NCBI RefSeq assembly: GCF_016887565.1
Contig: NZ_CP069396.1
Location: 2,383,001-2,447,000 of the forward strand
From: Archangium violaceum
GTDB lineage: Bacteria; Myxococcota; Myxococcia; Myxococcales; Myxococcaceae
DNA length: 64,000 nt
Reading direction: 5' to 3'
Positions within the stretch are counted from its first letter, which is position 1, and each line of letters opens with the position of its first letter. The notes beneath the pieces were generated by a model. That model was not told the origin of the DNA. It did no database searches and was given only the letters and a program-made list of their open reading frames with translations. Below are positions 1 through 64,000 of this stretch, in pieces. The translations under genes and the position numbers were made by a program.

Positions 1-1452
1 GACTGGATGGAGCTGGAGAAGGAGCGCGGAATCTCCGTGACCTCCTCGGTGCTCCAGTTCCCCTACCGCGGGCACGCGGTCAACCTGCTGGACACGCCGG
101 GCCACCAGGACTTCTCCGAGGACACCTACCGCACGCTGGCGGCGGCGGACTCGGCGGTGATGCTCATCGACGCGGCCAAGGGTGTCGAGCCGCAGACCAA
201 GAAGCTCTTCAAGGTCTGCCGCATGCGAGGCATCCCCATCTTCACCTTCGTCAACAAGCTCGACCGCTTCGGCCGCGCGCCGCTGGAGCTCATGGACGAG
301 CTGGAGCAGGTGCTGGGCATCCGCGCCTATCCCATGAACTGGCCCATCGGCATGGGGCCGGAGTTCCGGGGCGTGTATGACCGGCAGTCCAAGGTGGTGC
401 ACGTCTTCTCCGCGGCGGGCCGCCATGGCGAGTCCGAGGTCGAGGAGCGCTCCGTGCACATCGACTCGGACGACATCCTGTCGGTGCTGACCGAGCGCGA
501 GCTGGCCACGCTCAAGGAGGAGATCGAGCTGCTGGACATCGGCGGCGACGAGTTCACCCGGGAGAAGGTGGCCTCGGGACAGCTCACGCCCATGTTCTTC
601 GGCAGCGCGATGACGAACTTCGGCGTGCGGCCGTTCCTGGACCACTTCCTGGAGCTGGCGCCGGCGCCCACCTCGCGTCCGACGAAGGACGGGCCGCGCG
701 AGCCCACGCACCCGAAGTTCGCGGGCTTCGTGTTCAAGATTCAAGCGAACATGGACCCGTCGCACCGCGACCGCATCGCGTTCATGCGGGTGGTGTCGGG
801 CCGGTACATCAAGGGGATGAGCGCGTTCCACTCGCGGCTGGGCAAGGAAGTGCGCCTGGCCAAGCCGAGCCAGTTCCTGGCGGCCGAGCGCACGGCCATC
901 GAGGACGCGTGGCCGGGGGACGTCATCGGGCTGTTCGATCCGGGCATGTTCCGCATCGGCGACACGCTGTGCGAGGGCGAGGACCTGCTCTTCGAGAGCG
1001 TGCCGCGCTTCAGCCCGGAGTACTTCGCCATCGTCCGCTCGAAGGATCCGCTGCGCCGCAAGCAGATGGAGAAGGGCCTGGAGCAGCTCTCCGAGGAGGG
1101 CACGGTGCAGATCTTCCAGCAGCTCGGGATGGGGATGAAGGATCCCATCGTGGGCGTGGTGGGAGCGCTGCAGTTCGAGGTGCTCCAGTACCGGGTGGAG
1201 CACGAGTACGGGGCCCGCATCATGCTGGACCGGCTGCCCTTCAGCCACGCGCGCTGGGTGGTGGGGCCGAACTTCGATCCGAAGAGCTTCGACTGGGAGG
1301 GCAACCGTCAGACGGTGCAGGACCGCGACGGGCTGCCGCTGGTGCTCTTCCGGGATGACTGGGCGCTGCAGCACGCCGAGGAGAAGCACCCGGAGCTGAA
1401 GTTCCTGTCGGCGGCGCCGCAGCTGCGCCAGCTGGCCGCGACGGGCTCGTAA
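1..1452 (+). CDS. prfC: Peptide chain release factor 3, 5'-truncated by window edge
   Basis: RF3 is a translational GTPase that recycles RF1/RF2 from the ribosome after termination. The reading frame is open from base 1, so the true start and the P-loop lie outside the window. About 483 of the usual ~530 residues are present. The first visible residues, DWMELEKERGIS, are the RF3 switch I region. The G3 motif DTPGHQDF follows around visible residues 31-38 and the G4 motif NKLDR around residue 86. The C-terminal part contains the RF3-typical segment GVVGALQFEVLQYR. The gene is followed after 22 bases by a strong hairpin terminator, so it ends its transcription unit. Identification is secure; only the N-terminus is missing. 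Confidence 0.97.
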   Translation, partial: DWMELEKERGISVTSSVLQFPYRGHAVNLLDTPGHQDFSEDTYRTLAAADSAVMLIDAAKGVEPQTKKLFKVCRMRGIPIFTFVNKLDRFGRAPLELMDELEQVLGIRAYPMNWPIGMGPEFRGVYDRQSKVVHVFSAAGRHGESEVEERSVHIDSDDILSVLTERELATLKEEIELLDIGGDEFTREKVASGQLTPMFFGSAMTNFGVRPFLDHFLELAPAPTSRPTKDGPREPTHPKFAGFVFKIQANMDPSHRDRIAFMRVVSGRYIKGMSAFHSRLGKEVRLAKPSQFLAAERTAIEDAWPGDVIGLFDPGMFRIGDTLCEGEDLLFESVPRFSPEYFAIVRSKDPLRRKQMEKGLEQLSEEGTVQIFQQLGMGMKDPIVGVVGALQFEVLQYRVEHEYGARIMLDRLPFSHARWVVGPNFDPKSFDWEGNRQTVQDRDGLPLVLFRDDWALQHAEEKHPELKFLSAAPQLRQLAATGS

Positions 1453-1474
1453 AAGTCCTCGCCGTGAGGGTGTG

Positions 1475-1510
1475 GAAGAGGGCCGGGGGCGCAATCCCCC
1501 GGCCCTCTTC
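1475..1510 (+). terminator. Intrinsic terminator after prfC
   Basis: A perfect 15-bp inverted repeat (arms 1475-1489 and 1496-1510, 6-base loop CGCAAT) is followed by a short T run (GCGTTTG). It starts 22 bases past the prfC stop codon. The T tract is short, but the stem is very stable. Confidence 0.8.
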
Positions 1511-1515
1511 GCGTT

Positions 1516-1650
1516 TGTAGCCACCGAGGCAACACACTGGCGCTCCTGCCTTCACGATGCCGCTGTAGCCGCCAGGGCAACATCCACGTCTGTCTTCACA
1601 ATGTCTCTGTAGCCTTCAAAGCAACACACATTTTGTCTTCAGGAATCGAC
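1516..1650 (+). repeat. Three degenerate tandem repeats of about 45 bp
   Basis: Three head-to-tail units begin at 1516, 1564 and 1608 (48, 44 and about 43 bp). Each starts TGTAGCC and contains GCAACA about 14 bases in, then ends with a CTTCA block; the first two also share TTCAC.ATG. They fill the space between the prfC terminator and the promoter of the next operon. No protein or RNA function is evident. Confidence 0.6.
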
Positions 1651-1659
1651 AAGCCAGTA

Positions 1660-1688
1660 TTCACATCCCGTGAGCCTTTGTGTATAAG
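1660..1688 (+). promoter_or_regulatory. Sigma70-type promoter of the SdpAB-like operon
   Basis: TTCACA at 1660-1665 and TATAAG at 1683-1688 are separated by 17 bases, each one mismatch from the housekeeping consensus. A TG dinucleotide precedes the -10 box. The predicted transcript would start near 1695, about 25 bases ahead of the first ATG (1721). Confidence 0.55.
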
Positions 1689-1720
1689 AATAGGCAGGAA
1701 TCGCGAGATTCGGAGGGGCC

Positions 1721-2410
1721 ATGGCGTCGACTTCCGAAGGAATGGGGCGTTCCCTGGTTCGGGTGCTCCCTGGCTTGTTGGCAGCGGTGTTGTTCTTCCA
1801 TTTCGGGATGACGGCGCTCTACCTGACGCCGCTCAATCCCATCAAGGTGGCGCTCCTGCCGAAGCTGGAGGGCTACATGCAGCCCTTCTTCGAGCAGCGC
1901 TGGGAGCTGTTCGCGCCCAACCCGGTGGTGGATACGCGCCTGTTGCTGGTGGCGTGCCGGGTGACGGACGAGGCGGGGCAGGTGACGGAGCAGCCGTGGA
2001 CGAACGTGAGCGCTCCCCTGCGAACGCTCAAGGAGCGCTACCGGCTGACGGCTGCGGATCGCATTGATCGCGCGCAGATGACGGCGATGCACCTGCTCTT
2101 CGCGAAGCCAGACGCGCTCTCCGAGAAGTTGCAGGCCAATCCCGAGGAGACGCCGGAGTACAAGAAGGCCATCGAGCTCATCGAGAAGCAGCGCAAATCC
2201 AAACAAGAGCTGGGCCGGGAGATGATGGCGCGCATGGCCTCGGTGGAGTGTGATCGCCTCCACGGGGAGGGGCGGACGAAGGAAGTGCGGGTCCGCCAGG
2301 TGACGGTGAAGTCCCCTCCGTTCTCGCAGCGGTGGAGTCCGGCGGACTCGGGGACGAGCTCGTACATCGATTTCGAGTGGCTGCCCTATCAGCGGGTCGC
2401 CACCTACTGA
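1721..2410 (+). CDS. DUF5819 / SdpA-like membrane-anchored protein
   Basis: A 229-residue protein with one N-terminal membrane segment (about residues 12-33) and a mostly extracytoplasmic remainder. The segment EQRWELFAPNPV after the anchor is the hallmark of DUF5819/SdpA-type proteins. In Bacillus the family member SdpA works with SdpB to mature the toxin SdpC. A charged helical region occupies roughly residues 100-180. The start at 1721 has GGAGGGG 3-4 bases upstream. It is the first gene of an operon with the HTTM protein (29-base gap) and the Tyr-rich peptide. Family membership is by recognition of the motif. The function in this organism is inferred from the known SdpAB pair and from gene order. 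Confidence 0.75.
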   Translation: MASTSEGMGRSLVRVLPGLLAAVLFFHFGMTALYLTPLNPIKVALLPKLEGYMQPFFEQRWELFAPNPVVDTRLLLVACRVTDEAGQVTEQPWTNVSAPLRTLKERYRLTAADRIDRAQMTAMHLLFAKPDALSEKLQANPEETPEYKKAIELIEKQRKSKQELGREMMARMASVECDRLHGEGRTKEVRVRQVTVKSPPFSQRWSPADSGTSSYIDFEWLPYQRVATY

Positions 2411-2439
2411 GCAACGGTCGCAATCGAAGGGAGGTCCTT

Positions 2440-3435
2440 ATGTCCGACGGGCATTGGCAGCGCTTTGTCGAATGGGCGGGCCGCGACCGGATGCGGGTGG
2501 GCGCGAGCCTCTTCCGGGTGGTGGGGGGGATCGCCATCCTCATCGAGTACCTGCTGAACTACGCCCAGCGGCACTACTTCTTCGGGCCGGACGGGCTGTG
2601 GCCCTGGGATGTATTCGCCGCGCACGCCACGGGCACGCCCGCCTTCTCCGTCTACGCGTGGAGCCGCTCCCCCATCTACTTCGAGGTCTGCTTCCACCTG
2701 GGCATCCTGGTGTCCGTGCTGTGGCTGGTGGGCTGGCGGACGCGGTGGATGACGCCGCTGTGCTTCGTGTTCTGGTGGTCCATGCACCAGCGCTTCCCCT
2801 CGCTCTGGGATGGAGGGGACAACCTGATGCGGCTGGCGCTCCTCTACGCCATGTTCGCGGACGTGGGGGCCTATTTCTCCGTGGACGCGCAGCGGCGCGC
2901 CAGGCTTCCCCCGCGGCCGGAGTGGCAGCGGCAGGCCCTGTCCATGCTGCACAACGCGGCCCTCCTCGCCTTCGCGATGCAGATCAGCCTCGTCTATGGC
3001 GTGGCCGGGCTCTACAAGGTGCAGGGCGAGCCCTGGCGAGAGGGGACGGCGCTCTACTACGCCATGCGCGGCGGCCAGTTCGTCTGGCCCGGGGTGAGCG
3101 ACCTCTTCTACCAGAATGCCTATCTCATGACGGCCCTGTCGTACGGGACGGTGGCCTTCCAGATCGCCTTTCCCTTCCTGCTGTTGATGAACCGGTACAC
3201 GCGGCTGCTCGCCGTCTGCATCGGTGTGTCGTTCCACGTCGGCATCTGTCTGTTCCTGGGTCTGGTCACCTTCTCGCTCTTCATGATGGCCGTGGACCTG
3301 GCCCTCATCGGTGACGAGGAGTACCTCGCGGCGGGGCGGTGGTGGGCGCGGGTGTCAGCGAAGCTCAGAGCCCGATGGCCGAGTGCGAGTTTCCCGAGTG
3401 CCGTACCCCCCACAACCAAAGGAGAAGTGAGATGA
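2440..3435 (+). CDS. HTTM-domain (SdpB-like, vitamin K-dependent carboxylase-related) membrane protein
   Basis: A 331-residue polytopic protein. HTTM hallmarks visible are the WDGGDNLMRL segment (about residue 126), LYKVQGEPWREGTALYYAM (about residue 190) and a conserved His in VSFHVGIC near residue 267. HTTM proteins are the bacterial relatives of the vitamin K-dependent gamma-carboxylase membrane domain and include SdpB. SdpB with SdpA is required to make the mature SDP toxin in Bacillus subtilis. I chose ATG 2440 because GGGAGG lies 5 bases upstream. An upstream in-frame start would overlap the previous gene without a binding site. The stop codon overlaps the start of the peptide gene (ATGA, 3432-3435), so the two are probably translationally coupled. 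The cofactor and substrate are unknown. Confidence 0.85.
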   Translation: MSDGHWQRFVEWAGRDRMRVGASLFRVVGGIAILIEYLLNYAQRHYFFGPDGLWPWDVFAAHATGTPAFSVYAWSRSPIYFEVCFHLGILVSVLWLVGWRTRWMTPLCFVFWWSMHQRFPSLWDGGDNLMRLALLYAMFADVGAYFSVDAQRRARLPPRPEWQRQALSMLHNAALLAFAMQISLVYGVAGLYKVQGEPWREGTALYYAMRGGQFVWPGVSDLFYQNAYLMTALSYGTVAFQIAFPFLLLMNRYTRLLAVCIGVSFHVGICLFLGLVTFSLFMMAVDLALIGDEEYLAAGRWWARVSAKLRARWPSASFPSAVPPTTKGEVR

Positions 3436-3716
3436 AGCTGCTTGCTCGTTTTGCCCTGCTCGGCCTCGCTGGTGGCCTGCTGGGTGCCTCGTTCTCGATG
3501 CCCGCGGCCGCCGCCGTGTCCGACGCCCACACCGACTACGCCGGCGTGGCCTCCAGGTCCGCGTCCGATCTCGAGGAGGCGTACGTCTACGAGTACCTCT
3601 ACGTGTACTGCGACGACTACATCTACTACTACCGCTACGAGTACGGCGCCGTGGAGGAGGTGCCCACCAGCCAGGTGCTGACGCAGGCCACCTCGGATCG
3701 CATCTTCGACCGGTAA
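3432..3716 (+). CDS. Secreted tyrosine-rich small peptide, candidate substrate of the SdpAB-like pair
   Basis: A 94-residue protein. Residues 1-28 form a clear signal peptide ending in PAAAA-V. Residues 51-71 hold 11 tyrosines in alternating order (YVYEYLYVYC, DDYIYYYRYEYG), with one Cys at position 60 and acidic residues between the tyrosines. The tail from residue 72 is ordinary polar sequence. ATG 3432 overlaps the stop of the HTTM gene (ATGA) and has GGAG about 9 bases upstream. A longer in-frame reading from 3339 would destroy the signal peptide. I do not recognise the family. By position it occupies the place of sdpC, but it is shorter than SdpC and shares no visible sequence with it. 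It may be a modified or toxic exported peptide; this is inference. Confidence 0.8.
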   Translation: MKLLARFALLGLAGGLLGASFSMPAAAAVSDAHTDYAGVASRSASDLEEAYVYEYLYVYCDDYIYYYRYEYGAVEEVPTSQVLTQATSDRIFDR

Positions 3717-3841
3717 TCCCATCAGTGCTCCGGGTCTGGACTCCCCAGGCCGGGCCCGGCGCTCGTGGTGGATGTCCATGTCCGGAGCGGTGGAGCCCAC
3801 CGTTCCGGGCCCTTGCTCGTTGTCTGGATGATGAGGGTTGG

Positions 3842-6493
3842 ATGGTTCGGAACCTGGCTGGCGGCATCGGTGTTGCGCTCGCGGTGGGACTGCTCACCTT
3901 CTTCCTCATGAGGCCCGATCCGGTGCCTCCTCCCGCGCCCACCCGGGCGGCGGCGCCCGCCCAGCGGGCCACCACTCCCGTGGCCCGTGCGTCCGCGGAG
4001 AGCGTGCCCATTCCCCTCGTGGTGGCGCCCGATGCACCGGGGCGGCTGCGCCTGGAGGGCGTGGTGTTGGGCGGTGACGAGCTGCCCGTGGCGGGTGCGG
4101 TGGTGACGATCGACTCGCAGCCTCCGCGCTCGCTGAGCACGGAGAAGAACGGAACTTTTGTTTTCGAGGGCCTCGCGCCGAGGACCTACCGCGTCGAGGC
4201 CCGCCAGGGAGCCTCCGTGGCGTTGCCGGCCACCGTCCGGCTCAATGAGGGGACGGAGCCCCTCACCCTGCGGCTGCGCTTCGCCGCCACCGTGGAGGTG
4301 GCGGTGGTGGAGCGGTGGACGGGGCGCGAGGTGGAGGGGGCGAGCGTGGAGCTCCGAGGCCAGGAGACGCTCACCGGCTCGACGGGGGGCGGGGGCCGAG
4401 CGCGGTTCGAGGGCGTGCTGCCGGGGCGCTATGTGGTGAAGGCCTCGACGCCGGCCCATGCGCCGGCCCTGCAGCCCCTCATCGTGGGGGACTCACCGCT
4501 GAGCTCGCAGCAGGTGCGGGTGGAGCTGGCCACGGGCTCGGCCGTCTCGGGTGAGGTGGTGGACGCGCGAGGCCGGCCGCTGGAGGGCGTGCCGGTGATG
4601 GCCGAGCGTGTCACCGACGTGGTGTCGTTGGGGGATGCGCGCCGGGACGCGGTGCACACGGATGCGCGCGGCCGGTGGCGTGTCCCGATGTTGGAGCCGG
4701 GCATGTATCGCTTCGTGGCGGGCTCCGACTCCCAGGCTCCAGGTGTCTCCGAGCCGGTGTCGGTGGACGGGCAGCGGGAGCGCGAGGGCGTCGTCATCTC
4801 CCTGCCGGAGCCGGCGCGGCTCGCGGGGCGGGTGGTGGGGCGTGATGGGAGCCCGGTGGCCCATGCCCTGGTGCGCGTGGCCATCAGCCAGGGGCCGCTC
4901 GGCGTGTCGCTGGCGCGCCAGGTCCAGTGCGACGCGTCCGGTGGTTTCGTCTTCGAGGGCCTGCCGCGGAAGATGGTGGACGTGGTGGCGCTGCACGAGA
5001 GCGCCACGTCGGCGACGCACAAGGTGGACCTGGGGGAGCGCTCCGAGCGCACGGAGGTGGTGCTGGCGCTCGACGCGGACCTGTCCATCGAGGGCGAGGT
5101 GTTCTCGTCGGAGACGGGGGCGCCGGTGCCGGAGGCCGTGGTGCTGGCCGAGCCGATGTCCGGCGCGGCCCGGAGCCGGGTGGAGCGGACGCTGCGCGGC
5201 AGCCTGTCGGTCATCACGGACGCCTCGGGCCGGTTCGAGCTGCGGGGATTGCGCCCCGGCAGCTACCAGCTCAAGGCGGCGCCTCCGGGAACGTCCCTGG
5301 AGCGGCGCACCTCGTGGCTGCGTCCAGCGACGCGGCTGGAGGCCGGGGCGCGTGGCGTGAAGCTGCGGCTCGTGGCGGACGGCAAGGTGAAGGGCCGCGT
5401 GCAGCGGGAGGACGGGAGCATCCCTCAGTTCTTCTCGGTGTCCGTGGGCGGGGGCGTGGCGGGCGCCGTGGGCAACGGCGGTACGGGCGAGTTCATCATC
5501 CCGGACGTCCCCGCCGGTACGCATGTGCTGCGCGTCTCCGGCCCCGACTTCGTGAGCAGGACGCTGGAGGCCGTGCAGGTCTCACCCGGGCAGGAGAAGG
5601 ACGTGGGGACGCTCACCGTGGATGGGGGACGCCGCGTCTCCGGGCGCGTGCTGCTGCCGGATGGCGCTCCCGCCGCGGGCGCCACCGTCTCCGTGTCCCG
5701 GGACATGCAGGGCAGGGGAGTGGTGGCGGGTCCCGCCGCCGCCGCCATGTCGGATCTGCGGCAGGTCACCACCCGGGAGGATGGGAGCTTCGTGCTGGAG
5801 GGCATCGGCATCGTCCCCCTCGGCCTGGCGGCGGAGCACCCCCAATACGGCCGCTCCGCCCAGATCCTCATTCCCTCCGGTGTGGAAGAGGTCCGGCGCG
5901 ACTTGCTGCTGGAGCCCACGGGGACGCTGACGGGACGGGTCGTGCAGCGCGGTCAGCCCGTGAGCGGCGCGCTCGTGCTCGCCAGCATCAAGGGCGCACC
6001 CTCCGGCGGCTCCGGAGTGACGACGGGCACGGACGGCACCTTCCACTTCGGCACGCTCACCCCGGGCACCTACTCCGTCGTGGCGATGCTCGACGGCAGC
6101 GCGGGCCAGCAGATGAAGCAGGCCACCGTGGAGGTGCGGGCCACGGAGGCGGCGCGGTTGGACATCGACATCCCCCAGGGCGACATCACGCTCGAGGTGG
6201 CGGCCCAGCCGCAGGCCAACGCGCGCTACCGCGAGGCGCGCCTGTTCCTCGAGCCGTTCCAGCAAGGAGCGCCAGCGGGGCAGGGCGCGGTGAAGACGGA
6301 GCAGCTGTCGGTCGAGACGCCCGCGCGGTTCACCCAGCTGGTGCCCGGCTCCTACAAGCTGTGCGTGGTGCCGCCGGGAGTGGCTCCGGACGCGGGGACG
6401 GGCGCGCCGGCTCCCAAGCCCCGGTGCAGCTTCATCGCCGTGTCCGAGGCCCCGGCCGTCCAGCAGATGGCACTCTCCCTCGACATGCCCTGA
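3842..6493 (+). CDS. Membrane-anchored protein with multiple carboxypeptidase-regulatory-like (Cna B-like) repeats
   Basis: 883 residues. An uncleaved N-terminal membrane segment (about residues 7-21) is followed by a Pro/Ala-rich linker and then about eight to nine beta-sandwich repeats. Each repeat follows the pattern 'G.V...G.PV.GA.V' then 'T...G.F.F.GL.PG.Y.V.A', typical of the carboxypeptidase regulatory-like domain. No catalytic domain is visible, so a structural or surface-adhesive role is most likely. ATG 3842 (MVRNLAGGIG) is preferred: GAGGG lies 4 bases upstream and it opens directly on the membrane segment. A longer reading from 3725 adds a Pro/Arg-rich stretch without such signals. 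Confidence 0.8.
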   Translation: MVRNLAGGIGVALAVGLLTFFLMRPDPVPPPAPTRAAAPAQRATTPVARASAESVPIPLVVAPDAPGRLRLEGVVLGGDELPVAGAVVTIDSQPPRSLSTEKNGTFVFEGLAPRTYRVEARQGASVALPATVRLNEGTEPLTLRLRFAATVEVAVVERWTGREVEGASVELRGQETLTGSTGGGGRARFEGVLPGRYVVKASTPAHAPALQPLIVGDSPLSSQQVRVELATGSAVSGEVVDARGRPLEGVPVMAERVTDVVSLGDARRDAVHTDARGRWRVPMLEPGMYRFVAGSDSQAPGVSEPVSVDGQREREGVVISLPEPARLAGRVVGRDGSPVAHALVRVAISQGPLGVSLARQVQCDASGGFVFEGLPRKMVDVVALHESATSATHKVDLGERSERTEVVLALDADLSIEGEVFSSETGAPVPEAVVLAEPMSGAARSRVERTLRGSLSVITDASGRFELRGLRPGSYQLKAAPPGTSLERRTSWLRPATRLEAGARGVKLRLVADGKVKGRVQREDGSIPQFFSVSVGGGVAGAVGNGGTGEFIIPDVPAGTHVLRVSGPDFVSRTLEAVQVSPGQEKDVGTLTVDGGRRVSGRVLLPDGAPAAGATVSVSRDMQGRGVVAGPAAAAMSDLRQVTTREDGSFVLEGIGIVPLGLAAEHPQYGRSAQILIPSGVEEVRRDLLLEPTGTLTGRVVQRGQPVSGALVLASIKGAPSGGSGVTTGTDGTFHFGTLTPGTYSVVAMLDGSAGQQMKQATVEVRATEAARLDIDIPQGDITLEVAAQPQANARYREARLFLEPFQQGAPAGQGAVKTEQLSVETPARFTQLVPGSYKLCVVPPGVAPDAGTGAPAPKPRCSFIAVSEAPAVQQMALSLDMP

Positions 6494-6597
6494 GGTACCT
6501 TTGGACAAGGCCATGAAGAACGAAGGAGGAGCATCACCGGTGGAGGATTTCGGGTCTCCGTGCCGCCATCGTGACGCGGCGCCCATATGATGGGCGG

Positions 6598-9000
6598 ATG
6601 ACGACGACGGTCTGCTTCTTTCGGGAGCTCACGGACGCGCAGGCGCCCCTGGCGGGTGGCAAGGGGCGGACGCTTGCCCAGCTGTATCGAGCGGGCCATC
6701 CGGTTCCGAATGGCTTCATCGTGCTGCCCGGTGCCTTCGAGGACGACACGCTCCGGCCTTCGGCCTGGGAGCAGGTTCGCGCGGCGCTGGTCCGGTTGCG
6801 GGCGGAGCAGCCGGGCCGCTCGTTCGCGGTCCGCTCCTCGGGCCTGAGCGAGGACTCCGCGCGGGCCTCGTTCGCGGGCGAGTTCGAGACCGTGCTCGAC
6901 GTGCGCGAGGATGAGGACGTGCGGCGCGCGCTCGAGACCGTTCGCCGGTCGCGTCACGCGGGCCGCGTCGCGGCCTACAGTCAGGCACAAGGGTTCACGT
7001 CCGCTCACGAGGTCGCCGTCGTCGTCCAGGTACTCGTCCCGGCGGACTTCGCGGGGGTGCTGTTCACCGCCGACCCGGTGACCGGCAACCGCGTGACGAT
7101 CGTCGGCAACTACGTGCGGGGCCTGGGCGAGCGTCTGGTCGCGGGCGACACGAACGCACCGTCCTTCACGCTGCGCCGGCCGGGGGGCGACTACGCCGGC
7201 CCCGAGGAGCTGCGCCGCCATGCGCGGCAACTGTACCGGCTCGCGGTGCGGCTCGAGCGGGAGCTCGGCGCGCCACAGGACATCGAGTGGGCGATCGCCG
7301 GTGGCAAGCTCGCCCTGTTGCAGGCGCGGCCGATCACCACCCTGCGCGGCCACGACCCGGCGACGGGCGAGTGGAACGACAGTCTGACCGGCGACTACCT
7401 GTGGACGAGCACGAACCTCGGTGAGGCGGTGCCCGATGTGATGACGCCGTGCTCCTGGTCTCTCTTCCAGGTGTTCATCGCCGAGACGCTGCCGCTGCTC
7501 TACTTTGGCGGCCACCGGCCGATCGGCAACATCGGTGGGCGGGTCTACATGAACCTGAGCCTGACCGCGACGCTGGGCGCGGCGTTTGGCGTCAGCCGGA
7601 AGCGGCTCACCGAAGCGAGCGAGGAGGCCTTCGGCAGGCTCCCGGACGATCTGGAGATTCCCACGTTCCCGGTGTCGCGCTGGGGCGTGCTCCGAGAGCT
7701 GCTGCCGGGCGTGCTGCGCCTCAAGCGTCGCGTGCGCGCCAATCAGAAGCGGCTGCCCGAGTTCCTCGCCACGGCGCCAGCGCGCTGCGAGGCGCTGCTC
7801 GCCCGGATCCAGGCCACGTCCAGCGCGGCGGAGTTGAGCTCGCTGTGGAAGAATGACCTTGCGCCATTCTTCCACGAGTGCTGCCACATGCTGGAGGCAG
7901 GCGCTCGAAGCAAGGGGAACCCCGCCGTGGGGCTTCGGCGTGAGCTGCGCGAGCTGATGGGAGATGCCGATACCAACGCGCTGCTCTCGGGGGTGAGCAC
8001 GGGCTCGAGTCAGCTCGCGAGCCTCGGGCCGCTCCTGGGGCTCACGCAGGTGGCTCGCGGAGAGCTCGACCGAGCGACCCATGCGCGGCGGTACGGCCAC
8101 CGCGGTCCGCATGAGTTCGAGGTCTCCACCCCGAGGCCGGCGGAGGATCCGGCGTGGGTCGATCGGCAGCTCGCCGGCTTGCGCGATGCTCCGGTGGACG
8201 CGAACGCGTTGCTCGCGCGTCAGAAGGAGGCGCACGAGGCCGCGTGGGAGCGGTTCCGGCAACGCTACCCGCGCCGGGCCTCGGCGATCCGCCGCCGCCT
8301 CGACGAGGTGGTCCACTGGGCCCATGACCGGGAGGCCGCGCGTTCGGAGCTGGTCCGCGTGTTCTGGCCCCTGCGCGCGTTCGTTCAACGCGCCGGTGCG
8401 CTCACCGGACAGGGCGAGGCCCTCTTCTTCCTGTCGATCGATGAAATCCTCGCCGTCCTGGGGGGTGATGCCGCGTCGCTCGCCTTCATCCCGGCCCGGC
8501 GTGAGACCTACGCGCGCTATCGCGCGTTGCCGCCCTATCCGGTGCTGATTCGCGGTCGATTCGACCCGTTTCAGTGGGCGGCGGATCCACGGCGACGCGG
8601 CGACAGGTTCGACGCGCGGGGCGAGGGGGCGCCCGCCAGCGATGCGATCACCGGCTTCCCGGGTGCGGCCGGGGTCGTCGAGGGACGGGCGCGGGTGCTC
8701 CTCTCCGCCGACGAGGGCGAGCGTTTGGAGCCTGGGGAGATCCTCGTGACGAGCGTGACGAACGTCGGGTGGACGCCCCTGTTCCCGCGCGCGGCCGCGG
8801 TCGTCACGGACATTGGCGCGCCGCTGTCGCACGCGGCGATCGTCGCGCGCGAGCTGGGCATCCCCGCCGTGGTCGGCTGTGGAAACGCGACGATGCGGCT
8901 GCGCACGGGCGACCGGGTGCGGGTCAACGGTGGGCAGGGCACGGTGGAGGTGCTCCGGGCGGCGGAGGGCCCGGACGTCTCGACGGACGCCGCACGGTAG
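6598..9000 (+). CDS. PEP synthase / rifampicin phosphotransferase-like PEP-utilising enzyme
   Basis: About 800 residues in the order ATP-grasp (PPDK N-terminal) domain, a long helical middle, and a C-terminal mobile phosphohistidine domain. The N-terminus shows GGKGRTLAQL and SFAVRSSGLSEDS, and the ATP-binding part ends with QDIEWAI...LLQARPITT. The phosphohistidine is in GAPLSHAAIVARELGIPAV, His near residue 745. This domain order is that of rifampicin phosphotransferases and of phosphoenolpyruvate-dependent kinases acting on small molecules. Canonical PEP synthase carries an additional C-terminal PEP-binding barrel, and I do not see it here. ATG 6598 gives the usual family start; a GTG at 6571 is possible. 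The substrate cannot be told from the sequence. Confidence 0.8.
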   Translation: MTTTVCFFRELTDAQAPLAGGKGRTLAQLYRAGHPVPNGFIVLPGAFEDDTLRPSAWEQVRAALVRLRAEQPGRSFAVRSSGLSEDSARASFAGEFETVLDVREDEDVRRALETVRRSRHAGRVAAYSQAQGFTSAHEVAVVVQVLVPADFAGVLFTADPVTGNRVTIVGNYVRGLGERLVAGDTNAPSFTLRRPGGDYAGPEELRRHARQLYRLAVRLERELGAPQDIEWAIAGGKLALLQARPITTLRGHDPATGEWNDSLTGDYLWTSTNLGEAVPDVMTPCSWSLFQVFIAETLPLLYFGGHRPIGNIGGRVYMNLSLTATLGAAFGVSRKRLTEASEEAFGRLPDDLEIPTFPVSRWGVLRELLPGVLRLKRRVRANQKRLPEFLATAPARCEALLARIQATSSAAELSSLWKNDLAPFFHECCHMLEAGARSKGNPAVGLRRELRELMGDADTNALLSGVSTGSSQLASLGPLLGLTQVARGELDRATHARRYGHRGPHEFEVSTPRPAEDPAWVDRQLAGLRDAPVDANALLARQKEAHEAAWERFRQRYPRRASAIRRRLDEVVHWAHDREAARSELVRVFWPLRAFVQRAGALTGQGEALFFLSIDEILAVLGGDAASLAFIPARRETYARYRALPPYPVLIRGRFDPFQWAADPRRRGDRFDARGEGAPASDAITGFPGAAGVVEGRARVLLSADEGERLEPGEILVTSVTNVGWTPLFPRAAAVVTDIGAPLSHAAIVARELGIPAVVGCGNATMRLRTGDRVRVNGGQGTVEVLRAAEGPDVSTDAAR

Positions 9001-9006
9001 CCGGTA

Positions 9007-12000
9007 TCACCGGGGAACGGAGGTGGGCTCCTCCGTGGCGAGGGCCTGCTCCAGGCTGCGCCGCAACCGGGAGCGCATGATGTTGGGAATCCGCTCCGCG
9101 CGCCGCAGGGCCTCCTTCAGCAGCCCGACCGCCTGCTGGCGCTCGCCCCGCCTCAACCGGGCCAGGGCCTGCAGCTCCAGCACTTCCAGCGGCTCCTGCT
9201 CGATGGAGCAGGCGTCCGCGCGCGCCTGCAATTCCCGCCACTCCTCGGGCCGGGCCGGGCGTGTGGCCAGCTCCACCAGCGAGAAGAGGACGGATTCGGA
9301 GGGGCTGAGCTCCACCCCAGGCCGCTCCGCCAGGGCCTGGCGGAGCGTCCGCAGCACCTGGCGAGCCCGTGCCTCGTGCCCCTGGTAGGCCAGCACCCTC
9401 GCTCGTAACAGCAGGCCCCACGGCCGCGAGGCCATTTCCGGATGGTTGCGCTCCAGCTCCACCGCCCGGGCGATGTGGGGCTCGGCCCTCCGGACATCCC
9501 CCTCCTGGTAGTACAGCTCCCCCAGGTTGTGCTCGGCGAAGTACTCCCAGCCCACCATGCCCAGCTCGCGACCCAACCGCATGAATCGCTGCTGATCCTC
9601 CCGGGCCCTCGCCGGCTCGTTGCGCGCCACCCAGAGGTTGCGGCGGTTGTTGAGGGCGCTGCCCAGGTGCAGCCTGTCTCCGCGTTCGGTGCAGGCGGCG
9701 ATGCACTCCTCCATCACGCGGTGGGCCTCGTCGATGTGCCCGAGGTTGGGGAGGATGACTCCCCGCAACAGCAGGGAGACGATGAGGATCTCGTAGCCCG
9801 CGTCTCCCTGGCGGCGGGCCCGGTTCGCGGCGGCCTCGAGCTGGATGCGGGCCTCCTCCCACTGGCCCTGGCGGAATTGGACCAGTCCCATGCCCAGCAA
9901 CAGCCGCGCCTGCAGGCGGCGCGTGTCCAACCGGTGGGTGACGGTCAGCTCCATGGCCTGGTGGACGCGCTCCTCGGCACGTGCGTAGTCGTTGGTCCAG
10001 TCCAGGGCGGTGACCTCGTCCAGCAGCACCTCCACTTCGTCGAGCGGCTGGCCGAGCCGCCGGGCCAGCTCGCGGGCACGGGCGAAGTCGGTCAGCGAGT
10101 CCTCGTGGCGGCCCACCCGGTAGCGCATCAGTCCGCGGCCGCGCAGCGCGGTGAGGCCGCGCAGGGCGTCCGTCTCCGGCAGCAGCTCCAGGGCATGGCT
10201 GTAGTGGGCCTCGGCCTCCAGGTAGGCGTGGTGGCCGCGGGCCGATTCGGCCAGGTCGATGTAGAGGGCGGCGGCCTCCTCGCGCAGACCGGCGGCGGCG
10301 GCATGGTGGGCCAGCCGGGGCAGGCGCGTGTGCTCGCGGCGCCCCAGGTAGTAGCGGTGCGCGGCACGGTGGAGCTGCCGGCGCTGGAGCTCGGACAGGC
10401 CGCGGGCCACCACCTCCCGCATCAGCTCGTTGCGGAAGGACAGACTCTCCGGAGCCTGGACCACCAGCAGTCCCAGCTCCACCAGGCGGCGGGAGGCATG
10501 GCGCGCATCCAGGGGGAAGTCGGCCGCGGCCTCCTCGCGCACCAGCTCGCGCACCACGCCCTCCACCTCCTCGAGCGAGAAGTCGCCGCCGAGCAGGGCG
10601 CACAGGCGGGCATGGGCGGTCAGCTCGGCGGGCAGGGCCCTCAGCTCCTGGTGGGTCAGCCACTCCACCTGGTGCAGCTCTGGCATCCGCTCCAGCTCGT
10701 CCGTGGCCAGGTACCAGCTTCCCCCGGGGCGCTGGCGCACCAGGCCCAGGCGCTTGAGGCCGCGCACCAGCTCGATGAGGAAGAGGGGCACGCGCTGGGC
10801 TCGCTCGGCCAGCCGCTCCAGCGCCTCGGTGGGCACGTTCTCCGCGGGGTGGAGCGCGGTGCGGCACAGCTCCACGGCGCTGGCTGGGGACAGGGGGCCG
10901 AGCCGCAGGGGGGGGGCATGGGCGGCGCGGCGGGCCTTGTGGGGGCGGCCGTCCTCGAAGCCGGGGCGGGCCAGCACGCACACCCAGAGGGGCAGGGAGG
11001 CGCTGGCGCGGGTGGCGTACTCGAGCGCGTCCAGGGCCGTGTCCTCGGCGAAGTGGGCGTCGTCCAGCAGCAGCAGCAGGGGACGGGCGCGGGCACTGGC
11101 GAGCAGCAGCTCTCCGGTGGCGCGCACGGTGAGGGAGCGCAGGGCGCCGGGGGCGGCCGCGACGGACCGCAGCTCGCCGGTGGGCGGGTGTCCCCCCAGG
11201 CAGGCGTGCACCGCGGGCCACAGCTCTCGGGCCAGCTCCGGACCCAGCAGCTCCTCGCCGCGCGCGAGCCATTCGGCCGGGCCGCCCGCCGGCTCCCCTC
11301 CCCACGCGCTCAGCACGCCCCGCAGCAACTGGCGCAGGGTGCCCTGGGATTCGCCTTGTGCCGGCGGGCGCGCCCGCAGCGTGGCCACGCGGGCCTCCGG
11401 GACGCGCTCGTTCAGGTACTGGAGGAGGGCGGCGGCCAGGTGGCTCTTGCCCTGGCCCCGCTCTCCCAGCACGGTGGCGAGGGTGGCGGCCCGTTCCCGG
11501 ACCGCCGTGCGCGCGCTTCGCAACAGCGCTTCCAGCTCCTGCTGCCGGCCCACCAGCACGCCATGGCGGAGGGGGACCACGGTGCTGTCGTCCTGGACGT
11601 CCGCGGGCGGGGCCCGGCGGAAGAGGCCCTCGAGCTCCGGTACCGGGACGTAGGCCCCCTCCGGCAGCAACGTCACCGCCGCCGCCGTCAGCAGCGGCGT
11701 GGCCGGGCCCTTCGGGGTGGGGTAGCGCGCCGGGTGGGAGAAGCTGGCGCTCAGGTAGCGCGGGGGACCGTTGGGGCGGCGCAGCACCCTCACCGTGGCG
11801 ACGTCCACCAGCGCGGTGGAGGCCAACCCCTCGGCGCACAGCCGCTCGGCGCACTGGCGGGCGGCGCGGAGGGGATCCGTCTGCACCTCCGGATCGAAGA
11901 TGGCCGCGAAGCGGGTGCCCTCGTGGAAGGAGAGGTGTCCGGCATCGAGGGACAGTGCCTTCTGGAGGGTGAGGGGGTTGGCTCCCGAGCGCAGGTGGAG

Positions 12001-13002
12001 CAGGGCCACGGAGCGCTGCTCGGGCGGGGCGGAAGGAGGGGAGGGGCGGGGGGAGCGGGACGGGGCGGGCGCGGGCGCGGGCCGCTCCAGTGCCCGCCGC
12101 AGGGCCAGGCCCAGCTCGCTCGCGGAGGCGTAGCGGCGGGGGCGCTCCTTCTCCAGACAGCGCAGCACCACCTCCTCGAGGGCGGTGGACACCTCGGCCA
12201 GCTCCGAGGGCCGGGGTGGGCGGCGCGAGAGGTGGGCATGGACGACGTCCACGGCGGGGCCGAAGAAGGGAGGCCGGCCGGTGAGCATCTCGTAGAGGAG
12301 CACGCCCGCGGCGTACACGTCCGTGCGCTCGTCCAGGTCCCCCTCTCCCGCGCACTGCTCGGGCGCCATGTACTCGGCGGTCCCCGCGCAGTCGAGCTCC
12401 ACGCCGCGGGCCTCCCCGTGTGCGCCAGGGCGCAGGGGCCGCGCCAGGCCGAAGTCGAAGAGGCCCACGGCGTGGGACTCCTCATCGAGGAAGAGGTTCT
12501 CCGGCTTGAGGTCGCAGTGGAGGAAGCCGCGGCGGTGGACGGTGTCGAGCGCCTCCGCCAGCGCCACCCCGTGGCGGCCCGCCTCGGGCAGCGGGCCTCC
12601 CTGCCGTGCCAGCCGGGCCGCGAGCGTCGGGTGGGAGATGAACCGCATGACGAGGTAGGGGCGGCCCCCGTCCAGCAGGCCCGTCTCGTACACCTCGGGC
12701 ACGGTGGGAGGGCCGATGGCGCGCAGGGCCTCGGCCTCCAGCCCCGGGGCGCCTCCGCCCGATGGGCTGGCGCGGTGGGCCAGCTTGATGGCGACGCGCT
12801 GGCCGTCGCCCTGGCGCCGGGCGGCGAGCAGCGTGCCGAAGCCACCCTTCGCCACCGTGTGCTCCAGCGTGTAGCCGGGGAGGGACAGGGAGGGCAGCGG
12901 CGGCAGCGTCGTGGTGATGCGTTCCTGGTAGGCGTGGCGGCCGTCGGGACATTGGGGGTGATCTTTGTCCCAACGCCGTCCACAGCTCAGACAGCGCGGC
13001 AT
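9007..13002 (-). CDS. Ser/Thr protein kinase fused to AAA ATPase and TPR regulator
   Basis: 1331 residues. The N-terminus (residues 4-22) has a CxxC...C..H pattern resembling a small zinc ribbon. A Ser/Thr kinase domain follows: glycine loop AKGGFGTL, catalytic Lys in VAIKLAH, HCDLKPEN catalytic loop, DFG in FDFGLARP and APEQ. After a Pro-rich linker and a cyclase-like region (about 330-470), a PknK/MalT-type ATPase begins with Walker A GERGQGKS near residue 507. The C-terminal ~500 residues are TPR-like helices. Such proteins are signal-responsive regulators in myxobacteria. The gene converges on the preceding phosphotransferase gene with a 6-base gap. Confidence 0.9.
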   Translation of the reverse strand: MPRCLSCGRRWDKDHPQCPDGRHAYQERITTTLPPLPSLSLPGYTLEHTVAKGGFGTLLAARRQGDGQRVAIKLAHRASPSGGGAPGLEAEALRAIGPPTVPEVYETGLLDGGRPYLVMRFISHPTLAARLARQGGPLPEAGRHGVALAEALDTVHRRGFLHCDLKPENLFLDEESHAVGLFDFGLARPLRPGAHGEARGVELDCAGTAEYMAPEQCAGEGDLDERTDVYAAGVLLYEMLTGRPPFFGPAVDVVHAHLSRRPPRPSELAEVSTALEEVVLRCLEKERPRRYASASELGLALRRALERPAPAPAPSRSPRPSPPSAPPEQRSVALLHLRSGANPLTLQKALSLDAGHLSFHEGTRFAAIFDPEVQTDPLRAARQCAERLCAEGLASTALVDVATVRVLRRPNGPPRYLSASFSHPARYPTPKGPATPLLTAAAVTLLPEGAYVPVPELEGLFRRAPPADVQDDSTVVPLRHGVLVGRQQELEALLRSARTAVRERAATLATVLGERGQGKSHLAAALLQYLNERVPEARVATLRARPPAQGESQGTLRQLLRGVLSAWGGEPAGGPAEWLARGEELLGPELARELWPAVHACLGGHPPTGELRSVAAAPGALRSLTVRATGELLLASARARPLLLLLDDAHFAEDTALDALEYATRASASLPLWVCVLARPGFEDGRPHKARRAAHAPPLRLGPLSPASAVELCRTALHPAENVPTEALERLAERAQRVPLFLIELVRGLKRLGLVRQRPGGSWYLATDELERMPELHQVEWLTHQELRALPAELTAHARLCALLGGDFSLEEVEGVVRELVREEAAADFPLDARHASRRLVELGLLVVQAPESLSFRNELMREVVARGLSELQRRQLHRAAHRYYLGRREHTRLPRLAHHAAAAGLREEAAALYIDLAESARGHHAYLEAEAHYSHALELLPETDALRGLTALRGRGLMRYRVGRHEDSLTDFARARELARRLGQPLDEVEVLLDEVTALDWTNDYARAEERVHQAMELTVTHRLDTRRLQARLLLGMGLVQFRQGQWEEARIQLEAAANRARRQGDAGYEILIVSLLLRGVILPNLGHIDEAHRVMEECIAACTERGDRLHLGSALNNRRNLWVARNEPARAREDQQRFMRLGRELGMVGWEYFAEHNLGELYYQEGDVRRAEPHIARAVELERNHPEMASRPWGLLLRARVLAYQGHEARARQVLRTLRQALAERPGVELSPSESVLFSLVELATRPARPEEWRELQARADACSIEQEPLEVLELQALARLRRGERQQAVGLLKEALRRAERIPNIMRSRLRRSLEQALATEEPTSVPR

Positions 13003-13047
13003 GGCATCCTCTCAATCCCAGACACGGAGCGTGGGTCTCGGGCCTCG

Positions 13048-14040
13048 TCAGGGGCAGATGCCGCAGTCGGACGCGCACCTGTTGTAGCTCATCCCCGTTC
13101 CGTTCCTGGAGGTGTCACAGGACTCGGAGATCTGACACACCCCATCCCCACACTGATGGATATCCGCCGGGCGGAGCTTCGTGGTGAGGGGCTGGTAGGA
13201 TTTCTTTCCGTAGGTGCAGCTCGTGTAGATGCCGGTCCTCCTGTCCATCGCACAGAAGGTGGCGCAATTGCCGACATGGATGAGCGGAGCGCATTCCACG
13301 CTCATTCCGTAGGCCTGCGACGAGAGGCCGCACGCCCGGGCACTGCTCTCCGCGGGAGTCGTGTAGACGCGATCGTTGCACGAGAAGATGCCCTCCCCGG
13401 TGAAGAGGTTGCCGAAGAAGGCCGCCTCCGGCTCGGTGTAGGTGGTGGCCTCGTTGGCGTCCATCCCAATGGAGGTGCCGCGCGCGTCCCATCCCAGGAC
13501 CGAGATGTCGACATGCAGGCCGAACTTGTTGACGTGCGCCGCCAGGCACGCCGTGACGAGCTGCTGCTCGCGCTCGGAGATGGGCTTGCCGCTGACCCAG
13601 TCGGGCGTGAGCCCCAGCCTCCCGTACCAGGTGTAGGTGGTGTTGCTGTCCTTCGTCCACGTGAGGCTGCTCCCCGCGGGGTAGGTGCAGGCCACCACGT
13701 AGGTCATCACCATGTTCGAGTATCCCCCTGGATTGGAGTCGAACCATGTCTTGAACTCGGGGGTGGACAGGCCATGGGTGGACAGGCCATGGGTGGACAG
13801 GCCATTGGTGGACAAGCCATTGGTGGACAGGCCATTGGTGGACAGGCCATTGGGGGTCATGCCGTTGCCGGAGCCCAGGGCGTGGTGCTCCGTCTCCAGC
13901 TCCTCGCCGGAAGACGCCGGAGCACTCCCGCCACAGCCCGAAGCCAGCCACGACAGGGTCACGATGGCGAGGAGGGTGATCGTCTCGTGGACCCGGTGGC
14001 CACGAGAAACAGTCGGCTGACCACTGTGGGGGTTTGACAT
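13048..14040 (-). CDS. Lipoprotein with NGLST tandem repeats and Cys-rich C-terminus
   Basis: 330 residues. The signal peptide ends in the lipobox LASGC (Cys36). Shortly after it come six 5-residue repeats (NGLST x4, HGLST x2) coded by 15-bp units. The rest has no domain I recognise. The last ~40 residues are Cys-rich (CGDGVCQ...CDTS...CASDCGICP), like the EGF/Dickkopf-type tails common on myxobacterial surface lipoproteins. ATG 14040 has GGAGGG five bases upstream and gives a proper signal peptide; the ATG at 14058 lacks both. The upstream non-coding region is AT-rich and probably carries its promoter. Function unknown; probably displayed on the outer membrane. Confidence 0.8.
   Translation of the reverse strand: MSNPHSGQPTVSRGHRVHETITLLAIVTLSWLASGCGGSAPASSGEELETEHHALGSGNGMTPNGLSTNGLSTNGLSTNGLSTHGLSTHGLSTPEFKTWFDSNPGGYSNMVMTYVVACTYPAGSSLTWTKDSNTTYTWYGRLGLTPDWVSGKPISEREQQLVTACLAAHVNKFGLHVDISVLGWDARGTSIGMDANEATTYTEPEAAFFGNLFTGEGIFSCNDRVYTTPAESSARACGLSSQAYGMSVECAPLIHVGNCATFCAMDRRTGIYTSCTYGKKSYQPLTTKLRPADIHQCGDGVCQISESCDTSRNGTGMSYNRCASDCGICP
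13762..13851 (-). repeat. Six 15-bp tandem repeats inside the lipoprotein gene
   Basis: Six nearly identical units of GGTGGACAGGCCATT (plus-strand reading) encode NGLST/HGLST. Unit 4 has one substitution and units 1-2 end in G instead of T, which turns Asn into His. Because the unit is a multiple of three, copy number changes would keep the frame. Confidence 0.95.
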
Positions 14041-14323
14041 ATCGTCCCTCCAAGGCAATTATTGACGTAAAACTGGAATTTGAGAAAAGCTGGGAATGCA
14101 AATCAAAACCTAGGACTGCCCGCGGGTCTGGCACATGGCCCCGCGGGGAGGGATGGGTATCAGTACCGAACACTCTCCCCGGGGAACGGCTCCCCAGGGT
14201 CTGATATTGGAGGAGACGAGAGTACAGCCCGGGTGCTCGGCACCGGACAGAGTCGCGAGGTGGCCTGTCTTCATTGGCTCGCCACCTGGTTACACTTGTC
14301 TCCGACCTGGGAGACACAGGGTG

Positions 14324-16129
14324 ATGCCGAGGAATGAGCGGGCTCCGAGTGGAGGGATGGGCGCGCCCCTCGTCGTGGCGGTACCCGTCGAGAGACGGCT
14401 TTACCCCGTGGATGGGGTTGGGAAGGACTCGCCCCGTGAGCTGACGCCACGCGCGCTGGTGGCGGGGGGGCTCATCGGCGCGGGGCTGGCCGTGAGCAAT
14501 GTCTACATGGGGTTGAAGCTGGGCCTCTGGGAGAGCGGCGGCGTCCTCGCCTCGCTGTTGGCATTCAGTGGGATGAAGGCCCTGTCCGCGAGGTGGGGGC
14601 CGGCGCCCTCCTCGCTGGAGACGAACCTGGCCCAGACGGCCGCGACCGCGGCGGGGGCCATGCCGGCCGCGGCGGGACTGATGGGCGCCATTCCCGCGCT
14701 GTCCCTCCTGGGGAGGCCCACGCCGGGTTGGGTGGTGGGGCTGTGGGGCGTGGGGCTGGGAGTGCTGGGGGTGCTGATGGCCTTCGTGCTGCGCAGGCGG
14801 CTGCTGGAGGAGGAGGCGCTGCCCTTTCCCTCGGGAGCCGTCACCGCGGAGCTCGTCTCCACGCTGCATGCCAGCGGGGCGGCCCCCGTGATGCGGACCG
14901 GATGGATGTGGGGCGCGGGCCTGGGCGGCATGTGTGTGACGTGGCTGCGGGAGGGATGGAAGGTGTTGCCGGCGACCTCGTTCCTCCCCGGGCGGCTGGG
15001 CGGGGTGCCGCTGGAGCAGCTGCAGCTCGGGGTGGGCTGGAGCCCGATGCTGCTGGGCCTGGGCGTACTGGTGGGGCCCCAGGCGGGGCTGAGCCTGCTG
15101 CTGGGGGCACTGGTGGCCTGGGGCGTCCTGGCGCCCTGGTTGGTGCGGGAGGGACGGGTGGCATCGGCCTCGTACGAGCTCCTCGTCGCCTGGCTCACCT
15201 GGCCCGGCGTGGGGCTGATGGTGGGCGCGTCGGCCGTGACGCTCGTGACGTTGGGGCTCTCCCTGCCGAGGACGGCCGTCGAGCTGCTCCGGCGCGGGCG
15301 CGCTCACCAGGCCCGAGGGGATGCCGCGAGCGGAGGGGGAGTGCTGGCCCTGGCGTTGTCCGTCCTCGTGCTGCTGGGGGTGGGCCACGCCGGCTTCGGG
15401 CTGCATCCGCTCGCCCTGTTGGGGGTGCTGCTGCTCAGCCTCCCGCTATGCGCCGTGGGCGCCCGCGCGGCGGGTCTGACGGACATCTCCCCGGTGGCCA
15501 CCATGGGGGACTTGCAGCAGGGAGTCTTCGGAGCCGTATCACCGGGTCAGCCCGCGCTGGGCGTCGCCGCCGGCTCGGTGGCGGCGGGGACCATGGCGCA
15601 AACGGGGGTGTCCCTCTGGTCGTTCCAGACGGGCCGCCTCCTGGGGGCGTCCCCCCACTGGCAGCTCCGCGTCCAGCTCGCCGGGGTGTTGCTCGGGGCG
15701 GCCGTGTCCGTCCCGACCTATTTCCTCCTGGTGACGGCTCACGGCCCGGGTTCGTCCGAGCTGCCCGTTCCCTTCGCGCTCCAGTTCCGGGCGGTGGCCG
15801 AGGTGAGCGCACGGGGGTTGGCGGGGCTGCCTCCCTCCGCCGCGCTGGCGGCGGGCCTGGGCGCGGGCGTGGGCCTCGTGCTCTCCGTGCTCTCCCGGGG
15901 CCGCCTGGCGCGCTTCGTGCCCTCGGCGACGGCCCTGGGCATCGGCTTCCTCGTGCCGGCGCGCGACGCGGTGACCCTGTGCCTGGGGGCGTTGCTGGCC
16001 GCGGGGTTTCTCCGCGTGAGGCCCGGCTCCTCCTCCGTCCTGCACATGCTGGGGGCGGGGGCCATCGTCGGCGAGTCCCTGCTGGGCCTGCTCCTCATCG
16101 TGCTGGGGCTGCTCGGCCTCTTCGGCTGA
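14324..16129 (+). CDS. OPT-family (oligopeptide/metal-chelate) transporter
   Basis: 601 residues of nearly continuous membrane helices. The segment GLAVSNVYMGLKLGLWESGG near the N-terminus and ETNLAQTAATAAG near residue 100 are characteristic of the OPT superfamily. These carriers import peptides or metal-siderophore complexes by proton symport. ATG 14324 is chosen with ACAGGG just upstream. ATG 14357 is an alternative but its GGAGGG is immediately adjacent. No accessory gene neighbours it; the next gene is convergent with a 9-base gap. Substrate not predictable. Confidence 0.82.
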   Translation: MPRNERAPSGGMGAPLVVAVPVERRLYPVDGVGKDSPRELTPRALVAGGLIGAGLAVSNVYMGLKLGLWESGGVLASLLAFSGMKALSARWGPAPSSLETNLAQTAATAAGAMPAAAGLMGAIPALSLLGRPTPGWVVGLWGVGLGVLGVLMAFVLRRRLLEEEALPFPSGAVTAELVSTLHASGAAPVMRTGWMWGAGLGGMCVTWLREGWKVLPATSFLPGRLGGVPLEQLQLGVGWSPMLLGLGVLVGPQAGLSLLLGALVAWGVLAPWLVREGRVASASYELLVAWLTWPGVGLMVGASAVTLVTLGLSLPRTAVELLRRGRAHQARGDAASGGGVLALALSVLVLLGVGHAGFGLHPLALLGVLLLSLPLCAVGARAAGLTDISPVATMGDLQQGVFGAVSPGQPALGVAAGSVAAGTMAQTGVSLWSFQTGRLLGASPHWQLRVQLAGVLLGAAVSVPTYFLLVTAHGPGSSELPVPFALQFRAVAEVSARGLAGLPPSAALAAGLGAGVGLVLSVLSRGRLARFVPSATALGIGFLVPARDAVTLCLGALLAAGFLRVRPGSSSVLHMLGAGAIVGESLLGLLLIVLGLLGLFG

Positions 16130-16138
16130 GGGGAGCCC

Positions 16139-16684
16139 TCACTTGTACGGAACCACCGTGCCGCCGCGGTGGGCCGAGTCGCGCAGCACCAGCTTTCCCT
16201 CCTTGTGCAGGCGCGCCGCCTTGGGGCCGACGAGGAAGGCCTTGGGGTCGCCCTTGCGGAACGTCTTCTTCAGGTACTCCTCTATTTCACGGAACTGGCG
16301 CCGGAACTGGTCCGAGGACGCGTCCTTGCGGCCCGTCTGCGGCGTCACCTCCATCTCGGCCCAGAGCTGACCACTGAGCAGCTCGCCCTCCTCGTTCATC
16401 CGGCAGCGCTCCATGAAGATGACTGGCGAGCGCACCTCGTCGATGCGCCAGAAGCCCTTGTCCGGGCCGCGCTTCACCTTGTCCACGATGGCCGGTCCCA
16501 CGGAGACAGCCACCAGGTAGAGGTCCTCCTCGGGCAGCCGGGGGTAGTTCTCCTGGCTGGCCCGGAAGGTCTTCCAGTCCGGAGGGACGCGCCGGGGGTA
16601 CACCTCCAGCTCGATGCGCTCGAGGAAGCGGAAGAAGGCGACCTCGTCATCGGGGGACATGAAGAACTGAAGCTGGCTGGCCAT
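16139..16684 (-). CDS. Conserved hypothetical protein
   Basis: 181 residues beginning MASQLQFFMSPDDEVAFFRF. It has no signal peptide or membrane helix and is evenly mixed in charge, so it is likely a soluble cytosolic protein. The C-terminal half contains a conserved-looking block EIEEYLKKTFRKGDP. I do not recognise the family. ATG 16684 is preferred over upstream in-frame starts, which would run into the divergent carboxypeptidase gene. It is divergent from that gene, with a 67-base shared promoter region. Confidence 0.65.
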   Translation of the reverse strand: MASQLQFFMSPDDEVAFFRFLERIELEVYPRRVPPDWKTFRASQENYPRLPEEDLYLVAVSVGPAIVDKVKRGPDKGFWRIDEVRSPVIFMERCRMNEEGELLSGQLWAEMEVTPQTGRKDASSDQFRRQFREIEEYLKKTFRKGDPKAFLVGPKAARLHKEGKLVLRDSAHRGGTVVPYK

Positions 16685-16751
16685 GTTCCGGCAATTAACC
16701 GAATGCGGAGGCTTGCGGAAGTCCGGGGCGAATCGGACTAAAGAATCCGCC

Positions 16752-18251
16752 ATGGAAAAGACCTTCGACGCGCTGCTCGTCCGGATGCAGGAGCTTCGGG
16801 ACCTCGGTGGACTCATTGGCCTGGCCACGTGGGACCAGGAGACCTACCTGCCCTCCAAGGGGGCCGAGTCCCGGGCCTTCCAGCTCTCCACCATTCAGGG
16901 CATCCACCACGAGCGCCTGGTCGATCCCCGGCTGGGCGAGCTGCTCTCCTGGGCGATGGCCAACAAGGGCCTCACCGACGACCAGCGGGCCATGGCGCGC
17001 GTGCTGACCCATGAGCGGGACCGGGCGGTGAAGGTGCCCAAGGCGCTGGTGCAGGCGCTCGCCGAGGCCCAGAGCCGGGGCCTCGTGGCGTGGCGCGAGG
17101 CACGCAAGCAGAACCGCTTCTCCGTCTTCCAGCCCGCCCTGGAGCGGCTGTTGGCCCTGCGCCGCGAGCAGGCGGATGCCTACGGCCACTCCGGTGAGCG
17201 CTACGACGCGCTGCTCGAGGGCTACGAGCCCGGCATGCGCGTGGAGCGCCTCAGCCCGGTGCTCTCCGCGCTCAGGGACAACCTCATCCCCCTGGTGGCC
17301 GCCCTCCAGGCGGCGCCTCGCAAGGTGGCGGACTTCTTCCAGGGCCGGCGCTTCGACCTCGACACGCAGTGGCGCCTCTCCCTGCGGCTGCTGGCGGACA
17401 TGGGCTTCGACCTGGAGGCGGGGCGGCAGGACAAGAGCATCCACCCCTTCTCCAGCGGGCAGCACCCGAAGGACGTGCGCCTCACCACGGACCTGGAGGA
17501 GGGCACGCTGACGGGCCTCTTCAGCACGCTGCACGAGGGCGGGCACGGCCTGTACGAGCAGGGCTTCTCCGAGGCCCACCACCGCACGCCGCTGGCGAAC
17601 GCGCCCTCCATGGGCCTGCACGAGTCCCAGTCGCGCATGTGGGAGAACCTGGTGGGGCGCGGCCGGGCCTTCTGGACGCACTACTTCCCCGTGATGCGCG
17701 AGGCCTTCCCCGAGGCGCTCGCGGGCGTGGACCTGGACACCTTCCACGCGGCCGTCAACCGCGTCACGCCCTCGCTCATCCGCGTGGAGGCGGACGAGGT
17801 GACGTACAACCTGCACATCGTCCTGCGCTACGAGCTGGAGCTGCTGCTCATCCGTGACGAGCTGCCGCTGGACGAGCTGCCCTCGGCGTGGAACGAGCGC
17901 ATGCGGCGCTTCCTGGGCGTCACCCCTCCGGACGACACGCAGGGCGTGATGCAGGACATCCACTGGGCCTGGGGCGAGTTCGGCTACTTCCCCACGTACT
18001 CGCTGGGCAACCTCTACTCCGCGTCCCTCTACGCCGCCGCCAGGCGCGCCCTGCCGAAGTTGGAGGAGGGCATTGCCCGCGGCGAGCTCATCCCCCTGCG
18101 CGACTGGCTGCGCACGAACGTGCACGTCGAGGGCTACCGCCTGCCCGCCGAGGAGCTGGTGCGCAAGGTGACGGGCCAGGGCCTCACCGACACGGACTTC
18201 CTCGCCTACCTCAAGTCCAAGTACGGCGCCCTCTACGGCCTGGCCCTCTGA
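16752..18251 (+). CDS. M32 family metallocarboxypeptidase (carboxypeptidase Taq type)
   Basis: 499 residues, the usual size for the M32 family. The zinc motif HEGGH near residue 261 ([12 protein letters not shown]) is followed about 29 residues later by the ESQSRMWEN block, which supplies the third zinc ligand and nearby catalytic residues. An N-terminal [14 protein letters not shown] segment is also typical. The enzyme removes C-terminal residues from peptides in the cytosol. ATG 16752 gives the standard family N-terminus. The 3' end overlaps the convergent Nudix gene by 19 bases. Confidence 0.93.
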
Positions 18252-18736
18252 CCGGGAGGGGGACCGGCGCGCCGCCGCGCCGCGTCCTCGAGGTAGGCCC
18301 GCACCACCTGGACGAGCGGCAGCCGGAGCGCCGTGTCCAGGTCGATGAACTCGGCCCAGACCACCTCGCGGTTGTCCAGGGTGAGGGAGGGGCGGGCCTG
18401 GAGCTCGAGCTCGACGAAGTGGCAGCGGTCGCGCTTGAACTCCTCCGTGCCCTGCGTCTCGAAGACCTCGCGCAGCTCCCCGGGGGAGACGCGCAGCCCC
18501 ACCTCCTCGCGCAGCTCGCGCGCGCCGGTCTGCCGCGGGGACTCGCCGGAGTGCTTGCCCCCTCCGGGCATGCTGAAGTCGTGCTTGTACGAGTTGCGCA
18601 GCAGCAGCACCTCGCGGCCGTGCCAGACCCCCACGAGCGTGCCTTCCGTCCTCGGACGGCGCACGAACCAGTACGCCATCGCCAGCGAATAGGCGCCGCG
18701 GTACGCCGTGCGCACGAGCGGGTCGATCAGGTCCAT
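18233..18736 (-). CDS. Nudix hydrolase
   Basis: 167 residues with a complete Nudix box, G-x5-E-x7-REL-x-EE-x-GL, beginning GGKHSGE and ending RELREEVGL around residues 80-102. Nudix enzymes hydrolyse nucleoside diphosphates linked to another group; the substrate cannot be told from sequence. An N-terminal hydrophobic-aromatic stretch (TAYRGAYSLAMAYWFV) precedes the domain. The start is supported by AGGA upstream. The 3' end overlaps the M32 gene. Confidence 0.88.
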   Translation of the reverse strand: MDLIDPLVRTAYRGAYSLAMAYWFVRRPRTEGTLVGVWHGREVLLLRNSYKHDFSMPGGGKHSGESPRQTGARELREEVGLRVSPGELREVFETQGTEEFKRDRCHFVELELQARPSLTLDNREVVWAEFIDLDTALRLPLVQVVRAYLEDAARRRAGPPPGQRARP

Positions 18737-18784
18737 GTCCTGGACGCTAGTCGAGCGGGTCGGTCCACGGCCAGTCGGCGCGTC

Positions 18785-20434
18785 TCAGCTCCGGTGCCCG
18801 CGCAGCCGCGTGTACACGTAGGAGACGGCCAGCAGCATCGCTCCGAGCAGGATGAAGGTGAGGATGCGCTGGTTCGGTGGCAGGCCCGCCATGTCGACGA
18901 GCACCAGGCGCCCCAGGGTGAACGCCAGCACCGCGAGGCCGACGAGGCGGTACCAGCGCTCGCGCAGGGCGAAGCCCAGGGCGAACAGGGCGAAGGCCGC
19001 CACGCCCCAGCCCAGCGTGTCCAGGTCCTTCGGCATGAGCTGGCCCAGTAGCCCCACCAGCGCGAGCCCCGCCCCGGCCGTGCAGAAGAGCTGGAACGCG
19101 GTGCGGCGGCGCCCCTGGAGCGGCGGAGGCAGCCGGGCCGACTCGACGACTCCGGACCGCTCGACGAGCGCGAAGCTCACGAGGAGCGCGGCGTACAGGA
19201 ACGCGCGGCCCGAGGGCGGCAGCCACGTGGCCCCGAGCGCCACGTAGAGAAGCCCCACGCCCACCACCTGCAGGGCGCTCGCGCCCAGGAGCCGCCCCGA
19301 GAGCCCCGTCACGAGCCCCACCGCCGTCCAGGCCCGCACCAGCGCCGTGTCCTCGTAGTGCGCGGGCATTCCCATCGCGAGCGTGACGACACCCGTGGCG
19401 AGGTACGCCTGCAGCAGAGAGAGGGGGGCGCCCCGCCAGCGGCCCACCGCGGCCCCCGCGCCCTGCGCCAGCGCGACGATGACGAAGAAGGTGAAGAGGC
19501 TCGGCTCGTCCCAGCGTCCCACCTCCAGCGCGCCCAGGGAGAGCAGCCCCACCCAGTTGAGCAGCGCGAAGGAGAGGCTCGCCCGCCGCGACAGCTCGCG
19601 CGGGTGGACCAGCAGCGCCACCGAGAAGAGGACGTAGTAGAGCGCGAGGAAGGAGAGGCTCAGCGCCAGCCGCTCGCCCGTGGGCTGGCCCGGGGCGATG
19701 GCCTCCGTGCGCATCGCCCAGACGACGTGCGTCGAGTAGACGGCCACCAGGCTCGACAGCGGCACGATGACCCAGCGGTTCTTCACCAGGAAGAAGAGCG
19801 CTCCGCCCGCCAGCAGCGTCGTGGACAGCAGGGTGAAGACGGTGATGTCGCTGAGCATCCCCGTGTGCAGCCCGAGGAAGAGCGCGATGCCCGCCACCGT
19901 CTCCGATTGCATCCGGTCCGCGATGACCACGATGCCCACCACGTGCAACGCCAGCAGCACCAGCGCGAGCGTCTCGCTGGGGATGACCCGCACCGAGGGC
20001 ACGAAGTGCAACGCGTACGTGACGAAGTAGGCGAGCGCGAGCCCTCCGCCGAAGACGATGCGCCCGAAGAGCTCGTGACGGCGCGACAGCCACAGGCCCA
20101 GCGCCGCGAGCCCCGCGCTCAGCAGGTAGCCCGCTCCCACCCGCACCAGCACGCCCAGCTCGCCGAAGTGGTAGATGATGAGGAAGGCGAAGCCGATGAT
20201 GAGCGACACGATGCCCACCCGGCTCAGCCAGTACGTGCCCAGGTGCGCCTCGAGGTCCCTCTTCTCCGCCGCGGGCTTGGGCGCTGGAGGGGCCGGCACG
20301 CCAGGCGCCGCGGGGGAGGGCGGCCGGACCGTGGCCGCCGTCTCCAGGTGCTCGATGCGCGCCTCCAGCCGGGAGACCGTCGCCTCCAGCCGGCGCACCA
20401 CCTCTCGCAGCTCCTCCGTGTCTCCCTCCGCCAT
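18785..20434 (-). CDS. DUF2339 polytopic membrane protein
   Basis: 549 residues. An N-terminal coiled coil (about residues 3-33, EELREVVRRLEATVSRLEAR) and a Pro/Ala linker lead into about 14-16 membrane helices. The transition LGTYWLSRVGIVSLIIGFAF is the typical DUF2339 start of the membrane part. The function of the family is unknown. GAGGAG lies just upstream of the ATG. It is separated from the Nudix gene by 48 bases in the same direction and may share its transcript. Confidence 0.8.
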   Translation of the reverse strand: MAEGDTEELREVVRRLEATVSRLEARIEHLETAATVRPPSPAAPGVPAPPAPKPAAEKRDLEAHLGTYWLSRVGIVSLIIGFAFLIIYHFGELGVLVRVGAGYLLSAGLAALGLWLSRRHELFGRIVFGGGLALAYFVTYALHFVPSVRVIPSETLALVLLALHVVGIVVIADRMQSETVAGIALFLGLHTGMLSDITVFTLLSTTLLAGGALFFLVKNRWVIVPLSSLVAVYSTHVVWAMRTEAIAPGQPTGERLALSLSFLALYYVLFSVALLVHPRELSRRASLSFALLNWVGLLSLGALEVGRWDEPSLFTFFVIVALAQGAGAAVGRWRGAPLSLLQAYLATGVVTLAMGMPAHYEDTALVRAWTAVGLVTGLSGRLLGASALQVVGVGLLYVALGATWLPPSGRAFLYAALLVSFALVERSGVVESARLPPPLQGRRRTAFQLFCTAGAGLALVGLLGQLMPKDLDTLGWGVAAFALFALGFALRERWYRLVGLAVLAFTLGRLVLVDMAGLPPNQRILTFILLGAMLLAVSYVYTRLRGHRS

Positions 20435-20524
20435 GCGCTCCTCGTGGCTCCAGCGCTCGGAGCCAGTCCGCCGCGCGGGCCGGACGTTACTCCGAACGTG
20501 ACGGGAGCGCGGGCGCTCGTTACA

Positions 20525-20875
20525 TCAGGTGAAGAGCAGCGGCCGGCACGCCCGCGCGAGGTGCAGCGCATCCCGCGCCAGCACGTTCGAGGCCATGTTG
20601 CCGTCCAGCCACGCGGCCCGTGCCACCTGGTTGCTCAGCTCGAAGCACAGCGTCGCCGTGCGCCGCGCCAGCCGGCTGTCCTTCTGGAGGGCTCGCGCGT
20701 TCAGCTCGCACAGCTCCGCGCATTGGCGCAACAGGCGCATCGGCTCGCTGTCGGCGCGCACGCCCCTGGTCGCCAATTGCTCCATCGCCGCCTCGCACGC
20801 GGCCTGACAGCTCAGGCTCGCGTCGATGCAGTGATGAATGTCGGCGGTCGCGCCTCCGAGTCGCACTCCTGACAT
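20525..20875 (-). CDS. Small helical Cys/His protein, Csp/DUF326-like
   Basis: 116 residues starting MSGVRLGGATADIHHC. The pattern HHCIDASLSCQAACEAA, then QCAELCELN, then LCFELS and ARACRP places Cys residues at helical spacing. This resembles the four-helix cytosolic copper-storage (Csp/DUF326) family, though the Cys count is lower than in known copper-storage proteins. I prefer ATG 20875 because GGAGGTGG lies 8 bases upstream; a longer in-frame reading to 21094 has no such signal. Metal binding is an inference from the Cys/His pattern. Confidence 0.6.
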   Translation of the reverse strand: MSGVRLGGATADIHHCIDASLSCQAACEAAMEQLATRGVRADSEPMRLLRQCAELCELNARALQKDSRLARRTATLCFELSNQVARAAWLDGNMASNVLARDALHLARACRPLLFT

Positions 20876-21249
20876 GCCCACCACCTCCACGGCGGCTTCA
20901 AAACTACGCACGTTCCCCCCAGCCGCAACCGGATCTGCCTTCCCCCAGCGCTCATGTTCAATCCGCTCCATGACGTGCGCGCTCGTGCCTACTGACATCG
21001 AGAAGGACGCACAGGAGCACACCCTGGTTCCCGGGCCGTTCTTCGAGAAACTCCGGCAAACCGCTCGATCAGCGCGGATGTCCTCCGTGCTCATGCAAGG
21101 GGGGCGCCTGGAGACGCGGACGGAAGATTCCGCTGCAAGTGGGTCCGGAGCGGGAGACAGGTGGGGAGGGCACGGCGGGGACGGGTACCCTCATACCCTC
21201 ACCCCGTCCCTCTCCCAGAGGGAGAGGGGTGGTTCTTGGGGGTGGTTCC
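20876..21249. other. Intergenic stretch without a convincing gene
   Basis: 374 bases between the Csp-like and RNase D genes. A plus-strand frame from about 20971 runs 96 codons, but its end is made of the low-complexity REP-like segment at 21190-21240, so I do not call it. Nothing else is visible apart from the hairpin listed separately. Confidence 0.5.
21208..21228. repeat. REP-like hairpin (CCCTCTCCC-AGA-GGGAGAGGG)
   Basis: Perfect 9-bp arms with a 3-base loop, preceded by CCCTCACCCCGT. This wording is a widespread intergenic palindrome in high-GC genomes. It lies at the 3' side of the minus-strand RNase D gene and may also act as its transcript end, although no T tract follows. Confidence 0.55.
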
Positions 21250-22419
21250 TCAGCCAGTGACGGGGTGTTGCGCCAGCAGGGTGAGGAGCTCCTCTCCGTA
21301 GAGTTGTACGCGCTTGTCTCCGAAGTAGGGCACCGCCCGGAGCTCATCGAGGTTCGCCGGGGGTCGTGACACGATCGTGTCGAAGATGGCGTTGGGCAGC
21401 ACCACCGAGGGCGTCACCTTGCGCGCCGTCGCCTTCTCCGCTCGCCACGCCTTCAGCGCGTCCTCGCGCTTGCGCCGGTTCGCGTCCTTCGGCCCTCGCT
21501 GCTCCTCCTGCTCCGGCTTCAGCTCGCCCCGGCGCGACTTCTCCAGCAGCTCGCGCACCAGCGCCAGCACCTCGTCCCCGTGCGTCCGCACGAAGGCCCC
21601 GCGCACTCCCGCCGCCTTCACCAGCTCCTTCGGCGTGCCCGGCGGCTTCACCGCGATGTCCGTGATGGCCATGTTGGACAGCATCCGCCCCATGGGCACG
21701 TTCTCCGCCTCGGCCCACTCCAGCCGCTTGCGGTGCAGCGCCTGGGCGATGGCGTTCGCCAGCAGCAGCTGCGTCGGCGTCAGCCCCGCCTTCGGCAGCT
21801 TAGGCTTGAAGTCCGCTCCCACGTCCGGCCTCGCCGCCGCCTCGTCGCACATGCGCTCGCAGTCGAGCAGCACTTCCTCGAGGATGCCCGCCTTCCGGCT
21901 CTCCTCGCGCACCTGGCGGCCCAGCTCCACCAGGTAGCGCACGTCGTTGGCGATGTAGTCCCGCATCCCCGCCGGCAGCGGCCGCAGCGAGAAGTCCGAC
22001 TGTTGGTGCTCCTTCGGTAGCTCCACGCCCAGCCGCTCGCGCGCCAGGTCCGCCAGCCCCACCTTGGGCCAGCCCAGCAGCGTCGCCGCCCGGTGGGTGT
22101 CGAAGAGGCCCCTCACCCGCACGCCCGCCTCGGCCAGGTAGGGCAGGTCCCCCGCCGCGGCGTGGAAGAACTTGGTGCGCCCGGGGTCCCCCATCACCGG
22201 CGCCAGCAGGGACGGCTCCACTCCCGGCTGTAGGGTGTCGAAGAGGAAGACGTCCTCGTCCGTGCCTACCTGGAGGAAGCACAGGCGGGCGCGGAAGGCG
22301 TGCATCGCGTCCGCCTCCACGTCCACGGCCAGCTCCGGAGAAGCCTCGAGCTTCCGGGCGGCCGCTTGGGCTCCCGGGGCATCCACTACGTCCTGCGCAC
22401 CTTGTGGGAAGGTCGGCAT
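21250..22419 (-). CDS. rnd: Ribonuclease D
   Basis: 389 residues. The DEDDy 3'-5' exonuclease domain begins with AVDVEADAMH (Asp33 and Glu35). It continues with FHAAAGDLPYL for the second Asp and NDVRYLVEL for the final Asp, preceded by YIA for the Tyr. A C-terminal HRDC-like helical domain follows from about residue 215. The size and two-domain layout match RNase D, which trims tRNA 3' ends. The start MPTFPQGAQD is chosen because the longer frame overlaps the divergent ttcA start. The shared 80-base intergenic region contains an AT-rich TGTTTTTT tract. Confidence 0.9.
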   Translation of the reverse strand: MPTFPQGAQDVVDAPGAQAAARKLEASPELAVDVEADAMHAFRARLCFLQVGTDEDVFLFDTLQPGVEPSLLAPVMGDPGRTKFFHAAAGDLPYLAEAGVRVRGLFDTHRAATLLGWPKVGLADLARERLGVELPKEHQQSDFSLRPLPAGMRDYIANDVRYLVELGRQVREESRKAGILEEVLLDCERMCDEAAARPDVGADFKPKLPKAGLTPTQLLLANAIAQALHRKRLEWAEAENVPMGRMLSNMAITDIAVKPPGTPKELVKAAGVRGAFVRTHGDEVLALVRELLEKSRRGELKPEQEEQRGPKDANRRKREDALKAWRAEKATARKVTPSVVLPNAIFDTIVSRPPANLDELRAVPYFGDKRVQLYGEELLTLLAQHPVTG

Positions 22420-22498
22420 GGCGGAAGGCAGGCTAGCGGACCAGGTGTGTACGTGTAGCGTGTTTTTTCCCCAGCCGCCGCTAGGATGACAACCGCCG

Positions 22499-23308
22499 AT
22501 GAATCCCGACGTCCTTCGCCTCGAAAAGAACCTGCTCGGCCACATGGGCCGGGCCATCGCGGACTACTCCCTCATCTCCGAGGGCGACCGCATCATGGTG
22601 GGTGTATCTGGTGGGAAGGACTCGTACACCCTGCTCTACCTGCTCCGGGAGCTGCAGCGCCGCGCCCCGGTGAAGTTCGAGTTGCTCGCGGTGAACCTGG
22701 ACCAGGGGCACCCGGGCTTCCCCGCCGACAAGCTGGAGAACTGGTTCAAGAGCGAGGGCTTCGCCTACAAGATGCTCAAGGAGGACACCTACTCGGTCGT
22801 CCTCGAGAAGACGCCCCCGGGCAAGACGCAGTGCACGGTCTGCTCCCGGCTGCGGCGCGGCATCCTCTATACGGCGGCGGTGGAGCTGGGCTGCACCAAG
22901 ATCGCCCTCGGCCACCACCGGGACGACCTCATCAACACCCTGCTGCTCAACCTCTTCTTCGCCGGCTCGCTCAAGGCGATGCCCCCCATCCTCAAGAGCG
23001 ACGATGGGCGCAACACCGTCATCCGCCCGCTGTGCTACGCGGCGGAGAAGGAGATCGCCGCCTACGCGGAGGCGAGGCAGTTCCCCATCATCCCGTGCGA
23101 CCTGTGCGGCTCGCAGGAGAACCTGCAGCGCAAGCGCATGCAGCGGCTGGTGGAGGAGCTGGGCAAGGAGATTCCCAACGTCCGGCAGAGCGTGCTGTCC
23201 GCCATGAGCAACGTGCGGCCCAGCCACCTGATGGACCGGAGCCTCTTCGACTTTTCCGAGCTTGTGCCCGAGGAGGGCGCGAAGCCCGAGAGCACACAGG
23301 CGCAGTAG
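22499..23308 (+). CDS. ttcA: tRNA 2-thiocytidine biosynthesis protein TtcA
   Basis: 269 residues. The PP-loop SGGKDS is at residues 37-42, and the Cys pairs C112-x2-C115 and C200-x2-C203 are those that hold the [4Fe-4S] cluster in Ttc[12 protein letters not shown] near residue 138 is also diagnostic. The enzyme thiolates cytidine 32 of tRNA using ATP. The gene is divergent from rnd and followed 35 bases later by the TerB-like gene. Confidence 0.95.
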
Positions 23309-23343
23309 GACGGCAGCACGAACGATTCTGGGAGGGTTGGCGG

Positions 23344-24171
23344 ATGCCTCGAGAGCTGGCGGTGAAGGCGCGCAAGGAGCGGAATGCGGCGCTGGTGGAG
23401 GTGATGCTGCTGGCGGCCATGGCGGATGGCCGTGTGTCGCAGCTGGAGATGCAGACGCTGCTCAGGCGCGTCATCGAGCGCCCCGAGTTCGAGGGCACCA
23501 AGCCCGAGGAGCTCAACTCGCTGGTGGAGGCGAGCGCCCAGCGGCTGTCCAAGGCGCATGACCTGGAGGAGATTCTCGCCTCGTTCCGGGCGCGGCTGCC
23601 GGACCACAAGACGCGGATGCTGGCCTTCGGGCTGGCGGCATCCGTGGCGTTCTCGGACCACCGGGCCACGCGCACGGAGCTGGGTCTGCTCAAGACGTTC
23701 CAGGCCGCCCTCGGCATCTCCGAGGACGAGGTGGCGCAGATCATCGACGTCATCGAGGGCGGAGGCAGCCTGGCGGAGGCGCTGGGCGAGCCGCTGGAGC
23801 GGCTGTTCGCCGAGGTGATGGTGCTGGTGAGCGCGGCGGACGGGCATCTGAAGGAGGCGGAGGCGCGGGCGCTGGTGGAGAGCTTCGCGTCGGATCCGCT
23901 CTTCCACGACGTGAGCCCCGAGCGTGCCCAGGCCTTCGTGAGCGAGGCGGTGGCGGCGCTGGCCGCCGAGGGGTTGCCGGCGCGGCTCCAGGTGATGGCG
24001 CACGGGCTGACGACGCACACCCAGCGGCTGAAGGCCTACCGGCTGGCGACGAAGATCGCCCACGCGGGCGGTCAGGAGCCGAGCCTGAGCGAGCAGCGCA
24101 TCCTCAACATGCTCCAGGCCACCTTCGGGCTCGCGGACGACGAAGTCGCGCGGCTCGACCGCGAGGCGTAG
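23344..24171 (+). CDS. TerB-like domain protein
   Basis: 275 residues, all helical, without signal or membrane segments. Two similar halves can be seen: VEVMLLAAMADGRVSQLE (about residue 16) and AEVMVLVSAADGHLKEAE (about residue 156). Each is the acidic first helix pair of a TerB-type domain, which in characterised members binds metal ions or acts in envelope stress. GGGAGG precedes the ATG at 23344. It sits between ttcA and the PhnD-like gene with short gaps, so co-transcription is likely. Confidence 0.72.
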   Translation: MPRELAVKARKERNAALVEVMLLAAMADGRVSQLEMQTLLRRVIERPEFEGTKPEELNSLVEASAQRLSKAHDLEEILASFRARLPDHKTRMLAFGLAASVAFSDHRATRTELGLLKTFQAALGISEDEVAQIIDVIEGGGSLAEALGEPLERLFAEVMVLVSAADGHLKEAEARALVESFASDPLFHDVSPERAQAFVSEAVAALAAEGLPARLQVMAHGLTTHTQRLKAYRLATKIAHAGGQEPSLSEQRILNMLQATFGLADDEVARLDREA

Positions 24172-24196
24172 TAGGAGGAGGGACCCGCTCGCCACC

Positions 24197-25018
24197 ATGT
24201 CCGTCTCCCCTCCCACCACCGCGCGCTTCTCCTTCCGATTCGGTCTGCCGCCCTCGCTGGGCAATTCCCTGGCGCGCGAGCGGACCGAGCACCTGGCCTC
24301 GCTCATCGAGCGGGCCCTGGGCCGGAAGGTGGAGGTGGGCGTGGCGGCCAGCTACGAGGCGCTCGCGAAGGACCTGTTGGCGGGCCGGGCGGATGCCGTC
24401 TGGGCGCCGCCCTTCGTGTGCGCCCGGGTGGAGGCCATGGGCGTGCGGGTGCTGGCGCGCGGGGTGCGGCGGGGGCGCTCGTCGTACCGCTCGGCGCTGG
24501 TGGCGCGGGCGGGCTCCGGGCTGAAGCTGGAGTCGCTGCACGGCAAGCGGGTGGCGTGGGTGGACCGGGACTCGGTGGCGGGCTACCTGCTGCCGGTGGC
24601 GTACCTGAAGGCCAAGGGGCAGGAGCCGTCGAAGACGTTCGTCTCGCAGCAGCTCTCGGGCTCGTACAAGGCCTCCCTGGAGGCGGTGCTGAGTGGCCTG
24701 GCGGACGTGGCGAGCGTCTTCTGCCCGCCGGAGTCCACGGGGCTGACGTACGCGGACGGCGTGGAGGTGGTGCTCCCGGGCAAGGGGCGGGAGTTCGAGC
24801 TCATCGCCTACACCGAGGAGGCCCCGAACGATGGGGTGCCGGTGGGCATGGGCGTGGCGCCGGAGCTGGTGGGCCAGCTGGAGCGGGCCCTGCTGGGGCT
24901 GCACGAGAGCGAGGACGGCAAGCGCCTGTTGGAGGAGATCTTCACGGCGGAGCGCTTCGAGCCGGCCCCTCGCATGGGTTACCGGGCCCTCTACCGCGTG
25001 GCGCTCGCGAGCCTCTGA
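24197..25018 (+). CDS. PhnD-like substrate-binding protein without signal peptide
   Basis: 273 residues of the phosphate/phosphite/phosphonate-binding fold. The pattern EVGVAASYEALAKDLLAGRADAVWAPPF is the typical family core near residue 45, followed by YRSALVARAGSG and GKRVAWVDRDSVAGYLLP. The protein lacks a signal peptide or lipobox. No ABC permease or ATPase lies beside it. It may therefore be a cytosolic sensor or enzyme-like derivative rather than a transporter component. GGAGGAGGG is upstream of the ATG. Next gene 36 bases downstream. Confidence 0.7.
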   Translation: MSVSPPTTARFSFRFGLPPSLGNSLARERTEHLASLIERALGRKVEVGVAASYEALAKDLLAGRADAVWAPPFVCARVEAMGVRVLARGVRRGRSSYRSALVARAGSGLKLESLHGKRVAWVDRDSVAGYLLPVAYLKAKGQEPSKTFVSQQLSGSYKASLEAVLSGLADVASVFCPPESTGLTYADGVEVVLPGKGREFELIAYTEEAPNDGVPVGMGVAPELVGQLERALLGLHESEDGKRLLEEIFTAERFEPAPRMGYRALYRVALASL

Positions 25019-25054
25019 GTTGCGCCGGGAACGGCGAAGCCCTTTACTCGGGGC

Positions 25055-25606
25055 ATGCTCATTCCCACGCTCGTAGCGGGCTTCTTCGCGGGAGCCACCC
25101 CCCAGGTGGGGGACGTCGCGCCGGACTTCACGGTGGAGGACACCGCCGGCAAGTCGTACACCCTGTCCCAGATGGTGAAGCAGGGCCCGGTCATCCTGGC
25201 CTTCTTCCCCAAGGCGTTCACAGGTGGTTGAACGCGCGAGCTCTCGGCGTACCGGGACCGGTACGCGGATGTCGAGAAGCTCAACGGCCAGGTCCTGGCC
25301 GTCAGTACGGATGACAAGGAAACGTTGGCGAAGTTCAAGGAGTCGTTGAAGGCGCAGTTCCCGTTCATCCCGGATCCGGATGCGAAGCTGACGAACCTCT
25401 ACGATGTGAAGACGCCGGTGTTGAAGCTGGCCAATCGCTACACGTTCGTCATCGGAGAGGAGCGGAAGATTCTCCAGGTGGAGTCCGGCAAGGACGCCAT
25501 CGATCCGAACGGGGCCATCGTGTCGTGTCCCATCCGCAAGCCGAAGGCGGCGGAGTCGGGCGCGGACGCGGCGGTGAAGGAGGCTGGCAAGGACGCCAAG
25601 AAGTAG
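25055..25606 (+). CDS. Selenocysteine-containing peroxiredoxin (AhpC/TSA-like), TGA read through at codon 59
   Basis: The frame opens at ATG 25055 and runs to TAG at 25604-25606, 183 residues, interrupted only by TGA at 25229-25231. The TGA falls exactly where peroxiredoxins of the Bcp/AhpC type have the peroxidatic Cys. The context is [14 protein letters not shown], against the family motif FPKAFTPGCT.E. Upstream sequence ([21 protein letters not shown]) and downstream sequence ([30 protein letters not shown]) are both good peroxiredoxin in the same frame, with no shift. A hairpin of bacterial SECIS type starts 15 bases after the TGA. Family: reduces peroxides. Sec insertion also needs selA, selB, selC and selD, which are not in the window. 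A nonsense mutation is the alternative, but the exact position argues against it. Confidence 0.85.
25247..25266 (+). promoter_or_regulatory. Candidate bacterial SECIS element
   Basis: Stem GCGTACCG / CGGTACGC of 8 bp with loop GGAC (25255-25258), starting 15 bases downstream of the TGA codon. The loop is about 24 bases from the TGA and begins with G, which agrees with what is known of bacterial SECIS elements (short stem, G in the apical loop, 16-37 bases from UGA). Confidence 0.65.
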
Positions 25607-25627
25607 CGGGCGCCTCACGAGCGGGTG

Positions 25628-25660
25628 GGGTGACCGGGGCTTCTCGGGTTCCGGTCACCC
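25628..25660. terminator. Hairpin between convergent genes
   Basis: Perfect 10-bp arms GGGTGACCGG / CCGGTCACCC with a 13-base loop, placed between the stop of the selenoprotein gene and the convergent lipoprotein gene. No T tract is obvious. It probably ends both transcripts. Confidence 0.5.
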
Positions 25661-25673
25661 TCTCCGCGTGGGC

Positions 25674-26834
25674 TCAGTAGACCGCGAGTCCCACCGACCA
25701 CGAGCTGATGAAGGCGCGGGTGTCCGGGCCGGCGGTGGGCAGCCAGTCCTGGGTCCAGCGGAAGGTGAGCCCCAGGCGCGTGGTCAGCTCGAATTCCGCG
25801 AGCCCCCCGACGGAGACATAGGGCCGCGTGCCATGCGCGTCGGGCAGCGCCAGTCCGGCCGACGCGGACCAGGACTGTCCTCCACCGACGAAGGGGCCCA
25901 GGTGCAGGCGCCACAAGGAGATGGGATACCACTGGGCCTCCAGACCCAGGCGCACGTTGTAGAAGGCGTTGAAGTCGTCACCGCCGAGCTGCAGGCGCGA
26001 GTGGGCGAGCAGGCCGAACTTCCTCGCGGGGTAGTAGCCGAGCCCGAAGTGGAAGCCGAGGCTCCGCTGGCTGTACCGGCCGGGCAGTGTGAGGTGATCG
26101 TTGCCGGCGCCGAACTGGTACGAGAAACCCTTGCGGTTGAGCGGCGCGGACTCGCGCAGCCACATGCCGGCGCCCTCGTTGCCCGACAGCGTGGCCCTGT
26201 CGAGGTTGTTCAAATCCTCGCGGGTGAGCTCGTCGAGCGCGACGATGCGCTGCCCGCCATGCTCGTGCCAGAGGTGCACCGGGTGGTGCGGATGCACGGC
26301 GACCGTGCCCTCGTAGCGGGCCCCCTCGGTGGCCGCCAGTCCCACGCCGGCCGCGACGCCCACCACGATGACCGCCACCAGCAGCACGTGGATGTCGTTG
26401 ATGTTGCCGATGGAGCCGGAGCCGCTCGAGCCCGAGCTCGTGGAGGACGGCGTGCCTCCGGCCGACGACATTCCGCCGACGGGCGAGGCGTCATGGACGG
26501 AGGGCCGTTGTGGAGGGGGCGGTGGCTCGTAATAGGGCGCGCCGTAATCGAGGTAGAAGGACGGCACCCAGTGGCCGTGCAGGCCCAGTGAGTAGCCCGG
26601 TGGTGGCGCACCCACGGGCTCCTCCCAGACGGGGGCGGGCTCCGGCTCCGCGGCCGTCGTGAACTGTTGCACGGCATACACGCCCTGGCCGCGCTCCTGC
26701 GGCGGCGTCTCCACGAGGCGCTCCAGCTCCGTTCGTGAAACCTCGTAGTGGTGACCGAGGCACCCGCTCGTCAGCACCGCGACAAGTGTGATGAGTGCTA
26801 GCAACAGGTGACGCGGAATCGAGAGAAGTGTCAT
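25674..26834 (-). CDS. Putative outer-membrane-associated lipoprotein
   Basis: 386 residues. Signal peptide with lipobox LTSGC (Cys25). A Pro-rich region (GAPYYEPPPPPQRP) and a Ser/Gly linker follow. One hydrophobic helix lies around residues 154-176 (VLLVAVIVVGVAAGVGLAA). The C-terminal ~170 residues have alternating hydrophobic/aromatic strands (FHFGLGYYPARKFGLL, VRLGLEAQWYPISLW, GLTFRWTQDW) ending in Tyr, as expected for a small outer-membrane beta-barrel. I do not recognise a named family. ATG 26834 has GAGGGG upstream; a longer in-frame reading lacks a signal peptide. Divergent from the RCC1 lipoprotein gene (114-base gap). Confidence 0.72.
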   Translation of the reverse strand: MTLLSIPRHLLLALITLVAVLTSGCLGHHYEVSRTELERLVETPPQERGQGVYAVQQFTTAAEPEPAPVWEEPVGAPPPGYSLGLHGHWVPSFYLDYGAPYYEPPPPPQRPSVHDASPVGGMSSAGGTPSSTSSGSSGSGSIGNINDIHVLLVAVIVVGVAAGVGLAATEGARYEGTVAVHPHHPVHLWHEHGGQRIVALDELTREDLNNLDRATLSGNEGAGMWLRESAPLNRKGFSYQFGAGNDHLTLPGRYSQRSLGFHFGLGYYPARKFGLLAHSRLQLGGDDFNAFYNVRLGLEAQWYPISLWRLHLGPFVGGGQSWSASAGLALPDAHGTRPYVSVGGLAEFELTTRLGLTFRWTQDWLPTAGPDTRAFISSWSVGLAVY

Positions 26835-26948
26835 GTGCCCCTCTTGTGCGGGCATCCGGAGACACCCTGGCGAGCATGATAAGACTATTGCTCGCACGTG
26901 TGTTTGTGTTATCAGTGAGGGACGGGGCCGGCCAGCAAGGGAAGTTAA

Positions 26949-28640
26949 GTGAAACCGACCTCGTCTCCGCCGTACCGGGCCGCCGCCTTCGTGCTGCTCG
27001 TGGTCCTGGGTCTCGGCTGTCCCGGCACTCCTCCTTCTGGTTCGTACCGGGTTCGCGTCTCTCCCGAGACGGTGACCTATACGCCTGGCGACAAGAACCC
27101 GGGCCTCGCGGGACTGGAGCTGGAGGCCGTCCTCGAGGATCCGGATGGGAACCCGGTGCCCGGCACCTCGTTCTCCTGGTCGAGCTCGGATGAGTCGATC
27201 GCCAGCTTCGTGGATGCGCCCGAGCAGGGCCGTGCCCGGTTCCGGGGCCACAAGAGTGGTTGTGCCATCCTCACGGCCGAGGCGGACTCTCCTTCTGGCA
27301 GGGTGGGCGGCACCTCGCGGGCCACCATCCAGTATCCCGAGGAGCTGCGCTCGCAGCCCTCGGGCTATCTGCTGACTCCGGGCGAGACATTCTCCATCCT
27401 GCTCGATTCCCGCACGGTCGCGGCCGAGCCAGTGACCTGGACCACGACCGATGCCGCGGTCGCCACCGTGGACGAGCAGGGCCGGGTGACGGCAAGGGGG
27501 CCGGGACACGCCCGCATCGTGGCCAGCCTCCCCCCTCGCCAGGGTTGTGAGGGGAGCTGGACCGTGAGCTCGAACACGGAGGTCGAGGTGCGGTCCACGT
27601 CGCTGCGTTTCTCCACCGTGCAGGCGGACGACAGGCTGCCCGGGCTCGGCGCGTGTGCCCTGGACGCCGAGGGGCGCCTCCATTGTTGGGGGCAGGCGGT
27701 GGCCGGTCTCAGCCCGGCGATGTCGTGCGTGGTGGGGCCGGTGGTTCGTCCTCCCGTCGTGTTCTCGTGCCAGACCTTTCCCCAGCCGCTGGTCGAGGGC
27801 GTGCGGTTCACGCGGCTCTCCAACCGATGCGGCCTGACGGACTCGGGGCAGGTGCGTTGCTGGAACGAGTCCTCGAACGCGCAGCCCACCCCGGTTCCCA
27901 CCGACTCACTGATCCAGCTCTCGGCGGGGTCGCGCCACTACTGCGGTATCACGGGCGCGGGCCAGGCTTGGTGCTGGGGCAACAACAGCCTGGGCCAGCT
28001 CGGCCTCTCTGACTTCTGCCCCGGGCCCACCTGCGGCGACAACCAGGCTCCCGGCCGCGTCGCCGGGGAGTTCCGCTTCACCCGCATCGACAGCGGCTCC
28101 GACCACACCTGCGCGCTGGAGGCGGATGGCCGGGCCTGGTGCTGGGGTTCGGACGCCTCCGGACAGCTCGGCCGTGGCGTCGTCTCCGAGTGGACCTGCC
28201 GGGATGGAGCGCCCTGCGGCACTGTCCCCCGCGCGGTCACGGGTGGGCTTGTCTTCCAGGACATCGACGCCGCCAACGCAACGACCTGTGGGCTCACCAC
28301 TACGGGCGAGCTGTATTGCTGGGGCCAGGGCCTGGGCCCGACCCCCACCCGGATGGAGGGGCTGCCCGCATTCGTCTCCCTGGAGGAGGGGTGCGGTCTC
28401 ACCGCCGAGGGGAAGGCGTATTGCACGGGCACGCAGGGGGGCTTGCTGGCCACCCCGGTGGCGCCCGAGCTGAGCTGGCGTTCGCTCTCGCGGAGGAGCA
28501 GTGGCTTCTTCTGCGGCATCACCACCGAGGGACTCACCTACTGCGGTGGGAGTCAGAACCTCTTCGGCGAGCTGGGCAACGGCACGGGAGGCGCCATCAC
28601 GGGAGTGAGCAAGGGGCTCGCCCCCGTGCTCGGCCAGTAA
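26949..28640 (+). CDS. Lipoprotein with bacterial Ig-like domains and RCC1-like repeats
   Basis: 563 residues starting at GTG. Lipobox LGLGC (Cys24). Two Ig-like (Big2-type) domains follow around residues 33-125 and 135-210. From about residue 228 there are at least seven RCC1-like beta-propeller blades of the form 'G..C.L...G...CWG' (GACALDAEGRLHCWG, HTCALEADGRAWCWG, YCGITGAGQAWCWG and others). Paired Cys in each blade could form disulfides. This design is frequent in secreted myxobacterial proteins of unknown function; a binding or adhesive role is likely. Confidence 0.85.
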   Translation: MKPTSSPPYRAAAFVLLVVLGLGCPGTPPSGSYRVRVSPETVTYTPGDKNPGLAGLELEAVLEDPDGNPVPGTSFSWSSSDESIASFVDAPEQGRARFRGHKSGCAILTAEADSPSGRVGGTSRATIQYPEELRSQPSGYLLTPGETFSILLDSRTVAAEPVTWTTTDAAVATVDEQGRVTARGPGHARIVASLPPRQGCEGSWTVSSNTEVEVRSTSLRFSTVQADDRLPGLGACALDAEGRLHCWGQAVAGLSPAMSCVVGPVVRPPVVFSCQTFPQPLVEGVRFTRLSNRCGLTDSGQVRCWNESSNAQPTPVPTDSLIQLSAGSRHYCGITGAGQAWCWGNNSLGQLGLSDFCPGPTCGDNQAPGRVAGEFRFTRIDSGSDHTCALEADGRAWCWGSDASGQLGRGVVSEWTCRDGAPCGTVPRAVTGGLVFQDIDAANATTCGLTTTGELYCWGQGLGPTPTRMEGLPAFVSLEEGCGLTAEGKAYCTGTQGGLLATPVAPELSWRSLSRRSSGFFCGITTEGLTYCGGSQNLFGELGNGTGGAITGVSKGLAPVLGQ

Positions 28641-28668
28641 CGGGCGGCGTCTCCGGGGAGCGCCGGGA

Positions 28669-29832
28669 CTACGTTTCCGTCCCGGTGTCCTCGCCGGGCT
28701 CCCGGCCTCCCGCGGGACGCCGGGCTCCCTGGGCCGCCCGAGGGCGCGGAGGCGTGCCTGGCCCCGCGCCCGCCGGCCGCGCCGGCTTCGCCTGTCCCTG
28801 CACGGGGGCCACCTTCGTCGAGGAGGGCGAGCTGTTCTCCCGCATGAGCCGGGGGTCGTACTGGATGACGGTGGGCTCGCTGGCGAAGTGCTCCTCCTCG
28901 AGCTCCGCGGCGTACAGGTCCCTCATGAAGCCGGTGAGGTGGGCATGGGTGCCCGGGAGCCGCTCGGCGAGCAGGAAGTCCTCGATGGCGAGCTGGAACT
29001 CGCCGGCGCTCTGGAAGCGCTCCTCGCGCCTGCGGGCCAGCGCCTTCATCACCACCGCGTCGAGCGTCTTGGGGACGCCCGGCACGGCCTCGGAGGGCGG
29101 GGGCACCTTGGCGCCGACCACGGCCTTGAGGGTGGCCATGTCCGAGTCGCGCTTGAAGAGCCGCTGGCTGGCGAGCAGCTCGTAGAGGACGATGCCCAGG
29201 CCGTACACGTCCGAGCGGGCGTCGAGCTCCTCGCCGCGGGCCTGCTCCGGGGACATGTATGCGTGCTTGCCCTTGATGGTGCCGACGATCGTCTGGGACA
29301 GCTTCCCCGAGGCCTTGGCCACGCCGAAGTCGATGAGCTTCACGTTGCCGGTGAAGCTCACCAGCACGTTCTGCGGGGACACGTCGCGGTGGATGAGGCC
29401 CAGCCTGCGGCCCGAGGGCGAGCGCGCCTGGTGCGCATGGTCCAGTCCCGCGGCGGCGTCCGCGATGATGCGGCACTTGAGCCCCAGCGGCAGCCCGCCC
29501 TTGCGGTGGTTGGCGCGCGCGTTCACGTGGCTGACGGCCTCGCCCTGGACGTACTCCATGGCGATGTAGAGCACCCCGTCCACGTCTCCCAGGTCGTAGA
29601 TCTGCGCGACGTGGGGGTGGTTGAGGTAGCCGGCGATGCGGCCCTCATCCAGGAACATCTTGATGAAGTCCGGGTCCTCGGAGAGGTGAGGCAGGAGCCG
29701 CTTCACCACCAGCAGCTTCTGGAAGCCCACGGGCCCCTTCTGCCGGGCCAGGAAGACCTGGCCCATTCCGCCGGTTGCCAGTTTTCGCAGCAGCTCGTAA
29801 CGGCCGAAGGTTTCCACGGGTGGGGCCACCAT
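28669..29832 (-). CDS. Ser/Thr protein kinase
   Basis: 387 residues. The N-terminal kinase domain (about 10-290) has the glycine loop ATGGMGQV, the catalytic Lys in LLVVKRLLPH, HRDVSPQN catalytic loop, IDFGVAK, and MSPEQARG. All key residues are present, so it should be active. The C-terminal ~90 residues are Pro/Ala/Gly-rich and disordered, without a membrane segment or sensor domain. It probably acts in the cytosol with a partner protein. Convergent with the RCC1 lipoprotein gene (28-base gap). Confidence 0.92.
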   Translation of the reverse strand: MVAPPVETFGRYELLRKLATGGMGQVFLARQKGPVGFQKLLVVKRLLPHLSEDPDFIKMFLDEGRIAGYLNHPHVAQIYDLGDVDGVLYIAMEYVQGEAVSHVNARANHRKGGLPLGLKCRIIADAAAGLDHAHQARSPSGRRLGLIHRDVSPQNVLVSFTGNVKLIDFGVAKASGKLSQTIVGTIKGKHAYMSPEQARGEELDARSDVYGLGIVLYELLASQRLFKRDSDMATLKAVVGAKVPPPSEAVPGVPKTLDAVVMKALARRREERFQSAGEFQLAIEDFLLAERLPGTHAHLTGFMRDLYAAELEEEHFASEPTVIQYDPRLMRENSSPSSTKVAPVQGQAKPARPAGAGPGTPPRPRAAQGARRPAGGREPGEDTGTET

Positions 29833-29883
29833 ATCCGCCCGGGGCCCATGGGCGGAAGGTGCCCCACCCCCTTGACGCCGCCC

Positions 29884-32800
29884 TCAGGGAGCGGGGGGAG
29901 GGGCCGGGCAGGCGCTGCGGTAGCGGACCTCGATGGTCTGCCCTGGCGTGGGCACCGCGGCGGGCTGGAAGACGACCGCGTTGTGGGCGGGGTCGTAGGT
30001 CCACTGGTCGGCCGGCAGCTTCACCCCCGCGACGCGCACGGACATCTCCGCCATGCCATTGGGCGTGGCGCCGAGGGTGAAGTCCGCCTGGGGCCTGTCG
30101 GCGCGCTGCAGGAGCTTGTCCAGGAAGGAGCCGTAGTCGCCCTGGCAGATGGAGCCCACCGCGCCGTTGGTGCGCTGCGCCACGGTGGAGAAGCGCGGCC
30201 CCGGGGGGCCCGCGGTGGTGCAGCGGTTGTCGGTGGGCACGAGCGCGTAGAGCTGGGTGCGGTGCGCCATGCCGGTGCCCTTGATGGCCTGGAGGAACTG
30301 CACGTAGCTCTCCGCGTCGAAGCCCGAGTGGTCGTCCTCGTCGGACAGCACCACCACCGCGAGCCGGGCCGTGGAGCGCAGGAAGCCCAGGTTGCCGTCG
30401 TTGGGCAGCGGGGTGCGCGGATCATCCGCGCTGGTGGCCAGGGGCGAGGAGAGCGCCTGACGCATCGTCTCCAGGCCCTGCACCAGGTTGTGGCACAGCC
30501 CCACGTCGTCGATGTTGGCCTGCACGGTCTCCGCCGCCGTGGTCGCGGCGCTGGAGATGGCGCGCGAGCGGCTGCCGTCCACCGGGACGAGCCGGCCGCC
30601 CTCGCCACCCGCCGTCACGCCGCCGCACGCGGAGGCCCGGGCCGCCAGACCCGTGCTGGTGACGCCCACGCGCACGTCCACGCCGGCCTGTCGCGCGCGC
30701 TCCAGCCAGCCCGGAATGGCCGCCTTCAGCCGCGCCTGGTAGGTGTCCATGGTGGTGGTGTTGGCCACCACGAAGAGGACGTCCAGCTGGCTGTTGGTGC
30801 CCTGGATGAAGCGGTCGAGCTGCAGGCCCTCGTGGTTCGTCTCCGCCAGCAGCGGGACGAGCAGCGGGCTGGGCTCGTTCGTCGCGTAGACGAAGAAGGG
30901 GCTGAAGTGCTGGCCGAGCACGTTGCGCTCGTAGGAGAACTCCAGCTCGAAGCCCTCGCCTGGCGCCAGCGTGCGCGGCAGCGCCATGTTCGTCATCAGC
31001 GCGTACTGGTTGCTGGTTCCCGCTCCAATCTGGAAGTCACGCACGTCGATGGGCGCGGCGCACTGGTTGGAGATGAGCGTGCGCCGGCGGCCCACCGAGC
31101 AGTCGTAGCGGATGGGTCCGAAGTCCACGAAGGCGGGCGCGGCCACCAGGCAGCTGTCCTGCGACACACCCCGGAGGGGCAGCGTCACCGTGGGGTTGGC
31201 GGGGTCGTTCACCGTCAGCCGCAGCTCGCCCTGGTACTCGCCCGGCGCCTGGGGCCGGAAGGCGATCATCGCGCTGAAGGCGGTGTCGTACGGCAACACG
31301 CCACCGGCCAGCTTGCCGCCCGGCATGTAGAAGACACCCCCGGCGTCGTTGGACAGGTGGATGTCCTTCACCGCGCACTCGGCCCGGCCGGGGTTGCGGA
31401 AGGAGAAGCCCAGCACGGCGCCACGGCCGGGCGTCACGTTGCCGAAGTCCAGCACCGGCCAGGGCTTGAGCTCGTAGACGCAGGGGCCGGTGGACCGGGC
31501 GCGGCCGGTGAGGGCGATGGTGCGCTCGGGGGTGAACTTGTCATCCGACATGAGCACCAGCGTGCCCTGCCAGGTGCCCTCGGCCTTGGGCTCGAAGTAC
31601 ACCGTCAGGTCGATGGCGTCCGTGCCCGGGGCGATGGTGATGTCATCGACTCCCAGCGCCGGCCAGGCGGTGCCCGCCTTCCACGGGTAGGCCTGCTTGC
31701 CGCGCAGGGGCACGTCCACCGAGAAGTGGTCCGCGCTCCCGCCGCCTCGCACGCCCCGGAAGATGAGGTTGCCGGTGGTGCCGCCGTTGGAGATGCGAAT
31801 CGTCTTCCCCACCTTGCCGCCCACGGGCAGCTCGCCGAAGTCCAGCGCGGCCGGGGCCACCGCCAGCGTGGGCCGGCCACCGCTCGCGTCCAGCACCACC
31901 TGCGACTGGCGCGCCTTGTCCGACTCGTAGCCCAGCGTCAGCGTGCCCGTGTTGGGCCCGGAGAAGCGCGCGGCGAACTCCAGCGGCACCTCCACCGCCT
32001 CGCCCGGCTTCACCTCCTGGCGCTGCATGGACTTGAGCGGCGTGAAGGACTTGTCGCTGGTGCTCAGCCCCATGATGGTGACCGGCCGCCAGGTGATGTT
32101 GCGCGCGCGCGTATAGGACTGGGTGCGCTCGTGCACGGGGATGGACTCGAAGGGCACCGGCTCCGGCTCGAAGACGAAGGCGCTCGGCACCGAGCGGCCG
32201 GCCAGCTCCGCCACCGTCGGCGTGCAGTTGCCACAGGCCTTGACCTTCACCTGCGCGCGCATGTCTCCCAACGAGCGAGGCAGGTACTTCGCCTGCACCT
32301 CGCGCGTGCTGAGCGGCGGCACGGTGAGGGTGTCCGCGCTGAAGGCATCGGCCGCGGCGCCCTCGAGCGTCACCGTGAGCGGCAGGTCCACCGGATTGGA
32401 GATGGTGAGGCGCAGGGTCCTCTCGCTGTCCACCTCCAGCGTCTCGAAGTCCAGCACCGGCGGGGAGATGTCGATGGGCAGGGGGACACCCTGACCCCGG
32501 ACCCTCACGGTGTGCTCCCGGCCCGAGTTGGCATCCGTGAGCACGTGGACCGTCTCCTCCACGGGGCCTTCCGAGAGCGGGTGGAAGCGCACGTGCACCA
32601 GCTTCTCCTCGCCGGGCATCACCCGCTCTTCACCGTCGAAGGACACCTCGTATGAGGGGTCTCCCTCGAGCCCGAGCGCATTCAGCGCATGGAAGGGCAC
32701 GTAGCCCACGTTGCGCAGGCGCACCTGTTTCTCGCGCCATTGGCCCACCGGCACGTCCCCGAAATCCAGCGTGTCCGCATCCACGGCCGCCTGGGCCTGC

Positions 32801-32916
32801 ACCGAACGGGTGTTCCCCGGTTCGTGACACGCCAGCAGCGCCGTCAGCAGTGACAGCCCGATGATCCGCCCACCACGCAGCCCCGTCCTCATCGCCCGTT
32901 CCCGCCTGGAATCCAT
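29884..32916 (-). CDS. Large lipoprotein with HYDIN/choice-of-anchor-D Ig-like repeats and a vWA-like C-terminal domain
   Basis: 1010 residues. The signal peptide has lipobox LLAC near residue 30. Repeats of the type 'LDFG.V.VG......V.L.N.G' (VDADTLDFGDVPVGQWREK, PAALDFGELPVGGKVGK, PVLDFGNVTPGRGAVLG, FVDFGPIRYDCSVG) identify ASH/HYDIN-like domains over about 700 residues. The C-terminal third looks like a von Willebrand A domain (LDVLFVVANTTTMDTYQARL, VVVLSDEDDHSG). Its metal site is altered: the first Asp and Ser of DxSxS are replaced (VANTTTM). Either MDSRRERAM (32916) or the internal ATG at 32892 may be the start; both keep the lipobox. Probably a surface structural or adhesive protein. 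Confidence 0.82.
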   Translation of the reverse strand: MDSRRERAMRTGLRGGRIIGLSLLTALLACHEPGNTRSVQAQAAVDADTLDFGDVPVGQWREKQVRLRNVGYVPFHALNALGLEGDPSYEVSFDGEERVMPGEEKLVHVRFHPLSEGPVEETVHVLTDANSGREHTVRVRGQGVPLPIDISPPVLDFETLEVDSERTLRLTISNPVDLPLTVTLEGAAADAFSADTLTVPPLSTREVQAKYLPRSLGDMRAQVKVKACGNCTPTVAELAGRSVPSAFVFEPEPVPFESIPVHERTQSYTRARNITWRPVTIMGLSTSDKSFTPLKSMQRQEVKPGEAVEVPLEFAARFSGPNTGTLTLGYESDKARQSQVVLDASGGRPTLAVAPAALDFGELPVGGKVGKTIRISNGGTTGNLIFRGVRGGGSADHFSVDVPLRGKQAYPWKAGTAWPALGVDDITIAPGTDAIDLTVYFEPKAEGTWQGTLVLMSDDKFTPERTIALTGRARSTGPCVYELKPWPVLDFGNVTPGRGAVLGFSFRNPGRAECAVKDIHLSNDAGGVFYMPGGKLAGGVLPYDTAFSAMIAFRPQAPGEYQGELRLTVNDPANPTVTLPLRGVSQDSCLVAAPAFVDFGPIRYDCSVGRRRTLISNQCAAPIDVRDFQIGAGTSNQYALMTNMALPRTLAPGEGFELEFSYERNVLGQHFSPFFVYATNEPSPLLVPLLAETNHEGLQLDRFIQGTNSQLDVLFVVANTTTMDTYQARLKAAIPGWLERARQAGVDVRVGVTSTGLAARASACGGVTAGGEGGRLVPVDGSRSRAISSAATTAAETVQANIDDVGLCHNLVQGLETMRQALSSPLATSADDPRTPLPNDGNLGFLRSTARLAVVVLSDEDDHSGFDAESYVQFLQAIKGTGMAHRTQLYALVPTDNRCTTAGPPGPRFSTVAQRTNGAVGSICQGDYGSFLDKLLQRADRPQADFTLGATPNGMAEMSVRVAGVKLPADQWTYDPAHNAVVFQPAAVPTPGQTIEVRYRSACPAPPPAP

Positions 32917-32943
32917 CCGGCATACCCCTAATCAAAAGGCGTA

Positions 32944-32962
32944 CCAACCGTCTGTTGGTTGG
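32944..32962. promoter_or_regulatory. Inverted repeat CCAACC-N7-GGTTGG upstream of the HYDIN lipoprotein gene
   Basis: Six-bp arms separated by GTCTGTT, 28-46 bases ahead of the start at 32916. The wording resembles TetR-type operators. No regulator gene lies beside it, so the assignment is only suggestive. Confidence 0.35.
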
Positions 32963-33080
32963 CGGGCCCAATGAAAACAAGGGTTTGGCGAAGGCGTGGA
33001 TGTAGGATGCGAACGATTGGAAGCCGCTTGCCCTGGAGGGTGAAGGAGTTTTCCCGGCTTGTCGGGGCACCCGAGGCGGA

Positions 33081-33968
33081 TTAGCGGACGGACTGGATGA
33101 GCTCCCGGAGCGCGCGCGCCACGGCCTCCGGCTGCTCCAGGTGCACGTGGTGGCCCCCGGGGATGACGATGGGGGGCTGGGCGGGGCGCAGGGCGGCGAG
33201 TCGGGCCCGGGCCCGCTCGTCATTGAAGCCGTAGCCCTCGCTCCCGAGGATCAACCGCACCGGGCAGGTGACGGCGGAGGAGAGGGCGAGCCACTGGGCG
33301 TCGTCGTAGCCGAAGGCGAAGCGGCGGCGGTGGGTCGGGTCGAAGGTGAAGGCGACGCCGCCCTCGACGGGCTCGGTGCCGTGGCGCGCCATGTGGAGCG
33401 CGACGTGCTCGGGCAGGGCGGCGCCGTCTCGCAGGCGGGCGGCGGCGACCTCCACGCTGGGGTAGGGCTTGCGGTTGGGTGTGCGCTCCAGATCCTCGAG
33501 GAAGCCGCGCAGGCGCGCGAGCGCGTTCTCGGGAGGGCCGCCCAGGGGCCCGAGGCTCTCGATGAGGCCGAGGCTCAGCACGCGCGAGGGACGGGCGGCC
33601 GCGTACGCCGTGGCGACGATGCCGCCCAGCGAATGGCCGACGAGGTGTACCGCCTCCAGGCCGGTGGCGCGCAGCACCGCCTCCACGTCCACCAGGTAGT
33701 CGGCGAACTGGTAGTTGGCGAGCCGGGGCAGGTGTCCACTTCGACCCATGCCGCGGAAGTCGAGCAGCACCAGGTGCCAGGAGTCCGGCAGGTGCTCGGC
33801 GACGAAGTCGAAGCTGTGGGAGTGGTCCAGATAGCCGTGCAGGAAGACGACGGCGGGCGAGCCGCCGGCACCGCGCTGGCGTGCGTGGAGGGCGAGCCCG
33901 TGGGCATCGACCTTCAGTGACTCGAAAGAGGAGGACAACGGCGGCTCCTTCCAGGCCGGAGAGGACAC
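33081..33968 (-). CDS. Alpha/beta hydrolase
   Basis: 295 residues, GTG start. Oxyanion motif HGYLDHS (residues 44-50), nucleophile Ser113 in GHSLGG, and catalytic His near residue 274 in GGHHVHLEQ. The acid is probably the Asp or Glu after LILGSEGYG. The protein is cytosolic (no signal peptide). The fold covers esterases, haloperoxidase-like enzymes and dehalogenases, and the substrate cannot be inferred. Confidence 0.88.
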   Translation of the reverse strand: MSSPAWKEPPLSSSFESLKVDAHGLALHARQRGAGGSPAVVFLHGYLDHSHSFDFVAEHLPDSWHLVLLDFRGMGRSGHLPRLANYQFADYLVDVEAVLRATGLEAVHLVGHSLGGIVATAYAAARPSRVLSLGLIESLGPLGGPPENALARLRGFLEDLERTPNRKPYPSVEVAAARLRDGAALPEHVALHMARHGTEPVEGGVAFTFDPTHRRRFAFGYDDAQWLALSSAVTCPVRLILGSEGYGFNDERARARLAALRPAQPPIVIPGGHHVHLEQPEAVARALRELIQSVR

Positions 33969-34026
33969 TCCGGCTGGACCCCCCGCTTAACGCGTTCCGC
34001 CGTTGCCGTGAACCGCCGGGTGCTGC

Positions 34027-34206
34027 TCAGGCCTGGGGCTGCTGGGCCAGGGGCTCCACCGGCGCCGAGGCGGAGAGCACCAGCGCGAGCTGCCGGGCCT
34101 GTCCCTCGGTGGTGCAGCGGTACTCCTGCACCTTCCCGTTGGACTTCTCCAGGCGCAGGACCCAGACATCGGCTTCCTTGGACACGACCGAACGTACTTG
34201 CGACAT
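34027..34206 (-). CDS. Small conserved-looking hypothetical protein
   Basis: 59 residues, MSQVRSVVSKEADVWVLRLEKSNG at the N-terminus. The ATG at 34206 has a perfect AAGGAGG 8 bases upstream, which decides the start against a longer open frame to 34389. Predicted beta strands (DVWVLRLEKS, VQEYRCTT) precede a helix. One Cys. No signal peptide. Family not recognised; probably a small cytosolic protein. Confidence 0.65.
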   Translation of the reverse strand: MSQVRSVVSKEADVWVLRLEKSNGKVQEYRCTTEGQARQLALVLSASAPVEPLAQQPQA

Positions 34207-34357
34207 GGCTGCCTCCTTGAGGGCTGCCTTCCCCCACTGCCCTCCAAGGAAGCATTCGCCGTGCCGTCGCCCGGTTTTCGCCGATACCCAAGGAATCCGG
34301 GGCTTTGCCGCTTGCCTGACCCGCCGGAGGTGACAAATTTTGCGGGTCATTCGTGAC

Positions 34358-34385
34358 AAAACGTGCGGGGAGGCCCGCACGTTTT
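34358..34385. terminator. Hairpin, probable bidirectional terminator
   Basis: Perfect 12-bp arms AAAACGTGCGGG / CCCGCACGTTTT with loop GAGG. The arm ends supply TTTT on both strands. It lies 57 bases past the 3' end of the aldo/keto reductase gene (minus strand). A diverged direct copy of its left arm precedes it (GACAAATTTTGCGGG at 34332). Confidence 0.6.
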
Positions 34386-34441
34386 GCATAGTCGCCCGGC
34401 CCTACTGTTCAGGTTCTCACTTTTTGAGTGACCCGGGAGCC

Positions 34442-35458
34442 TCAGCGGGCCTGGGGGGTCGAGGGCCTGTCGGACTGCGTCAGGTGCTTCATGTTGGCCG
34501 GGTAGCGGTCTCCGGCGGCGACGCCCGGAGGCGCGATGGCGTCGATCTCCGCCAGGTCCCGCTCGGTGAGCTTCACGTCCAGGGCCCCCAGGTTGTCGTC
34601 CAGGTACTTGCGCCGCTTGGTGCCGGGGATGGGCACGAGGTCCTCACCCCGGGCGAGCACCCAGGCCAGGGCGAGCTGTGCCGGCGAGCACTGCTTCTTC
34701 CGGGCGAGCTGCTCGATGTGCTCCACCAGCTTCAGGTTGCGCTGGAAGTTCTCTCCCTGGAAGCGCGGGTTGTGGCGGCGGTAGTCGTCCTGGGCCAGGT
34801 CCTCGAAGCGCTTGAGCTGTCCGGTGAGGAATCCACGGCCCAGGGGGCTGTAGGGGACGAAGCCCACGCCCAGCTCGCGGCAGGTCTGGAGCACGCCGTC
34901 CTCCGGGTCGCGGCTCCACAGCGAGTACTCGCTCTGCAGGGCGGCGATGGGGTGCACGGCGCACGCGCGGCGCAGGGTGTCCGAGTTCACCTCGGAGAGC
35001 CCGAGGTAGCGCACCTTGCCCTGCTTCACCAGCTCGGCCATGGCGCCCACGGTCTCCTCGATGGGCGTATTGGGGTCCACGCGGTGCAGGTAGTACAGGT
35101 CGATGACGTCCATGCCCAGCCGCCGCAGGCTGGCCTCGCACGCCTGTTTCACGTACTCGGGGCGGCCGTTGATGCTGCGCGCGTGCGGGTTGTTCGGATC
35201 ACGCACGATGCCGAACTTCGTGGCCAGAACCACTTGGGCGCGGTGCGGACGCAGCACCCGGCCCACCAGCTCCTCGTTGAGGCCCGGGCCATAGGCGTCC
35301 GCGGTGTCGAAGAAGGTGATGCCCCGCTCCAGCGCGTGCAGCAGCGTGGCCTCCGACTCCGCGTCATCCCGCCCGGCATAGAAATCCGACATGCCCATGC
35401 AGCCCAGGCCGATGGCCGAGACGGTGAGTCCCTGCTTCCCCAGCTTTCGAGTCTCCAT
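34442..35458 (-). CDS. Aldo/keto reductase
   Basis: 338 residues. The catalytic tetrad is visible: Asp51 and Tyr56 in FFDTADAYG, Lys81 in LATKFG, and His in YYLHRVD near residue 124. The C-terminal NADPH site is represented by [20 protein letters not shown]. Best match by motifs is the AKR13/YajO-like group of small-molecule carbonyl reductases. Divergently transcribed from the XRE-cupin regulator gene 123 bases away, which probably controls it. Confidence 0.93.
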
Positions 35459-35572
35459 GCTCCAGACCTCCCTACGGCGTGTGCACTCTTCCCGAGGCGC
35501 GGGCAGTCTCCCGGGCCGGGCGGTAACGTCCCGCCGGACCCGGGCTGAGCGGTTCGGGTGGGCCCTTTAGTG

Positions 35573-35588
35573 TTCTCACATATGAGAA
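35573..35588. promoter_or_regulatory. Candidate operator TTCTCA-N4-TGAGAA overlapping the XRE-cupin start codon
   Basis: Perfect 6-bp inverted repeat separated by CATA. The second half lies on the start codon of the regulator (ATG 35582). A site in this position suits autorepression by the XRE protein, and control of the divergent aldo/keto reductase. Confidence 0.5.
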
Positions 35589-36196
35589 ATGTCAAGTCGA
35601 GTTCGAGTGGAGAGGGAGCGACGGAGCTGGAGGCGGCGGAGGCGTCGCGGTTGGGGGCGCGCATCCGGGAGCTGAGGCAGGAGCGGGGGCTGACGCTGGA
35701 GGCGCTGGCGGAGCGCTCGGAGGTGAGCCGGGCGATGATCTCCAAGGTGGAGCGGGGGACGAACAACCCCACGCTGGTGGTGGCGGTGCGCATCGCGAAG
35801 GGGCTGGGGGTGGGGTTGTCGGAGCTGCTGTCGCGCCCGAGGCCGAAGCAGACGCGGCTGCTGCTCCCTCCGGCGCAGCAGCCCACGTTCCGGGACGGGG
35901 AGAGCGGCGTGCTGCGGCAGCAGCTGTCACCCCCATTCGAGAAGGGAGGGGTGGAGTTCATCCGCTTCACGCTGCCGGCGCACACCTCGACGGGGGAGTT
36001 GCCGGGCAAGGAATTGCCGGTGGGCAAGCACCTGACGGTGGAGAAGGGCACGCTGCGCATCGACTTCCCGGACGGGAGCGTCACGGTGGAGGCGCAGGAC
36101 GCCTTCTATTTCGAGGCGGACGTGCCCCACGCCTTCGTCAACGTCGGGCGTGGCGTGTGCGTGTGCTACATCGTCATGGCGCGCGAGCCGCGCTGA
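35582..36196 (+). CDS. XRE-family regulator with C-terminal cupin domain
   Basis: 204 residues. The helix-turn-helix is at about residues 22-77 (IRELRQERGLTLEALAERS, SRAMISKVERGTNNPTL). The C-terminal part is a cupin beta-barrel (LPVGKHLTVEKGTLRIDF, DAFYFEADVPHAFVN), which binds a small ligand. This architecture is typical of local repressors of detoxification or amine metabolism. ATG 35582 is taken as the start. There is no clear ribosome-binding site because the operator-like palindrome sits there; a GTG at 35558 is the alternative. Divergent from the aldo/keto reductase. Confidence 0.85.
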   Translation: MRNVKSSSSGEGATELEAAEASRLGARIRELRQERGLTLEALAERSEVSRAMISKVERGTNNPTLVVAVRIAKGLGVGLSELLSRPRPKQTRLLLPPAQQPTFRDGESGVLRQQLSPPFEKGGVEFIRFTLPAHTSTGELPGKELPVGKHLTVEKGTLRIDFPDGSVTVEAQDAFYFEADVPHAFVNVGRGVCVCYIVMAREPR

Positions 36197-36211
36197 GGGG
36201 GCCCCGTTGGC

Positions 36212-38137
36212 TCAGGAGGCGTCGGCGGGGTCGGGCCACTCCCAGGCGGAGCGGTAGCCACCGCCCTCCTGGGTGGACTCGATGAAGCGTGAGTAGAAGG
36301 GGTGGCCGCTGAGGGTGGCGGAGTCGCCCACCACGAAGAGGTGCCGGCGGGCGCGGGTGAGAGCCACGTTGATGCGGCGCAGGTCGGTGAGGAAGCCGAG
36401 CTGACCCTCGGAGTTGGAGCGGGTGAGGGAGACGAGGATGGCGTCCTTCTCGCGGCCCTGGAAGGCGTCGACGGTGTCCACCTCGATGTCGGGGGAGAGC
36501 GGCTCCACGCGCTCGCGCAGGGCGTGGGCCTGGGCGCGGTAGGGGGTGATGACGGCGAGCTCGCGAGGGGCGAGCCCGGCGGCGAGCAGCTCCTTCACGC
36601 GGGCGATGACGAGGTCGGCCTCGCCGCGGTTGAAGAGGCTGCCGGTGTCCTGCTCCAGCTCCTCGTCGAAGCCCTTGCCGGCGGTGTCGAGGAAGAGGAC
36701 GGGAGGGGCGTCGACGCTGGTGGCCTCCGGGGGAAGCACGTCCGCGAGGGTGCGGTCGGCGACGCTGGGGTGGGCGCGCAGCTCGCCGCCGTACATCTCC
36801 TGGGAGGGGAAGGACATGATGGCGGTGTTCATCCGGTACTGCTCGCGGAGCATGCGCTTGACGCCCTCGCCGTGGTCGGCGAGCAGACGCTCGAAGAGGC
36901 TGACGGCGAGACCCTGCTTCGCGGCCTCCTGGGAGAGGACGGTGGGAGGGAGCTGCTGGGGGTCTCCGGCGAGGATGACCTTGGGGGCGCGGAGGAAGCC
37001 GAGCAGGGCGAGGGGCTCGGTGGCCTGGGTGGCCTCGTCGAGCAGGGCGAGGTCGAACTCCTCGTGGGAGAGCACGCCGGACTCGAGGCTGGCGAGGGTG
37101 ACGCAGACGACGTGGGCGCGTTCCAGGACGGAGCGGAGGGCCTTGCGCTCGAGGGCGCGGGCCTCGTCGAGGAGGCTCTTGGCCTCGGAGGTGGAGGCGC
37201 GGGCGTTGGCGAAGCGGGCGCTGCTGCGGCCCTGGGTGCGTTGGCGGCGGGCGTAGCCGAGGAGGGAGAAGGCCTCGTCGAAGAGCTCGCGGGAGAGGAC
37301 GCGGTCGGGGTGGTCCTCGACGACGAGGTCCAGCGTGTGCTCCTGGAGGCGGGGCGTGACGCGGGCGGGGTGTCCGACGCGGATGGCGCGCAGGCCCTTG
37401 TCGAGACAGAGGTCGGTGAGGTGGTCGACGGCGGCGTTGCTGGCGGCGGTGCACAGCAGACGCTGGCCGTTGGAGACGGCCTGGGCGGCGACCTCGGCGA
37501 GCACGGTGCTCTTGCCGGTGCCGGGAGGGCCGTGGACGAGGAAGAAGTCCTCTGCGGCGAGGGCGCGGGCGACGGCGTCCTGCTGCTCGGGGTTGAGGGG
37601 GCGGGTGGGGGAGAACTCGCGGAGGGAGTCGAAGCGGGGATGCTCGTTGCCAAGGAGGACCTCGCGCTTGCGGCGGGCGGCGCCCTTGTCGAGCGCCTTC
37701 ACCCGGGCGAGGCCAGCGCGGACGCGCTCGAAGGTGACGTCGTTGGGGACGCGGTCGAGGCGCAGCAGCCCCTCGTGGACGAAGGGAGGGGGAGCGCGGT
37801 CGAAGGCGAGCTGGACGCGGGTGGCGGTGGCGCGGGAGACGAGGGCGCGAGCGGGCTCCTTGATTTCGGAGCGGCGGGGGAAGACGGCGACCTGGTCGCC
37901 GTTGTCGAGGCGGGCGGGGAAGCGGGCCCTGTCTTTGCGGGCGAGCGTCACCAGGACGCGGCCGCCGAGGCCGACCTCCTCCTCGATGCTCTCGAGGTCG
38001 AGGAAGGAGAGGCCCTGCTCGGCGCGCTGCTGGAGGGACATGCCCTCGGCGAGGGCTTCCATACGGGCGCGCTCGGCCTCGCGCTCGAGGGCGAGGAGGC
38101 GGCCAAGGGAGTCGAAGAAGGAGACGTCGCGAGGCAT
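36212..38137 (-). CDS. SF1 helicase (IGHMBP2/Upf1-like, AAA_11/AAA_12)
   Basis: 641 residues. Motifs in order: Walker A VHGPPGTGKST near residue 214, motif II LLDEATQATEPLAL (DEAT in place of DEAA/DEAD), motif III AGDPQQLPPT, motif IV region LREQYRMN, motif V VDTVDAFQGREKD and motif VI VALTRARRHL. A 5'-3' RNA/DNA helicase role is likely. The N-terminal ~170 residues form an Upf1-like beta-barrel region. The start MPRDVSFFDS is chosen as the first Met of the conserved-looking region. The binding site is poor, and an in-frame ATG at 38173 is possible. Confidence 0.88.
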   Translation of the reverse strand: MPRDVSFFDSLGRLLALEREAERARMEALAEGMSLQQRAEQGLSFLDLESIEEEVGLGGRVLVTLARKDRARFPARLDNGDQVAVFPRRSEIKEPARALVSRATATRVQLAFDRAPPPFVHEGLLRLDRVPNDVTFERVRAGLARVKALDKGAARRKREVLLGNEHPRFDSLREFSPTRPLNPEQQDAVARALAAEDFFLVHGPPGTGKSTVLAEVAAQAVSNGQRLLCTAASNAAVDHLTDLCLDKGLRAIRVGHPARVTPRLQEHTLDLVVEDHPDRVLSRELFDEAFSLLGYARRQRTQGRSSARFANARASTSEAKSLLDEARALERKALRSVLERAHVVCVTLASLESGVLSHEEFDLALLDEATQATEPLALLGFLRAPKVILAGDPQQLPPTVLSQEAAKQGLAVSLFERLLADHGEGVKRMLREQYRMNTAIMSFPSQEMYGGELRAHPSVADRTLADVLPPEATSVDAPPVLFLDTAGKGFDEELEQDTGSLFNRGEADLVIARVKELLAAGLAPRELAVITPYRAQAHALRERVEPLSPDIEVDTVDAFQGREKDAILVSLTRSNSEGQLGFLTDLRRINVALTRARRHLFVVGDSATLSGHPFYSRFIESTQEGGGYRSAWEWPDPADAS

Positions 38138-38466
38138 GGAGGGGGGTTTATGCCACGCGGGAGCCCCCTGCATGCGGGCATGTGAGGCCGGGCGCTCGCC
38201 AGACAACGCTGGCGGGAACGAGTATTCCGAGTACGGCGAGGTGTCCCGGATGAACACGATGTCCGCGGGGCACTGACACGTCGATGACGTGTCAGTAATG
38301 CCTTTTGACGTGTCAGAGGAGCCGAAAATAGGCATCAAGGACTTGAACTGGGCGTGTCAGAACGCACGTCCCCGCCTGTCAGCGGGTTGATCACCCTCCT
38401 TGCTCCTCGGTTTCACATGCGTGCTACCTGTGGAAGGGGCGTGGAGGTGCTCCCTCGGCGAGCTAC
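38138..38466. other. Intergenic region with repeated GACGTGTCAG motifs
   Basis: 329 bases between the helicase start (minus) and the next plausible plus-strand gene. Apart from the palindrome and its direct copies at 38272-38360, listed separately, I see no gene. A plus-strand frame from 38354 is open, but its first 130 codons look like out-of-frame sequence. Confidence 0.5.
38272..38296. promoter_or_regulatory. Perfect 11-bp palindrome ACTGACACGTC-GAT-GACGTGTCAGT with further direct copies
   Basis: Arms at 38272-38282 and 38286-38296 with a 3-base centre. GACGTGTCAG recurs at 38307-38316 (21 bases, two helical turns, after the right arm) and GCGTGTCAG at 38352-38360. The layout looks like a multi-site operator. 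It lies 135 bases ahead of the helicase start. Confidence 0.5.
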
Positions 38467-38700
38467 ATGGCTACCCTTGCGAGCTGCCGTCCATGGAATA
38501 GCAATTACGGGTGGAGCTTCTTCAAGCCCAACAATGGGGTGGACTACTATCGCGGAACATTCAAGGACGCCGTGGTCACCCCCTCCACCTGGGCGGTCTA
38601 CGCCGACTTCGGCTCAGCGGTTGTCTCCTCGAAGGCGGACTACGATTCCTTCGTCGCCAATACCAAGTTGTCCGGCTCATGCGGCGAATGCCTGCACTGA
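38467..38700 (+). CDS. Small hypothetical protein or C-terminal fragment
   Basis: 77 residues with unusually balanced composition for shadow sequence (NYGWSFFKPNNGVDYYRG, WAVYADFGSAVVSS) and a Cys-rich end (GSCGECLH). The frame remains open upstream of the ATG with no ribosome-binding site. It may therefore be the C-terminal remainder of a larger, decayed secreted protein rather than a complete gene. Family not recognised. Confidence 0.4.
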   Translation: MATLASCRPWNSNYGWSFFKPNNGVDYYRGTFKDAVVTPSTWAVYADFGSAVVSSKADYDSFVANTKLSGSCGECLH

Positions 38701-38776
38701 GAGGGGTTGGCATTTCCTGCTGCCAGACCCTGCGCCCTGGGGTGGCGCCCGCGCCGGGGTCAGGCTCGCACCTACC

Positions 38777-38938
38777 GTGGGCACTCTGATGGTCTCCGCG
38801 AGCGAGCTCGACCCGGACGGAGCCCGGTTGCTCCTCCAGGCCTCCCTGACGAGGCACAGCGTCATCGTCGGCGGTGACGGTCCTGGAGTGGAACGGCTGC
38901 GCGAGGCCTTCGTCGAGCTGGGAATTCCCTGGGAGTAG
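38777..38938 (+). CDS. Very small hypothetical protein
   Basis: A 53-residue product from GTG 38777 (or 49 from ATG 38789), with sequence such as ASELDPDGARLLLQASLTRH and GPGVERLREAFVELGIPWE. The regular hydrophobic spacing suggests an alpha/beta mini-domain and real coding. No clear ribosome-binding site; family unknown. Confidence 0.35.
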   Translation: MGTLMVSASELDPDGARLLLQASLTRHSVIVGGDGPGVERLREAFVELGIPWE

Positions 38939-39079
38939 CAGCTCCAGGACCACCGGCGGGGACGAGGTCGGCGCGACCCCGAGGGGAACCAGCCTCGGTG
39001 ACCGGCTCCTCTGCCGGTTGCCCCGCGGAGGACCGGCTTTTCCCTTCACCTTCGAGCGCGGGAATGATCGCCGCCCGAG

Positions 39080-41245
39080 GTGAGGGTTCTCAGGCCTCCA
39101 CACTGCTTCAGGAGGCCTGTTCGTTTGTCGAGAATATCCGCGCTGTTGTTGGGACTTTGCTTCGTGTTGACGTCGGCTGCTCGGGCCGCGCCCCCGCCGC
39201 TCCCGAAACCTGGGGGCGCCCGGCTGGATTTCGTCCCGGGCCAGGTGATCGTCAAGTTCAAGACGCAGGCAGCGGCGACGGCACTGAAGAGTGGCAGGGC
39301 CGCGCTCGCGAACGCGCGGCTCGAGAGTCTTCAAGGCCTTCCGTTCGGGATGGATGTGTTGCGCTTCGCCCCCACCACGAAGGGGAGCCTCGTCGATGAC
39401 TCCGCCGCGACGTGGGAGGTGATCGCGCAGCTGAGGTCCCGGCCGGACGTGGAATTCGCCCACCCCAACTACCGCTTCCAGTTCTCGGCCGTGCCGAACG
39501 ACCCCCTGTACCCGCGGCAGTGGCATTACCCGCTGATCCAGCTGCCGCGGGCCTGGGATCTCACCACGGGCACCGCCGGGATTCGCATCGCGCTCCTCGA
39601 CTCCGGGAGGACCAACCATCCCGACCTCGCGGGCAGGTGGGTGCAGGGACTGGAGTTCGATGCCGCGGATCAGGACGGGAACGCGCAAGACGATGGCTAC
39701 ATCCCCGCCGGCTCCTGGTCGCGCGTGTTCTGGCGGCATGGCACGCATGTGGCGGGCATCGTCGCCGGGGCTTCCAACAATCAGCAGGGCAGCGCGGGAG
39801 TGTGCTGGGGTTGCCAGGTGTTGCCGGTCAAGGTCTCGGGACGTGAGAGCATCACCCTGGACTCGCTGGTCCGAGGCATCAACTGGGCGGTCGCCAATGG
39901 CGCTCGGGTCATCAACATGAGCCTGGAGCTTGGCACGGCCTGCACCGTCCAGGAAATGGCGGGGCTGCGCACCGCGGTGTCCGTGGCGATCGCGAACAAC
40001 GTCACGGTCGTCGTGGCGGCGGGCAATCAAGCCGTGGATGCCGCCAATACCTCGCCGGCGTCGTGTCCGGGAGTCATCGCGGTGGCGGCGACGACCCGTA
40101 CCAACGCACTGGCCCCGTACAGCAACTTCGGAGCGGTGACCCTCGCGGCCCCCGGTGGTGGAGGCACCCACGATCCTCGGGGACCCATGGATGGGTATGG
40201 AACTGGGATTGACTGTCCCGAGGATCCACCCAGCTTCTTCAGCACCTCGGTCGAAGGTGCGGTCTCCGCCTGGACCACGTCCCCCACCAGCAACGACGCC
40301 TCTTGCTATCGCTACCTGTCAGGGACCTCGATGGCGGCCCCTCACGTCTCGGGAGTGGTGGGGCTGATGTTGTCGGTGAATCCGAACCTGCGCCCGGCGG
40401 ACATCACCCAGCTCCTGCGCACGACGGCCCAGCCCCTGGCCGGGTGTGGGGGCCGCTGCGGCGCCGGATTGGTGAATGCCTTCGCGGCGGTCCAGGCGGC
40501 CCGGGAGCAGGCGGGCCCCTGTGGTTGGGCTCCGGCGGGTCAGGCCTGCACCTTCGACTCGCTCTCCCACTACGTGAACAGCGCGGGAGTCTTCGAGGAG
40601 ACGGTGGTGGCCTATGGGCGGATGTGGAAGTTCAATCTCGCCGGGCAGCGGATCGGCAGCCCGGTCGATCTGCGAAGCATCCCCCGGTACGCCAACGGGC
40701 CCTGCGCCTGGGCTCCCGCGGGTCAGCCCTGCCGGTTCGAGACATCGACCACGCTCGATTACCCGGGGATTGGCTACGTCGAGTCGGTGGGCGCCTACGG
40801 CCGTTACTGGAACTTCGACGCCTGGGGCAATGTGTGGGCGGGCTCCGGGAGCGATCTGCGGAGCGTGTCCCGGTACGCCCAGGGGCCCTGCCGGCTCACT
40901 GCCGGAACGAGCTGCAGGATGGACACCCGGAACCTGGTCGATTACCCGGGTTGGGGGCTGATCGAGTCGATCAACGGCTATGGCCGCTACTGGATCTTCA
41001 ATGCGGCCGGGACTCAACTCGAGGAGGGAGATCTGCGAGCGGTCCCGCGTTATGCGAACGGGCCCTGTGCCTGGGCTCCCGCGGGACAGGCGTGCGTCTT
41101 CGACACGCGCGAGCTGGCGGTCGTGCCCGGGCAGGGGCTCGTCGAGACCATCACCGCCTATGGCCGCTACTGGGAGTTCGACGCGGCCAACAATCCACGC
41201 CCGGGCTCGGGTGCCCTGCTGAGCAGCATACCGCGCTTCCGGTGA
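39080..41245 (+). CDS. Secreted S8 (subtilisin-like) serine protease with C-terminal repeats
   Basis: 721 residues, GTG start, signal peptide ending SAARA near residue 36. An inhibitor-like prodomain (VPGQVIVKFKTQ) covers about 50-130. The catalytic triad is Asp174 (ALLDSGRTNHPDL), His220 (RHGTHVAGIVAG) and Ser417 (LSGTSMAAPHVSG), with the oxyanion Asn in AAGNQ. Residues from about 475 consist of four repeats of the form 'GPC.WAPAGQ.C.F......V.....AYGRYW.F', each with paired Cys. They are probably a binding or surface-targeting module. Likely exported for prey or protein digestion. Confidence 0.93.
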   Translation: MRVLRPPHCFRRPVRLSRISALLLGLCFVLTSAARAAPPPLPKPGGARLDFVPGQVIVKFKTQAAATALKSGRAALANARLESLQGLPFGMDVLRFAPTTKGSLVDDSAATWEVIAQLRSRPDVEFAHPNYRFQFSAVPNDPLYPRQWHYPLIQLPRAWDLTTGTAGIRIALLDSGRTNHPDLAGRWVQGLEFDAADQDGNAQDDGYIPAGSWSRVFWRHGTHVAGIVAGASNNQQGSAGVCWGCQVLPVKVSGRESITLDSLVRGINWAVANGARVINMSLELGTACTVQEMAGLRTAVSVAIANNVTVVVAAGNQAVDAANTSPASCPGVIAVAATTRTNALAPYSNFGAVTLAAPGGGGTHDPRGPMDGYGTGIDCPEDPPSFFSTSVEGAVSAWTTSPTSNDASCYRYLSGTSMAAPHVSGVVGLMLSVNPNLRPADITQLLRTTAQPLAGCGGRCGAGLVNAFAAVQAAREQAGPCGWAPAGQACTFDSLSHYVNSAGVFEETVVAYGRMWKFNLAGQRIGSPVDLRSIPRYANGPCAWAPAGQPCRFETSTTLDYPGIGYVESVGAYGRYWNFDAWGNVWAGSGSDLRSVSRYAQGPCRLTAGTSCRMDTRNLVDYPGWGLIESINGYGRYWIFNAAGTQLEEGDLRAVPRYANGPCAWAPAGQACVFDTRELAVVPGQGLVETITAYGRYWEFDAANNPRPGSGALLSSIPRFR

Positions 41246-41250
41246 GCACC

Positions 41251-41430
41251 AGGTGCCGGGGCCGCAATGCACCGTGGCCCCGGCGCCGCAGCTCGTCCTC
41301 GAACTCCTTGTAGATGTTGCGGCCGGGCTGCTGCTCGAGCCCGTAGACCGCGAGGTCGAGGAACAGCGGGTCCTTCACGCCGGCCCACCAGCGGGGCAGT
41401 GCATTTCGCGGTGGTAAGACTGTTCTCTCC
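41251..41430 (-). pseudogene. Possible C-terminal gene fragment
   Basis: A minus-strand frame without start signal reads ALPRWWAGVKDPLFLDLAV followed by YGLEQQPGRNIYKEFEDELR, which has the composition of genuine protein. It is short, flanked by the protease gene and the ankyrin gene, and has no own promoter or start. I take it as a decayed tail of an unidentified gene; it could equally be chance. Confidence 0.25.
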
Positions 41431-41458
41431 GGCCATCCTCCCAGGCGACAATGGCGTC

Positions 41459-42772
41459 ATGCGTGCATTCCCCAGGTCGTCCTTCGTGTGCCAGGTACTC
41501 GGGCTCGTGCTGCTGGGCTTGGGAGGGCTGGCGCACGCACAGCTTCCTGGCGATTCAATTGGAATACTGCTGGCGCCTCGCTTGGACGAGGATGCGCGGC
41601 ACTCGTATGCCGTGCACTGCGACCCGCATGGCTTCCTGCACATCCTCAGGAAAGAGGCCTTCCCAGCGGTGGACGAATGCGAGCTGGTGGTGGCAAGGGT
41701 CGTGGCGGTGCATGACGAGGGAGCGACGCACGCCGAGCCCTCCACGGTGCTTCTCCAGGTGGAGGAGGTGCTCACGGGGGACATCACCCCCGGCGTCGTC
41801 CAGGCTGTATGGAGCGAACACCTGCACCTGATGTGCGAGGTGGGGGAAGAGGAAGGAATCAGGCGCTGGAAGGCCACGAGCCAGCGGGGACCCGAGGTGG
41901 GAGCGCGCTTCCTCTTGGCTGGCGGCTTCAATCGCAGCCGGCGCTGGTTCATGACCGTGCCCGAGCTGCGCCTGCCCTTTACCCCCGAGCGTCATCGGGC
42001 ACTGCTCGCCCAGGTGAAGCAGGAACAACGGGAGTGGACACGTCAATACAAGGAAGCGGTCGCCTCCCGCCGGGCCGAAGCGCGGGCCGCCGTGCGCGAT
42101 GACGAGCTGTTGGCGGCGGTGGCGGAGAAGGATGTCGTCCGTGTGCGCTCGCTGCTGCGAGAGGGGGTACGGCCCGTGGCTCACACCGGGTCGGGAACTC
42201 CCGCGCTGCATGTGGCGGCGAGCCTGGGCACGGTGGAAGTGATTCGGGCCCTGTTGGAAGCGGGTGCCCTGGTGGAGACGAAGGAGCCCGAAGTGTTGTT
42301 GCGGACGGCGCTGGGTCTGGCCGCCGATGAGGGGAAGGTCGAGGCCGTCGAATTGCTGCTCGCCCACGGCGCCAATCCCAGTCTCCTCTCCTGGCCTCAT
42401 ACTCCCGTGCTGCTACGTCCCGCGATGAGCGGGCACTGCGCCGTGGTGAAGGCGCTCCTGGCTCGCGGCGCCCAGGCACGCCAGTCGGACCAGCATGGCA
42501 GCACTCCTCTGGAGGTGGCGGCGCGTAGCGGGCACCTCGCCTGTGTCATCGCGCTGCTCGAGGCTGGCGCCGAGCCCAACCAGGCCAATAACTTCGGATG
42601 GCGGCCGGTGGATTACGCCATCGAGCACCCGGCGGTGCTCGAACAGTTGCTCCGGGCGGGCGCCAATCCCCATGCACACGACCCGGAAGGTGGCACGCCG
42701 CTGAAGAGGGCGAGGGACAGGCGCCTCACCGACAGCGTGCGGCTGCTCGAGGAGGCAGGGGCTACTCAATAG
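41459..42772 (+). CDS. Secreted ankyrin-repeat protein
   Basis: 437 residues with a signal peptide (MRAFPRSSFVCQVLGLVLL to AHA-Q, about residue 28). A ~200-residue N-terminal region of unknown fold follows. Residues from about 220 hold six ankyrin repeats with the usual 'G.TPLH.AA..G....V..LL..GA' signature (HGSTPLEVAARSGHLACVI, GTPALHVAASLGTVEVIRA). A protein-binding role in the periplasm or outside the cell is likely. Confidence 0.82.
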   Translation: MRAFPRSSFVCQVLGLVLLGLGGLAHAQLPGDSIGILLAPRLDEDARHSYAVHCDPHGFLHILRKEAFPAVDECELVVARVVAVHDEGATHAEPSTVLLQVEEVLTGDITPGVVQAVWSEHLHLMCEVGEEEGIRRWKATSQRGPEVGARFLLAGGFNRSRRWFMTVPELRLPFTPERHRALLAQVKQEQREWTRQYKEAVASRRAEARAAVRDDELLAAVAEKDVVRVRSLLREGVRPVAHTGSGTPALHVAASLGTVEVIRALLEAGALVETKEPEVLLRTALGLAADEGKVEAVELLLAHGANPSLLSWPHTPVLLRPAMSGHCAVVKALLARGAQARQSDQHGSTPLEVAARSGHLACVIALLEAGAEPNQANNFGWRPVDYAIEHPAVLEQLLRAGANPHAHDPEGGTPLKRARDRRLTDSVRLLEEAGATQ

Positions 42773-42835
42773 GCAGGCCCTGCGCCTCGCCATGGCCAGC
42801 GCCGGGCGGGGGCGCTTACTGGAAGGCCGCGCTGC

Positions 42836-45800
42836 TCACGACGACGCGCGGGGACTCCCTTCGGAGGTGAGCGGAAGCTCCAGCGTGGCCACGGCGCCCT
42901 GGCCGAGGCCCTCGCTCTCCAGGGTGAGGCGACCCTTGAGCATCTGCGCCACCAGTGCGCTCGAGTGCAGCCCGAAGCCGTGGCCGTCCTTGCGCGTGGT
43001 GAAGCCGTGGACGAACAGGCTGTCCATCAGCTCCGGCGCGATGCCTACCCCATCATCCGCCACCTGGATGCGCGCCACGTTCCCCACCGCCGTCAGCCTC
43101 ACCCAGAGGTTGCGCCGGCCCTCGGGCACTTCGTCCAGCGCGTGTTTGGCGTTGCTCAGCAGGTTGATGAGGATTTGCAGCACCTTGTGCTTGTCCACCT
43201 TCACCGGGGGCACCTCCGACAGCTCCCGGTGGACGGTGACGCCGTGACGTCGCAGCGACTCCATCTGGATGCGCAGCGCGTCGTCGACGAGCTGGGACAG
43301 CTCGCACTCCTCCGTCATCAGCACGTTGCGCGCATACGTCTGCTGCACCTGGACGATGGCGCGGATGTGCTCGATGTGCCGGTTCATCACCGCCATGTCC
43401 TCCTGCAGGCGTGTCTGCTCGCGCATCAGCTCGTCGCCGAGCGCCACCAGGTATTCTGGCAGCTGGCTGCCCCGCGGATCCTCCGTCAGGAAGTCCGCCA
43501 ACGCCCCCCGATGCTCCAGCAGCAGGGCTCCGGTCTGCCCCACCCGGCCCACTCGCAGGGCGCCCACGGCCTTGCTCATCATCTCCATGTTGACGACGGC
43601 GCTGGTGAGCACATTGCCCACGTTGTGCAGCACGTTGGAGGCCACCTCCGCCATGCCCACCTCGCGCGCGGTGTCCACCAGGCGCGCCTGGGCCTGTTTG
43701 AGCTCGCGCGTGCGCTCCTCCACCCGCCGCTCCAGCTCGTCGTTGGCCCGGTGCAGCTCCGTCCGGGCGCGCTGCACGTCCGCGTACAGCCGCGCGTTCT
43801 CGATGGAGATGGCCGCCTGGGAGGCGAGGTGTCCCAGCAGCGCCAGGCGCGCCGGACTGAAGGCGTTGGTGGCCAGGTCGTTCTCCAGGTACAGGGCCCC
43901 GGAGAATTGCTCCTGCCTCATCAGGGGCAGGCACAACACCGAGCGGGCTCCGCCGCGCGCCAGCCAGGCATCGGCGGAGAACGCATGGGGCTGGGAGGCA
44001 TCGCCGATGAGCACGTGTTCCCGCGTGCGCCGGACATAGGCGAGGAGTGTCCACGGCAGCTCGTGGTGGCCTGCCTCGTCCGAGGCCACCAGGGCGCCCT
44101 CCGGCGAGAGCTGGAAGAGGGCCGCCACCGAGAGCGCGTCCCCGTCGGGCAGCAGCAGGGCGCCTCGCTGCGCGCCCGCGTTCTCCATCGCCGCCCGCAT
44201 CAGTGCCGTCACCAGGCGCTCCAGCTCGATCTCACCCGAGACGGCCTGCTGCGCCTTGACCACCGTGAGCGCGTCGATGTGGGTGGAGTCCGTGCTGCTG
44301 GTGGTCAGCGTGTCCTGGGGAGACTGGGTGGACGTGAGCTCTGGCCACTGGGACTCCAGGTGCTGGACCTTGGCCCGCGCTCCCCACCGCTGGTATGCCG
44401 CCCGGGCTTCGCGCGCGAAGGCATGAGCGACGATGGGCGCCTCGCGCGTGCGCCAGAACTTCGCCGCGAGCTCACTGGCCAGTCCCAGGTACTGGGTGGC
44501 TCCGTTCTCCCGGGCCGAGCGGATGGCCTGCTCGTAGGCCCGTGTCGCGTCCTCCGAGCGCCCCAGGAGCCGGGCCCGCTCCGCGAAGACGAGCCGCTCG
44601 AGCGCGCGGAAGTTCTCGGGGCACAGCTCCGCCCATTCGGCGAGCTGTTGGTGGTGATGCTCGATGGCCACGAGCCACTCCCGCTGCTGCTCGGGCGTGG
44701 CCCCCTCGAAGCACGCGGCCAGGGTCAGGGCGCGGTAGAAGTGGCCTTCGCGGGCATTGAGGGTGCCGAAGCAGGACCACAACAACCCGGCCGTCTTGTC
44801 CGCCGCTTCTCGGGCTTCCGCATAGTCGCCGCACATGAAGCGCGACTGCATCTTGTGGATCCAGTAATGGCAGCGCGTGCCGCCGAGCCGCTCGGGCGTC
44901 ATCCGCGCCTCGCAGGCCCGTTCGTCGAAGCCCTCCCCGCTCAGGGTGGAGAACGACAGGGAGTGGCCACGCAGCTGTTGCACGTAGCGCTGACTCACGA
45001 GGAGCGCCTCCTGGGGATCCACGAAGCCCGTCTTGCGCAGGAACTCGTCGCGCACGAGCGACTCCTGGTGGACCTCGTCCAGGGCGTGCCCCATGGCCAG
45101 GCGGTTGGTGACGAGATAGACGCTGCAATAGGTAGCGGGTGCGATGTCGCCCACTTGAAGCGCATACCGCAGGCCGTCGAGGAGCATCTCCTGCGCGCGG
45201 GGGAGGGGCTGGACCCAGTAGCTGCTGAACTGCATGCCGAGCAGCACATCCCCTCGGTAGGCGGACAGATGGTAGCGCTCGACGAATGCGAGGGCGAGCC
45301 GTGCGAAGGCAAAGCCTTCCCGGTAGCGCTTGAAGAACGAGCCGGTGATGACGCCGAACCAGGTGTACCCGGGCACGGCGGCGTCCACGATGCCGTGGCG
45401 CAGGGTGAGGGAGACAATCCGGCTCAGGATGATGATGAGCAGGTTCGGGTCGGAGGAGTAGGCGCCGGGGAAGAGCTTGAAGAGGGCGACGACGGCCATC
45501 TTCATGTCCGGGTCGGTCATGAGGGGCAACTCGAGGAGGCTCTCGATGGGACGCTGCCCCAACAGGGCCCAGGCCTCCTCATGGGCGGCCACGGCCTCCT
45601 CCCAGGTGGGTTGCCGCGGGACGGGCATGCCCAGCAGCTCCAGGCACTCCCGGAGGCAGCTCATGCCCTCCAGGAACGCACCCGTGGCGAAGTGGATGTC
45701 CTGGGTCAGCAGGTAGAGGGCCACGGTGTCCGCGCGGGTGCGTGTCCGGGGGCGCAGCTCCTCGAGTTGGCGCTGGGCCTCGGAGGGCGAGCCGCTCATG

Positions 45801-48157
45801 AGCTCCGTGCGCGCCTGGGCCAGCCGCACCTGGAAGGCCAGGGCGGGGTCCGTCTCCCAGGGGTCCGCGGGAATGAGCGCGAAGGCCGTCGCGAAGTAGG
45901 TGAGGGCGGGGCGCAGCGCGAGCGCGGCCTGGGCCTTCTTCCCCACCTCGGCGTTGAGCCGCGCGAGGTGGTGGCGCTCGGTGGGATCTTCCATGAGCGC
46001 CACCCCGGCGTTGAGCTGGCCCACCACCTCGAAGAGTGACTCGCGCGCCTGTTCCGGGGACAGGCTTTGGAGCAGCAGGCGGCCGATGCGCAGGTGCACC
46101 TCCTGGCGCTGCGCCTCGGAGCTGAGCGAATGGGCCGCCTGCTGGATGCGGTCATGCAGGAAGCGGTACGTCTCCGCTCCGGCGCGCCCCAGCAGGCCTT
46201 CACGCAGCGCGGGCTCGAGGCCCTGCTCCACCTTCTCCACCTCGGAGAGTCCCGAGAGGGTGCCCAACATCTGGAGCGAGAAGACGGCGCCCGCGCACGC
46301 CGCCAGCCGCAGCAGGTGCTGGGTGTCCGGGGGCAGCTGGCGCAGCTTGCCCACCATGAAGTCGATGATGTTCTCCGAGTAGTCCCGGGCGCGCACCCCT
46401 TCGGCATCCCACCGCCAGCCTCCTTCGGGCAGGCGCACGAGCAGACCCTCCTGATGGAGCGTCACCAGCAGTTGCAGCAGGAAGAAGGGGTTGCCTCCCG
46501 TCTTCTCGTGCACCAGCTCCGCCAGGGGGGCGACCTCCTCCCGGCCCGCTCCTGGGAGCGTCTCGCCCACCAACTGCTCCACGTGCTCCACGCGCAGCGG
46601 CTCCAGCCGGATGTCCGTGAGGCGCGTTCCCGCCTCGCTCGCCTTCTCCAATACCGCCATCAGTGGGTGCGTGGGGCCCACCTCGTTGTCCCGGTAGGCG
46701 CCGAGCCACAACACCGGGGGACTCTCCGGATGGGACACCATCTGCTCGAGCAGCCGCAGACTGGAGGGGTCCGCCCACTGCAAGTCATCCAGGAACGCCA
46801 CCGCCGGCTGCTCCTTCGTGGAGAACACCGACACGAACTGGCGCACCACCCGGAAGAAGCGCAGCTGCCCCTCGCTGGCGGGCAGCGCCTGGGGCATGGG
46901 TTGCCGGCCCACGAGTACTTCCAGTTGGGGCACCAGGTCCACGAGCACCTGGCCCTGGCCGTCCCAAGCTCGATTCACCTGCTCACGCCACCGGGCGAGT
47001 TCCTCCTCGCTCCCGGCGAGCAGTTGCTGCACCAGCCCGCGCAGGAGCTGGGCCAGGGTGGCGTAGGGGATGTCCCGCTGGAACTGGTCGAACTTGCCGC
47101 TCAGGAAGAACCCGCGCTGGCGCACCACCGGCTTGTACAACTCGTGCACCACCGCGGATTTGCCGATGCCCGAGTAGCCGCTGAGCAGCAGCAGCTCCGG
47201 CCGGCCCGTGCGCGTCACGCGCTCGAAGCCCTCGAGCAGGGAGGCCACCTGCGCCTCACGCCCATAGAGCCGTTGCGGCAGTTGGAAGCGCTGGGGCGTG
47301 TCCTGGGTCCCCAGGGGGAATACCTCCCGCACGCCCTGGCCGAGCGCCTCCCGGCAGCGCTCCAGGTCGGCCTTCAAACCCTCGGCGCTCTGGTAGCGCT
47401 CCTCGGCCACCTTGGCCAGCAGCTTCATCACGAGCGCGGACAAGGCCGACGGCACCTGGGGATTCAGCTCGTGGGGCGGCTTCGGGCGCTGCGCCAGGTG
47501 GGCGTGGAACCACTCGAGCGCGTCCTTGGCTTGAAAGGGCCTGCGCCCCGTGAGCAGCTCGTAGAAGGTGACGCCCAGCGAGTAGAAGTCCGTGCGGTAG
47601 TCCACCACGCGGTTCATCCGCCCGGTCTGCTCGGGCGACATGTACGCCAGCGTGCCCTCGATGAGATGCGCGGGCGCCGCCTCCAGGTGCTCCACCCGCT
47701 GGAGCGTGGCCACGCCGAAGTCGATGAGCCGCGCCTCGCCGGACGGCTCCAGGAGGATGTTGGAGGGCTTGATGTCCTTGTGGATGATGTCGCGGCAGTG
47801 GACCTCGGCCAGGGTGGACACCAGCGAGAGGGCCAGGCGCAAGAACCGGGAGACCTCCATCGGCTGGCCCGCGGTCTCGGACAGGGGCTCGCCCTGCACC
47901 CGCTCCAGCAGAAGCACGGGCCGCTCGTGAACGCGCTCATGGGCGTAGGGCCTGGCCACCCCACGCACGTCCCGCAGCCGCTGCAGGATGGCGAACTCCC
48001 GCCGGTAGCGCTCGTGCTCGCTGGCGCCGGGGGCGGGGGCCATCGGCGTCTTGAGGATGACGGGGACACCATCGGCCTCGCGCACCGCGTGGAACAGCAC
48101 GTTCGAGCCCGTGGCCCGGAGGGTGCCTAGGACTCTGTAACCTGGGATGTCCAACAT
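42836..48157 (-). CDS. Ser/Thr kinase - AAA/PknK ATPase - GAF - histidine kinase fusion
   Basis: 1773 residues. N-terminal kinase domain with HKDIKPSN, IDFGVAT and MSPEQTGRM (residues 8-275). Then an ATPase domain begins at LYGREAQ with Walker A SGYSGIGKSAV near residue 320 and Walker B VAFLDDLQWAD. A long helical TPR-like region follows, then a GAF domain (about 1320-1470), a coiled coil (RTELHRANDELERRVEERTR), and a histidine kinase core. The core has the phospho-accepting His in ASNVLHNVGNVLTS, N box LINLLSNAKHA, G1 VADDGVGI and G2 HGFGLHSS. This is a known myxobacterial/cyanobacterial fusion (trifunctional kinase). ATG 48157 starts directly at the domain. Its partner response regulator is not nearby. 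Confidence 0.92.
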   Translation of the reverse strand: MLDIPGYRVLGTLRATGSNVLFHAVREADGVPVILKTPMAPAPGASEHERYRREFAILQRLRDVRGVARPYAHERVHERPVLLLERVQGEPLSETAGQPMEVSRFLRLALSLVSTLAEVHCRDIIHKDIKPSNILLEPSGEARLIDFGVATLQRVEHLEAAPAHLIEGTLAYMSPEQTGRMNRVVDYRTDFYSLGVTFYELLTGRRPFQAKDALEWFHAHLAQRPKPPHELNPQVPSALSALVMKLLAKVAEERYQSAEGLKADLERCREALGQGVREVFPLGTQDTPQRFQLPQRLYGREAQVASLLEGFERVTRTGRPELLLLSGYSGIGKSAVVHELYKPVVRQRGFFLSGKFDQFQRDIPYATLAQLLRGLVQQLLAGSEEELARWREQVNRAWDGQGQVLVDLVPQLEVLVGRQPMPQALPASEGQLRFFRVVRQFVSVFSTKEQPAVAFLDDLQWADPSSLRLLEQMVSHPESPPVLWLGAYRDNEVGPTHPLMAVLEKASEAGTRLTDIRLEPLRVEHVEQLVGETLPGAGREEVAPLAELVHEKTGGNPFFLLQLLVTLHQEGLLVRLPEGGWRWDAEGVRARDYSENIIDFMVGKLRQLPPDTQHLLRLAACAGAVFSLQMLGTLSGLSEVEKVEQGLEPALREGLLGRAGAETYRFLHDRIQQAAHSLSSEAQRQEVHLRIGRLLLQSLSPEQARESLFEVVGQLNAGVALMEDPTERHHLARLNAEVGKKAQAALALRPALTYFATAFALIPADPWETDPALAFQVRLAQARTELMSGSPSEAQRQLEELRPRTRTRADTVALYLLTQDIHFATGAFLEGMSCLRECLELLGMPVPRQPTWEEAVAAHEEAWALLGQRPIESLLELPLMTDPDMKMAVVALFKLFPGAYSSDPNLLIIILSRIVSLTLRHGIVDAAVPGYTWFGVITGSFFKRYREGFAFARLALAFVERYHLSAYRGDVLLGMQFSSYWVQPLPRAQEMLLDGLRYALQVGDIAPATYCSVYLVTNRLAMGHALDEVHQESLVRDEFLRKTGFVDPQEALLVSQRYVQQLRGHSLSFSTLSGEGFDERACEARMTPERLGGTRCHYWIHKMQSRFMCGDYAEAREAADKTAGLLWSCFGTLNAREGHFYRALTLAACFEGATPEQQREWLVAIEHHHQQLAEWAELCPENFRALERLVFAERARLLGRSEDATRAYEQAIRSARENGATQYLGLASELAAKFWRTREAPIVAHAFAREARAAYQRWGARAKVQHLESQWPELTSTQSPQDTLTTSSTDSTHIDALTVVKAQQAVSGEIELERLVTALMRAAMENAGAQRGALLLPDGDALSVAALFQLSPEGALVASDEAGHHELPWTLLAYVRRTREHVLIGDASQPHAFSADAWLARGGARSVLCLPLMRQEQFSGALYLENDLATNAFSPARLALLGHLASQAAISIENARLYADVQRARTELHRANDELERRVEERTRELKQAQARLVDTAREVGMAEVASNVLHNVGNVLTSAVVNMEMMSKAVGALRVGRVGQTGALLLEHRGALADFLTEDPRGSQLPEYLVALGDELMREQTRLQEDMAVMNRHIEHIRAIVQVQQTYARNVLMTEECELSQLVDDALRIQMESLRRHGVTVHRELSEVPPVKVDKHKVLQILINLLSNAKHALDEVPEGRRNLWVRLTAVGNVARIQVADDGVGIAPELMDSLFVHGFTTRKDGHGFGLHSSALVAQMLKGRLTLESEGLGQGAVATLELPLTSEGSPRASS

Positions 48158-48531
48158 GAAGAAGAGCCCTCGTGGGCGAGTTTCGCTTCTCGGCGAAGCA
48201 GGGCGCGATACTCCCGAGCGTATGCCGTTCTCGGAGGGGCCCGGCGAGTGGAAGTGCTTCCACTCGTGGGTGCTTCTCGGGCGCATGCTCGTCGTGGTAC
48301 CGGGCACGGCGCCTCCGGGAAGAGACGGGACGCCTGGACATGGCGCCGAGTGACTTCACTCCCGTGGGAACGGCTCCGGCGCTCCAGTCGAAGACCTCGG
48401 GGCGCCGGAGTTGAATCATACACGGTAGCTTATCGATGACGGGCCTGCTTGTTTCAGGCGGTTTTCGATGGGGACGATAGGGTGTCGTCGTTCATCCGGC
48501 GCGCCACACGGGCGTCCCCGAGCGAACGGAG
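48158..48531. other. Intergenic region with hairpin at 48245-48266
   Basis: 374 bases ahead of the two divergent genes. It contains a perfect palindromic hairpin CGAGTGGAAG-TG-CTTCCACTCG (10-bp arms). An AT-richer stretch at 48410-48480 is a likely promoter area. Open frames here look like shadows; no gene is called. Confidence 0.5.
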
Positions 48532-48942
48532 ATGCGTTTGGAATCGAGAACAGGAGTGACCGCCCAGGAGTCCTGGTGGCGGCGCGTGGCCGTCGCCGGA
48601 GCATTCGGGGTACCCATGTTGTTGCTGGTGGAGATGGTCCTCAGAACCGGCGATGCCAGCCCGGGGTTTGTCGTGCCCAATGTGCTGTATTGGGTCGCCC
48701 CTCATGGAGTCGTCTTCCTGGCCCACAAGTTCGGGCCCTTCGTGCGAGGCACCTTCCTGACTCCTGCCCTGCTGGCGGTATCGGCGGTGCTGGTGGGCTT
48801 CTGGTGCTGGACCAGGTGGAGCGTACCGCCGCGAGAGGCCCCCATTGCCTGGTTGCTGTATCCGCTGGTCTGCGTGGCGGTGCTGTTCCTGGTGTGGATG
48901 GCCACGCTCATCCACGCGCATCATCGGAAGCTGTCTTCGTGA
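48532..48942 (+). CDS. Small four-helix membrane protein
   Basis: 136 residues with four predicted membrane helices (about 19-38, 48-66, 73-95 and 104-126). CGGAG lies just upstream of the ATG. The short C-terminus ends HAHHRKLSS, a His-rich tail in the cytosol by the positive-inside rule. Family not recognised. The stop codon is 6 bases ahead of repeat copy A. Confidence 0.6.
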   Translation: MRLESRTGVTAQESWWRRVAVAGAFGVPMLLLVEMVLRTGDASPGFVVPNVLYWVAPHGVVFLAHKFGPFVRGTFLTPALLAVSAVLVGFWCWTRWSVPPREAPIAWLLYPLVCVAVLFLVWMATLIHAHHRKLSS

Positions 48943-48947
48943 GCGCC

Positions 48948-49090
48948 GGGAAGGGTGTCAGACGATTTGGAGGAGAGGCGGCGGCGCGGTGGGGGCGGGG
49001 GGACTTCTCAGCACCCTTTCCGCCCTTCTCCTTCCCTCCACGTGTCGTTCCGGGTTGTGTCGCTCCAATTCTTTGACACCCTCTCGGGGC
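48948..49090 (+). repeat. Dispersed repeat copy A, carries the 3' end of a RayT gene
   Basis: Imperfect inverted ends: left GGGAAGGGTGTCAGACGATT (48948-48967) and right, read on the minus strand, GAGAGGGTGTCAAAGAATTG. The plus strand between them encodes ARWGRGDFSAPFPPFSFPP and ends in a TGA (49074-49076) within the right end. This is the C-terminus of a REP-associated tyrosine transposase. The same text recurs in copies B and C. Confidence 0.8.
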
Positions 49091-49154
49091 TTGGGGGAGC
49101 GCGCGCAGGGCACGGCGGCAGGGCGTGCGCGGTGGACAGACCGGGGCCGTCTCC

Positions 49155-49565
49155 CTAGTCAGCCGCAGCTGGTGCTTTGGTTCTGGATGCCAACAGCTCG
49201 CTCGCCGCACACGTCGGCAATGCATCGGGTTCGACACCATGACTGCGCAGGTAGGTCATGCCCCATTCGCGCAGCGTGAGCAGTACCGGCGCCAATGAGC
49301 GACCGAACGGCGTGAGTTCGTACTCGACCTTCGGCGGTACCTGCGGATAGACGCGGCGCACGATGACGCCGTCGTCCTCCAGCTCGCGCAGCTGCAGCGT
49401 GAGCATGCGTTGTGTGGCCTTGGGGATGCGCCGCGTGATTTCCATGAAGCGCAGCGTGCCACCCATCAGGTGGAACAGGATCAGGGGCTTCCACAGCCCG
49501 CCGATCACCGAGACCGTGGCTTCCACAGGACAACCGCTCTTGGGGTCATGGCGCTTGGTCCGCAT
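49155..49565 (-). CDS. HxlR-family transcriptional regulator
   Basis: 136 residues. The winged helix of the HxlR/DUF24 family is clear: CPVEATVSVIGGLWKPLILF, LRFMEITRRIPKATQRMLTLQ, and VEYELTPFGRSL. The Cys at about position 11 (KSGCPVEA) is at the redox-sensing position known from YodB/HypR-type members. The start MRTKRHDP has AAGGG upstream. It is divergent from the quinone-oxidoreductase gene with a 77-base shared AT-rich promoter region, a classical arrangement for quinone or aldehyde stress control. Confidence 0.9.
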   Translation of the reverse strand: MRTKRHDPKSGCPVEATVSVIGGLWKPLILFHLMGGTLRFMEITRRIPKATQRMLTLQLRELEDDGVIVRRVYPQVPPKVEYELTPFGRSLAPVLLTLREWGMTYLRSHGVEPDALPTCAASELLASRTKAPAAAD

Positions 49566-49642
49566 ACGTACACCCTTGATAGTAACCATCATTATTGTAC
49601 CTTCTTGTGGTTTTGTCAGTATTCGCCAGATTGTGGGCATCC

Positions 49643-50632
49643 ATGGGAGGCCCCATTCGCGCACTGCTGACAGAGAAGACTGAGGCCGGGCTGTCGACGA
49701 CCCTCACCGACCTCGATCCCGCCGAGCTCGGCGAAGGCGACGTCACCGTCCGGGTCGAATGGTCGACGGTGAACTACAAGGACGCGCTCGCGCTTTCAGG
49801 GCGCGGCGAGATCATCAAGACGCTGCCGCTGGTAGGCGGTATCGACCTCGCGGGCACCGTCGAGTCGTCGGATGACGCCCGGTTCGCGCCGGGCGACCGC
49901 GTGCTCGTCAACGGCTGGGACCTGAGCCAGACGCACCACGGCGGCTACGCCGAGAAGGCGCGCGTGCCGGCCAACTGGCTCGTACCCGTGCCCGACGCCT
50001 TCAGCACGCGCGATGCCATGGCGATCGGGACGGCCGGCTACAGCGCAATGCTGTGCGTACTCGCGCTCGAGCATTCCGGCCTGACACCCGATGACGGCGA
50101 TGTCCTCGTCACCGGTGCGAACGGCGGCGTCGGCTCCATCGCGATCGCACTGCTGTCGAAGCTCGGCTACCGGGTCGTCGCCTCCACCGGCCGCGTGTCG
50201 GAGGCGAAGCACCTTCGCGCGCTGGGCGCGGCGGACGTTATCGACCGCAATGACCTTGCGCGGCCCGGCCCGCCTCTGGGTCCGGAGCGCTGGGCCGGCG
50301 CGGTGGACGCCGTCGGCAGCCACACGCTCGCCAACGTTCTGGCGCAGACGCGCTATCGCGGCGTCGTGGCCGCCTGCGGACTCGCGCAGGGCCTGGACCT
50401 GCCGACGTCGATGGCGCCCTTCATCCTCCGCGGCATCACCCTGGCCGGTATCGATTCCGTGAGAGCGCCCCGCGATCTGCGGCTGGCGGCATGGGCACGC
50501 CTTGCGACGGATCTCGAGCTGCCCAAGCTGGCCGCCGCCACGCGGGAAATCGAACTCGCCGACGTCCCCGGCACCGTCGCGCACCTGCTGCGCGGTGAGG
50601 TCAGGGGGCGCCTGGTGGTGCGGATTCCCTGA
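49643..50632 (+). CDS. YhdH/AcuI-type NADPH quinone oxidoreductase (acrylyl-CoA reductase-like)
   Basis: 329 residues of the zinc-free medium-chain dehydrogenase family. Markers are ALLTEKTEAGLSTTLTDLD at the N-terminus, STVNYKDALALSGRG, DLAGTVESS, the NADP loop VTGANGGVGSIAI and a C-terminal GEVRGRLVVRIP. These match YhdH/AcuI proteins, which reduce acrylyl-CoA or activated alkenes. Codon choice is somewhat less G/C-extreme than in neighbours, and the whole cassette resembles beta/gammaproteobacterial operons, which hints at transfer. Probably regulated by the divergent HxlR. Confidence 0.9.
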   Translation: MGGPIRALLTEKTEAGLSTTLTDLDPAELGEGDVTVRVEWSTVNYKDALALSGRGEIIKTLPLVGGIDLAGTVESSDDARFAPGDRVLVNGWDLSQTHHGGYAEKARVPANWLVPVPDAFSTRDAMAIGTAGYSAMLCVLALEHSGLTPDDGDVLVTGANGGVGSIAIALLSKLGYRVVASTGRVSEAKHLRALGAADVIDRNDLARPGPPLGPERWAGAVDAVGSHTLANVLAQTRYRGVVAACGLAQGLDLPTSMAPFILRGITLAGIDSVRAPRDLRLAAWARLATDLELPKLAAATREIELADVPGTVAHLLRGEVRGRLVVRIP

Positions 50633-50740
50633 ACGGTCGAGTGGAACGCCGTCGGCGCAGGCCATCCCTCGATGCGCCGGCGATCGAACCGAATCGAGGG
50701 ACGCGTCACATCCGAAACACCAAAGCACTAGAGACAGCAC

Positions 50741-51634
50741 ATGACACAACTACAAGCAACGTCCTCTCTCTTCGATATCCAAGCGCATGGCCCCACGCTG
50801 GTGGTGCGCATCGACGGCGGTCCGCTGCAGCTCTTCAGCGCCGACGTGGCGCTGCAGCTCGAAGCGCTCGTGGATCGCGTGGACAAGGATCCCGATGTGC
50901 GTGCGGTGGTCTTCGCCAGCAAGCATCCGCAGCGGTTCATGAGCCATGCGGACGTGAAATGGCTGCAGCAAGGCGGCGCCGACTACGTCGCGCGCCAGCA
51001 GACGGGGGCGCCGCCGCCGGCACCTTCGGAGGGCTACGTTGGGCTCGACCGCCTGCACGCGATCTTCCTTCGCATGAACAGCATCGGCGTGGTGTTCGTC
51101 GCCGCACTCGAGGGCCAGGCGCTGGGGCTCGGCGCGGAGTTCGCATGGGCCTGCGACCTGCGGGTGATGGCCGACACGGACGCCTTCATCGGTCAGCCGG
51201 AAGTGCTGCTGGGAATCATGCCGGGCGGCGGCGGCAGCCAGCGCCTGACCCGGCTGGTCGGGTCACATCGCTCGCTCGTCGCGATCCTCGAAGGCAAGCC
51301 ATTCACGCCCGCGCAGGCACTGGAGTTCGGTGCGGTGGATGCGGTGGTGCCGAAGGCCGACGTCGTAGCGAGGGCCATCGAGCTCGCCCATCATCTGGGC
51401 AAGCGCGACAAGGCGGCCGTAGGCGCCATCAAGCGTGCGGTCTACTTCGGTGGCTCGCTACCGCTGCCAGACGGCATCAAGCTCGAAGCCAAGGAGTTCC
51501 TGACGCTCAACGTCTCCGCGAATGGTCAGAAGTTGATGCTCGCCTACCAGGGGAAGACAGCCGAGCTTGGGGAGCTTCCGCTCTACGCTCCTGGTGGCTA
51601 TGACGCCGCGCTACGGGCAGGGCAGGTCGTCTAA
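50741..51634 (+). CDS. Enoyl-CoA hydratase/isomerase family protein
   Basis: 297 residues of the crotonase fold. The oxyanion-hole segments are FMSHADVKWL (about residue 66) and EGQALGLGAEFAWACDLR (about 124). IGQPEVLLGIMPGGGGSQRL follows. The canonical catalytic Glu pair is incomplete by eye, so it may be an isomerase or hydrolase rather than a hydratase. It lies 108 bases after the AcuI-like gene in the same direction and probably shares its transcript. No ribosome-binding site stronger than AGAGAC is visible. Confidence 0.85.
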   Translation: MTQLQATSSLFDIQAHGPTLVVRIDGGPLQLFSADVALQLEALVDRVDKDPDVRAVVFASKHPQRFMSHADVKWLQQGGADYVARQQTGAPPPAPSEGYVGLDRLHAIFLRMNSIGVVFVAALEGQALGLGAEFAWACDLRVMADTDAFIGQPEVLLGIMPGGGGSQRLTRLVGSHRSLVAILEGKPFTPAQALEFGAVDAVVPKADVVARAIELAHHLGKRDKAAVGAIKRAVYFGGSLPLPDGIKLEAKEFLTLNVSANGQKLMLAYQGKTAELGELPLYAPGGYDAALRAGQVV

Positions 51635-51734
51635 GCCCCCGGACATAGATGTTGTACACCTCCGGCATGGAGCCGCTGGAGGTAGATGAGGAGGGGCGTG
51701 CGCGACTGAGGGAACTGGGCTGGGAAGGGTGTCT

Positions 51735-51796
51735 GGGAAGGGTGTCAGACGATTTGTAGGAGACGAGGTGGCGGAACGAGTCCTTTGACACCTTCC
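51735..51796 (+). repeat. Dispersed repeat copy D
   Basis: Left end GGGAAGGGTGTCAGACGATT (51735-51754), identical to copy A, and right end CCTTTGACACCTTCC (51782-51796). Only about 25 bases separate the ends, so no RayT coding remains. A partial extra left end (GGGAAGGGTGTC) begins at 51722. The rest of 51635-51920 shows nothing else. Confidence 0.7.
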
Positions 51797-51920
51797 CCGC
51801 CTACAGAGCCCTCCTTTGCTCCCCTGCTTAAATGAGGGGATGGCTCAGAATCTACTCAGGATTCACACAACCTGAGGGAGAGTCACGCAATCGGGGCATG
51901 CTCATAGCTTGGATGTGTCT

Positions 51921-52910
51921 CTAGAGTTTATTGGCGTCAAGGAATCCGAGCGTGGGCAATGTCGATCCTCGGTTGTCGAAAGCAAGGGATGCCTTCAACT
52001 CTCGACGAAGTGCTGCTCGCGACGCTGAGTCTGGTCGAAGAATGGCCACCAACTCTCCAACGAGTTCCAGGCCTGGGATGAGTGGATCCTTCGAGATTTC
52101 ATCCACCGACGCAGTCACCGACACATGCACACGATCTTCGGCGCTAGGGTGCTGAGGCTCATCGACAAGCTCAAACGTCATCATCGGATGATGCATTACC
52201 AGTCCGCGCCCCATCATGTCAGCGAGATCGAGTCCGATTGTGTATTTGAGCGAGCCGTCTAGCGAGAAATACGAAGCCAATCTCTGCAAGAAAAATGTCA
52301 TGCAGAGGGATAGAGTAAGCACGCTGCGTACGTGGATGTGCCCCTTGGTGATTGAGCGTGGGTCGCGCTCCCAGTGTGGCTCTCGATAGAGAAACCCGCC
52401 GTCCCTTTTGAAGGTCCAAAGATAATGTGGTTGCTCCTCCCTGTTAGTGGGGATTACGCCTGCCCACCCCGACGAGCCGAATCCATAAACAGGACCACCG
52501 TGCACGTCTACAAAAGGGAACCCGTGGTAATGTTCAGTGGGAGGGATCGCCAAGGATGGAAACGCCGCCGAGAATTTGGAACGGTCCAGTTGCAATGGCG
52601 TGTTGGGCACGGCCGAGATTTGACGCCAGGACTTGATAGGCTGCCCCGTTCGACCCCAGACTTGTGCAACATCATCCGTTAGCAGGCTCAAGTCCATCTT
52701 GGCTGAGTCACCTCCGAGCAGGCGAAGGATCAACTCTGCAGCGGGTCCTTCACATACAGATGCTCCTGTTTCCCAAGCGGAAATTACCGATTTGCCTCCA
52801 CGAACCCCAAGGCGATGAGCCAGTTGTTCTTGGGTGAGGCGGTGTTGTTGACGTAGGTCGCGGATCAGCGACCCGGGAAGCGCGTCACCAGGCTGGCGTT
52901 GTTTCGTCAT
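51921..52910 (-). CDS. XRE-family HTH protein with unknown C-terminal domain
   Basis: 329 residues. The N-terminal helix-turn-helix is LIRDLRQQHRLTQEQLAHRL followed by GVRGGKSVISAWETG (about 15-57). The remaining ~270 residues include FPFVDVHGGPVYGFGSSGW and LGFLDANKL; I do not recognise the fold. GC content is visibly lower than in the surrounding genes (more A/T in third positions), which suggests recent acquisition. ATG 52910 (MTKQRQPG) is preferred; MLNQPRV at 52961 is in frame but lacks a binding site. No partner gene is adjacent. A ligand-responsive regulator or a mobile-element/defence factor are both possible. Confidence 0.75.
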   Translation of the reverse strand: MTKQRQPGDALPGSLIRDLRQQHRLTQEQLAHRLGVRGGKSVISAWETGASVCEGPAAELILRLLGGDSAKMDLSLLTDDVAQVWGRTGQPIKSWRQISAVPNTPLQLDRSKFSAAFPSLAIPPTEHYHGFPFVDVHGGPVYGFGSSGWAGVIPTNREEQPHYLWTFKRDGGFLYREPHWERDPRSITKGHIHVRSVLTLSLCMTFFLQRLASYFSLDGSLKYTIGLDLADMMGRGLVMHHPMMTFELVDEPQHPSAEDRVHVSVTASVDEISKDPLIPGLELVGELVAILRPDSASRAALRRELKASLAFDNRGSTLPTLGFLDANKL

Positions 52911-53187
52911 CCAAGAATCCCCGATTTGTTCATCAGGACGAACTCGAGGTTGGTTTAACATGACTGAACGGGGGCGGCAAGAGGGTGTGGCCCCTGGCAG
53001 ACCGTCTATGACCGCTTCGTACACTAAAGCCAGGACGGCACTTGGCCGTCCGGAGAAGCCGCCGGTGCCGTCTCCGGAGCGTTCGAAGCGCCAGGTGTGG
53101 AGCGCATCATGGGTGTCCATGGAATCGACTAGGTGCCAGGGCAACCAGGTGGTGGTCTGGGCTGAGGCACGGGCGGGGATGACGAGC
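52911..53187. other. Intergenic stretch ahead of repeat copy B
   Basis: No gene seen. The minus-strand frame of the XRE gene stays open through this stretch to 53144, but without ribosome-binding sites or recognisable protein. It may be its upstream region or a decayed neighbour. Confidence 0.4.
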
Positions 53188-53321
53188 CCGAGAGGGTGTC
53201 AAAGAATTCGAGCGACGCGACCCGGCACGACACGCGGTGGGAAGGAGAAGGGTGGGAACGGGGGCTGAGAAGTCCCCCCACATCCATCGAGCCTCCGCCT
53301 CTCGGAACGCCACGACGAAGG
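53188..53321 (-). repeat. Dispersed repeat copy B, carries a frameshifted RayT 3' end
   Basis: Core GAGAGGGTGTCAAAGAATTC (53190-53209), then on the minus strand the reading ARWMWGDFSAPVP, homologous to the RayT C-terminus of copies A and C. One inserted base relative to copy A shifts the final codons. The repeat abuts the stop codon of the Uma2 gene. Confidence 0.75.
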
Positions 53322-53909
53322 TCAGGGTTCGGGCGCCGGAGTGGGCCTGGGCGCCCACAGCCCCCCCAGCTCGAGCGGCTCGGCATCGAAGGGCTCGGCG
53401 CGGATCACCTCCTCTCCTCCGTGTCGGGCCACGAGTTGCCATCCCCCCACCCCTCGCCGGTAGACCTCCAGCGTGTGCGCTCTCGGGTCCAGCAACCACG
53501 CGTGGCTCACCCCTTCTTGGTGGTAGAGGGAGAGCTTGCGCCCCCGGTCCAATGTGGCCGTGGAGGGCGACAGCACCTCGCAGACCCAGTCGGGCGCCAG
53601 GTCGAAGAACGGCTCATCTCGCTCGAACAACCCGGGCGCCCGCTCGTAGCGCCAGCCCGCCAGGTCCGGCACCAGCACCTGCCGGCCGAAGTGCAGCTCT
53701 GGCTCGTCCACGAGCCACCACCCTCCCGGCCCTCCCCGCCCGACACCGAAGCGGCTTCCGAGATCCACCCCGAGCACCGACGCCACCCACGTGTGCCATC
53801 TCGCCGGCCGGGGCAAGGCCCACAGCTCATCGTCGATGATTTCCCCCACCCACCCCGGCGGTAGCGCCTCGATGTCCTCATACGTGGCTGGACGCTTTCC
53901 CCTGCCCAT
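53322..53909 (-). CDS. Uma2-family (DUF820) restriction-endonuclease-fold protein
   Basis: 195 residues. The PD-(D/E)xK-like core is visible as VLVPDLAGWRYER (about 79-91) and WVCEVLSPSTATLDRGRKLSLY (about 108-129), with an N-terminal YEDIEALPPGWVGEIIDDEL. Uma2 proteins are numerous in multicellular bacteria; their targets are not known. The stop codon coincides with the edge of repeat copy B, so the extreme C-terminus may be altered. Same direction as the kinase-remnant gene 72 bases upstream. Confidence 0.88.
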   Translation of the reverse strand: MGRGKRPATYEDIEALPPGWVGEIIDDELWALPRPARWHTWVASVLGVDLGSRFGVGRGGPGGWWLVDEPELHFGRQVLVPDLAGWRYERAPGLFERDEPFFDLAPDWVCEVLSPSTATLDRGRKLSLYHQEGVSHAWLLDPRAHTLEVYRRGVGGWQLVARHGGEEVIRAEPFDAEPLELGGLWAPRPTPAPEP

Positions 53910-53981
53910 CTCCGCGCCTCCCGCTGGCCTTCATGCCAGACCTCCGCCATCATACAGAAGGGTCTGACATCAGAGGTAGGG

Positions 53982-54782
53982 TCACTCCCCGACCGATTGG
54001 GGCGTCGGCGGGGTCTGCATGGACGTCGTGTAGCACTCCCCTTTGTACTCGTAGAGTTCCTCCGGGCACGGGGCCTTGAGCTTGTGGGGTATCCAGCAGG
54101 CGCCCATGATCTCCACCTCGACCCGGGGTTTGCAGGGTGGGCGCCGCTGCCCTTTGTAGGGCTTGCGCGGAAAGGGGTGGGCGACGGCAGGCACTCCTCC
54201 ATCCGCGGCCTCCGGGAGCCAACCATTGCCCGTGGGGGGCACCTCGATATCCACCGTCACCTCATGGCGCATGGGCGCTGGCGCGACGCTCCCCGTGGAC
54301 TCCGGAGCGCTCGGTGTCTGGGGCTCTGGGACCGAGCGCACCAGGGCAAAGAGCAGGGCACCCACCACGGCGGCACCCAGCAGTCCCCCTCCCAGGTGCC
54401 ACCGGCGGCTGGGCTCGGGGGAGCCGGAGAGGGCGTCCACCATGCGCCCCACTGCCTCGTGCACCTCCTCCAGGGTGGACACCAGCGACTCCACCGATTG
54501 CCTCTCGGGGGCCACGGACCACGGGGTCTGCTCAACCTCCATGGCGTCGTAGCCCTGCGAGGCCGAGGAGATGAGGCGCACCCGCACATCGGGCCGCGGC
54601 TCCACCCTTTTCTCGTCCTCGATGGACTCACGCACCAGGGCCGGCGCCCCGCTCGTCTCGTGTGTGGCCCGGTAGAGCCCTCCCTGGCTGTCGTCGTCCT
54701 GCGGCGCCTGCTCCTCGAGTCGGTACGGCCCCACCCGCGCCGCATCCTCACCGCTCGATCCGGACTTCTCCCGCTCGTCCAT
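53982..54782 (-). CDS. Membrane protein with a degenerate kinase-like N-lobe
   Basis: 266 residues. The N-terminal part, VGPYRLEEQAPQDDD then GGLYRATHETSGAPALVR (about residues 18-52), aligns by eye with the first strands of myxobacterial Ser/Thr kinases ('LGRYRL.E.LG.GGMG.VYRA.HE.TG..VALK'). The glycine loop and the catalytic Lys are lost, and no other kinase motif follows. A membrane helix lies at about 131-149 (LLGAAVVGALLFALVRSV), then a Pro-rich extracytoplasmic tail with Cys residues. GGAAGGAG precedes the ATG at 54782. Possibly a pseudokinase-derived surface or scaffold protein. Confidence 0.65.
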   Translation of the reverse strand: MDEREKSGSSGEDAARVGPYRLEEQAPQDDDSQGGLYRATHETSGAPALVRESIEDEKRVEPRPDVRVRLISSASQGYDAMEVEQTPWSVAPERQSVESLVSTLEEVHEAVGRMVDALSGSPEPSRRWHLGGGLLGAAVVGALLFALVRSVPEPQTPSAPESTGSVAPAPMRHEVTVDIEVPPTGNGWLPEAADGGVPAVAHPFPRKPYKGQRRPPCKPRVEVEIMGACWIPHKLKAPCPEELYEYKGECYTTSMQTPPTPQSVGE

Positions 54783-54953
54783 GCGTGCTCCTTCCTCGCC
54801 GGCCTCCCCGCGCGCCCGAGGCCTCACGCGCCTATGTGCACCCAGCCCGGCTCCCGCTCCAGGAGTTACCCGGTGCGTCGAGGTTGGCCTACTCCCCAGG
54901 TGACACGCACGACTGTTGCCGCTACGACCCCGGCATCTCGTACGGCATGCTCC
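54783..54953. other. Intergenic stretch ahead of repeat copy C
   Basis: Upstream region of the pseudokinase-like gene; no gene or clear promoter recognised. Copy C and remnant sequence occupy the remaining space up to the antiporter remnant (55411). Confidence 0.4.
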
Positions 54954-55210
54954 CCCCGAGAGGGTGTCGAGAAGGTGTCAAAGAACTCGAGCGACGCGAG
55001 CCGGGACAACACTCGGTGGGAAGGAGAAGGGCGGAAAGGGTGCTGAGAAGTCTCCTCGCTTCCACCGAGCCGCCGCCCCTCGGAACACCGCGACGAAGGC
55101 CCGGTACTGCTCGCGCAACTGCTTCAGCGACTGAGGCGTGGAGGCATGCCCCAACGGCCTCGGGCTGCGCTCGAGATGCTCTGGCCGGGCCTCCGAATTC
55201 GCACGCGGCG
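54954..55210 (-). pseudogene. RayT transposase C-terminal fragment (repeat copy C)
   Basis: Minus-strand reading from about 55210 to a TGA at 54978-54980: RPEHLERSPRPLGHAS, then LREQYRAFVAVFRGAAARW, then GDFSAPFPPFSFPP. This is the C-terminal helical region of Y1/REP-associated transposases as I know them from myxobacteria. The end carries the repeat core GAGAAGGTGTCAAAG, preceded by a second partial GAGAGGGTGTC. The N-terminal HUH domain is missing. It is the longest of the three fragments (about 75 codons). Confidence 0.65.
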
Positions 55211-55411
55211 CCCGGCGCCTCGGCGACGACGCAGGGGGAGGGCCGGGGCGCGGTGCGCACCTTCCCGCGACGAAGGAGGGTGCCAGCCACGTCCTCCAGG
55301 TGCACCGCATGCGTGTCGCCTCTCCTGTCCGGCCGGAACGCCGCGACGATACCGGGACTGCTCCTCTTCATACGAGGGGAGGGGCCCGGTCGGGTCGCTG
55401 GCCCCGGGTGC

Positions 55412-56656
55412 TCAGGAGGCCAGGGCTTCCGGAGGCGAGGCGCGGGCGTCCTCCTGCGGCACGTGGGCCTCCGCGTCCTTCGCCTTGGCGATGCGCTCGT
55501 CCAGTTCCGCGGTGAGGTGCTCGAAGACCTCCTTGTTGAGCGTGCCCTGCTGGTAGGCGTTGAGCAGGGCGTCCTTCTCCACGATGAGGACGCGGCGGAT
55601 GGCCTCCTGCTGCTCTTCCTCGTGGAAGCGGGTGGACTGCTGCTTGAGCGTGGTGAGCTCCTGCTCCACCTCCTGCGCCTTCTGCTGGTAGTCGCGCTCC
55701 AGGGGCTCCAGCACGTCCACCGGAATCTCCCGCGCGCGGCGCATGGCCTCCAGCGCCCCGAGCGCCGCGTGGATGGCGCCCAGCCGGCCGCGGGCCAGCT
55801 CGTATTTCTCCTGGTAGACGTCCTTGAGGCCGGTGATGCCCAGCGCCTTGAGCACCGGCGCCATGGTGAGGCCCTGGAAGATCATGGACAGCACCACCAC
55901 GCCGAACGTCATGTTCACCAGCAGCTCGCGGTGGGCGAAGTCGTCCGGAAGGCCCAGCACCAGCACCATGGACACCGCGCCGCGCAGGCCGCTCCAGGTG
56001 AGCACCGCGCTCCACTTCCACGGCAGCTTCTCCGACGTGAAACGCAACAGGCCGGACATGCCGTAGACGACCAGCGCGCGGCCCAGCACCACCGCCCCGT
56101 ACGCCAGCAGGATGGGCAGCCACGACTGGAGCAGCGACGTCAGCTGCACCTCCAGGCCGATGAGCAGGAACACCACCGAGTTGAGCGCGAACGCCAGGTA
56201 CTCCCAGAAGCTCTCCACCGCGATGCGCGTGGTGGGGCCCATGCCCAGGCGCGCCGCCCAGTTGCCGCACAGGAGGCCCGCCACCACCACCGCGATGACG
56301 CCCGAATAGTGGAAGTGCTCCGCCACCACGAAGGACCCGTACGCGGCGATGACCGTGAGGGTGATCTCCACCATGGCGTCCTCCACGCGGAGGATGACCT
56401 TGGACACCGCCTAGCCCACCGCCGCGCCGATGAGGGCGCCCATGCCCGCCACCTTGATGAAGTCCATTACCGCGCCGCCCACGGTGAAGGTCTGGCCTCC
56501 GGCCACGCCCACCACCAGCGTGAAGAGCACCACGGAGGTGCCGTCATTGAGCAGGCTTTCGCCCTCCACCAGGATGGCCAGCCGCTTGGGCGCGCCCAGC
56601 GCCTTGAACAGGCCCACCACCGCGATGGGGTCCGTGGACACGATGAGTGGGCTTGC
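55412..56656 (-). pseudogene. Broken CPA1/NhaP-type cation:proton antiporter
   Basis: The reading starts mid-protein at STDPIAVVGLFKALGAPKR and continues with LVEGESLLNDGTSVVLF, the typical antiporter core with the TDP and E/ND motifs. A TAG at 56411-56413 then replaces a sense codon (VG-stop-AVSKVILR). Downstream the frame continues for 331 residues through membrane helices (LTWSGLRGAVSMVLVLGLP) and a coiled-coil C-terminal tail to the TGA at 55412. The N-terminal third is missing; an IS3-family remnant directly abuts the break. Two independent lesions make it a pseudogene. If TAG were bypassed the remaining part would still lack the first helices. Confidence 0.85.
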
Positions 56657-56940
56657 CCCGGTTACGTGGACAGTAGGGTTATGCTGCCAACTTTTGCGGT
56701 AAGGCCGCAAGCTCAAAATCCACAGGGCTGACGTAGCCCAGCGACGAGTGCCGTCTTTGGCGGTTGTAGAAGACCTCGATGTACTCGAAGAGCGCCGTGC
56801 GAGCCTGCTCGTGCGTGGCGAAGTCGGCCTCGTGGACGAGCTCCATCTTCAAGCTGCTGAAGAAGCTCTCGGCCACGGCGTTGTCCCAGCAGTTGCCCTT
56901 GCGCGACATGCTGCAGCGGATGGCATTGTGCCGTCGGCAC
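56657..56940 (-). mobile_element. IS3-family remnant: 3' end of orfB plus terminal region
   Basis: The minus strand encodes [20 protein letters not shown] followed by [17 protein letters not shown] and ending [17 protein letters not shown]. This is the hallmark C-terminus of IS3-type transposase orfB, including the catalytic Glu in [10 protein letters not shown]. The CDS part ends at 56679. The next ~22 bases (GGTTACGTGGACAG side) are probably the IS end, which joins the antiporter. The N-terminal part (first two catalytic Asp) and orfA are missing, so it cannot move by itself. Confidence 0.85.
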
Positions 56941-57175
56941 GCCCAGCGCCTTCACGCCGCGTAGCACGGAGGCCACGAAGGGCTTGGGTTCCATGAAACG
57001 ATGGGCGTGGGACTGGTTGATAGCTGCCGTGGCTCTGTGCCTGCATCCCCGCGTGGGGGCGGAGCGGGTGCAGTAGCGCAGCCGTCAAGGTCGCGCGGCC
57101 ACTCCTCGAAGACATGGTCGACGTGGCCGTGGAGTGACAGGGTGGGCGCGCTGCGCCCCTACCCCTCCCTTAGGA
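56941..57175. other. Junction region without a gene
   Basis: A minus-strand ATG at 56994 reads [19 protein letters not shown] and then runs out of frame into the IS remnant; it may be a chopped gene start. The rest shows nothing recognisable. Confidence 0.35.
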
Positions 57176-59602
57176 CTATTCCTTGTCGGGTACTCGCTCG
57201 ATGTAGAACGCCATCGGCACCATCGGCAGATGATGCTCCGAACTCGACATCAGCAGCAGCCGGTTGATTGTATTGTCCTGGATCCCCGTCGGCGCGAACA
57301 CGCAGGAGAGACGTCCGGCATTCGCGCCGTATCCGGTCTTGCGGAGCGCCGATTGCGCGGACTCATGCTCCTTCGCGAAGCGGGACGCGAGGTGCTCCTC
57401 CCAATTTGGCTTCGAACCGCGTTCGGCCACGTCTCCGAGGTAGCGGAGCATGTCCTTGATCAGGCCAGGATAGACGTCGAGCGACTTGCGGTGCGCGAGC
57501 TTAATGATCTCCATCGGATCGTCGGGAAACAAGAAGGTCGCGTTCGCGATGTTCGTCGCCAACGCCCGCAACGGTGCGGGAGGCGCACCAATCCTTGGCT
57601 GCGCCGCCCGGAGTATTTCCCGCCACCTGACAACGCTGTCTGTGACGATCGTCGCACCGGTCGCCTGCGCGAGATACATCGCGATCTCGAAGTTGGGGCA
57701 GGCCTGCATAAACCGCATTTGGCCACCTTCCCCATCGAAAATTCCATCTTGCAGCGCGGTGAGCGGATCCTCCTCCTTCAGCCGCTCGATCTCCCGCATC
57801 GTATCCTCGATACGCTGGGCATCGATGTCCGGATACAATTCCCGAAGACGCTCGATCTGCGCGTCCCTAGGCCACATGAGGAAATCGCGCTTGAAGTTGA
57901 GTTCGACAAACTCCTTCACTCGAGGCTCGCTGTCGATATTGATCCTCATCCCGATCGATCGCTCGTCCGCCATGTGCATCACCTGCCTTCGCAGATGGAA
58001 GTCGAAGTTGCAGGGGTTGGGTATCAGGTTGATCAGGCCCGCATCGACGAGCGGCATGAAGTTCAGGATGAACGCGACCGACTTCAAGAACTCGAGGTGG
58101 AAGCTCTTGGGATGCTCGATAGGGCTGTAGTTCTTGGCGACCGTACCGGGGTGCGTGAGCGGATTCTCGACGATGAGTTCGCCGAAATACAGCGAGGCGC
58201 CGATCGCGAATCCGACGATCCATTGTGGGTGGAGCGTGCCCGTGTAGACCGCCCGGGGGCGACCGTCTGGCTTGGGAAGGAGACGGAGCAGATCGGTCTC
58301 AAGAGGCCAGAGCGCCTCATACAGGAAATAGACCTCCTTGATCTGCTCATCGGTCAGCTCCCGCCGAACTGCGACCCAGTCCTTGCCTCGATCAAGGCCA
58401 ACGATGCTCCGGATACCTCGATGCAGCACGATGTTGCGCTCGCGGATGCTCAGGTCGGTCCAGCTGGGTCTGCGCGAGATGTGCCGCGGTTTGCAACATG
58501 CCCGATACGGATGGCCGGATCCGCAACCGCACGGCGCCGAAGGGCGAAGCTCGCCCTTCGGCGGGATCTTCTTAAGCGCATCGCGCTCCTTCTCGGTCCT
58601 GCCGAACGCATCCTGATAATGAACGCGACCGTCCTCAAACCGAACGAAGGTCTCGCCGCTGTAATTCCAGAGTTCGTCTTTTGGCGGTAGCAGGGTCTCG
58701 CAAATCCGGTCCCAGGCGATGTTGATCGTCCGCTCCGGATGCAGCCATTCCTGCCGACCGGCGGCGACGTATCGCCGTGCGCGCGCCTTAATAACGTGAT
58801 TGATCCGGGCGACCTCCATGCCATTCAGCCGTCTCGTGCGAATGAACTTGTCGGTGCGCACCATTGACTGGCGGAAGTTGCGTGCGAATGTCCGCTTCTC
58901 GAGCGGTGGCGACGACGGATTCTTGGCATACTCGAGGTTGGTGAGGATGAGGCAATAATCGCGGTTCAGGGGGAAGATCGTCTGCGACGCCTTCAGCGCG
59001 ATTCCGGGATCGTGTGGATAGCGGCACAATGCCGCTTCGGGCGGCACTGCGTGGTTGTAGATCGTGACCGGATGGTCGCTGACGATGAACTTTACGTCGG
59101 CATCCTCGGCCGACACGATCTCGCGGACGCCTTCGGTCCAGATCGTGAAGTGAAGCATCCGGATCCGCTGCATCTCCATCATTAGCTCGTTCTGGTCGAG
59201 CGACGGATACTGGGCCTTGAGCCAGTCCAGCCCCTTCGGCGTCCGAATCTTCTGGATATCGATGTATTCGAAGAACGTCTGGAAGTGCTCGTGCCACTGG
59301 GCGACGTCGTCACCCAGAAACGCGCGGACTGCGTCCGCTCCCGTGGTATCAATCGCGCCGAACAGACGGCGCTCGATCTCGTCGTTCACGGACGTTCCGA
59401 AGAAGGTCGAATATAGATCGGCCTGGAAGAAGCAGCGCTTGGTCGGTGCGTCGAATAGCCGCCGCTCCGTGATCACGCGGCCGTCATCCAGCGTCCTGCT
59501 TGGCGGTTTCAAGTCCAGATACGCAAAGGTCGAACGACCAGGCTCGAGGAAGCCCTTCTGATACCAGCGCGGTACGTAGTGGTTGTCTCTTGTCAGTGGC
59601 AT
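57176..59602 (-). CDS. DUF4238 protein fused to a SEC-C motif and unknown C-terminal domain
   Basis: 808 residues. The N-terminus, NHYVPRWYQKGFLEPG, is the signature of DUF4238. The body continues with FIVSDHPVTIYNH (about residue 172), also typical. A SEC-C zinc motif, APCGCGSGHPYRACC, lies near residue 358. The C-terminal ~440 residues are of unknown fold (LMWPRDAQIERLRELYPDID, FEIAMYLAQATGA). The last part includes a PIN-like ATIVTDSVVRWREIL stretch. Base composition is clearly lower in GC than the neighbours. It is flanked by an IS3 remnant and a truncated divergent gene. Function unknown; genes of this type are often seen near mobile and defence loci (inference). Confidence 0.75.
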   Translation of the reverse strand: MPLTRDNHYVPRWYQKGFLEPGRSTFAYLDLKPPSRTLDDGRVITERRLFDAPTKRCFFQADLYSTFFGTSVNDEIERRLFGAIDTTGADAVRAFLGDDVAQWHEHFQTFFEYIDIQKIRTPKGLDWLKAQYPSLDQNELMMEMQRIRMLHFTIWTEGVREIVSAEDADVKFIVSDHPVTIYNHAVPPEAALCRYPHDPGIALKASQTIFPLNRDYCLILTNLEYAKNPSSPPLEKRTFARNFRQSMVRTDKFIRTRRLNGMEVARINHVIKARARRYVAAGRQEWLHPERTINIAWDRICETLLPPKDELWNYSGETFVRFEDGRVHYQDAFGRTEKERDALKKIPPKGELRPSAPCGCGSGHPYRACCKPRHISRRPSWTDLSIRERNIVLHRGIRSIVGLDRGKDWVAVRRELTDEQIKEVYFLYEALWPLETDLLRLLPKPDGRPRAVYTGTLHPQWIVGFAIGASLYFGELIVENPLTHPGTVAKNYSPIEHPKSFHLEFLKSVAFILNFMPLVDAGLINLIPNPCNFDFHLRRQVMHMADERSIGMRINIDSEPRVKEFVELNFKRDFLMWPRDAQIERLRELYPDIDAQRIEDTMREIERLKEEDPLTALQDGIFDGEGGQMRFMQACPNFEIAMYLAQATGATIVTDSVVRWREILRAAQPRIGAPPAPLRALATNIANATFLFPDDPMEIIKLAHRKSLDVYPGLIKDMLRYLGDVAERGSKPNWEEHLASRFAKEHESAQSALRKTGYGANAGRLSCVFAPTGIQDNTINRLLLMSSSEHHLPMVPMAFYIERVPDKE

Positions 59603-59667
59603 CTAGGCGCGTCAGCGTAGCTACGCAACTAGCCGACCACAACTTCCGCGAACCCATCTGCCTCGTT

Positions 59668-59853
59668 ATGCCGATCTTCTCGCGACGCCGGATCCAGCAG
59701 ATGCTCGACGACCTGTCGGGCACTGCCAGTCCGTCCCACTTCATTGGCCGGCTCAACGACAAGCGGTTCGAGAACGCGCTGTCGGCGGAGGCCGAACTTA
59801 CGCTCGTGTGGGCTGCCAACCGGCTCGGCGGGTTCGAATCCGAGCCCAACTGA
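59668..59853 (+). pseudogene. Truncated N-terminal gene fragment divergent from the DUF4238 gene
   Basis: 61 residues: MPIFSRRRIQQMLDDL, IGRLNDKRFENALSAEAELT, LVWAANRLGGFESEPN, then TGA. It reads like the start of a larger protein, with an acidic-hydrophobic helical pattern, and is cut short. Base composition matches the DUF4238 gene rather than the host. The 65-base divergent spacing suggests the pair was acquired together. The family of the full protein is not recognised with confidence. Confidence 0.45.
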
Positions 59854-59944
59854 TTCTCACCCGAGGGACGGAAGCCCGAAGGGGTCTCCACGACCCTGTT
59901 TCCACCGAGGCGACCGCCACGGACGCGCCCCTGACGCAGCCGAG

Positions 59945-60020
59945 GCTGGAGTAGGCCGGCTTGCAGCGGCGCATCTTCGGCGAAGACTTGTGAGCCTGCC
60001 CCAGTTTTGTGGGCCCGCCC
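59945..60020 (+). pseudogene. Possible transposase zinc-binding-domain relic
   Basis: The plus strand reads LQRRIFGEDL, then TGA, then ACPSFVG. This is similar by eye to the 'LKRVFG.D...CP.CGG' region of IS91-type transposases. It is only about 20 codons and carries an internal stop, so the call is weak. Confidence 0.2.
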
Positions 60021-60080
60021 CGGCGTCATGCCGCGACGGACGTCCTCTCGGGAGGTAGGAGGCGATGCGCGCCAGCCAGG

Positions 60081-60839
60081 TCAGGGAGCGACGACCTCAT
60101 GGAACAGCAGCTCGCGCTCCACCTTGAACGACACCGGCTTCTCGTCGAGCAGCGTGCCCTGGGGCGAGTCTCCCAGCTTCAACCGGGCGCCCCGGACGTT
60201 GGGCATGTCATTCACGTCCACGAGGGGGCCGAGCGCGAGCTGCTCCGCGGTGAAGCTCCGGTCCTTGAACTTCACCTTGAGGACGTGGTGGAAGTCCGGG
60301 CTGCCGGACAGCTCGTGCACGAGGAAGGTGTTTCCGGGCGAGCCGAAGACCCGGTACAGCAACCGCGGGACCGAGGCGCTGCGGGGGTGGAGCTGGCTGT
60401 GCCAGGGAATGGCCTTCACCTGGACTTCCACGCCCTTCCACTCCGGGCTGGCGGCGCCGGCCTTGGAGATGGACACCTTCAGGCTCTTGAGCTTCCCGTC
60501 GCGCACGGCGGCCAGGTCGAACGGCGCGTCCGCCTGGAGGGTGTAGCTCCCCGAGGAGAAGTCGGGCTTGCGTGTCTTCCAGGCGGGATGGACCAGCTTC
60601 GCCGAGATGAACAGTTGCAGGTTGTCGGGCGGGGTGAACGTGGCGAGCGGCCACAGGAAGGCGGCCTCGGGCGTCCCCATCACCAGCATGGGATGGGTCC
60701 CCACCATGGACTCGGAGCGCACCTCGGTGGCCGGCTGGGGGGGAACCTCGAGGCGCGAGGACACAGGCGGCGTGGGTGCCTGCGCCAACACGAAATGAAA
60801 GGCGGGAGGAACGTCGGCGTGCATGGATGGCTCCATCAC
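60081..60839 (-). CDS. Hypothetical protein
   Basis: 252 residues, or 247 from the internal ATG at 60824, which has GGAG at a good distance. The sequence is soluble and beta-rich (LQLFISAKLVHPAWKTRKPD, LYRVFGSPGNTFLVHELSGS, VKFKDRSFTAEQLALGPLVD). It has no clear signal peptide and no catalytic motif I recognise. Same direction as the NlpC/P60 lipoprotein gene upstream (57-base gap), so they may be co-transcribed. Confidence 0.6.
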   Translation of the reverse strand: MMEPSMHADVPPAFHFVLAQAPTPPVSSRLEVPPQPATEVRSESMVGTHPMLVMGTPEAAFLWPLATFTPPDNLQLFISAKLVHPAWKTRKPDFSSGSYTLQADAPFDLAAVRDGKLKSLKVSISKAGAASPEWKGVEVQVKAIPWHSQLHPRSASVPRLLYRVFGSPGNTFLVHELSGSPDFHHVLKVKFKDRSFTAEQLALGPLVDVNDMPNVRGARLKLGDSPQGTLLDEKPVSFKVERELLFHEVVAP

Positions 60840-60896
60840 GGCGGGAAGGGACCGGGGCTGGCGCGGACTCCAGCCCCGGTCAACCCCACCGCGTGA

Positions 60897-61538
60897 CTAG
60901 AGGACCTTCTTGCGGACCGGCCAGTAGGTGCGGCCGTCGGCGGTCCACTTCAGCGAGCCATCCGAGTTCTTCACGAACGGGATGTTGACGTCCTGGGCGA
61001 CCGTCCCGCACTGCAGCTCCTGGAAGATGCGCGCCGAGCCATCCGTGTTCCAGCCGTGGAAGATCATCGTGTGGCCTTTGTTGGTGCTGGCGTTGTGGGT
61101 GGTGATGGCATCACCCATCTGCATGTCCCAGTAGCCCACGCGCTGGGTCACGTTGGTGTCGCCGTAGATGGTGCCCGTCGTCCAGCCCGGACCGGGAACG
61201 CCCCACGCCCAGGACACCAGGCCCGAGCAGTCGGAGCGGTACCCGTTCCACTCCGCGGTGTTCGCGTCGCCGTTGCGCACACAGGTGCCACCGCAGATGG
61301 CGTCCGGGCCGCCGTTCACGCCACCGCAGTACGGCATGCGCACGTCGACCCACCGCCAGGCCCGGTAGTCCACGTCACCACGGGTCAGCCCCTGCATCAC
61401 CGTGGCCGTGGGCTCTGTCACCACCCCGCTCTCCGCGGCGTCGCCATCGGGCAGACCCATCTCCGACCCACCGCAGCCAAACAGAGACACCGACACGAGC
61501 GCCATCACGGTCGCCCGACCGAAATACTTCACGAACAT
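60897..61538 (-). CDS. NlpC/P60-like lipoprotein (putative peptidoglycan or peptide hydrolase)
   Basis: 213 residues. Signal peptide with lipobox LFGC (Cys22). The papain-like core shows Cys104 in RSDCSGLVSWAWG and His156 in KGHTMIFHGW, the expected catalytic pair of the NlpC/P60 superfamily. Four further Cys (CGG...ICGGTC) may form disulfides. GGGGAAG lies upstream of the ATG. A promoter-like sequence lies at 61590-61614. Likely a cell-wall or secreted endopeptidase anchored to the membrane. Confidence 0.8.
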   Translation of the reverse strand: MFVKYFGRATVMALVSVSLFGCGGSEMGLPDGDAAESGVVTEPTATVMQGLTRGDVDYRAWRWVDVRMPYCGGVNGGPDAICGGTCVRNGDANTAEWNGYRSDCSGLVSWAWGVPGPGWTTGTIYGDTNVTQRVGYWDMQMGDAITTHNASTNKGHTMIFHGWNTDGSARIFQELQCGTVAQDVNIPFVKNSDGSLKWTADGRTYWPVRKKVL

Positions 61539-61560
61539 GGACTTCCCCTCTTTGTTTTGC

Positions 61561-61614
61561 TCATCAGTCGTTGATGAGTGAATGCAAGCTATATAGAGAA
61601 AACTCAGTCGTCAA
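61561..61614 (-). promoter_or_regulatory. Promoter and palindrome ahead of the NlpC/P60 gene
   Basis: On the minus strand TTGACG (61609-61614) is followed by the TATATAG tract (61590-61595 and next bases); spacing is 13-15 bases, so the fit is imperfect. Between promoter and gene is the palindrome TCATCA-GTCGT-TGATGA (61561-61577). CAGTCG followed by an AT-rich half site recurs at 61605-61618, suggesting an operator. Confidence 0.4.
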
Positions 61615-61757
61615 TGATTCTGATTTGTTCTTGGATTGCGATGCTCTCGAGTGCGTCTGCCATTGATGGAGCAACGTCTCGTTGCTGGAAGGGAATGGCA
61701 CTCGAGTCCCGCTCGCGCGCGCAACCGCGCGTCAACGGGAAGGAAGAGGGGCGGCGA

Positions 61758-62510
61758 CTACCACCCGGTCGGCGGCACCGGAGCGCAGGTGTAGCCCGCC
61801 GGGCAGCTTCCGTTGCCGTCGCGCACCAGCTCGGTGCCTCCGAGCCGGGTCGTGCCCGACTCCAGGTAGAGCGACTGCACGATGCTGGTGTCCGTGTTCC
61901 AGGGGGTGATGGTGATCGTGTTGAAGTCCTGACCCGCGGAGGCCATGTAGTTCCACACGCTGTGGTTCTGATCGACGCCCGGGGTGATGACGTTGAACGT
62001 CGCGCCGTAGTTGTAGAACTCGCCGTTGGTGTAGAAGCGAGCCTGATAGGTGGTCGGGAACACGGACACCCGGTACTCCGTCCGCCAGACCGCCTTCACC
62101 GCGAAGCGCCGCTGCCCCGAGGTCGGAGACGAGCCATACCACCACCCCTCGAACAGGCGGATGGAGAATTGATCCGCCGACGGCGGGGTGGGAGGCACCG
62201 GCGTGGCGAACTCGTTCCACACGAAGATCATGCTCTTGCAGCCCGTGGAGGGCTTGTTGTTGGAGTCGTACGCGTCATTGTAGAAGGAGACGTCGTAGAC
62301 GTTGGCCAGGGAGGTCGGCTTCGCCGCCACCACGTAACGGCCCGCGGGCAGATTGCACTGCTGCGAATCCTGCAGCGGCGGGTTCAGCATCTGCTCGCTC
62401 TGTCCGAGCGCCTGGCTCTCGACCTCCTGAGGCTGGGCGGACTCGGGGCCGCACGCGGCGGTGCCAGCCGTGCAAAGGAGGAGGAGCAGGTTCTTGGAAA
62501 TGGAGTTCAT
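61758..62510 (-). CDS. Lipoprotein of unknown function
   Basis: 250 residues with a lipobox TAAC (Cys20). The mature part is beta-rich and aromatic (YDVSFYNDAYDSNNKPSTG, FEGWWYGSSPTS, FYTNGEFYNYGATFNV), ending in a Cys pair (CPAGYTC). No family recognised; an extracellular beta-sandwich is likely. It is the first of a run of secreted proteins read in the same direction. 61539-61757 between it and the next gene holds the promoter features already listed. Confidence 0.65.
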   Translation of the reverse strand: MNSISKNLLLLLCTAGTAACGPESAQPQEVESQALGQSEQMLNPPLQDSQQCNLPAGRYVVAAKPTSLANVYDVSFYNDAYDSNNKPSTGCKSMIFVWNEFATPVPPTPPSADQFSIRLFEGWWYGSSPTSGQRRFAVKAVWRTEYRVSVFPTTYQARFYTNGEFYNYGATFNVITPGVDQNHSVWNYMASAGQDFNTITITPWNTDTSIVQSLYLESGTTRLGGTELVRDGNGSCPAGYTCAPVPPTGW

Positions 62511-62687
62511 CGAGCTGTCGTCCTTGAGTGCTCTCGTTCGTCATGAACGATTGCCCTTCAAGACACAGGCAGGATTTTGGATGTCACATTCTCCACGAAT
62601 CGTCGTTGCAGGTTCGGTCTTCTCGATCGTTTCTACCCCAACTACGCGGGTTGCTTCGTTCCACGCCGCGTCCCCCAGGCGGGAGGC
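62511..62687. other. Upstream region of the lipoprotein gene
   Basis: AT-richer non-coding sequence, probably with its promoter; no gene seen. Confidence 0.4.
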
Positions 62688-62790
62688 TCACACCGAGAGG
62701 TCGTCCAACACGTCGGAGAGGGTGGTGGCATTCAGGGACCGGTCGAACCAGCGATCCAGGGTGGCCACATCCGTGTAGGTGAGAATGCGC
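62688..62790 (-). pseudogene. C-terminal relic resembling Rpn/DUF4351-type transposase-nuclease proteins
   Basis: Minus-strand reading ILTYTDVATLDRWFDRSL followed by TLSDVLDDLSV and a TGA at 62688-62690. This wording is typical of the C-terminal end of the PD-(D/E)xK transposase-like family in myxobacteria. Everything N-terminal to it is gone; repeat copy E abuts the break. Confidence 0.45.
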
Positions 62791-62830
62791 CCGAGAGGGC
62801 GAGAGGGTGTCAAAGGATTCGAAACGAGGG
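62791..62830 (+). repeat. Dispersed repeat copy E upstream of the RayT gene
   Basis: Core GAGAGGGTGTCAAAGGATTC at 62801-62820, preceded by a partial GAGAGGGC. It lies about 120 bases ahead of the truncated RayT gene, in the orientation of copies B and C. Confidence 0.75.
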
Positions 62831-62951
62831 ACCTGCGCGAGAGCGAGACGTGGCGTGGACGGGTGAAGCTGCCGGCCTCCATGTCTTTCCGAGGAGTTGC
62901 AGCTGGCCCGAGGGATGCAATGACCTCGCGGACGGTACGCAGGGGGAGGGG

Positions 62952-63308
62952 ATGGGCTGGCCGCTGAGAATGTTCCAGGAGGAGAGCTACTACTTCGTTA
63001 CGTCCAGGTGCTTCCAGGGGAGGCTGTTGCTGCGTCCCAGCCAGGAGGTGAACGAGGTGGTAGGAGGCGTGCTGGCGCGAGCTGCCCAGCAGCGTGCTGG
63101 CAGCGTACGGCTGCACGCCTTCATCTTCGCGTCCAATCACTTCCACCTGCTGGTGTGGACGCGGGGAGCGGCACTCGCCTCCTTCATGCAATACCTGCGC
63201 GCCAACCTGTCCAAAAAGGTGGGGAGGTTGGTGGACTGGAGTGGAGGCTTCTGGGAGACATGCTGCAAGCAGTCTGGCGACTCACCGTGGGACTCAGCTC
63301 GCCTCTGA
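62952..63308 (+). pseudogene. REP-associated tyrosine transposase (RayT/Y1_Tnp), 3'-truncated
   Basis: 118 residues starting MGWPLRMFQEESYYFVTSRC. The HUH motif is His63-Phe-His65 in SNHFHLLVW, and FQGRLLLRPSQEVNEVVGGV and LRANLSKKVGRLVDWSGGFWE are typical of the family. The reading then loses homology (TCCKQSGDSPW...) and stops. The catalytic Tyr region (expected as 'RYILSHGVKEGLV') and the C-terminal helical part are absent. The C-terminal part survives separately in copies A, B and C. RayT enzymes act on REP palindromes. Confidence 0.82.
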
Positions 63309-63429
63309 TGAGGACTTCTGGATGCCGCGGGTCACAGACATGTAACGAATGACTGCGTTGCAGAACCTTGACATACACGCGGCAACAGCCACTCCCTACC
63401 TTGAGCGCTTCATCCAAAACGGAGCGCTC

Positions 63430-64000
63430 ATGCACCTCACGCGCGCGGTCTCGGCAGTGGCCCTGGTCTCGATGTTCGGCATCGGTTGTGGCGAGTCTCT
63501 TCCAGGGGCTGAGGGCAAGGTGGCACCGCAGGTGGCTCCGGCACTGCTGTCCCGGTCGAGCGCGCTCAGCACGGAAATCTACAATGGCTATGCGGTGACG
63601 GTATCGGGCGGGCTGGGCTCGGTGCAGAGCTTCCGCATGGTGAATCCGGCGCCCGCGGCGAAGCTGAGCTTCACGCTCCGCGGTGGCAGCGGAGACGCGG
63701 ACCTCTACGTGAAGCGGTTCGCCGAGCCCACGTTCACCGACTACGACTGCTCGAGCGATGCGGTGGGGACCACGGAGAACTGCGTGTACACCACCGACGT
63801 TGAGTCCGATCAGCCCTACTACGTCCTTGTCTACGGCTACGAGCCGTTTTCCAACGTCACGCTGCACGCCTACTACAGCAACCCGCTGGCGCTTGCGACG
63901 CAGGTGCCCGTCCAGGGCAACCAGCTGTCGCGGACGGTGTACGAGGTGGACGTTCCAGCCGGCTATGGCCGGCTGCAGGTGACGGCCACCCAGCCGTTCG
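63430..64000 (+). CDS. Lipoprotein with pre-peptidase C-terminal-like (PPC) domains, 3'-truncated by window edge
   Basis: 190 codons visible, open to the window end. The start ATG 63430 has GGAG five bases upstream. Signal peptide with lipobox FGIGC (Cys20). The region from about residue 50 matches PPC-type beta-sandwiches: SVQSFRMVNPAPAAKLSFTL, GGSGDADLYVKR, ENCVYTTDVESDQPYYVLVYG. A second copy begins near residue 160 (RTVYEVDVPAGYGRLQVTAT). Paired Cys (DYDCSSD...ENCVY) fit a disulfide. Likely a secreted protease or adhesin whose catalytic part, if any, lies beyond the window. Confidence 0.8.
   Translation, partial: MHLTRAVSAVALVSMFGIGCGESLPGAEGKVAPQVAPALLSRSSALSTEIYNGYAVTVSGGLGSVQSFRMVNPAPAAKLSFTLRGGSGDADLYVKRFAEPTFTDYDCSSDAVGTTENCVYTTDVESDQPYYVLVYGYEPFSNVTLHAYYSNPLALATQVPVQGNQLSRTVYEVDVPAGYGRLQVTATQPF

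Follow-up and report, generated by a model that had tools for sequence, protein, structure and literature searches.

A segment of low GC content in the chromosome of Archangium violaceum raises the question of what an intact gene of 808 codons is doing among fragments of other genes. The window (the whole stretch of DNA that was analyzed, 64,000 nucleotides) holds this gene between an insertion-sequence remnant and the beginning of a second, broken gene. With a probability of roughly 0.6, we regard the gene as encoding an anti-phage defence protein that is solitary and moves horizontally, a long form of the DUF4238 type. The same gene is carried on plasmids and inside prophages, and it is therefore probably a one-gene anti-phage defence. 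We infer both the defence function and activity in this host.

Architecture and conservation

The gene lies on the reverse strand (57176-59602; open reading frame (ORF) call with ATG start). Within these coordinates, and on the same strand, it encodes a DUF4238 domain (PF14022, residues ~1-290), a linker followed by a SEC-C-type zinc knuckle (residues 356-372, from the family alignment and profile) and a C-terminal domain (CTD, residues ~385-808, from the family alignment and an AF2 model). A sequence-only reading of this DNA had named the first and second of these domains, and both assignments hold. The 808-residue protein scores 50.1 bits against PF14022, for which the curated Pfam cut-off is 27. 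Its score against SEC-C (PF02810), 11 bits, falls below the cut-off of 20.4, but the zinc-ligand pattern of that family, C-x-C-x8-C-(C/H), is present: C358, C360, C369 and C370 are invariant in all 17 aligned homologues. One homologue (L045) clears the cut-off at 21.6 bits, and the long-family profile matches the zinc knuckles of YchJ (E 6e-4) and SecA (E 0.014 and weaker).

Purifying constraint acts across the long DUF4238 family, as judged from pN values of 0.18-0.20 and pS values of 0.60-0.68 between the window gene and four homologues. By alignment, the combination of DUF4238, SEC-C knuckle and CTD is a recurrent, conserved architecture and not a local one-off fusion. The earlier reading had been unable to name it, and we likewise found no name for it in the open-licence literature on DUF4238, nor any mention there of DUF4238 together with SEC-C. 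In the same literature, a search for the SEC-C motif with defence terms listed matches among which the term was absent, and one for myxobacteria with defence terms found nothing.

Comparison with known proteins

According to passages of Rousset et al. (2022; PMC9122126), DUF4238 has been validated as an anti-phage domain, its molecular function being unknown, and a single-gene DUF4238 system from a P2-like prophage gives strong resistance to phage T7. As described in those passages, that system, tested as an Escherichia coli protein, resembles the window family in its Pfam DUF4238 domain, its single gene and its carriage by a mobile element, a likeness judged from the Pfam domain, profiles and short relatives. 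The window family differs in length, at ~800 residues with zinc knuckle and CTD, from the PADLOC DUF4238 profile of 309 residues. That profile represents DUF4238-Pers, which we take to be the same system, and it matches the window protein weakly and in part (residues 142-218, E 0.011, 13.3 bits); PADLOC E2 profiles score slightly better, in the zinc-knuckle region (E 0.005).

Short DUF4238 proteins have the H-x-V-P, E, R-x-P, D-x-P and N positions in common with the long family: H8, V10, P11, E77, R120, P122, D176, P178 and N268 are kept in at least 10 of 13 short and at least 15 of 17 long proteins. In total, 13 positions are conserved in both forms, a count that leans towards likeness because the short proteins were picked by resemblance to the long family (those passing E 0.01 against its profile, from 31 named loci). 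Two short relatives illustrate the difference. L046, on a contig with a Zot-like gene, has 35% identity to the N-terminal domain over 352 residues, and L137 (in G875) matches the long-family profile at E 3e-95; both have open frames of ~410-445 residues and, unlike the long family, neither the CxC..CC knuckle nor the CTD. With SecA and YchJ, the long family has the C-x-C-x8-C-C motif in common, and no likeness was found to these proteins beyond the small SEC-C module. The long form, with its fixed second domain, the core residues that it shares with short members and its many natural copies, gives a way into mechanism and trigger alike.

A foreign gene at a rearrangement junction

The gene has a GC content of 0.600, compared with a window mean of 0.688, in agreement with the lower GC noted previously. 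Its GC3 is 0.779, and it ranks second lowest of the 45 window ORFs (GC3 median 0.884; ORFs of at least 150 aa, picked by a crude GC3 rule). This composition resembles that of the probable donors, for which it is normal, as transfer predicts.

Long-form genes have a scattered occurrence among Sphingomonadales; they are also present on plasmids of proteobacteria, in prophage-like contigs and in a single further myxobacterial genome. Counting centre genomes, full-length copies are present in 5 of the 397 genomes sampled from a Sphingomonas family and in 2 of 195 Myxococcota genomes; the gene is absent from all five sister species. Each of 12 genomes or records checked has a single copy, that of Phyllobacterium being split into two pieces. 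In the tree, the window copy lies inside a Sphingomonas-dominated clade of nine rows (support 100/99), which comprises Sphingomonas, two genomes of the same family sample, an uncultured bin and a viral contig, plus the window row. The other myxobacterial copy groups elsewhere, with a viral contig; from the tree, this one mobile gene seems to have entered myxobacteria on two separate occasions. Because of the patchy distribution, the Sphingomonas-dominated clade and the donor-like composition, the gene is, on sequence evidence, foreign and from another phylum, as had been proposed. An alphaproteobacterial, Sphingomonadales-like donor would have supplied it in a block of ~2.7 kb that also held the beginning of another gene. 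This block would now sit at a chromosomal rearrangement junction, flanked by remnants of IS elements and repeats.

The flanks can be described precisely. On the left, a broken Na+/H+ antiporter gene (55412-56716, reverse strand; PF00999) belongs to the chromosomal flank and is cut by an IS3-family remnant; its homology to an open 534-aa gene of sister genome G005 breaks off at 56646. The remnant, the end of orfB (56646-56922, reverse strand), was also recognized in the sequence-only reading; it matches rve_2/rve_3 and is 90-93% identical to copies in sister genomes, and from the extent of this nucleotide match it stops ~250 bp before the gene. On the right, a divergent intergenic stretch of 65 bp (59603-59667; 63 bp in Sphingomonas YR710), probably a promoter region, separates the gene from the second-gene remnant (59668-59901, forward strand). 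A 99-bp repeat follows (59903-60001). A single further copy was found in this genome, at 85% identity, and it likewise lies upstream of a DUF4238 gene. The repeat has some likeness to an IS91-type transposase end, a reading for which Pfam gave no support and plasmids no match, and which we do not adopt. The right chromosomal flank (60062-62600) is 98% identical to G005, the nucleotide match beginning at 60062.

Such surroundings might mean that the gene is an inert passenger, stranded after acquisition at a rearrangement scar among remnants of IS elements and repeats, and still undecayed. Antiporter and second gene are both broken, the flanks are remnants, and the five sister species all lack the gene. 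However, all 808 codons are open, with the protein differing from its nearest known copies at ~30% of amino acids, and pN/pS is low, although these measures say little about the time since arrival. We consider that explanation doubtful, if worth keeping in mind, and prefer that of a working defence gene.

Carriage by plasmids and prophages

Homologues are found in 15 plasmid records, 13 of which carry 80% or more of the query at a single site and 8 of which are predicted to be conjugative. Among viral contigs, eight loci were detected (seven full length, one short); no match at E 1e-3 was found among 50,697 phage records. Three of the contig loci have phage structural neighbourhoods. In L043, 73 bp separate the gene from one resembling a terminase small subunit (E 2e-6); in L045, it sits between a tail-completion gene and a baseplate gene; and in L039, it is ~1 kb from a tape-measure gene. 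These positions would suit cargo genes. Of the mobile or defence setting suggested earlier, mobility is thus well supported, by plasmids and prophage-like contigs.

Carriage of this kind also allows that the gene serves its carrier and not general defence, through superinfection exclusion of the carrier's relatives, plasmid incompatibility or competition between elements. The predicted conjugative plasmids, the prophage-like contigs and a relaxase gene upstream in L006 agree with such a role. The T7 resistance given by the DUF4238 protein of a P2-like prophage, as reported in passages of PMC9122126, argues against it, as do the broad host range and the copies beside unrelated defence genes. 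We judge an accessory role of this type unlikely, and general anti-phage defence the better account.

The divergent partner gene

The sequence-only reading had described a truncated divergent partner. The remnant corresponds to codons 1-78 of a homologue of 445 aa, with 61 codons open before a stop at 59851-59853 and in-frame homology, by tblastn and translation, up to ~59901 (79% over 78 residues to the full-length homologue). The foreign block consequently extends ~50 bp past the end that had been assigned to it. A full-length, 445-aa partner is divergent in Sphingomonas YR710 (L004), so the description was correct, though few loci have the partner.

One could suppose a two-gene system in which the DUF4238 protein needs this partner, so that the window locus, where half survives, is inactive. 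The partner does adjoin the gene in three settings: it is divergent in the window and L004, whereas in G543 (L083) both genes share a strand and the partner lies upstream. Its alignment has the pattern E-x-E-L / EP-W / PD ... (E/D)-x-(K/A), which we read as possibly PD-(D/E)XK-like; we found no Pfam family and no PDB relative (best E 0.19) for the partner. In the two of eight Bradyrhizobium plasmid records inspected, its relatives are a single gene away from one of AbiEii type. However, tblastn at E 1e-4 over the available flanks, some of them short, matched the partner only in the window, L004, L083 and two Bradyrhizobium stretches, and it was not found in viral contigs. Other genes take its place elsewhere: a DUF5677 gene in Sphingomonas Leaf33 (L002) and in L003 and L082, and a gene for a 476-aa protein on two Sinorhizobium plasmids. 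In L043 and L045, the gene is solitary between or beside phage structural genes. Neighbours thus vary between loci with no constant partner, as expected of a single-gene unit, and we think a dependence on the partner quite improbable.

An ordinary chromosomal housekeeping gene of myxobacteria, at a conserved position in relatives, is hardly credible, as we found no point in its support and the distribution contradicts it. No sister species of the five has the gene, full-length copies are limited to 2 of 195 Myxococcota and to 5 of 397 in the Sphingomonas family, and the window copy nests in a Sphingomonas-dominated clade.

Neighbouring genes and defence association

Some homologues do lie near phage-defence genes, as the earlier reading had proposed to examine. 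Dsr1 is present in the neighbourhood of L005 (E 2e-90), an Mrr/NACHT-like protein (NACHT score under the Pfam cut-off) and SLATT in that of L013, and DUF2971/PDC-S31 in that of L008; in L015, PDC-S06 is adjacent and LmuA is 3.3 kb away. We ran PADLOC at E 1e-5 on the flanks of 14 loci and, as controls, on 14 stretches taken from those same genomes or records. The 130 flanking ORFs matched 85 PADLOC families and the 133 control ORFs matched 74, which is no clear enrichment; the tally counts matched families and not proteins, and one L015 ATPase alone accounts for 17. The 14 case loci were drawn from 29 long-form loci, the window aside, of which some are near-identical, cut or short-flanked. ORFs came from the crude GC3 rule, which missed the L004 partner, and this was added by hand. 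Among ten neighbours chosen by eye and scanned singly, five had no PADLOC match. A defence association is thus suggested by neighbours, and the control scan is not decisive.

The C-terminal domain

Residues 373-808 yield an AF2 model with a mean pLDDT of 83.5, a confident fold. In the full-length model, the N-terminal domain has pLDDT values mostly below 50 and is unusable, so the label of effector for the DUF4238 part draws on sequence conservation only. Foldseek searches with the full-length model returned 86 matches against the PDB at E 10 and 37 against viral models, none at E 0.001 in either case; the CTD model alone gave 71, none at E 0.001 or better. With VIA, for which Z below 8 may merely reflect a common arrangement, the best Z was 4.5 for the full-length model and 5.5, over 90 residues of TBK1, for the CTD. 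Synthetase-like rows reach Z 5.3. Weak VIA-align comparisons gave Z 4.7-5.1 for tyrosyl-tRNA synthetases and a cyclodipeptide synthase (rmsd 4.4-5.0, 152-161 residues), Z 4.2 for Thermus domain 3ix7 (rmsd 4.2, 118 residues) and Z 3.3 for Csm6; presumably, the fold labels for these matches are HUP/Rossmann-type alpha/beta, PIN and CARF. Because TBK1 tops the list, the synthetase, 3ix7 and Csm6 rows are tied with unrelated ones, and with no Foldseek match at E 0.001 we adopt none of the three assignments. As modelled, the CTD appears to have no clear relative among solved structures; we do not claim a new fold.

We infer a division of labour between domains. The DUF4238 core, with H8, E77, R120, D176 and N268 in long and short forms, would be the effector and probably an enzyme; the knuckle may serve as a docking or nucleic-acid- or protein-binding element; and the conserved alpha/beta CTD may be a sensor or switch that holds the effector off until infection. 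A tentative extension, which we would not put at even odds, is that the CTD represents a new domain, either a sensor or a second effector, which with core and knuckle would form a self-contained, one-protein sensor-effector immune system moving between phyla on prophages and plasmids.

When the C-terminal part was searched alone, as had been recommended, it was fused to DUF4238 in all four occurrences among 398 Pseudomonadota genomes (centre genomes counted), apparent fragments aside. A CTD scan of viral contigs gave six loci, each on a contig already known to carry the whole protein. Two pieces are exceptions to this fusion: a 181-aa frame in G321 with a 40% match to residues 639-804, and a 30-residue CTD piece on a Novosphingobium plasmid. 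Separately, a Tn3 transposase gene in L019 adjoins one for a 304-aa protein that shares 70% identity with the C-terminal part of L016 over 283 residues; we read this protein as a cut copy.

A foreign gene at a rearrangement junction

The window occupies positions 2,383,001-2,447,000 of the single contig that forms the 13.2-Mb genome. Its DUF4238 gene (57176-59602, minus strand) encodes 808 residues. An earlier sequence-only reading described a foreign DUF4238 and SEC-C gene with a truncated divergent partner in a mobile or defence setting, and its observation of the locus is confirmed. The gene has a GC content of 0.600 (GC3 0.779), compared with 0.688 for the window, and only one of 45 window ORFs of at least 150 amino acids, chosen by a crude rule, is lower. 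Because four Sphingomonas homologues have similar values (GC 0.61-0.63, GC3 0.74-0.81), the gene matches its likely donors in composition. At 0.566, the ORF at 51921-53144 has the lowest GC of those called in the window.

The left border of the block is an IS3 remnant (about 56646-56922) that interrupts a Na+/H+ antiporter gene. In the window, this gene (55412-56716) lacks a start and is in two frames; in the sister genome G005 it is open over 534 amino acids, and homology to it ends at 56646. The right chromosomal flank restarts at 60062 with 98% identity to G005. In G005 the two flanks are located on separate contigs, away from contig ends, and the block therefore sits at a rearrangement junction.

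Protein architecture

DUF4238 scores above the Pfam cut-off in the window protein, which has no strong match in NCBIfam, PHROGs or PADLOC. A cysteine cluster (residues 358-370) corresponds to a SEC-C-type knuckle that is below the Pfam cut-off in the window copy and above it in the homologue on L045, a prophage-like contig. Its cysteines are invariant across 17 homologues, and it resembles YchJ/SecA in a family profile search. The order of DUF4238, knuckle and C-terminal domain (CTD, about residues 385-808) is common to 17 aligned long proteins, among which two plasmid copies are incomplete, one missing its last tens of residues and the other its first.

Of 398 Pseudomonadota genomes sampled, 36 contain DUF4238 and four (the centre genome among them) contain the CTD, in every case sharing an open frame of 752-833 amino acids with DUF4238. 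Outside this sample, the CTD without DUF4238 was found only as apparent fragments: a 304-residue protein adjoining a Tn3 transposase (L019 8022-8936), a 181-residue frame matching at 40% in genome G321 (L079, G321:C1:2266594-2267091) and a 30-residue piece. The first two are probably cut copies. Within a minority subfamily, the C-terminal 435 residues thus appear to be obligately linked to DUF4238. Two short relatives from the same N-terminal branch (L046, L137) have no CTD, and a single in-frame stop, close to the linker that joins the halves, divides a Phyllobacterium plasmid copy (L011 8001-10452).

The CTD is modeled as an alpha/beta domain with long helices (pLDDT 83.5, pTM 0.83). Foldseek gave no match to it at E 0.001. 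With VIA-align, the top row was a TBK1 helical segment (Z 5.5), many rows were class-I tRNA synthetase and cyclodipeptide synthase folds (Z 4-5), and a Thermus domain that we take to be PIN (Z 4.2) and Csm6 (Z 3.3) also appeared, every row being below the level of a meaningful match. We suggest, with low confidence, that the CTD is a sensor or regulatory half.

Distribution and origin

A genome scan found eight full-length loci with 58-72% identity. Six (L002-L004, L006, L008, L009) belong to five Sphingomonas, Sphingopyxis or Tsuneonella isolates and one Sphingomonas plasmid-like small contig; the others are from a Sphingomonadales MAG (L007) and an uncultured bin (L005). Matches also occur in 15 plasmid records from alpha-, beta- and gammaproteobacteria. 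In 13 of these records a single place covers at least 80% of the query, and eight of the 15 are predicted to be conjugative. None of 50,697 phage records matched at E 1e-3, and viral contigs contributed eight loci (seven full length, one with the N-terminal domain only). Within a family-level sample around Sphingomonas Leaf33, eight of 397 genomes match, five at full length (centre genome counted). In Myxococcota, four of 195 genomes match: the window genome and G034 at full length, and two with short pieces. The gene was found in none of five other species of the window genus (genomes of 12.5-13.8 Mb).

A tree of 26 rows (LG+C20+F+G4) places the window protein in a nine-row clade (support 100/99), its exact position inside being weak (84/76). 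It shares this clade with four Sphingomonas isolates, the genomes G270 and G543 from the Leaf33 family sample, one uncultured bin and one viral contig. The G034 copy is elsewhere, grouped with a viral contig (100/99), which suggests two separate entries of the gene into myxobacteria. Foreign origin and mobility, as originally proposed, are supported. Comparisons of the window gene with four homologues (pN 0.18-0.20, pS 0.60-0.68) show strong constraint across the family, as distinct from selection inside the window genome.

The divergent partner gene

Full-length divergent homologues of the 61-residue fragment do exist, but at few loci. In Sphingomonas sp. YR710 (L004), a 445-residue homologue is oriented away from the DUF4238 gene and starts at a distance of 63 bp; the window has the same orientation and a spacing of 65 bp. 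With this protein as query, tblastn matches 59668-59901 of the window (79% over 78 residues). The frame is interrupted by an in-frame stop at 59851-59853, and homology then ends beside a 99-bp repeat. Over the 61 open codons, pN is 0.11 and pS 0.54, similar to the family's ratio, so decay may be recent.

In G543 (L083), a 35% homologue immediately precedes the DUF4238 gene, both being on one strand. More distant relatives occur in eight Bradyrhizobium plasmid records, and in the two inspected, a single gene separates the relative from an AbiEii-type gene. This rare family (L004 6603-7937; L083 7554-8906; L060 6001-7056) has no Pfam match and, judging by its alignment, may have a PD-(D/E)XK-like core.

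Gene neighbourhoods and proposed function

Three prophage-like contigs carry the long form inside or next to structural modules. A terminase small-subunit-like gene is 73 bp away in L043 and a tape-measure gene roughly 1 kb away in L039; in L045 (213-4035) the gene has a tail-completion gene on one side and a baseplate gene on the other. The last site differs from the A-Q hotspot of P2-like phages described in PMC9122126. A short DUF4238 protein (L046 2178-3413) has a Zot-like gene some 1 kb away on its 11-kb viral contig, which suggests that a filamentous phage carries it. Of the eight viral contigs, neighbour profiles covered L039, L043, L045 and L046, as well as one gene, a DNA methyltransferase, in L040.

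Chromosomal and plasmid neighbours, partly chosen by eye, include the following, adjacent or near: a Dsr1-type SIR2 protein (L005), a SLATT protein and an Mrr protein whose NACHT match is sub-threshold (L013), a PDC-S06 ATPase (L015, with LmuA 3.3 kb away), DUF2971/PDC-S31 (L008) and DUF4062 (L009). DUF5677 is near the gene in three Sphingomonas-group genomes (L002, L003, L082), with an HNH_5 gene in one, and in G034 a phosphorylase-superfamily protein is encoded at a distance of about 1.2 kb. Scanned singly, five of ten neighbours had no PADLOC match. In an unpicked comparison, 130 flanking ORFs gave 85 PADLOC families versus 74 for 133 control ORFs, which does not by itself show enrichment.

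A single DUF4238 protein from a P2-like hotspot confers strong T7 resistance, according to PMC9122126, which describes the protein's molecular function as unknown. From this one validated relative and the gene settings, a defence role appears the best reading of the window gene (probability roughly 0.6). The anti-phage DUF4238 type is already known, and the long form would be a variant of it, not a separate kind; our literature search found no description of the long-form protein. In a comparison of 13 short with 17 long DUF4238 proteins, thirteen positions are conserved in both, including H8, E77, R120, D176 and N268, which hints at an active site. By analogy with SecA, the zinc knuckle may dock the protein to a nucleic acid or protein partner.

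A repeat upstream of two DUF4238 genes

The 99-bp repeat (59903-60001) lies between the divergent remnant and 60062. In 58 relatives, matches were of at most 36 bases (at most 14 candidates scored per genome). One further copy (85%) was found in the window genome (L059 6071-6169, G000:C1:5274070-5274168), about 0.7 kb upstream of a second DUF4238 gene that is short and broken into two frames (L059 4420-5401, G000:C1:5272449-5273316). Both copies are upstream of DUF4238 genes, and those two genes share no DNA likeness.
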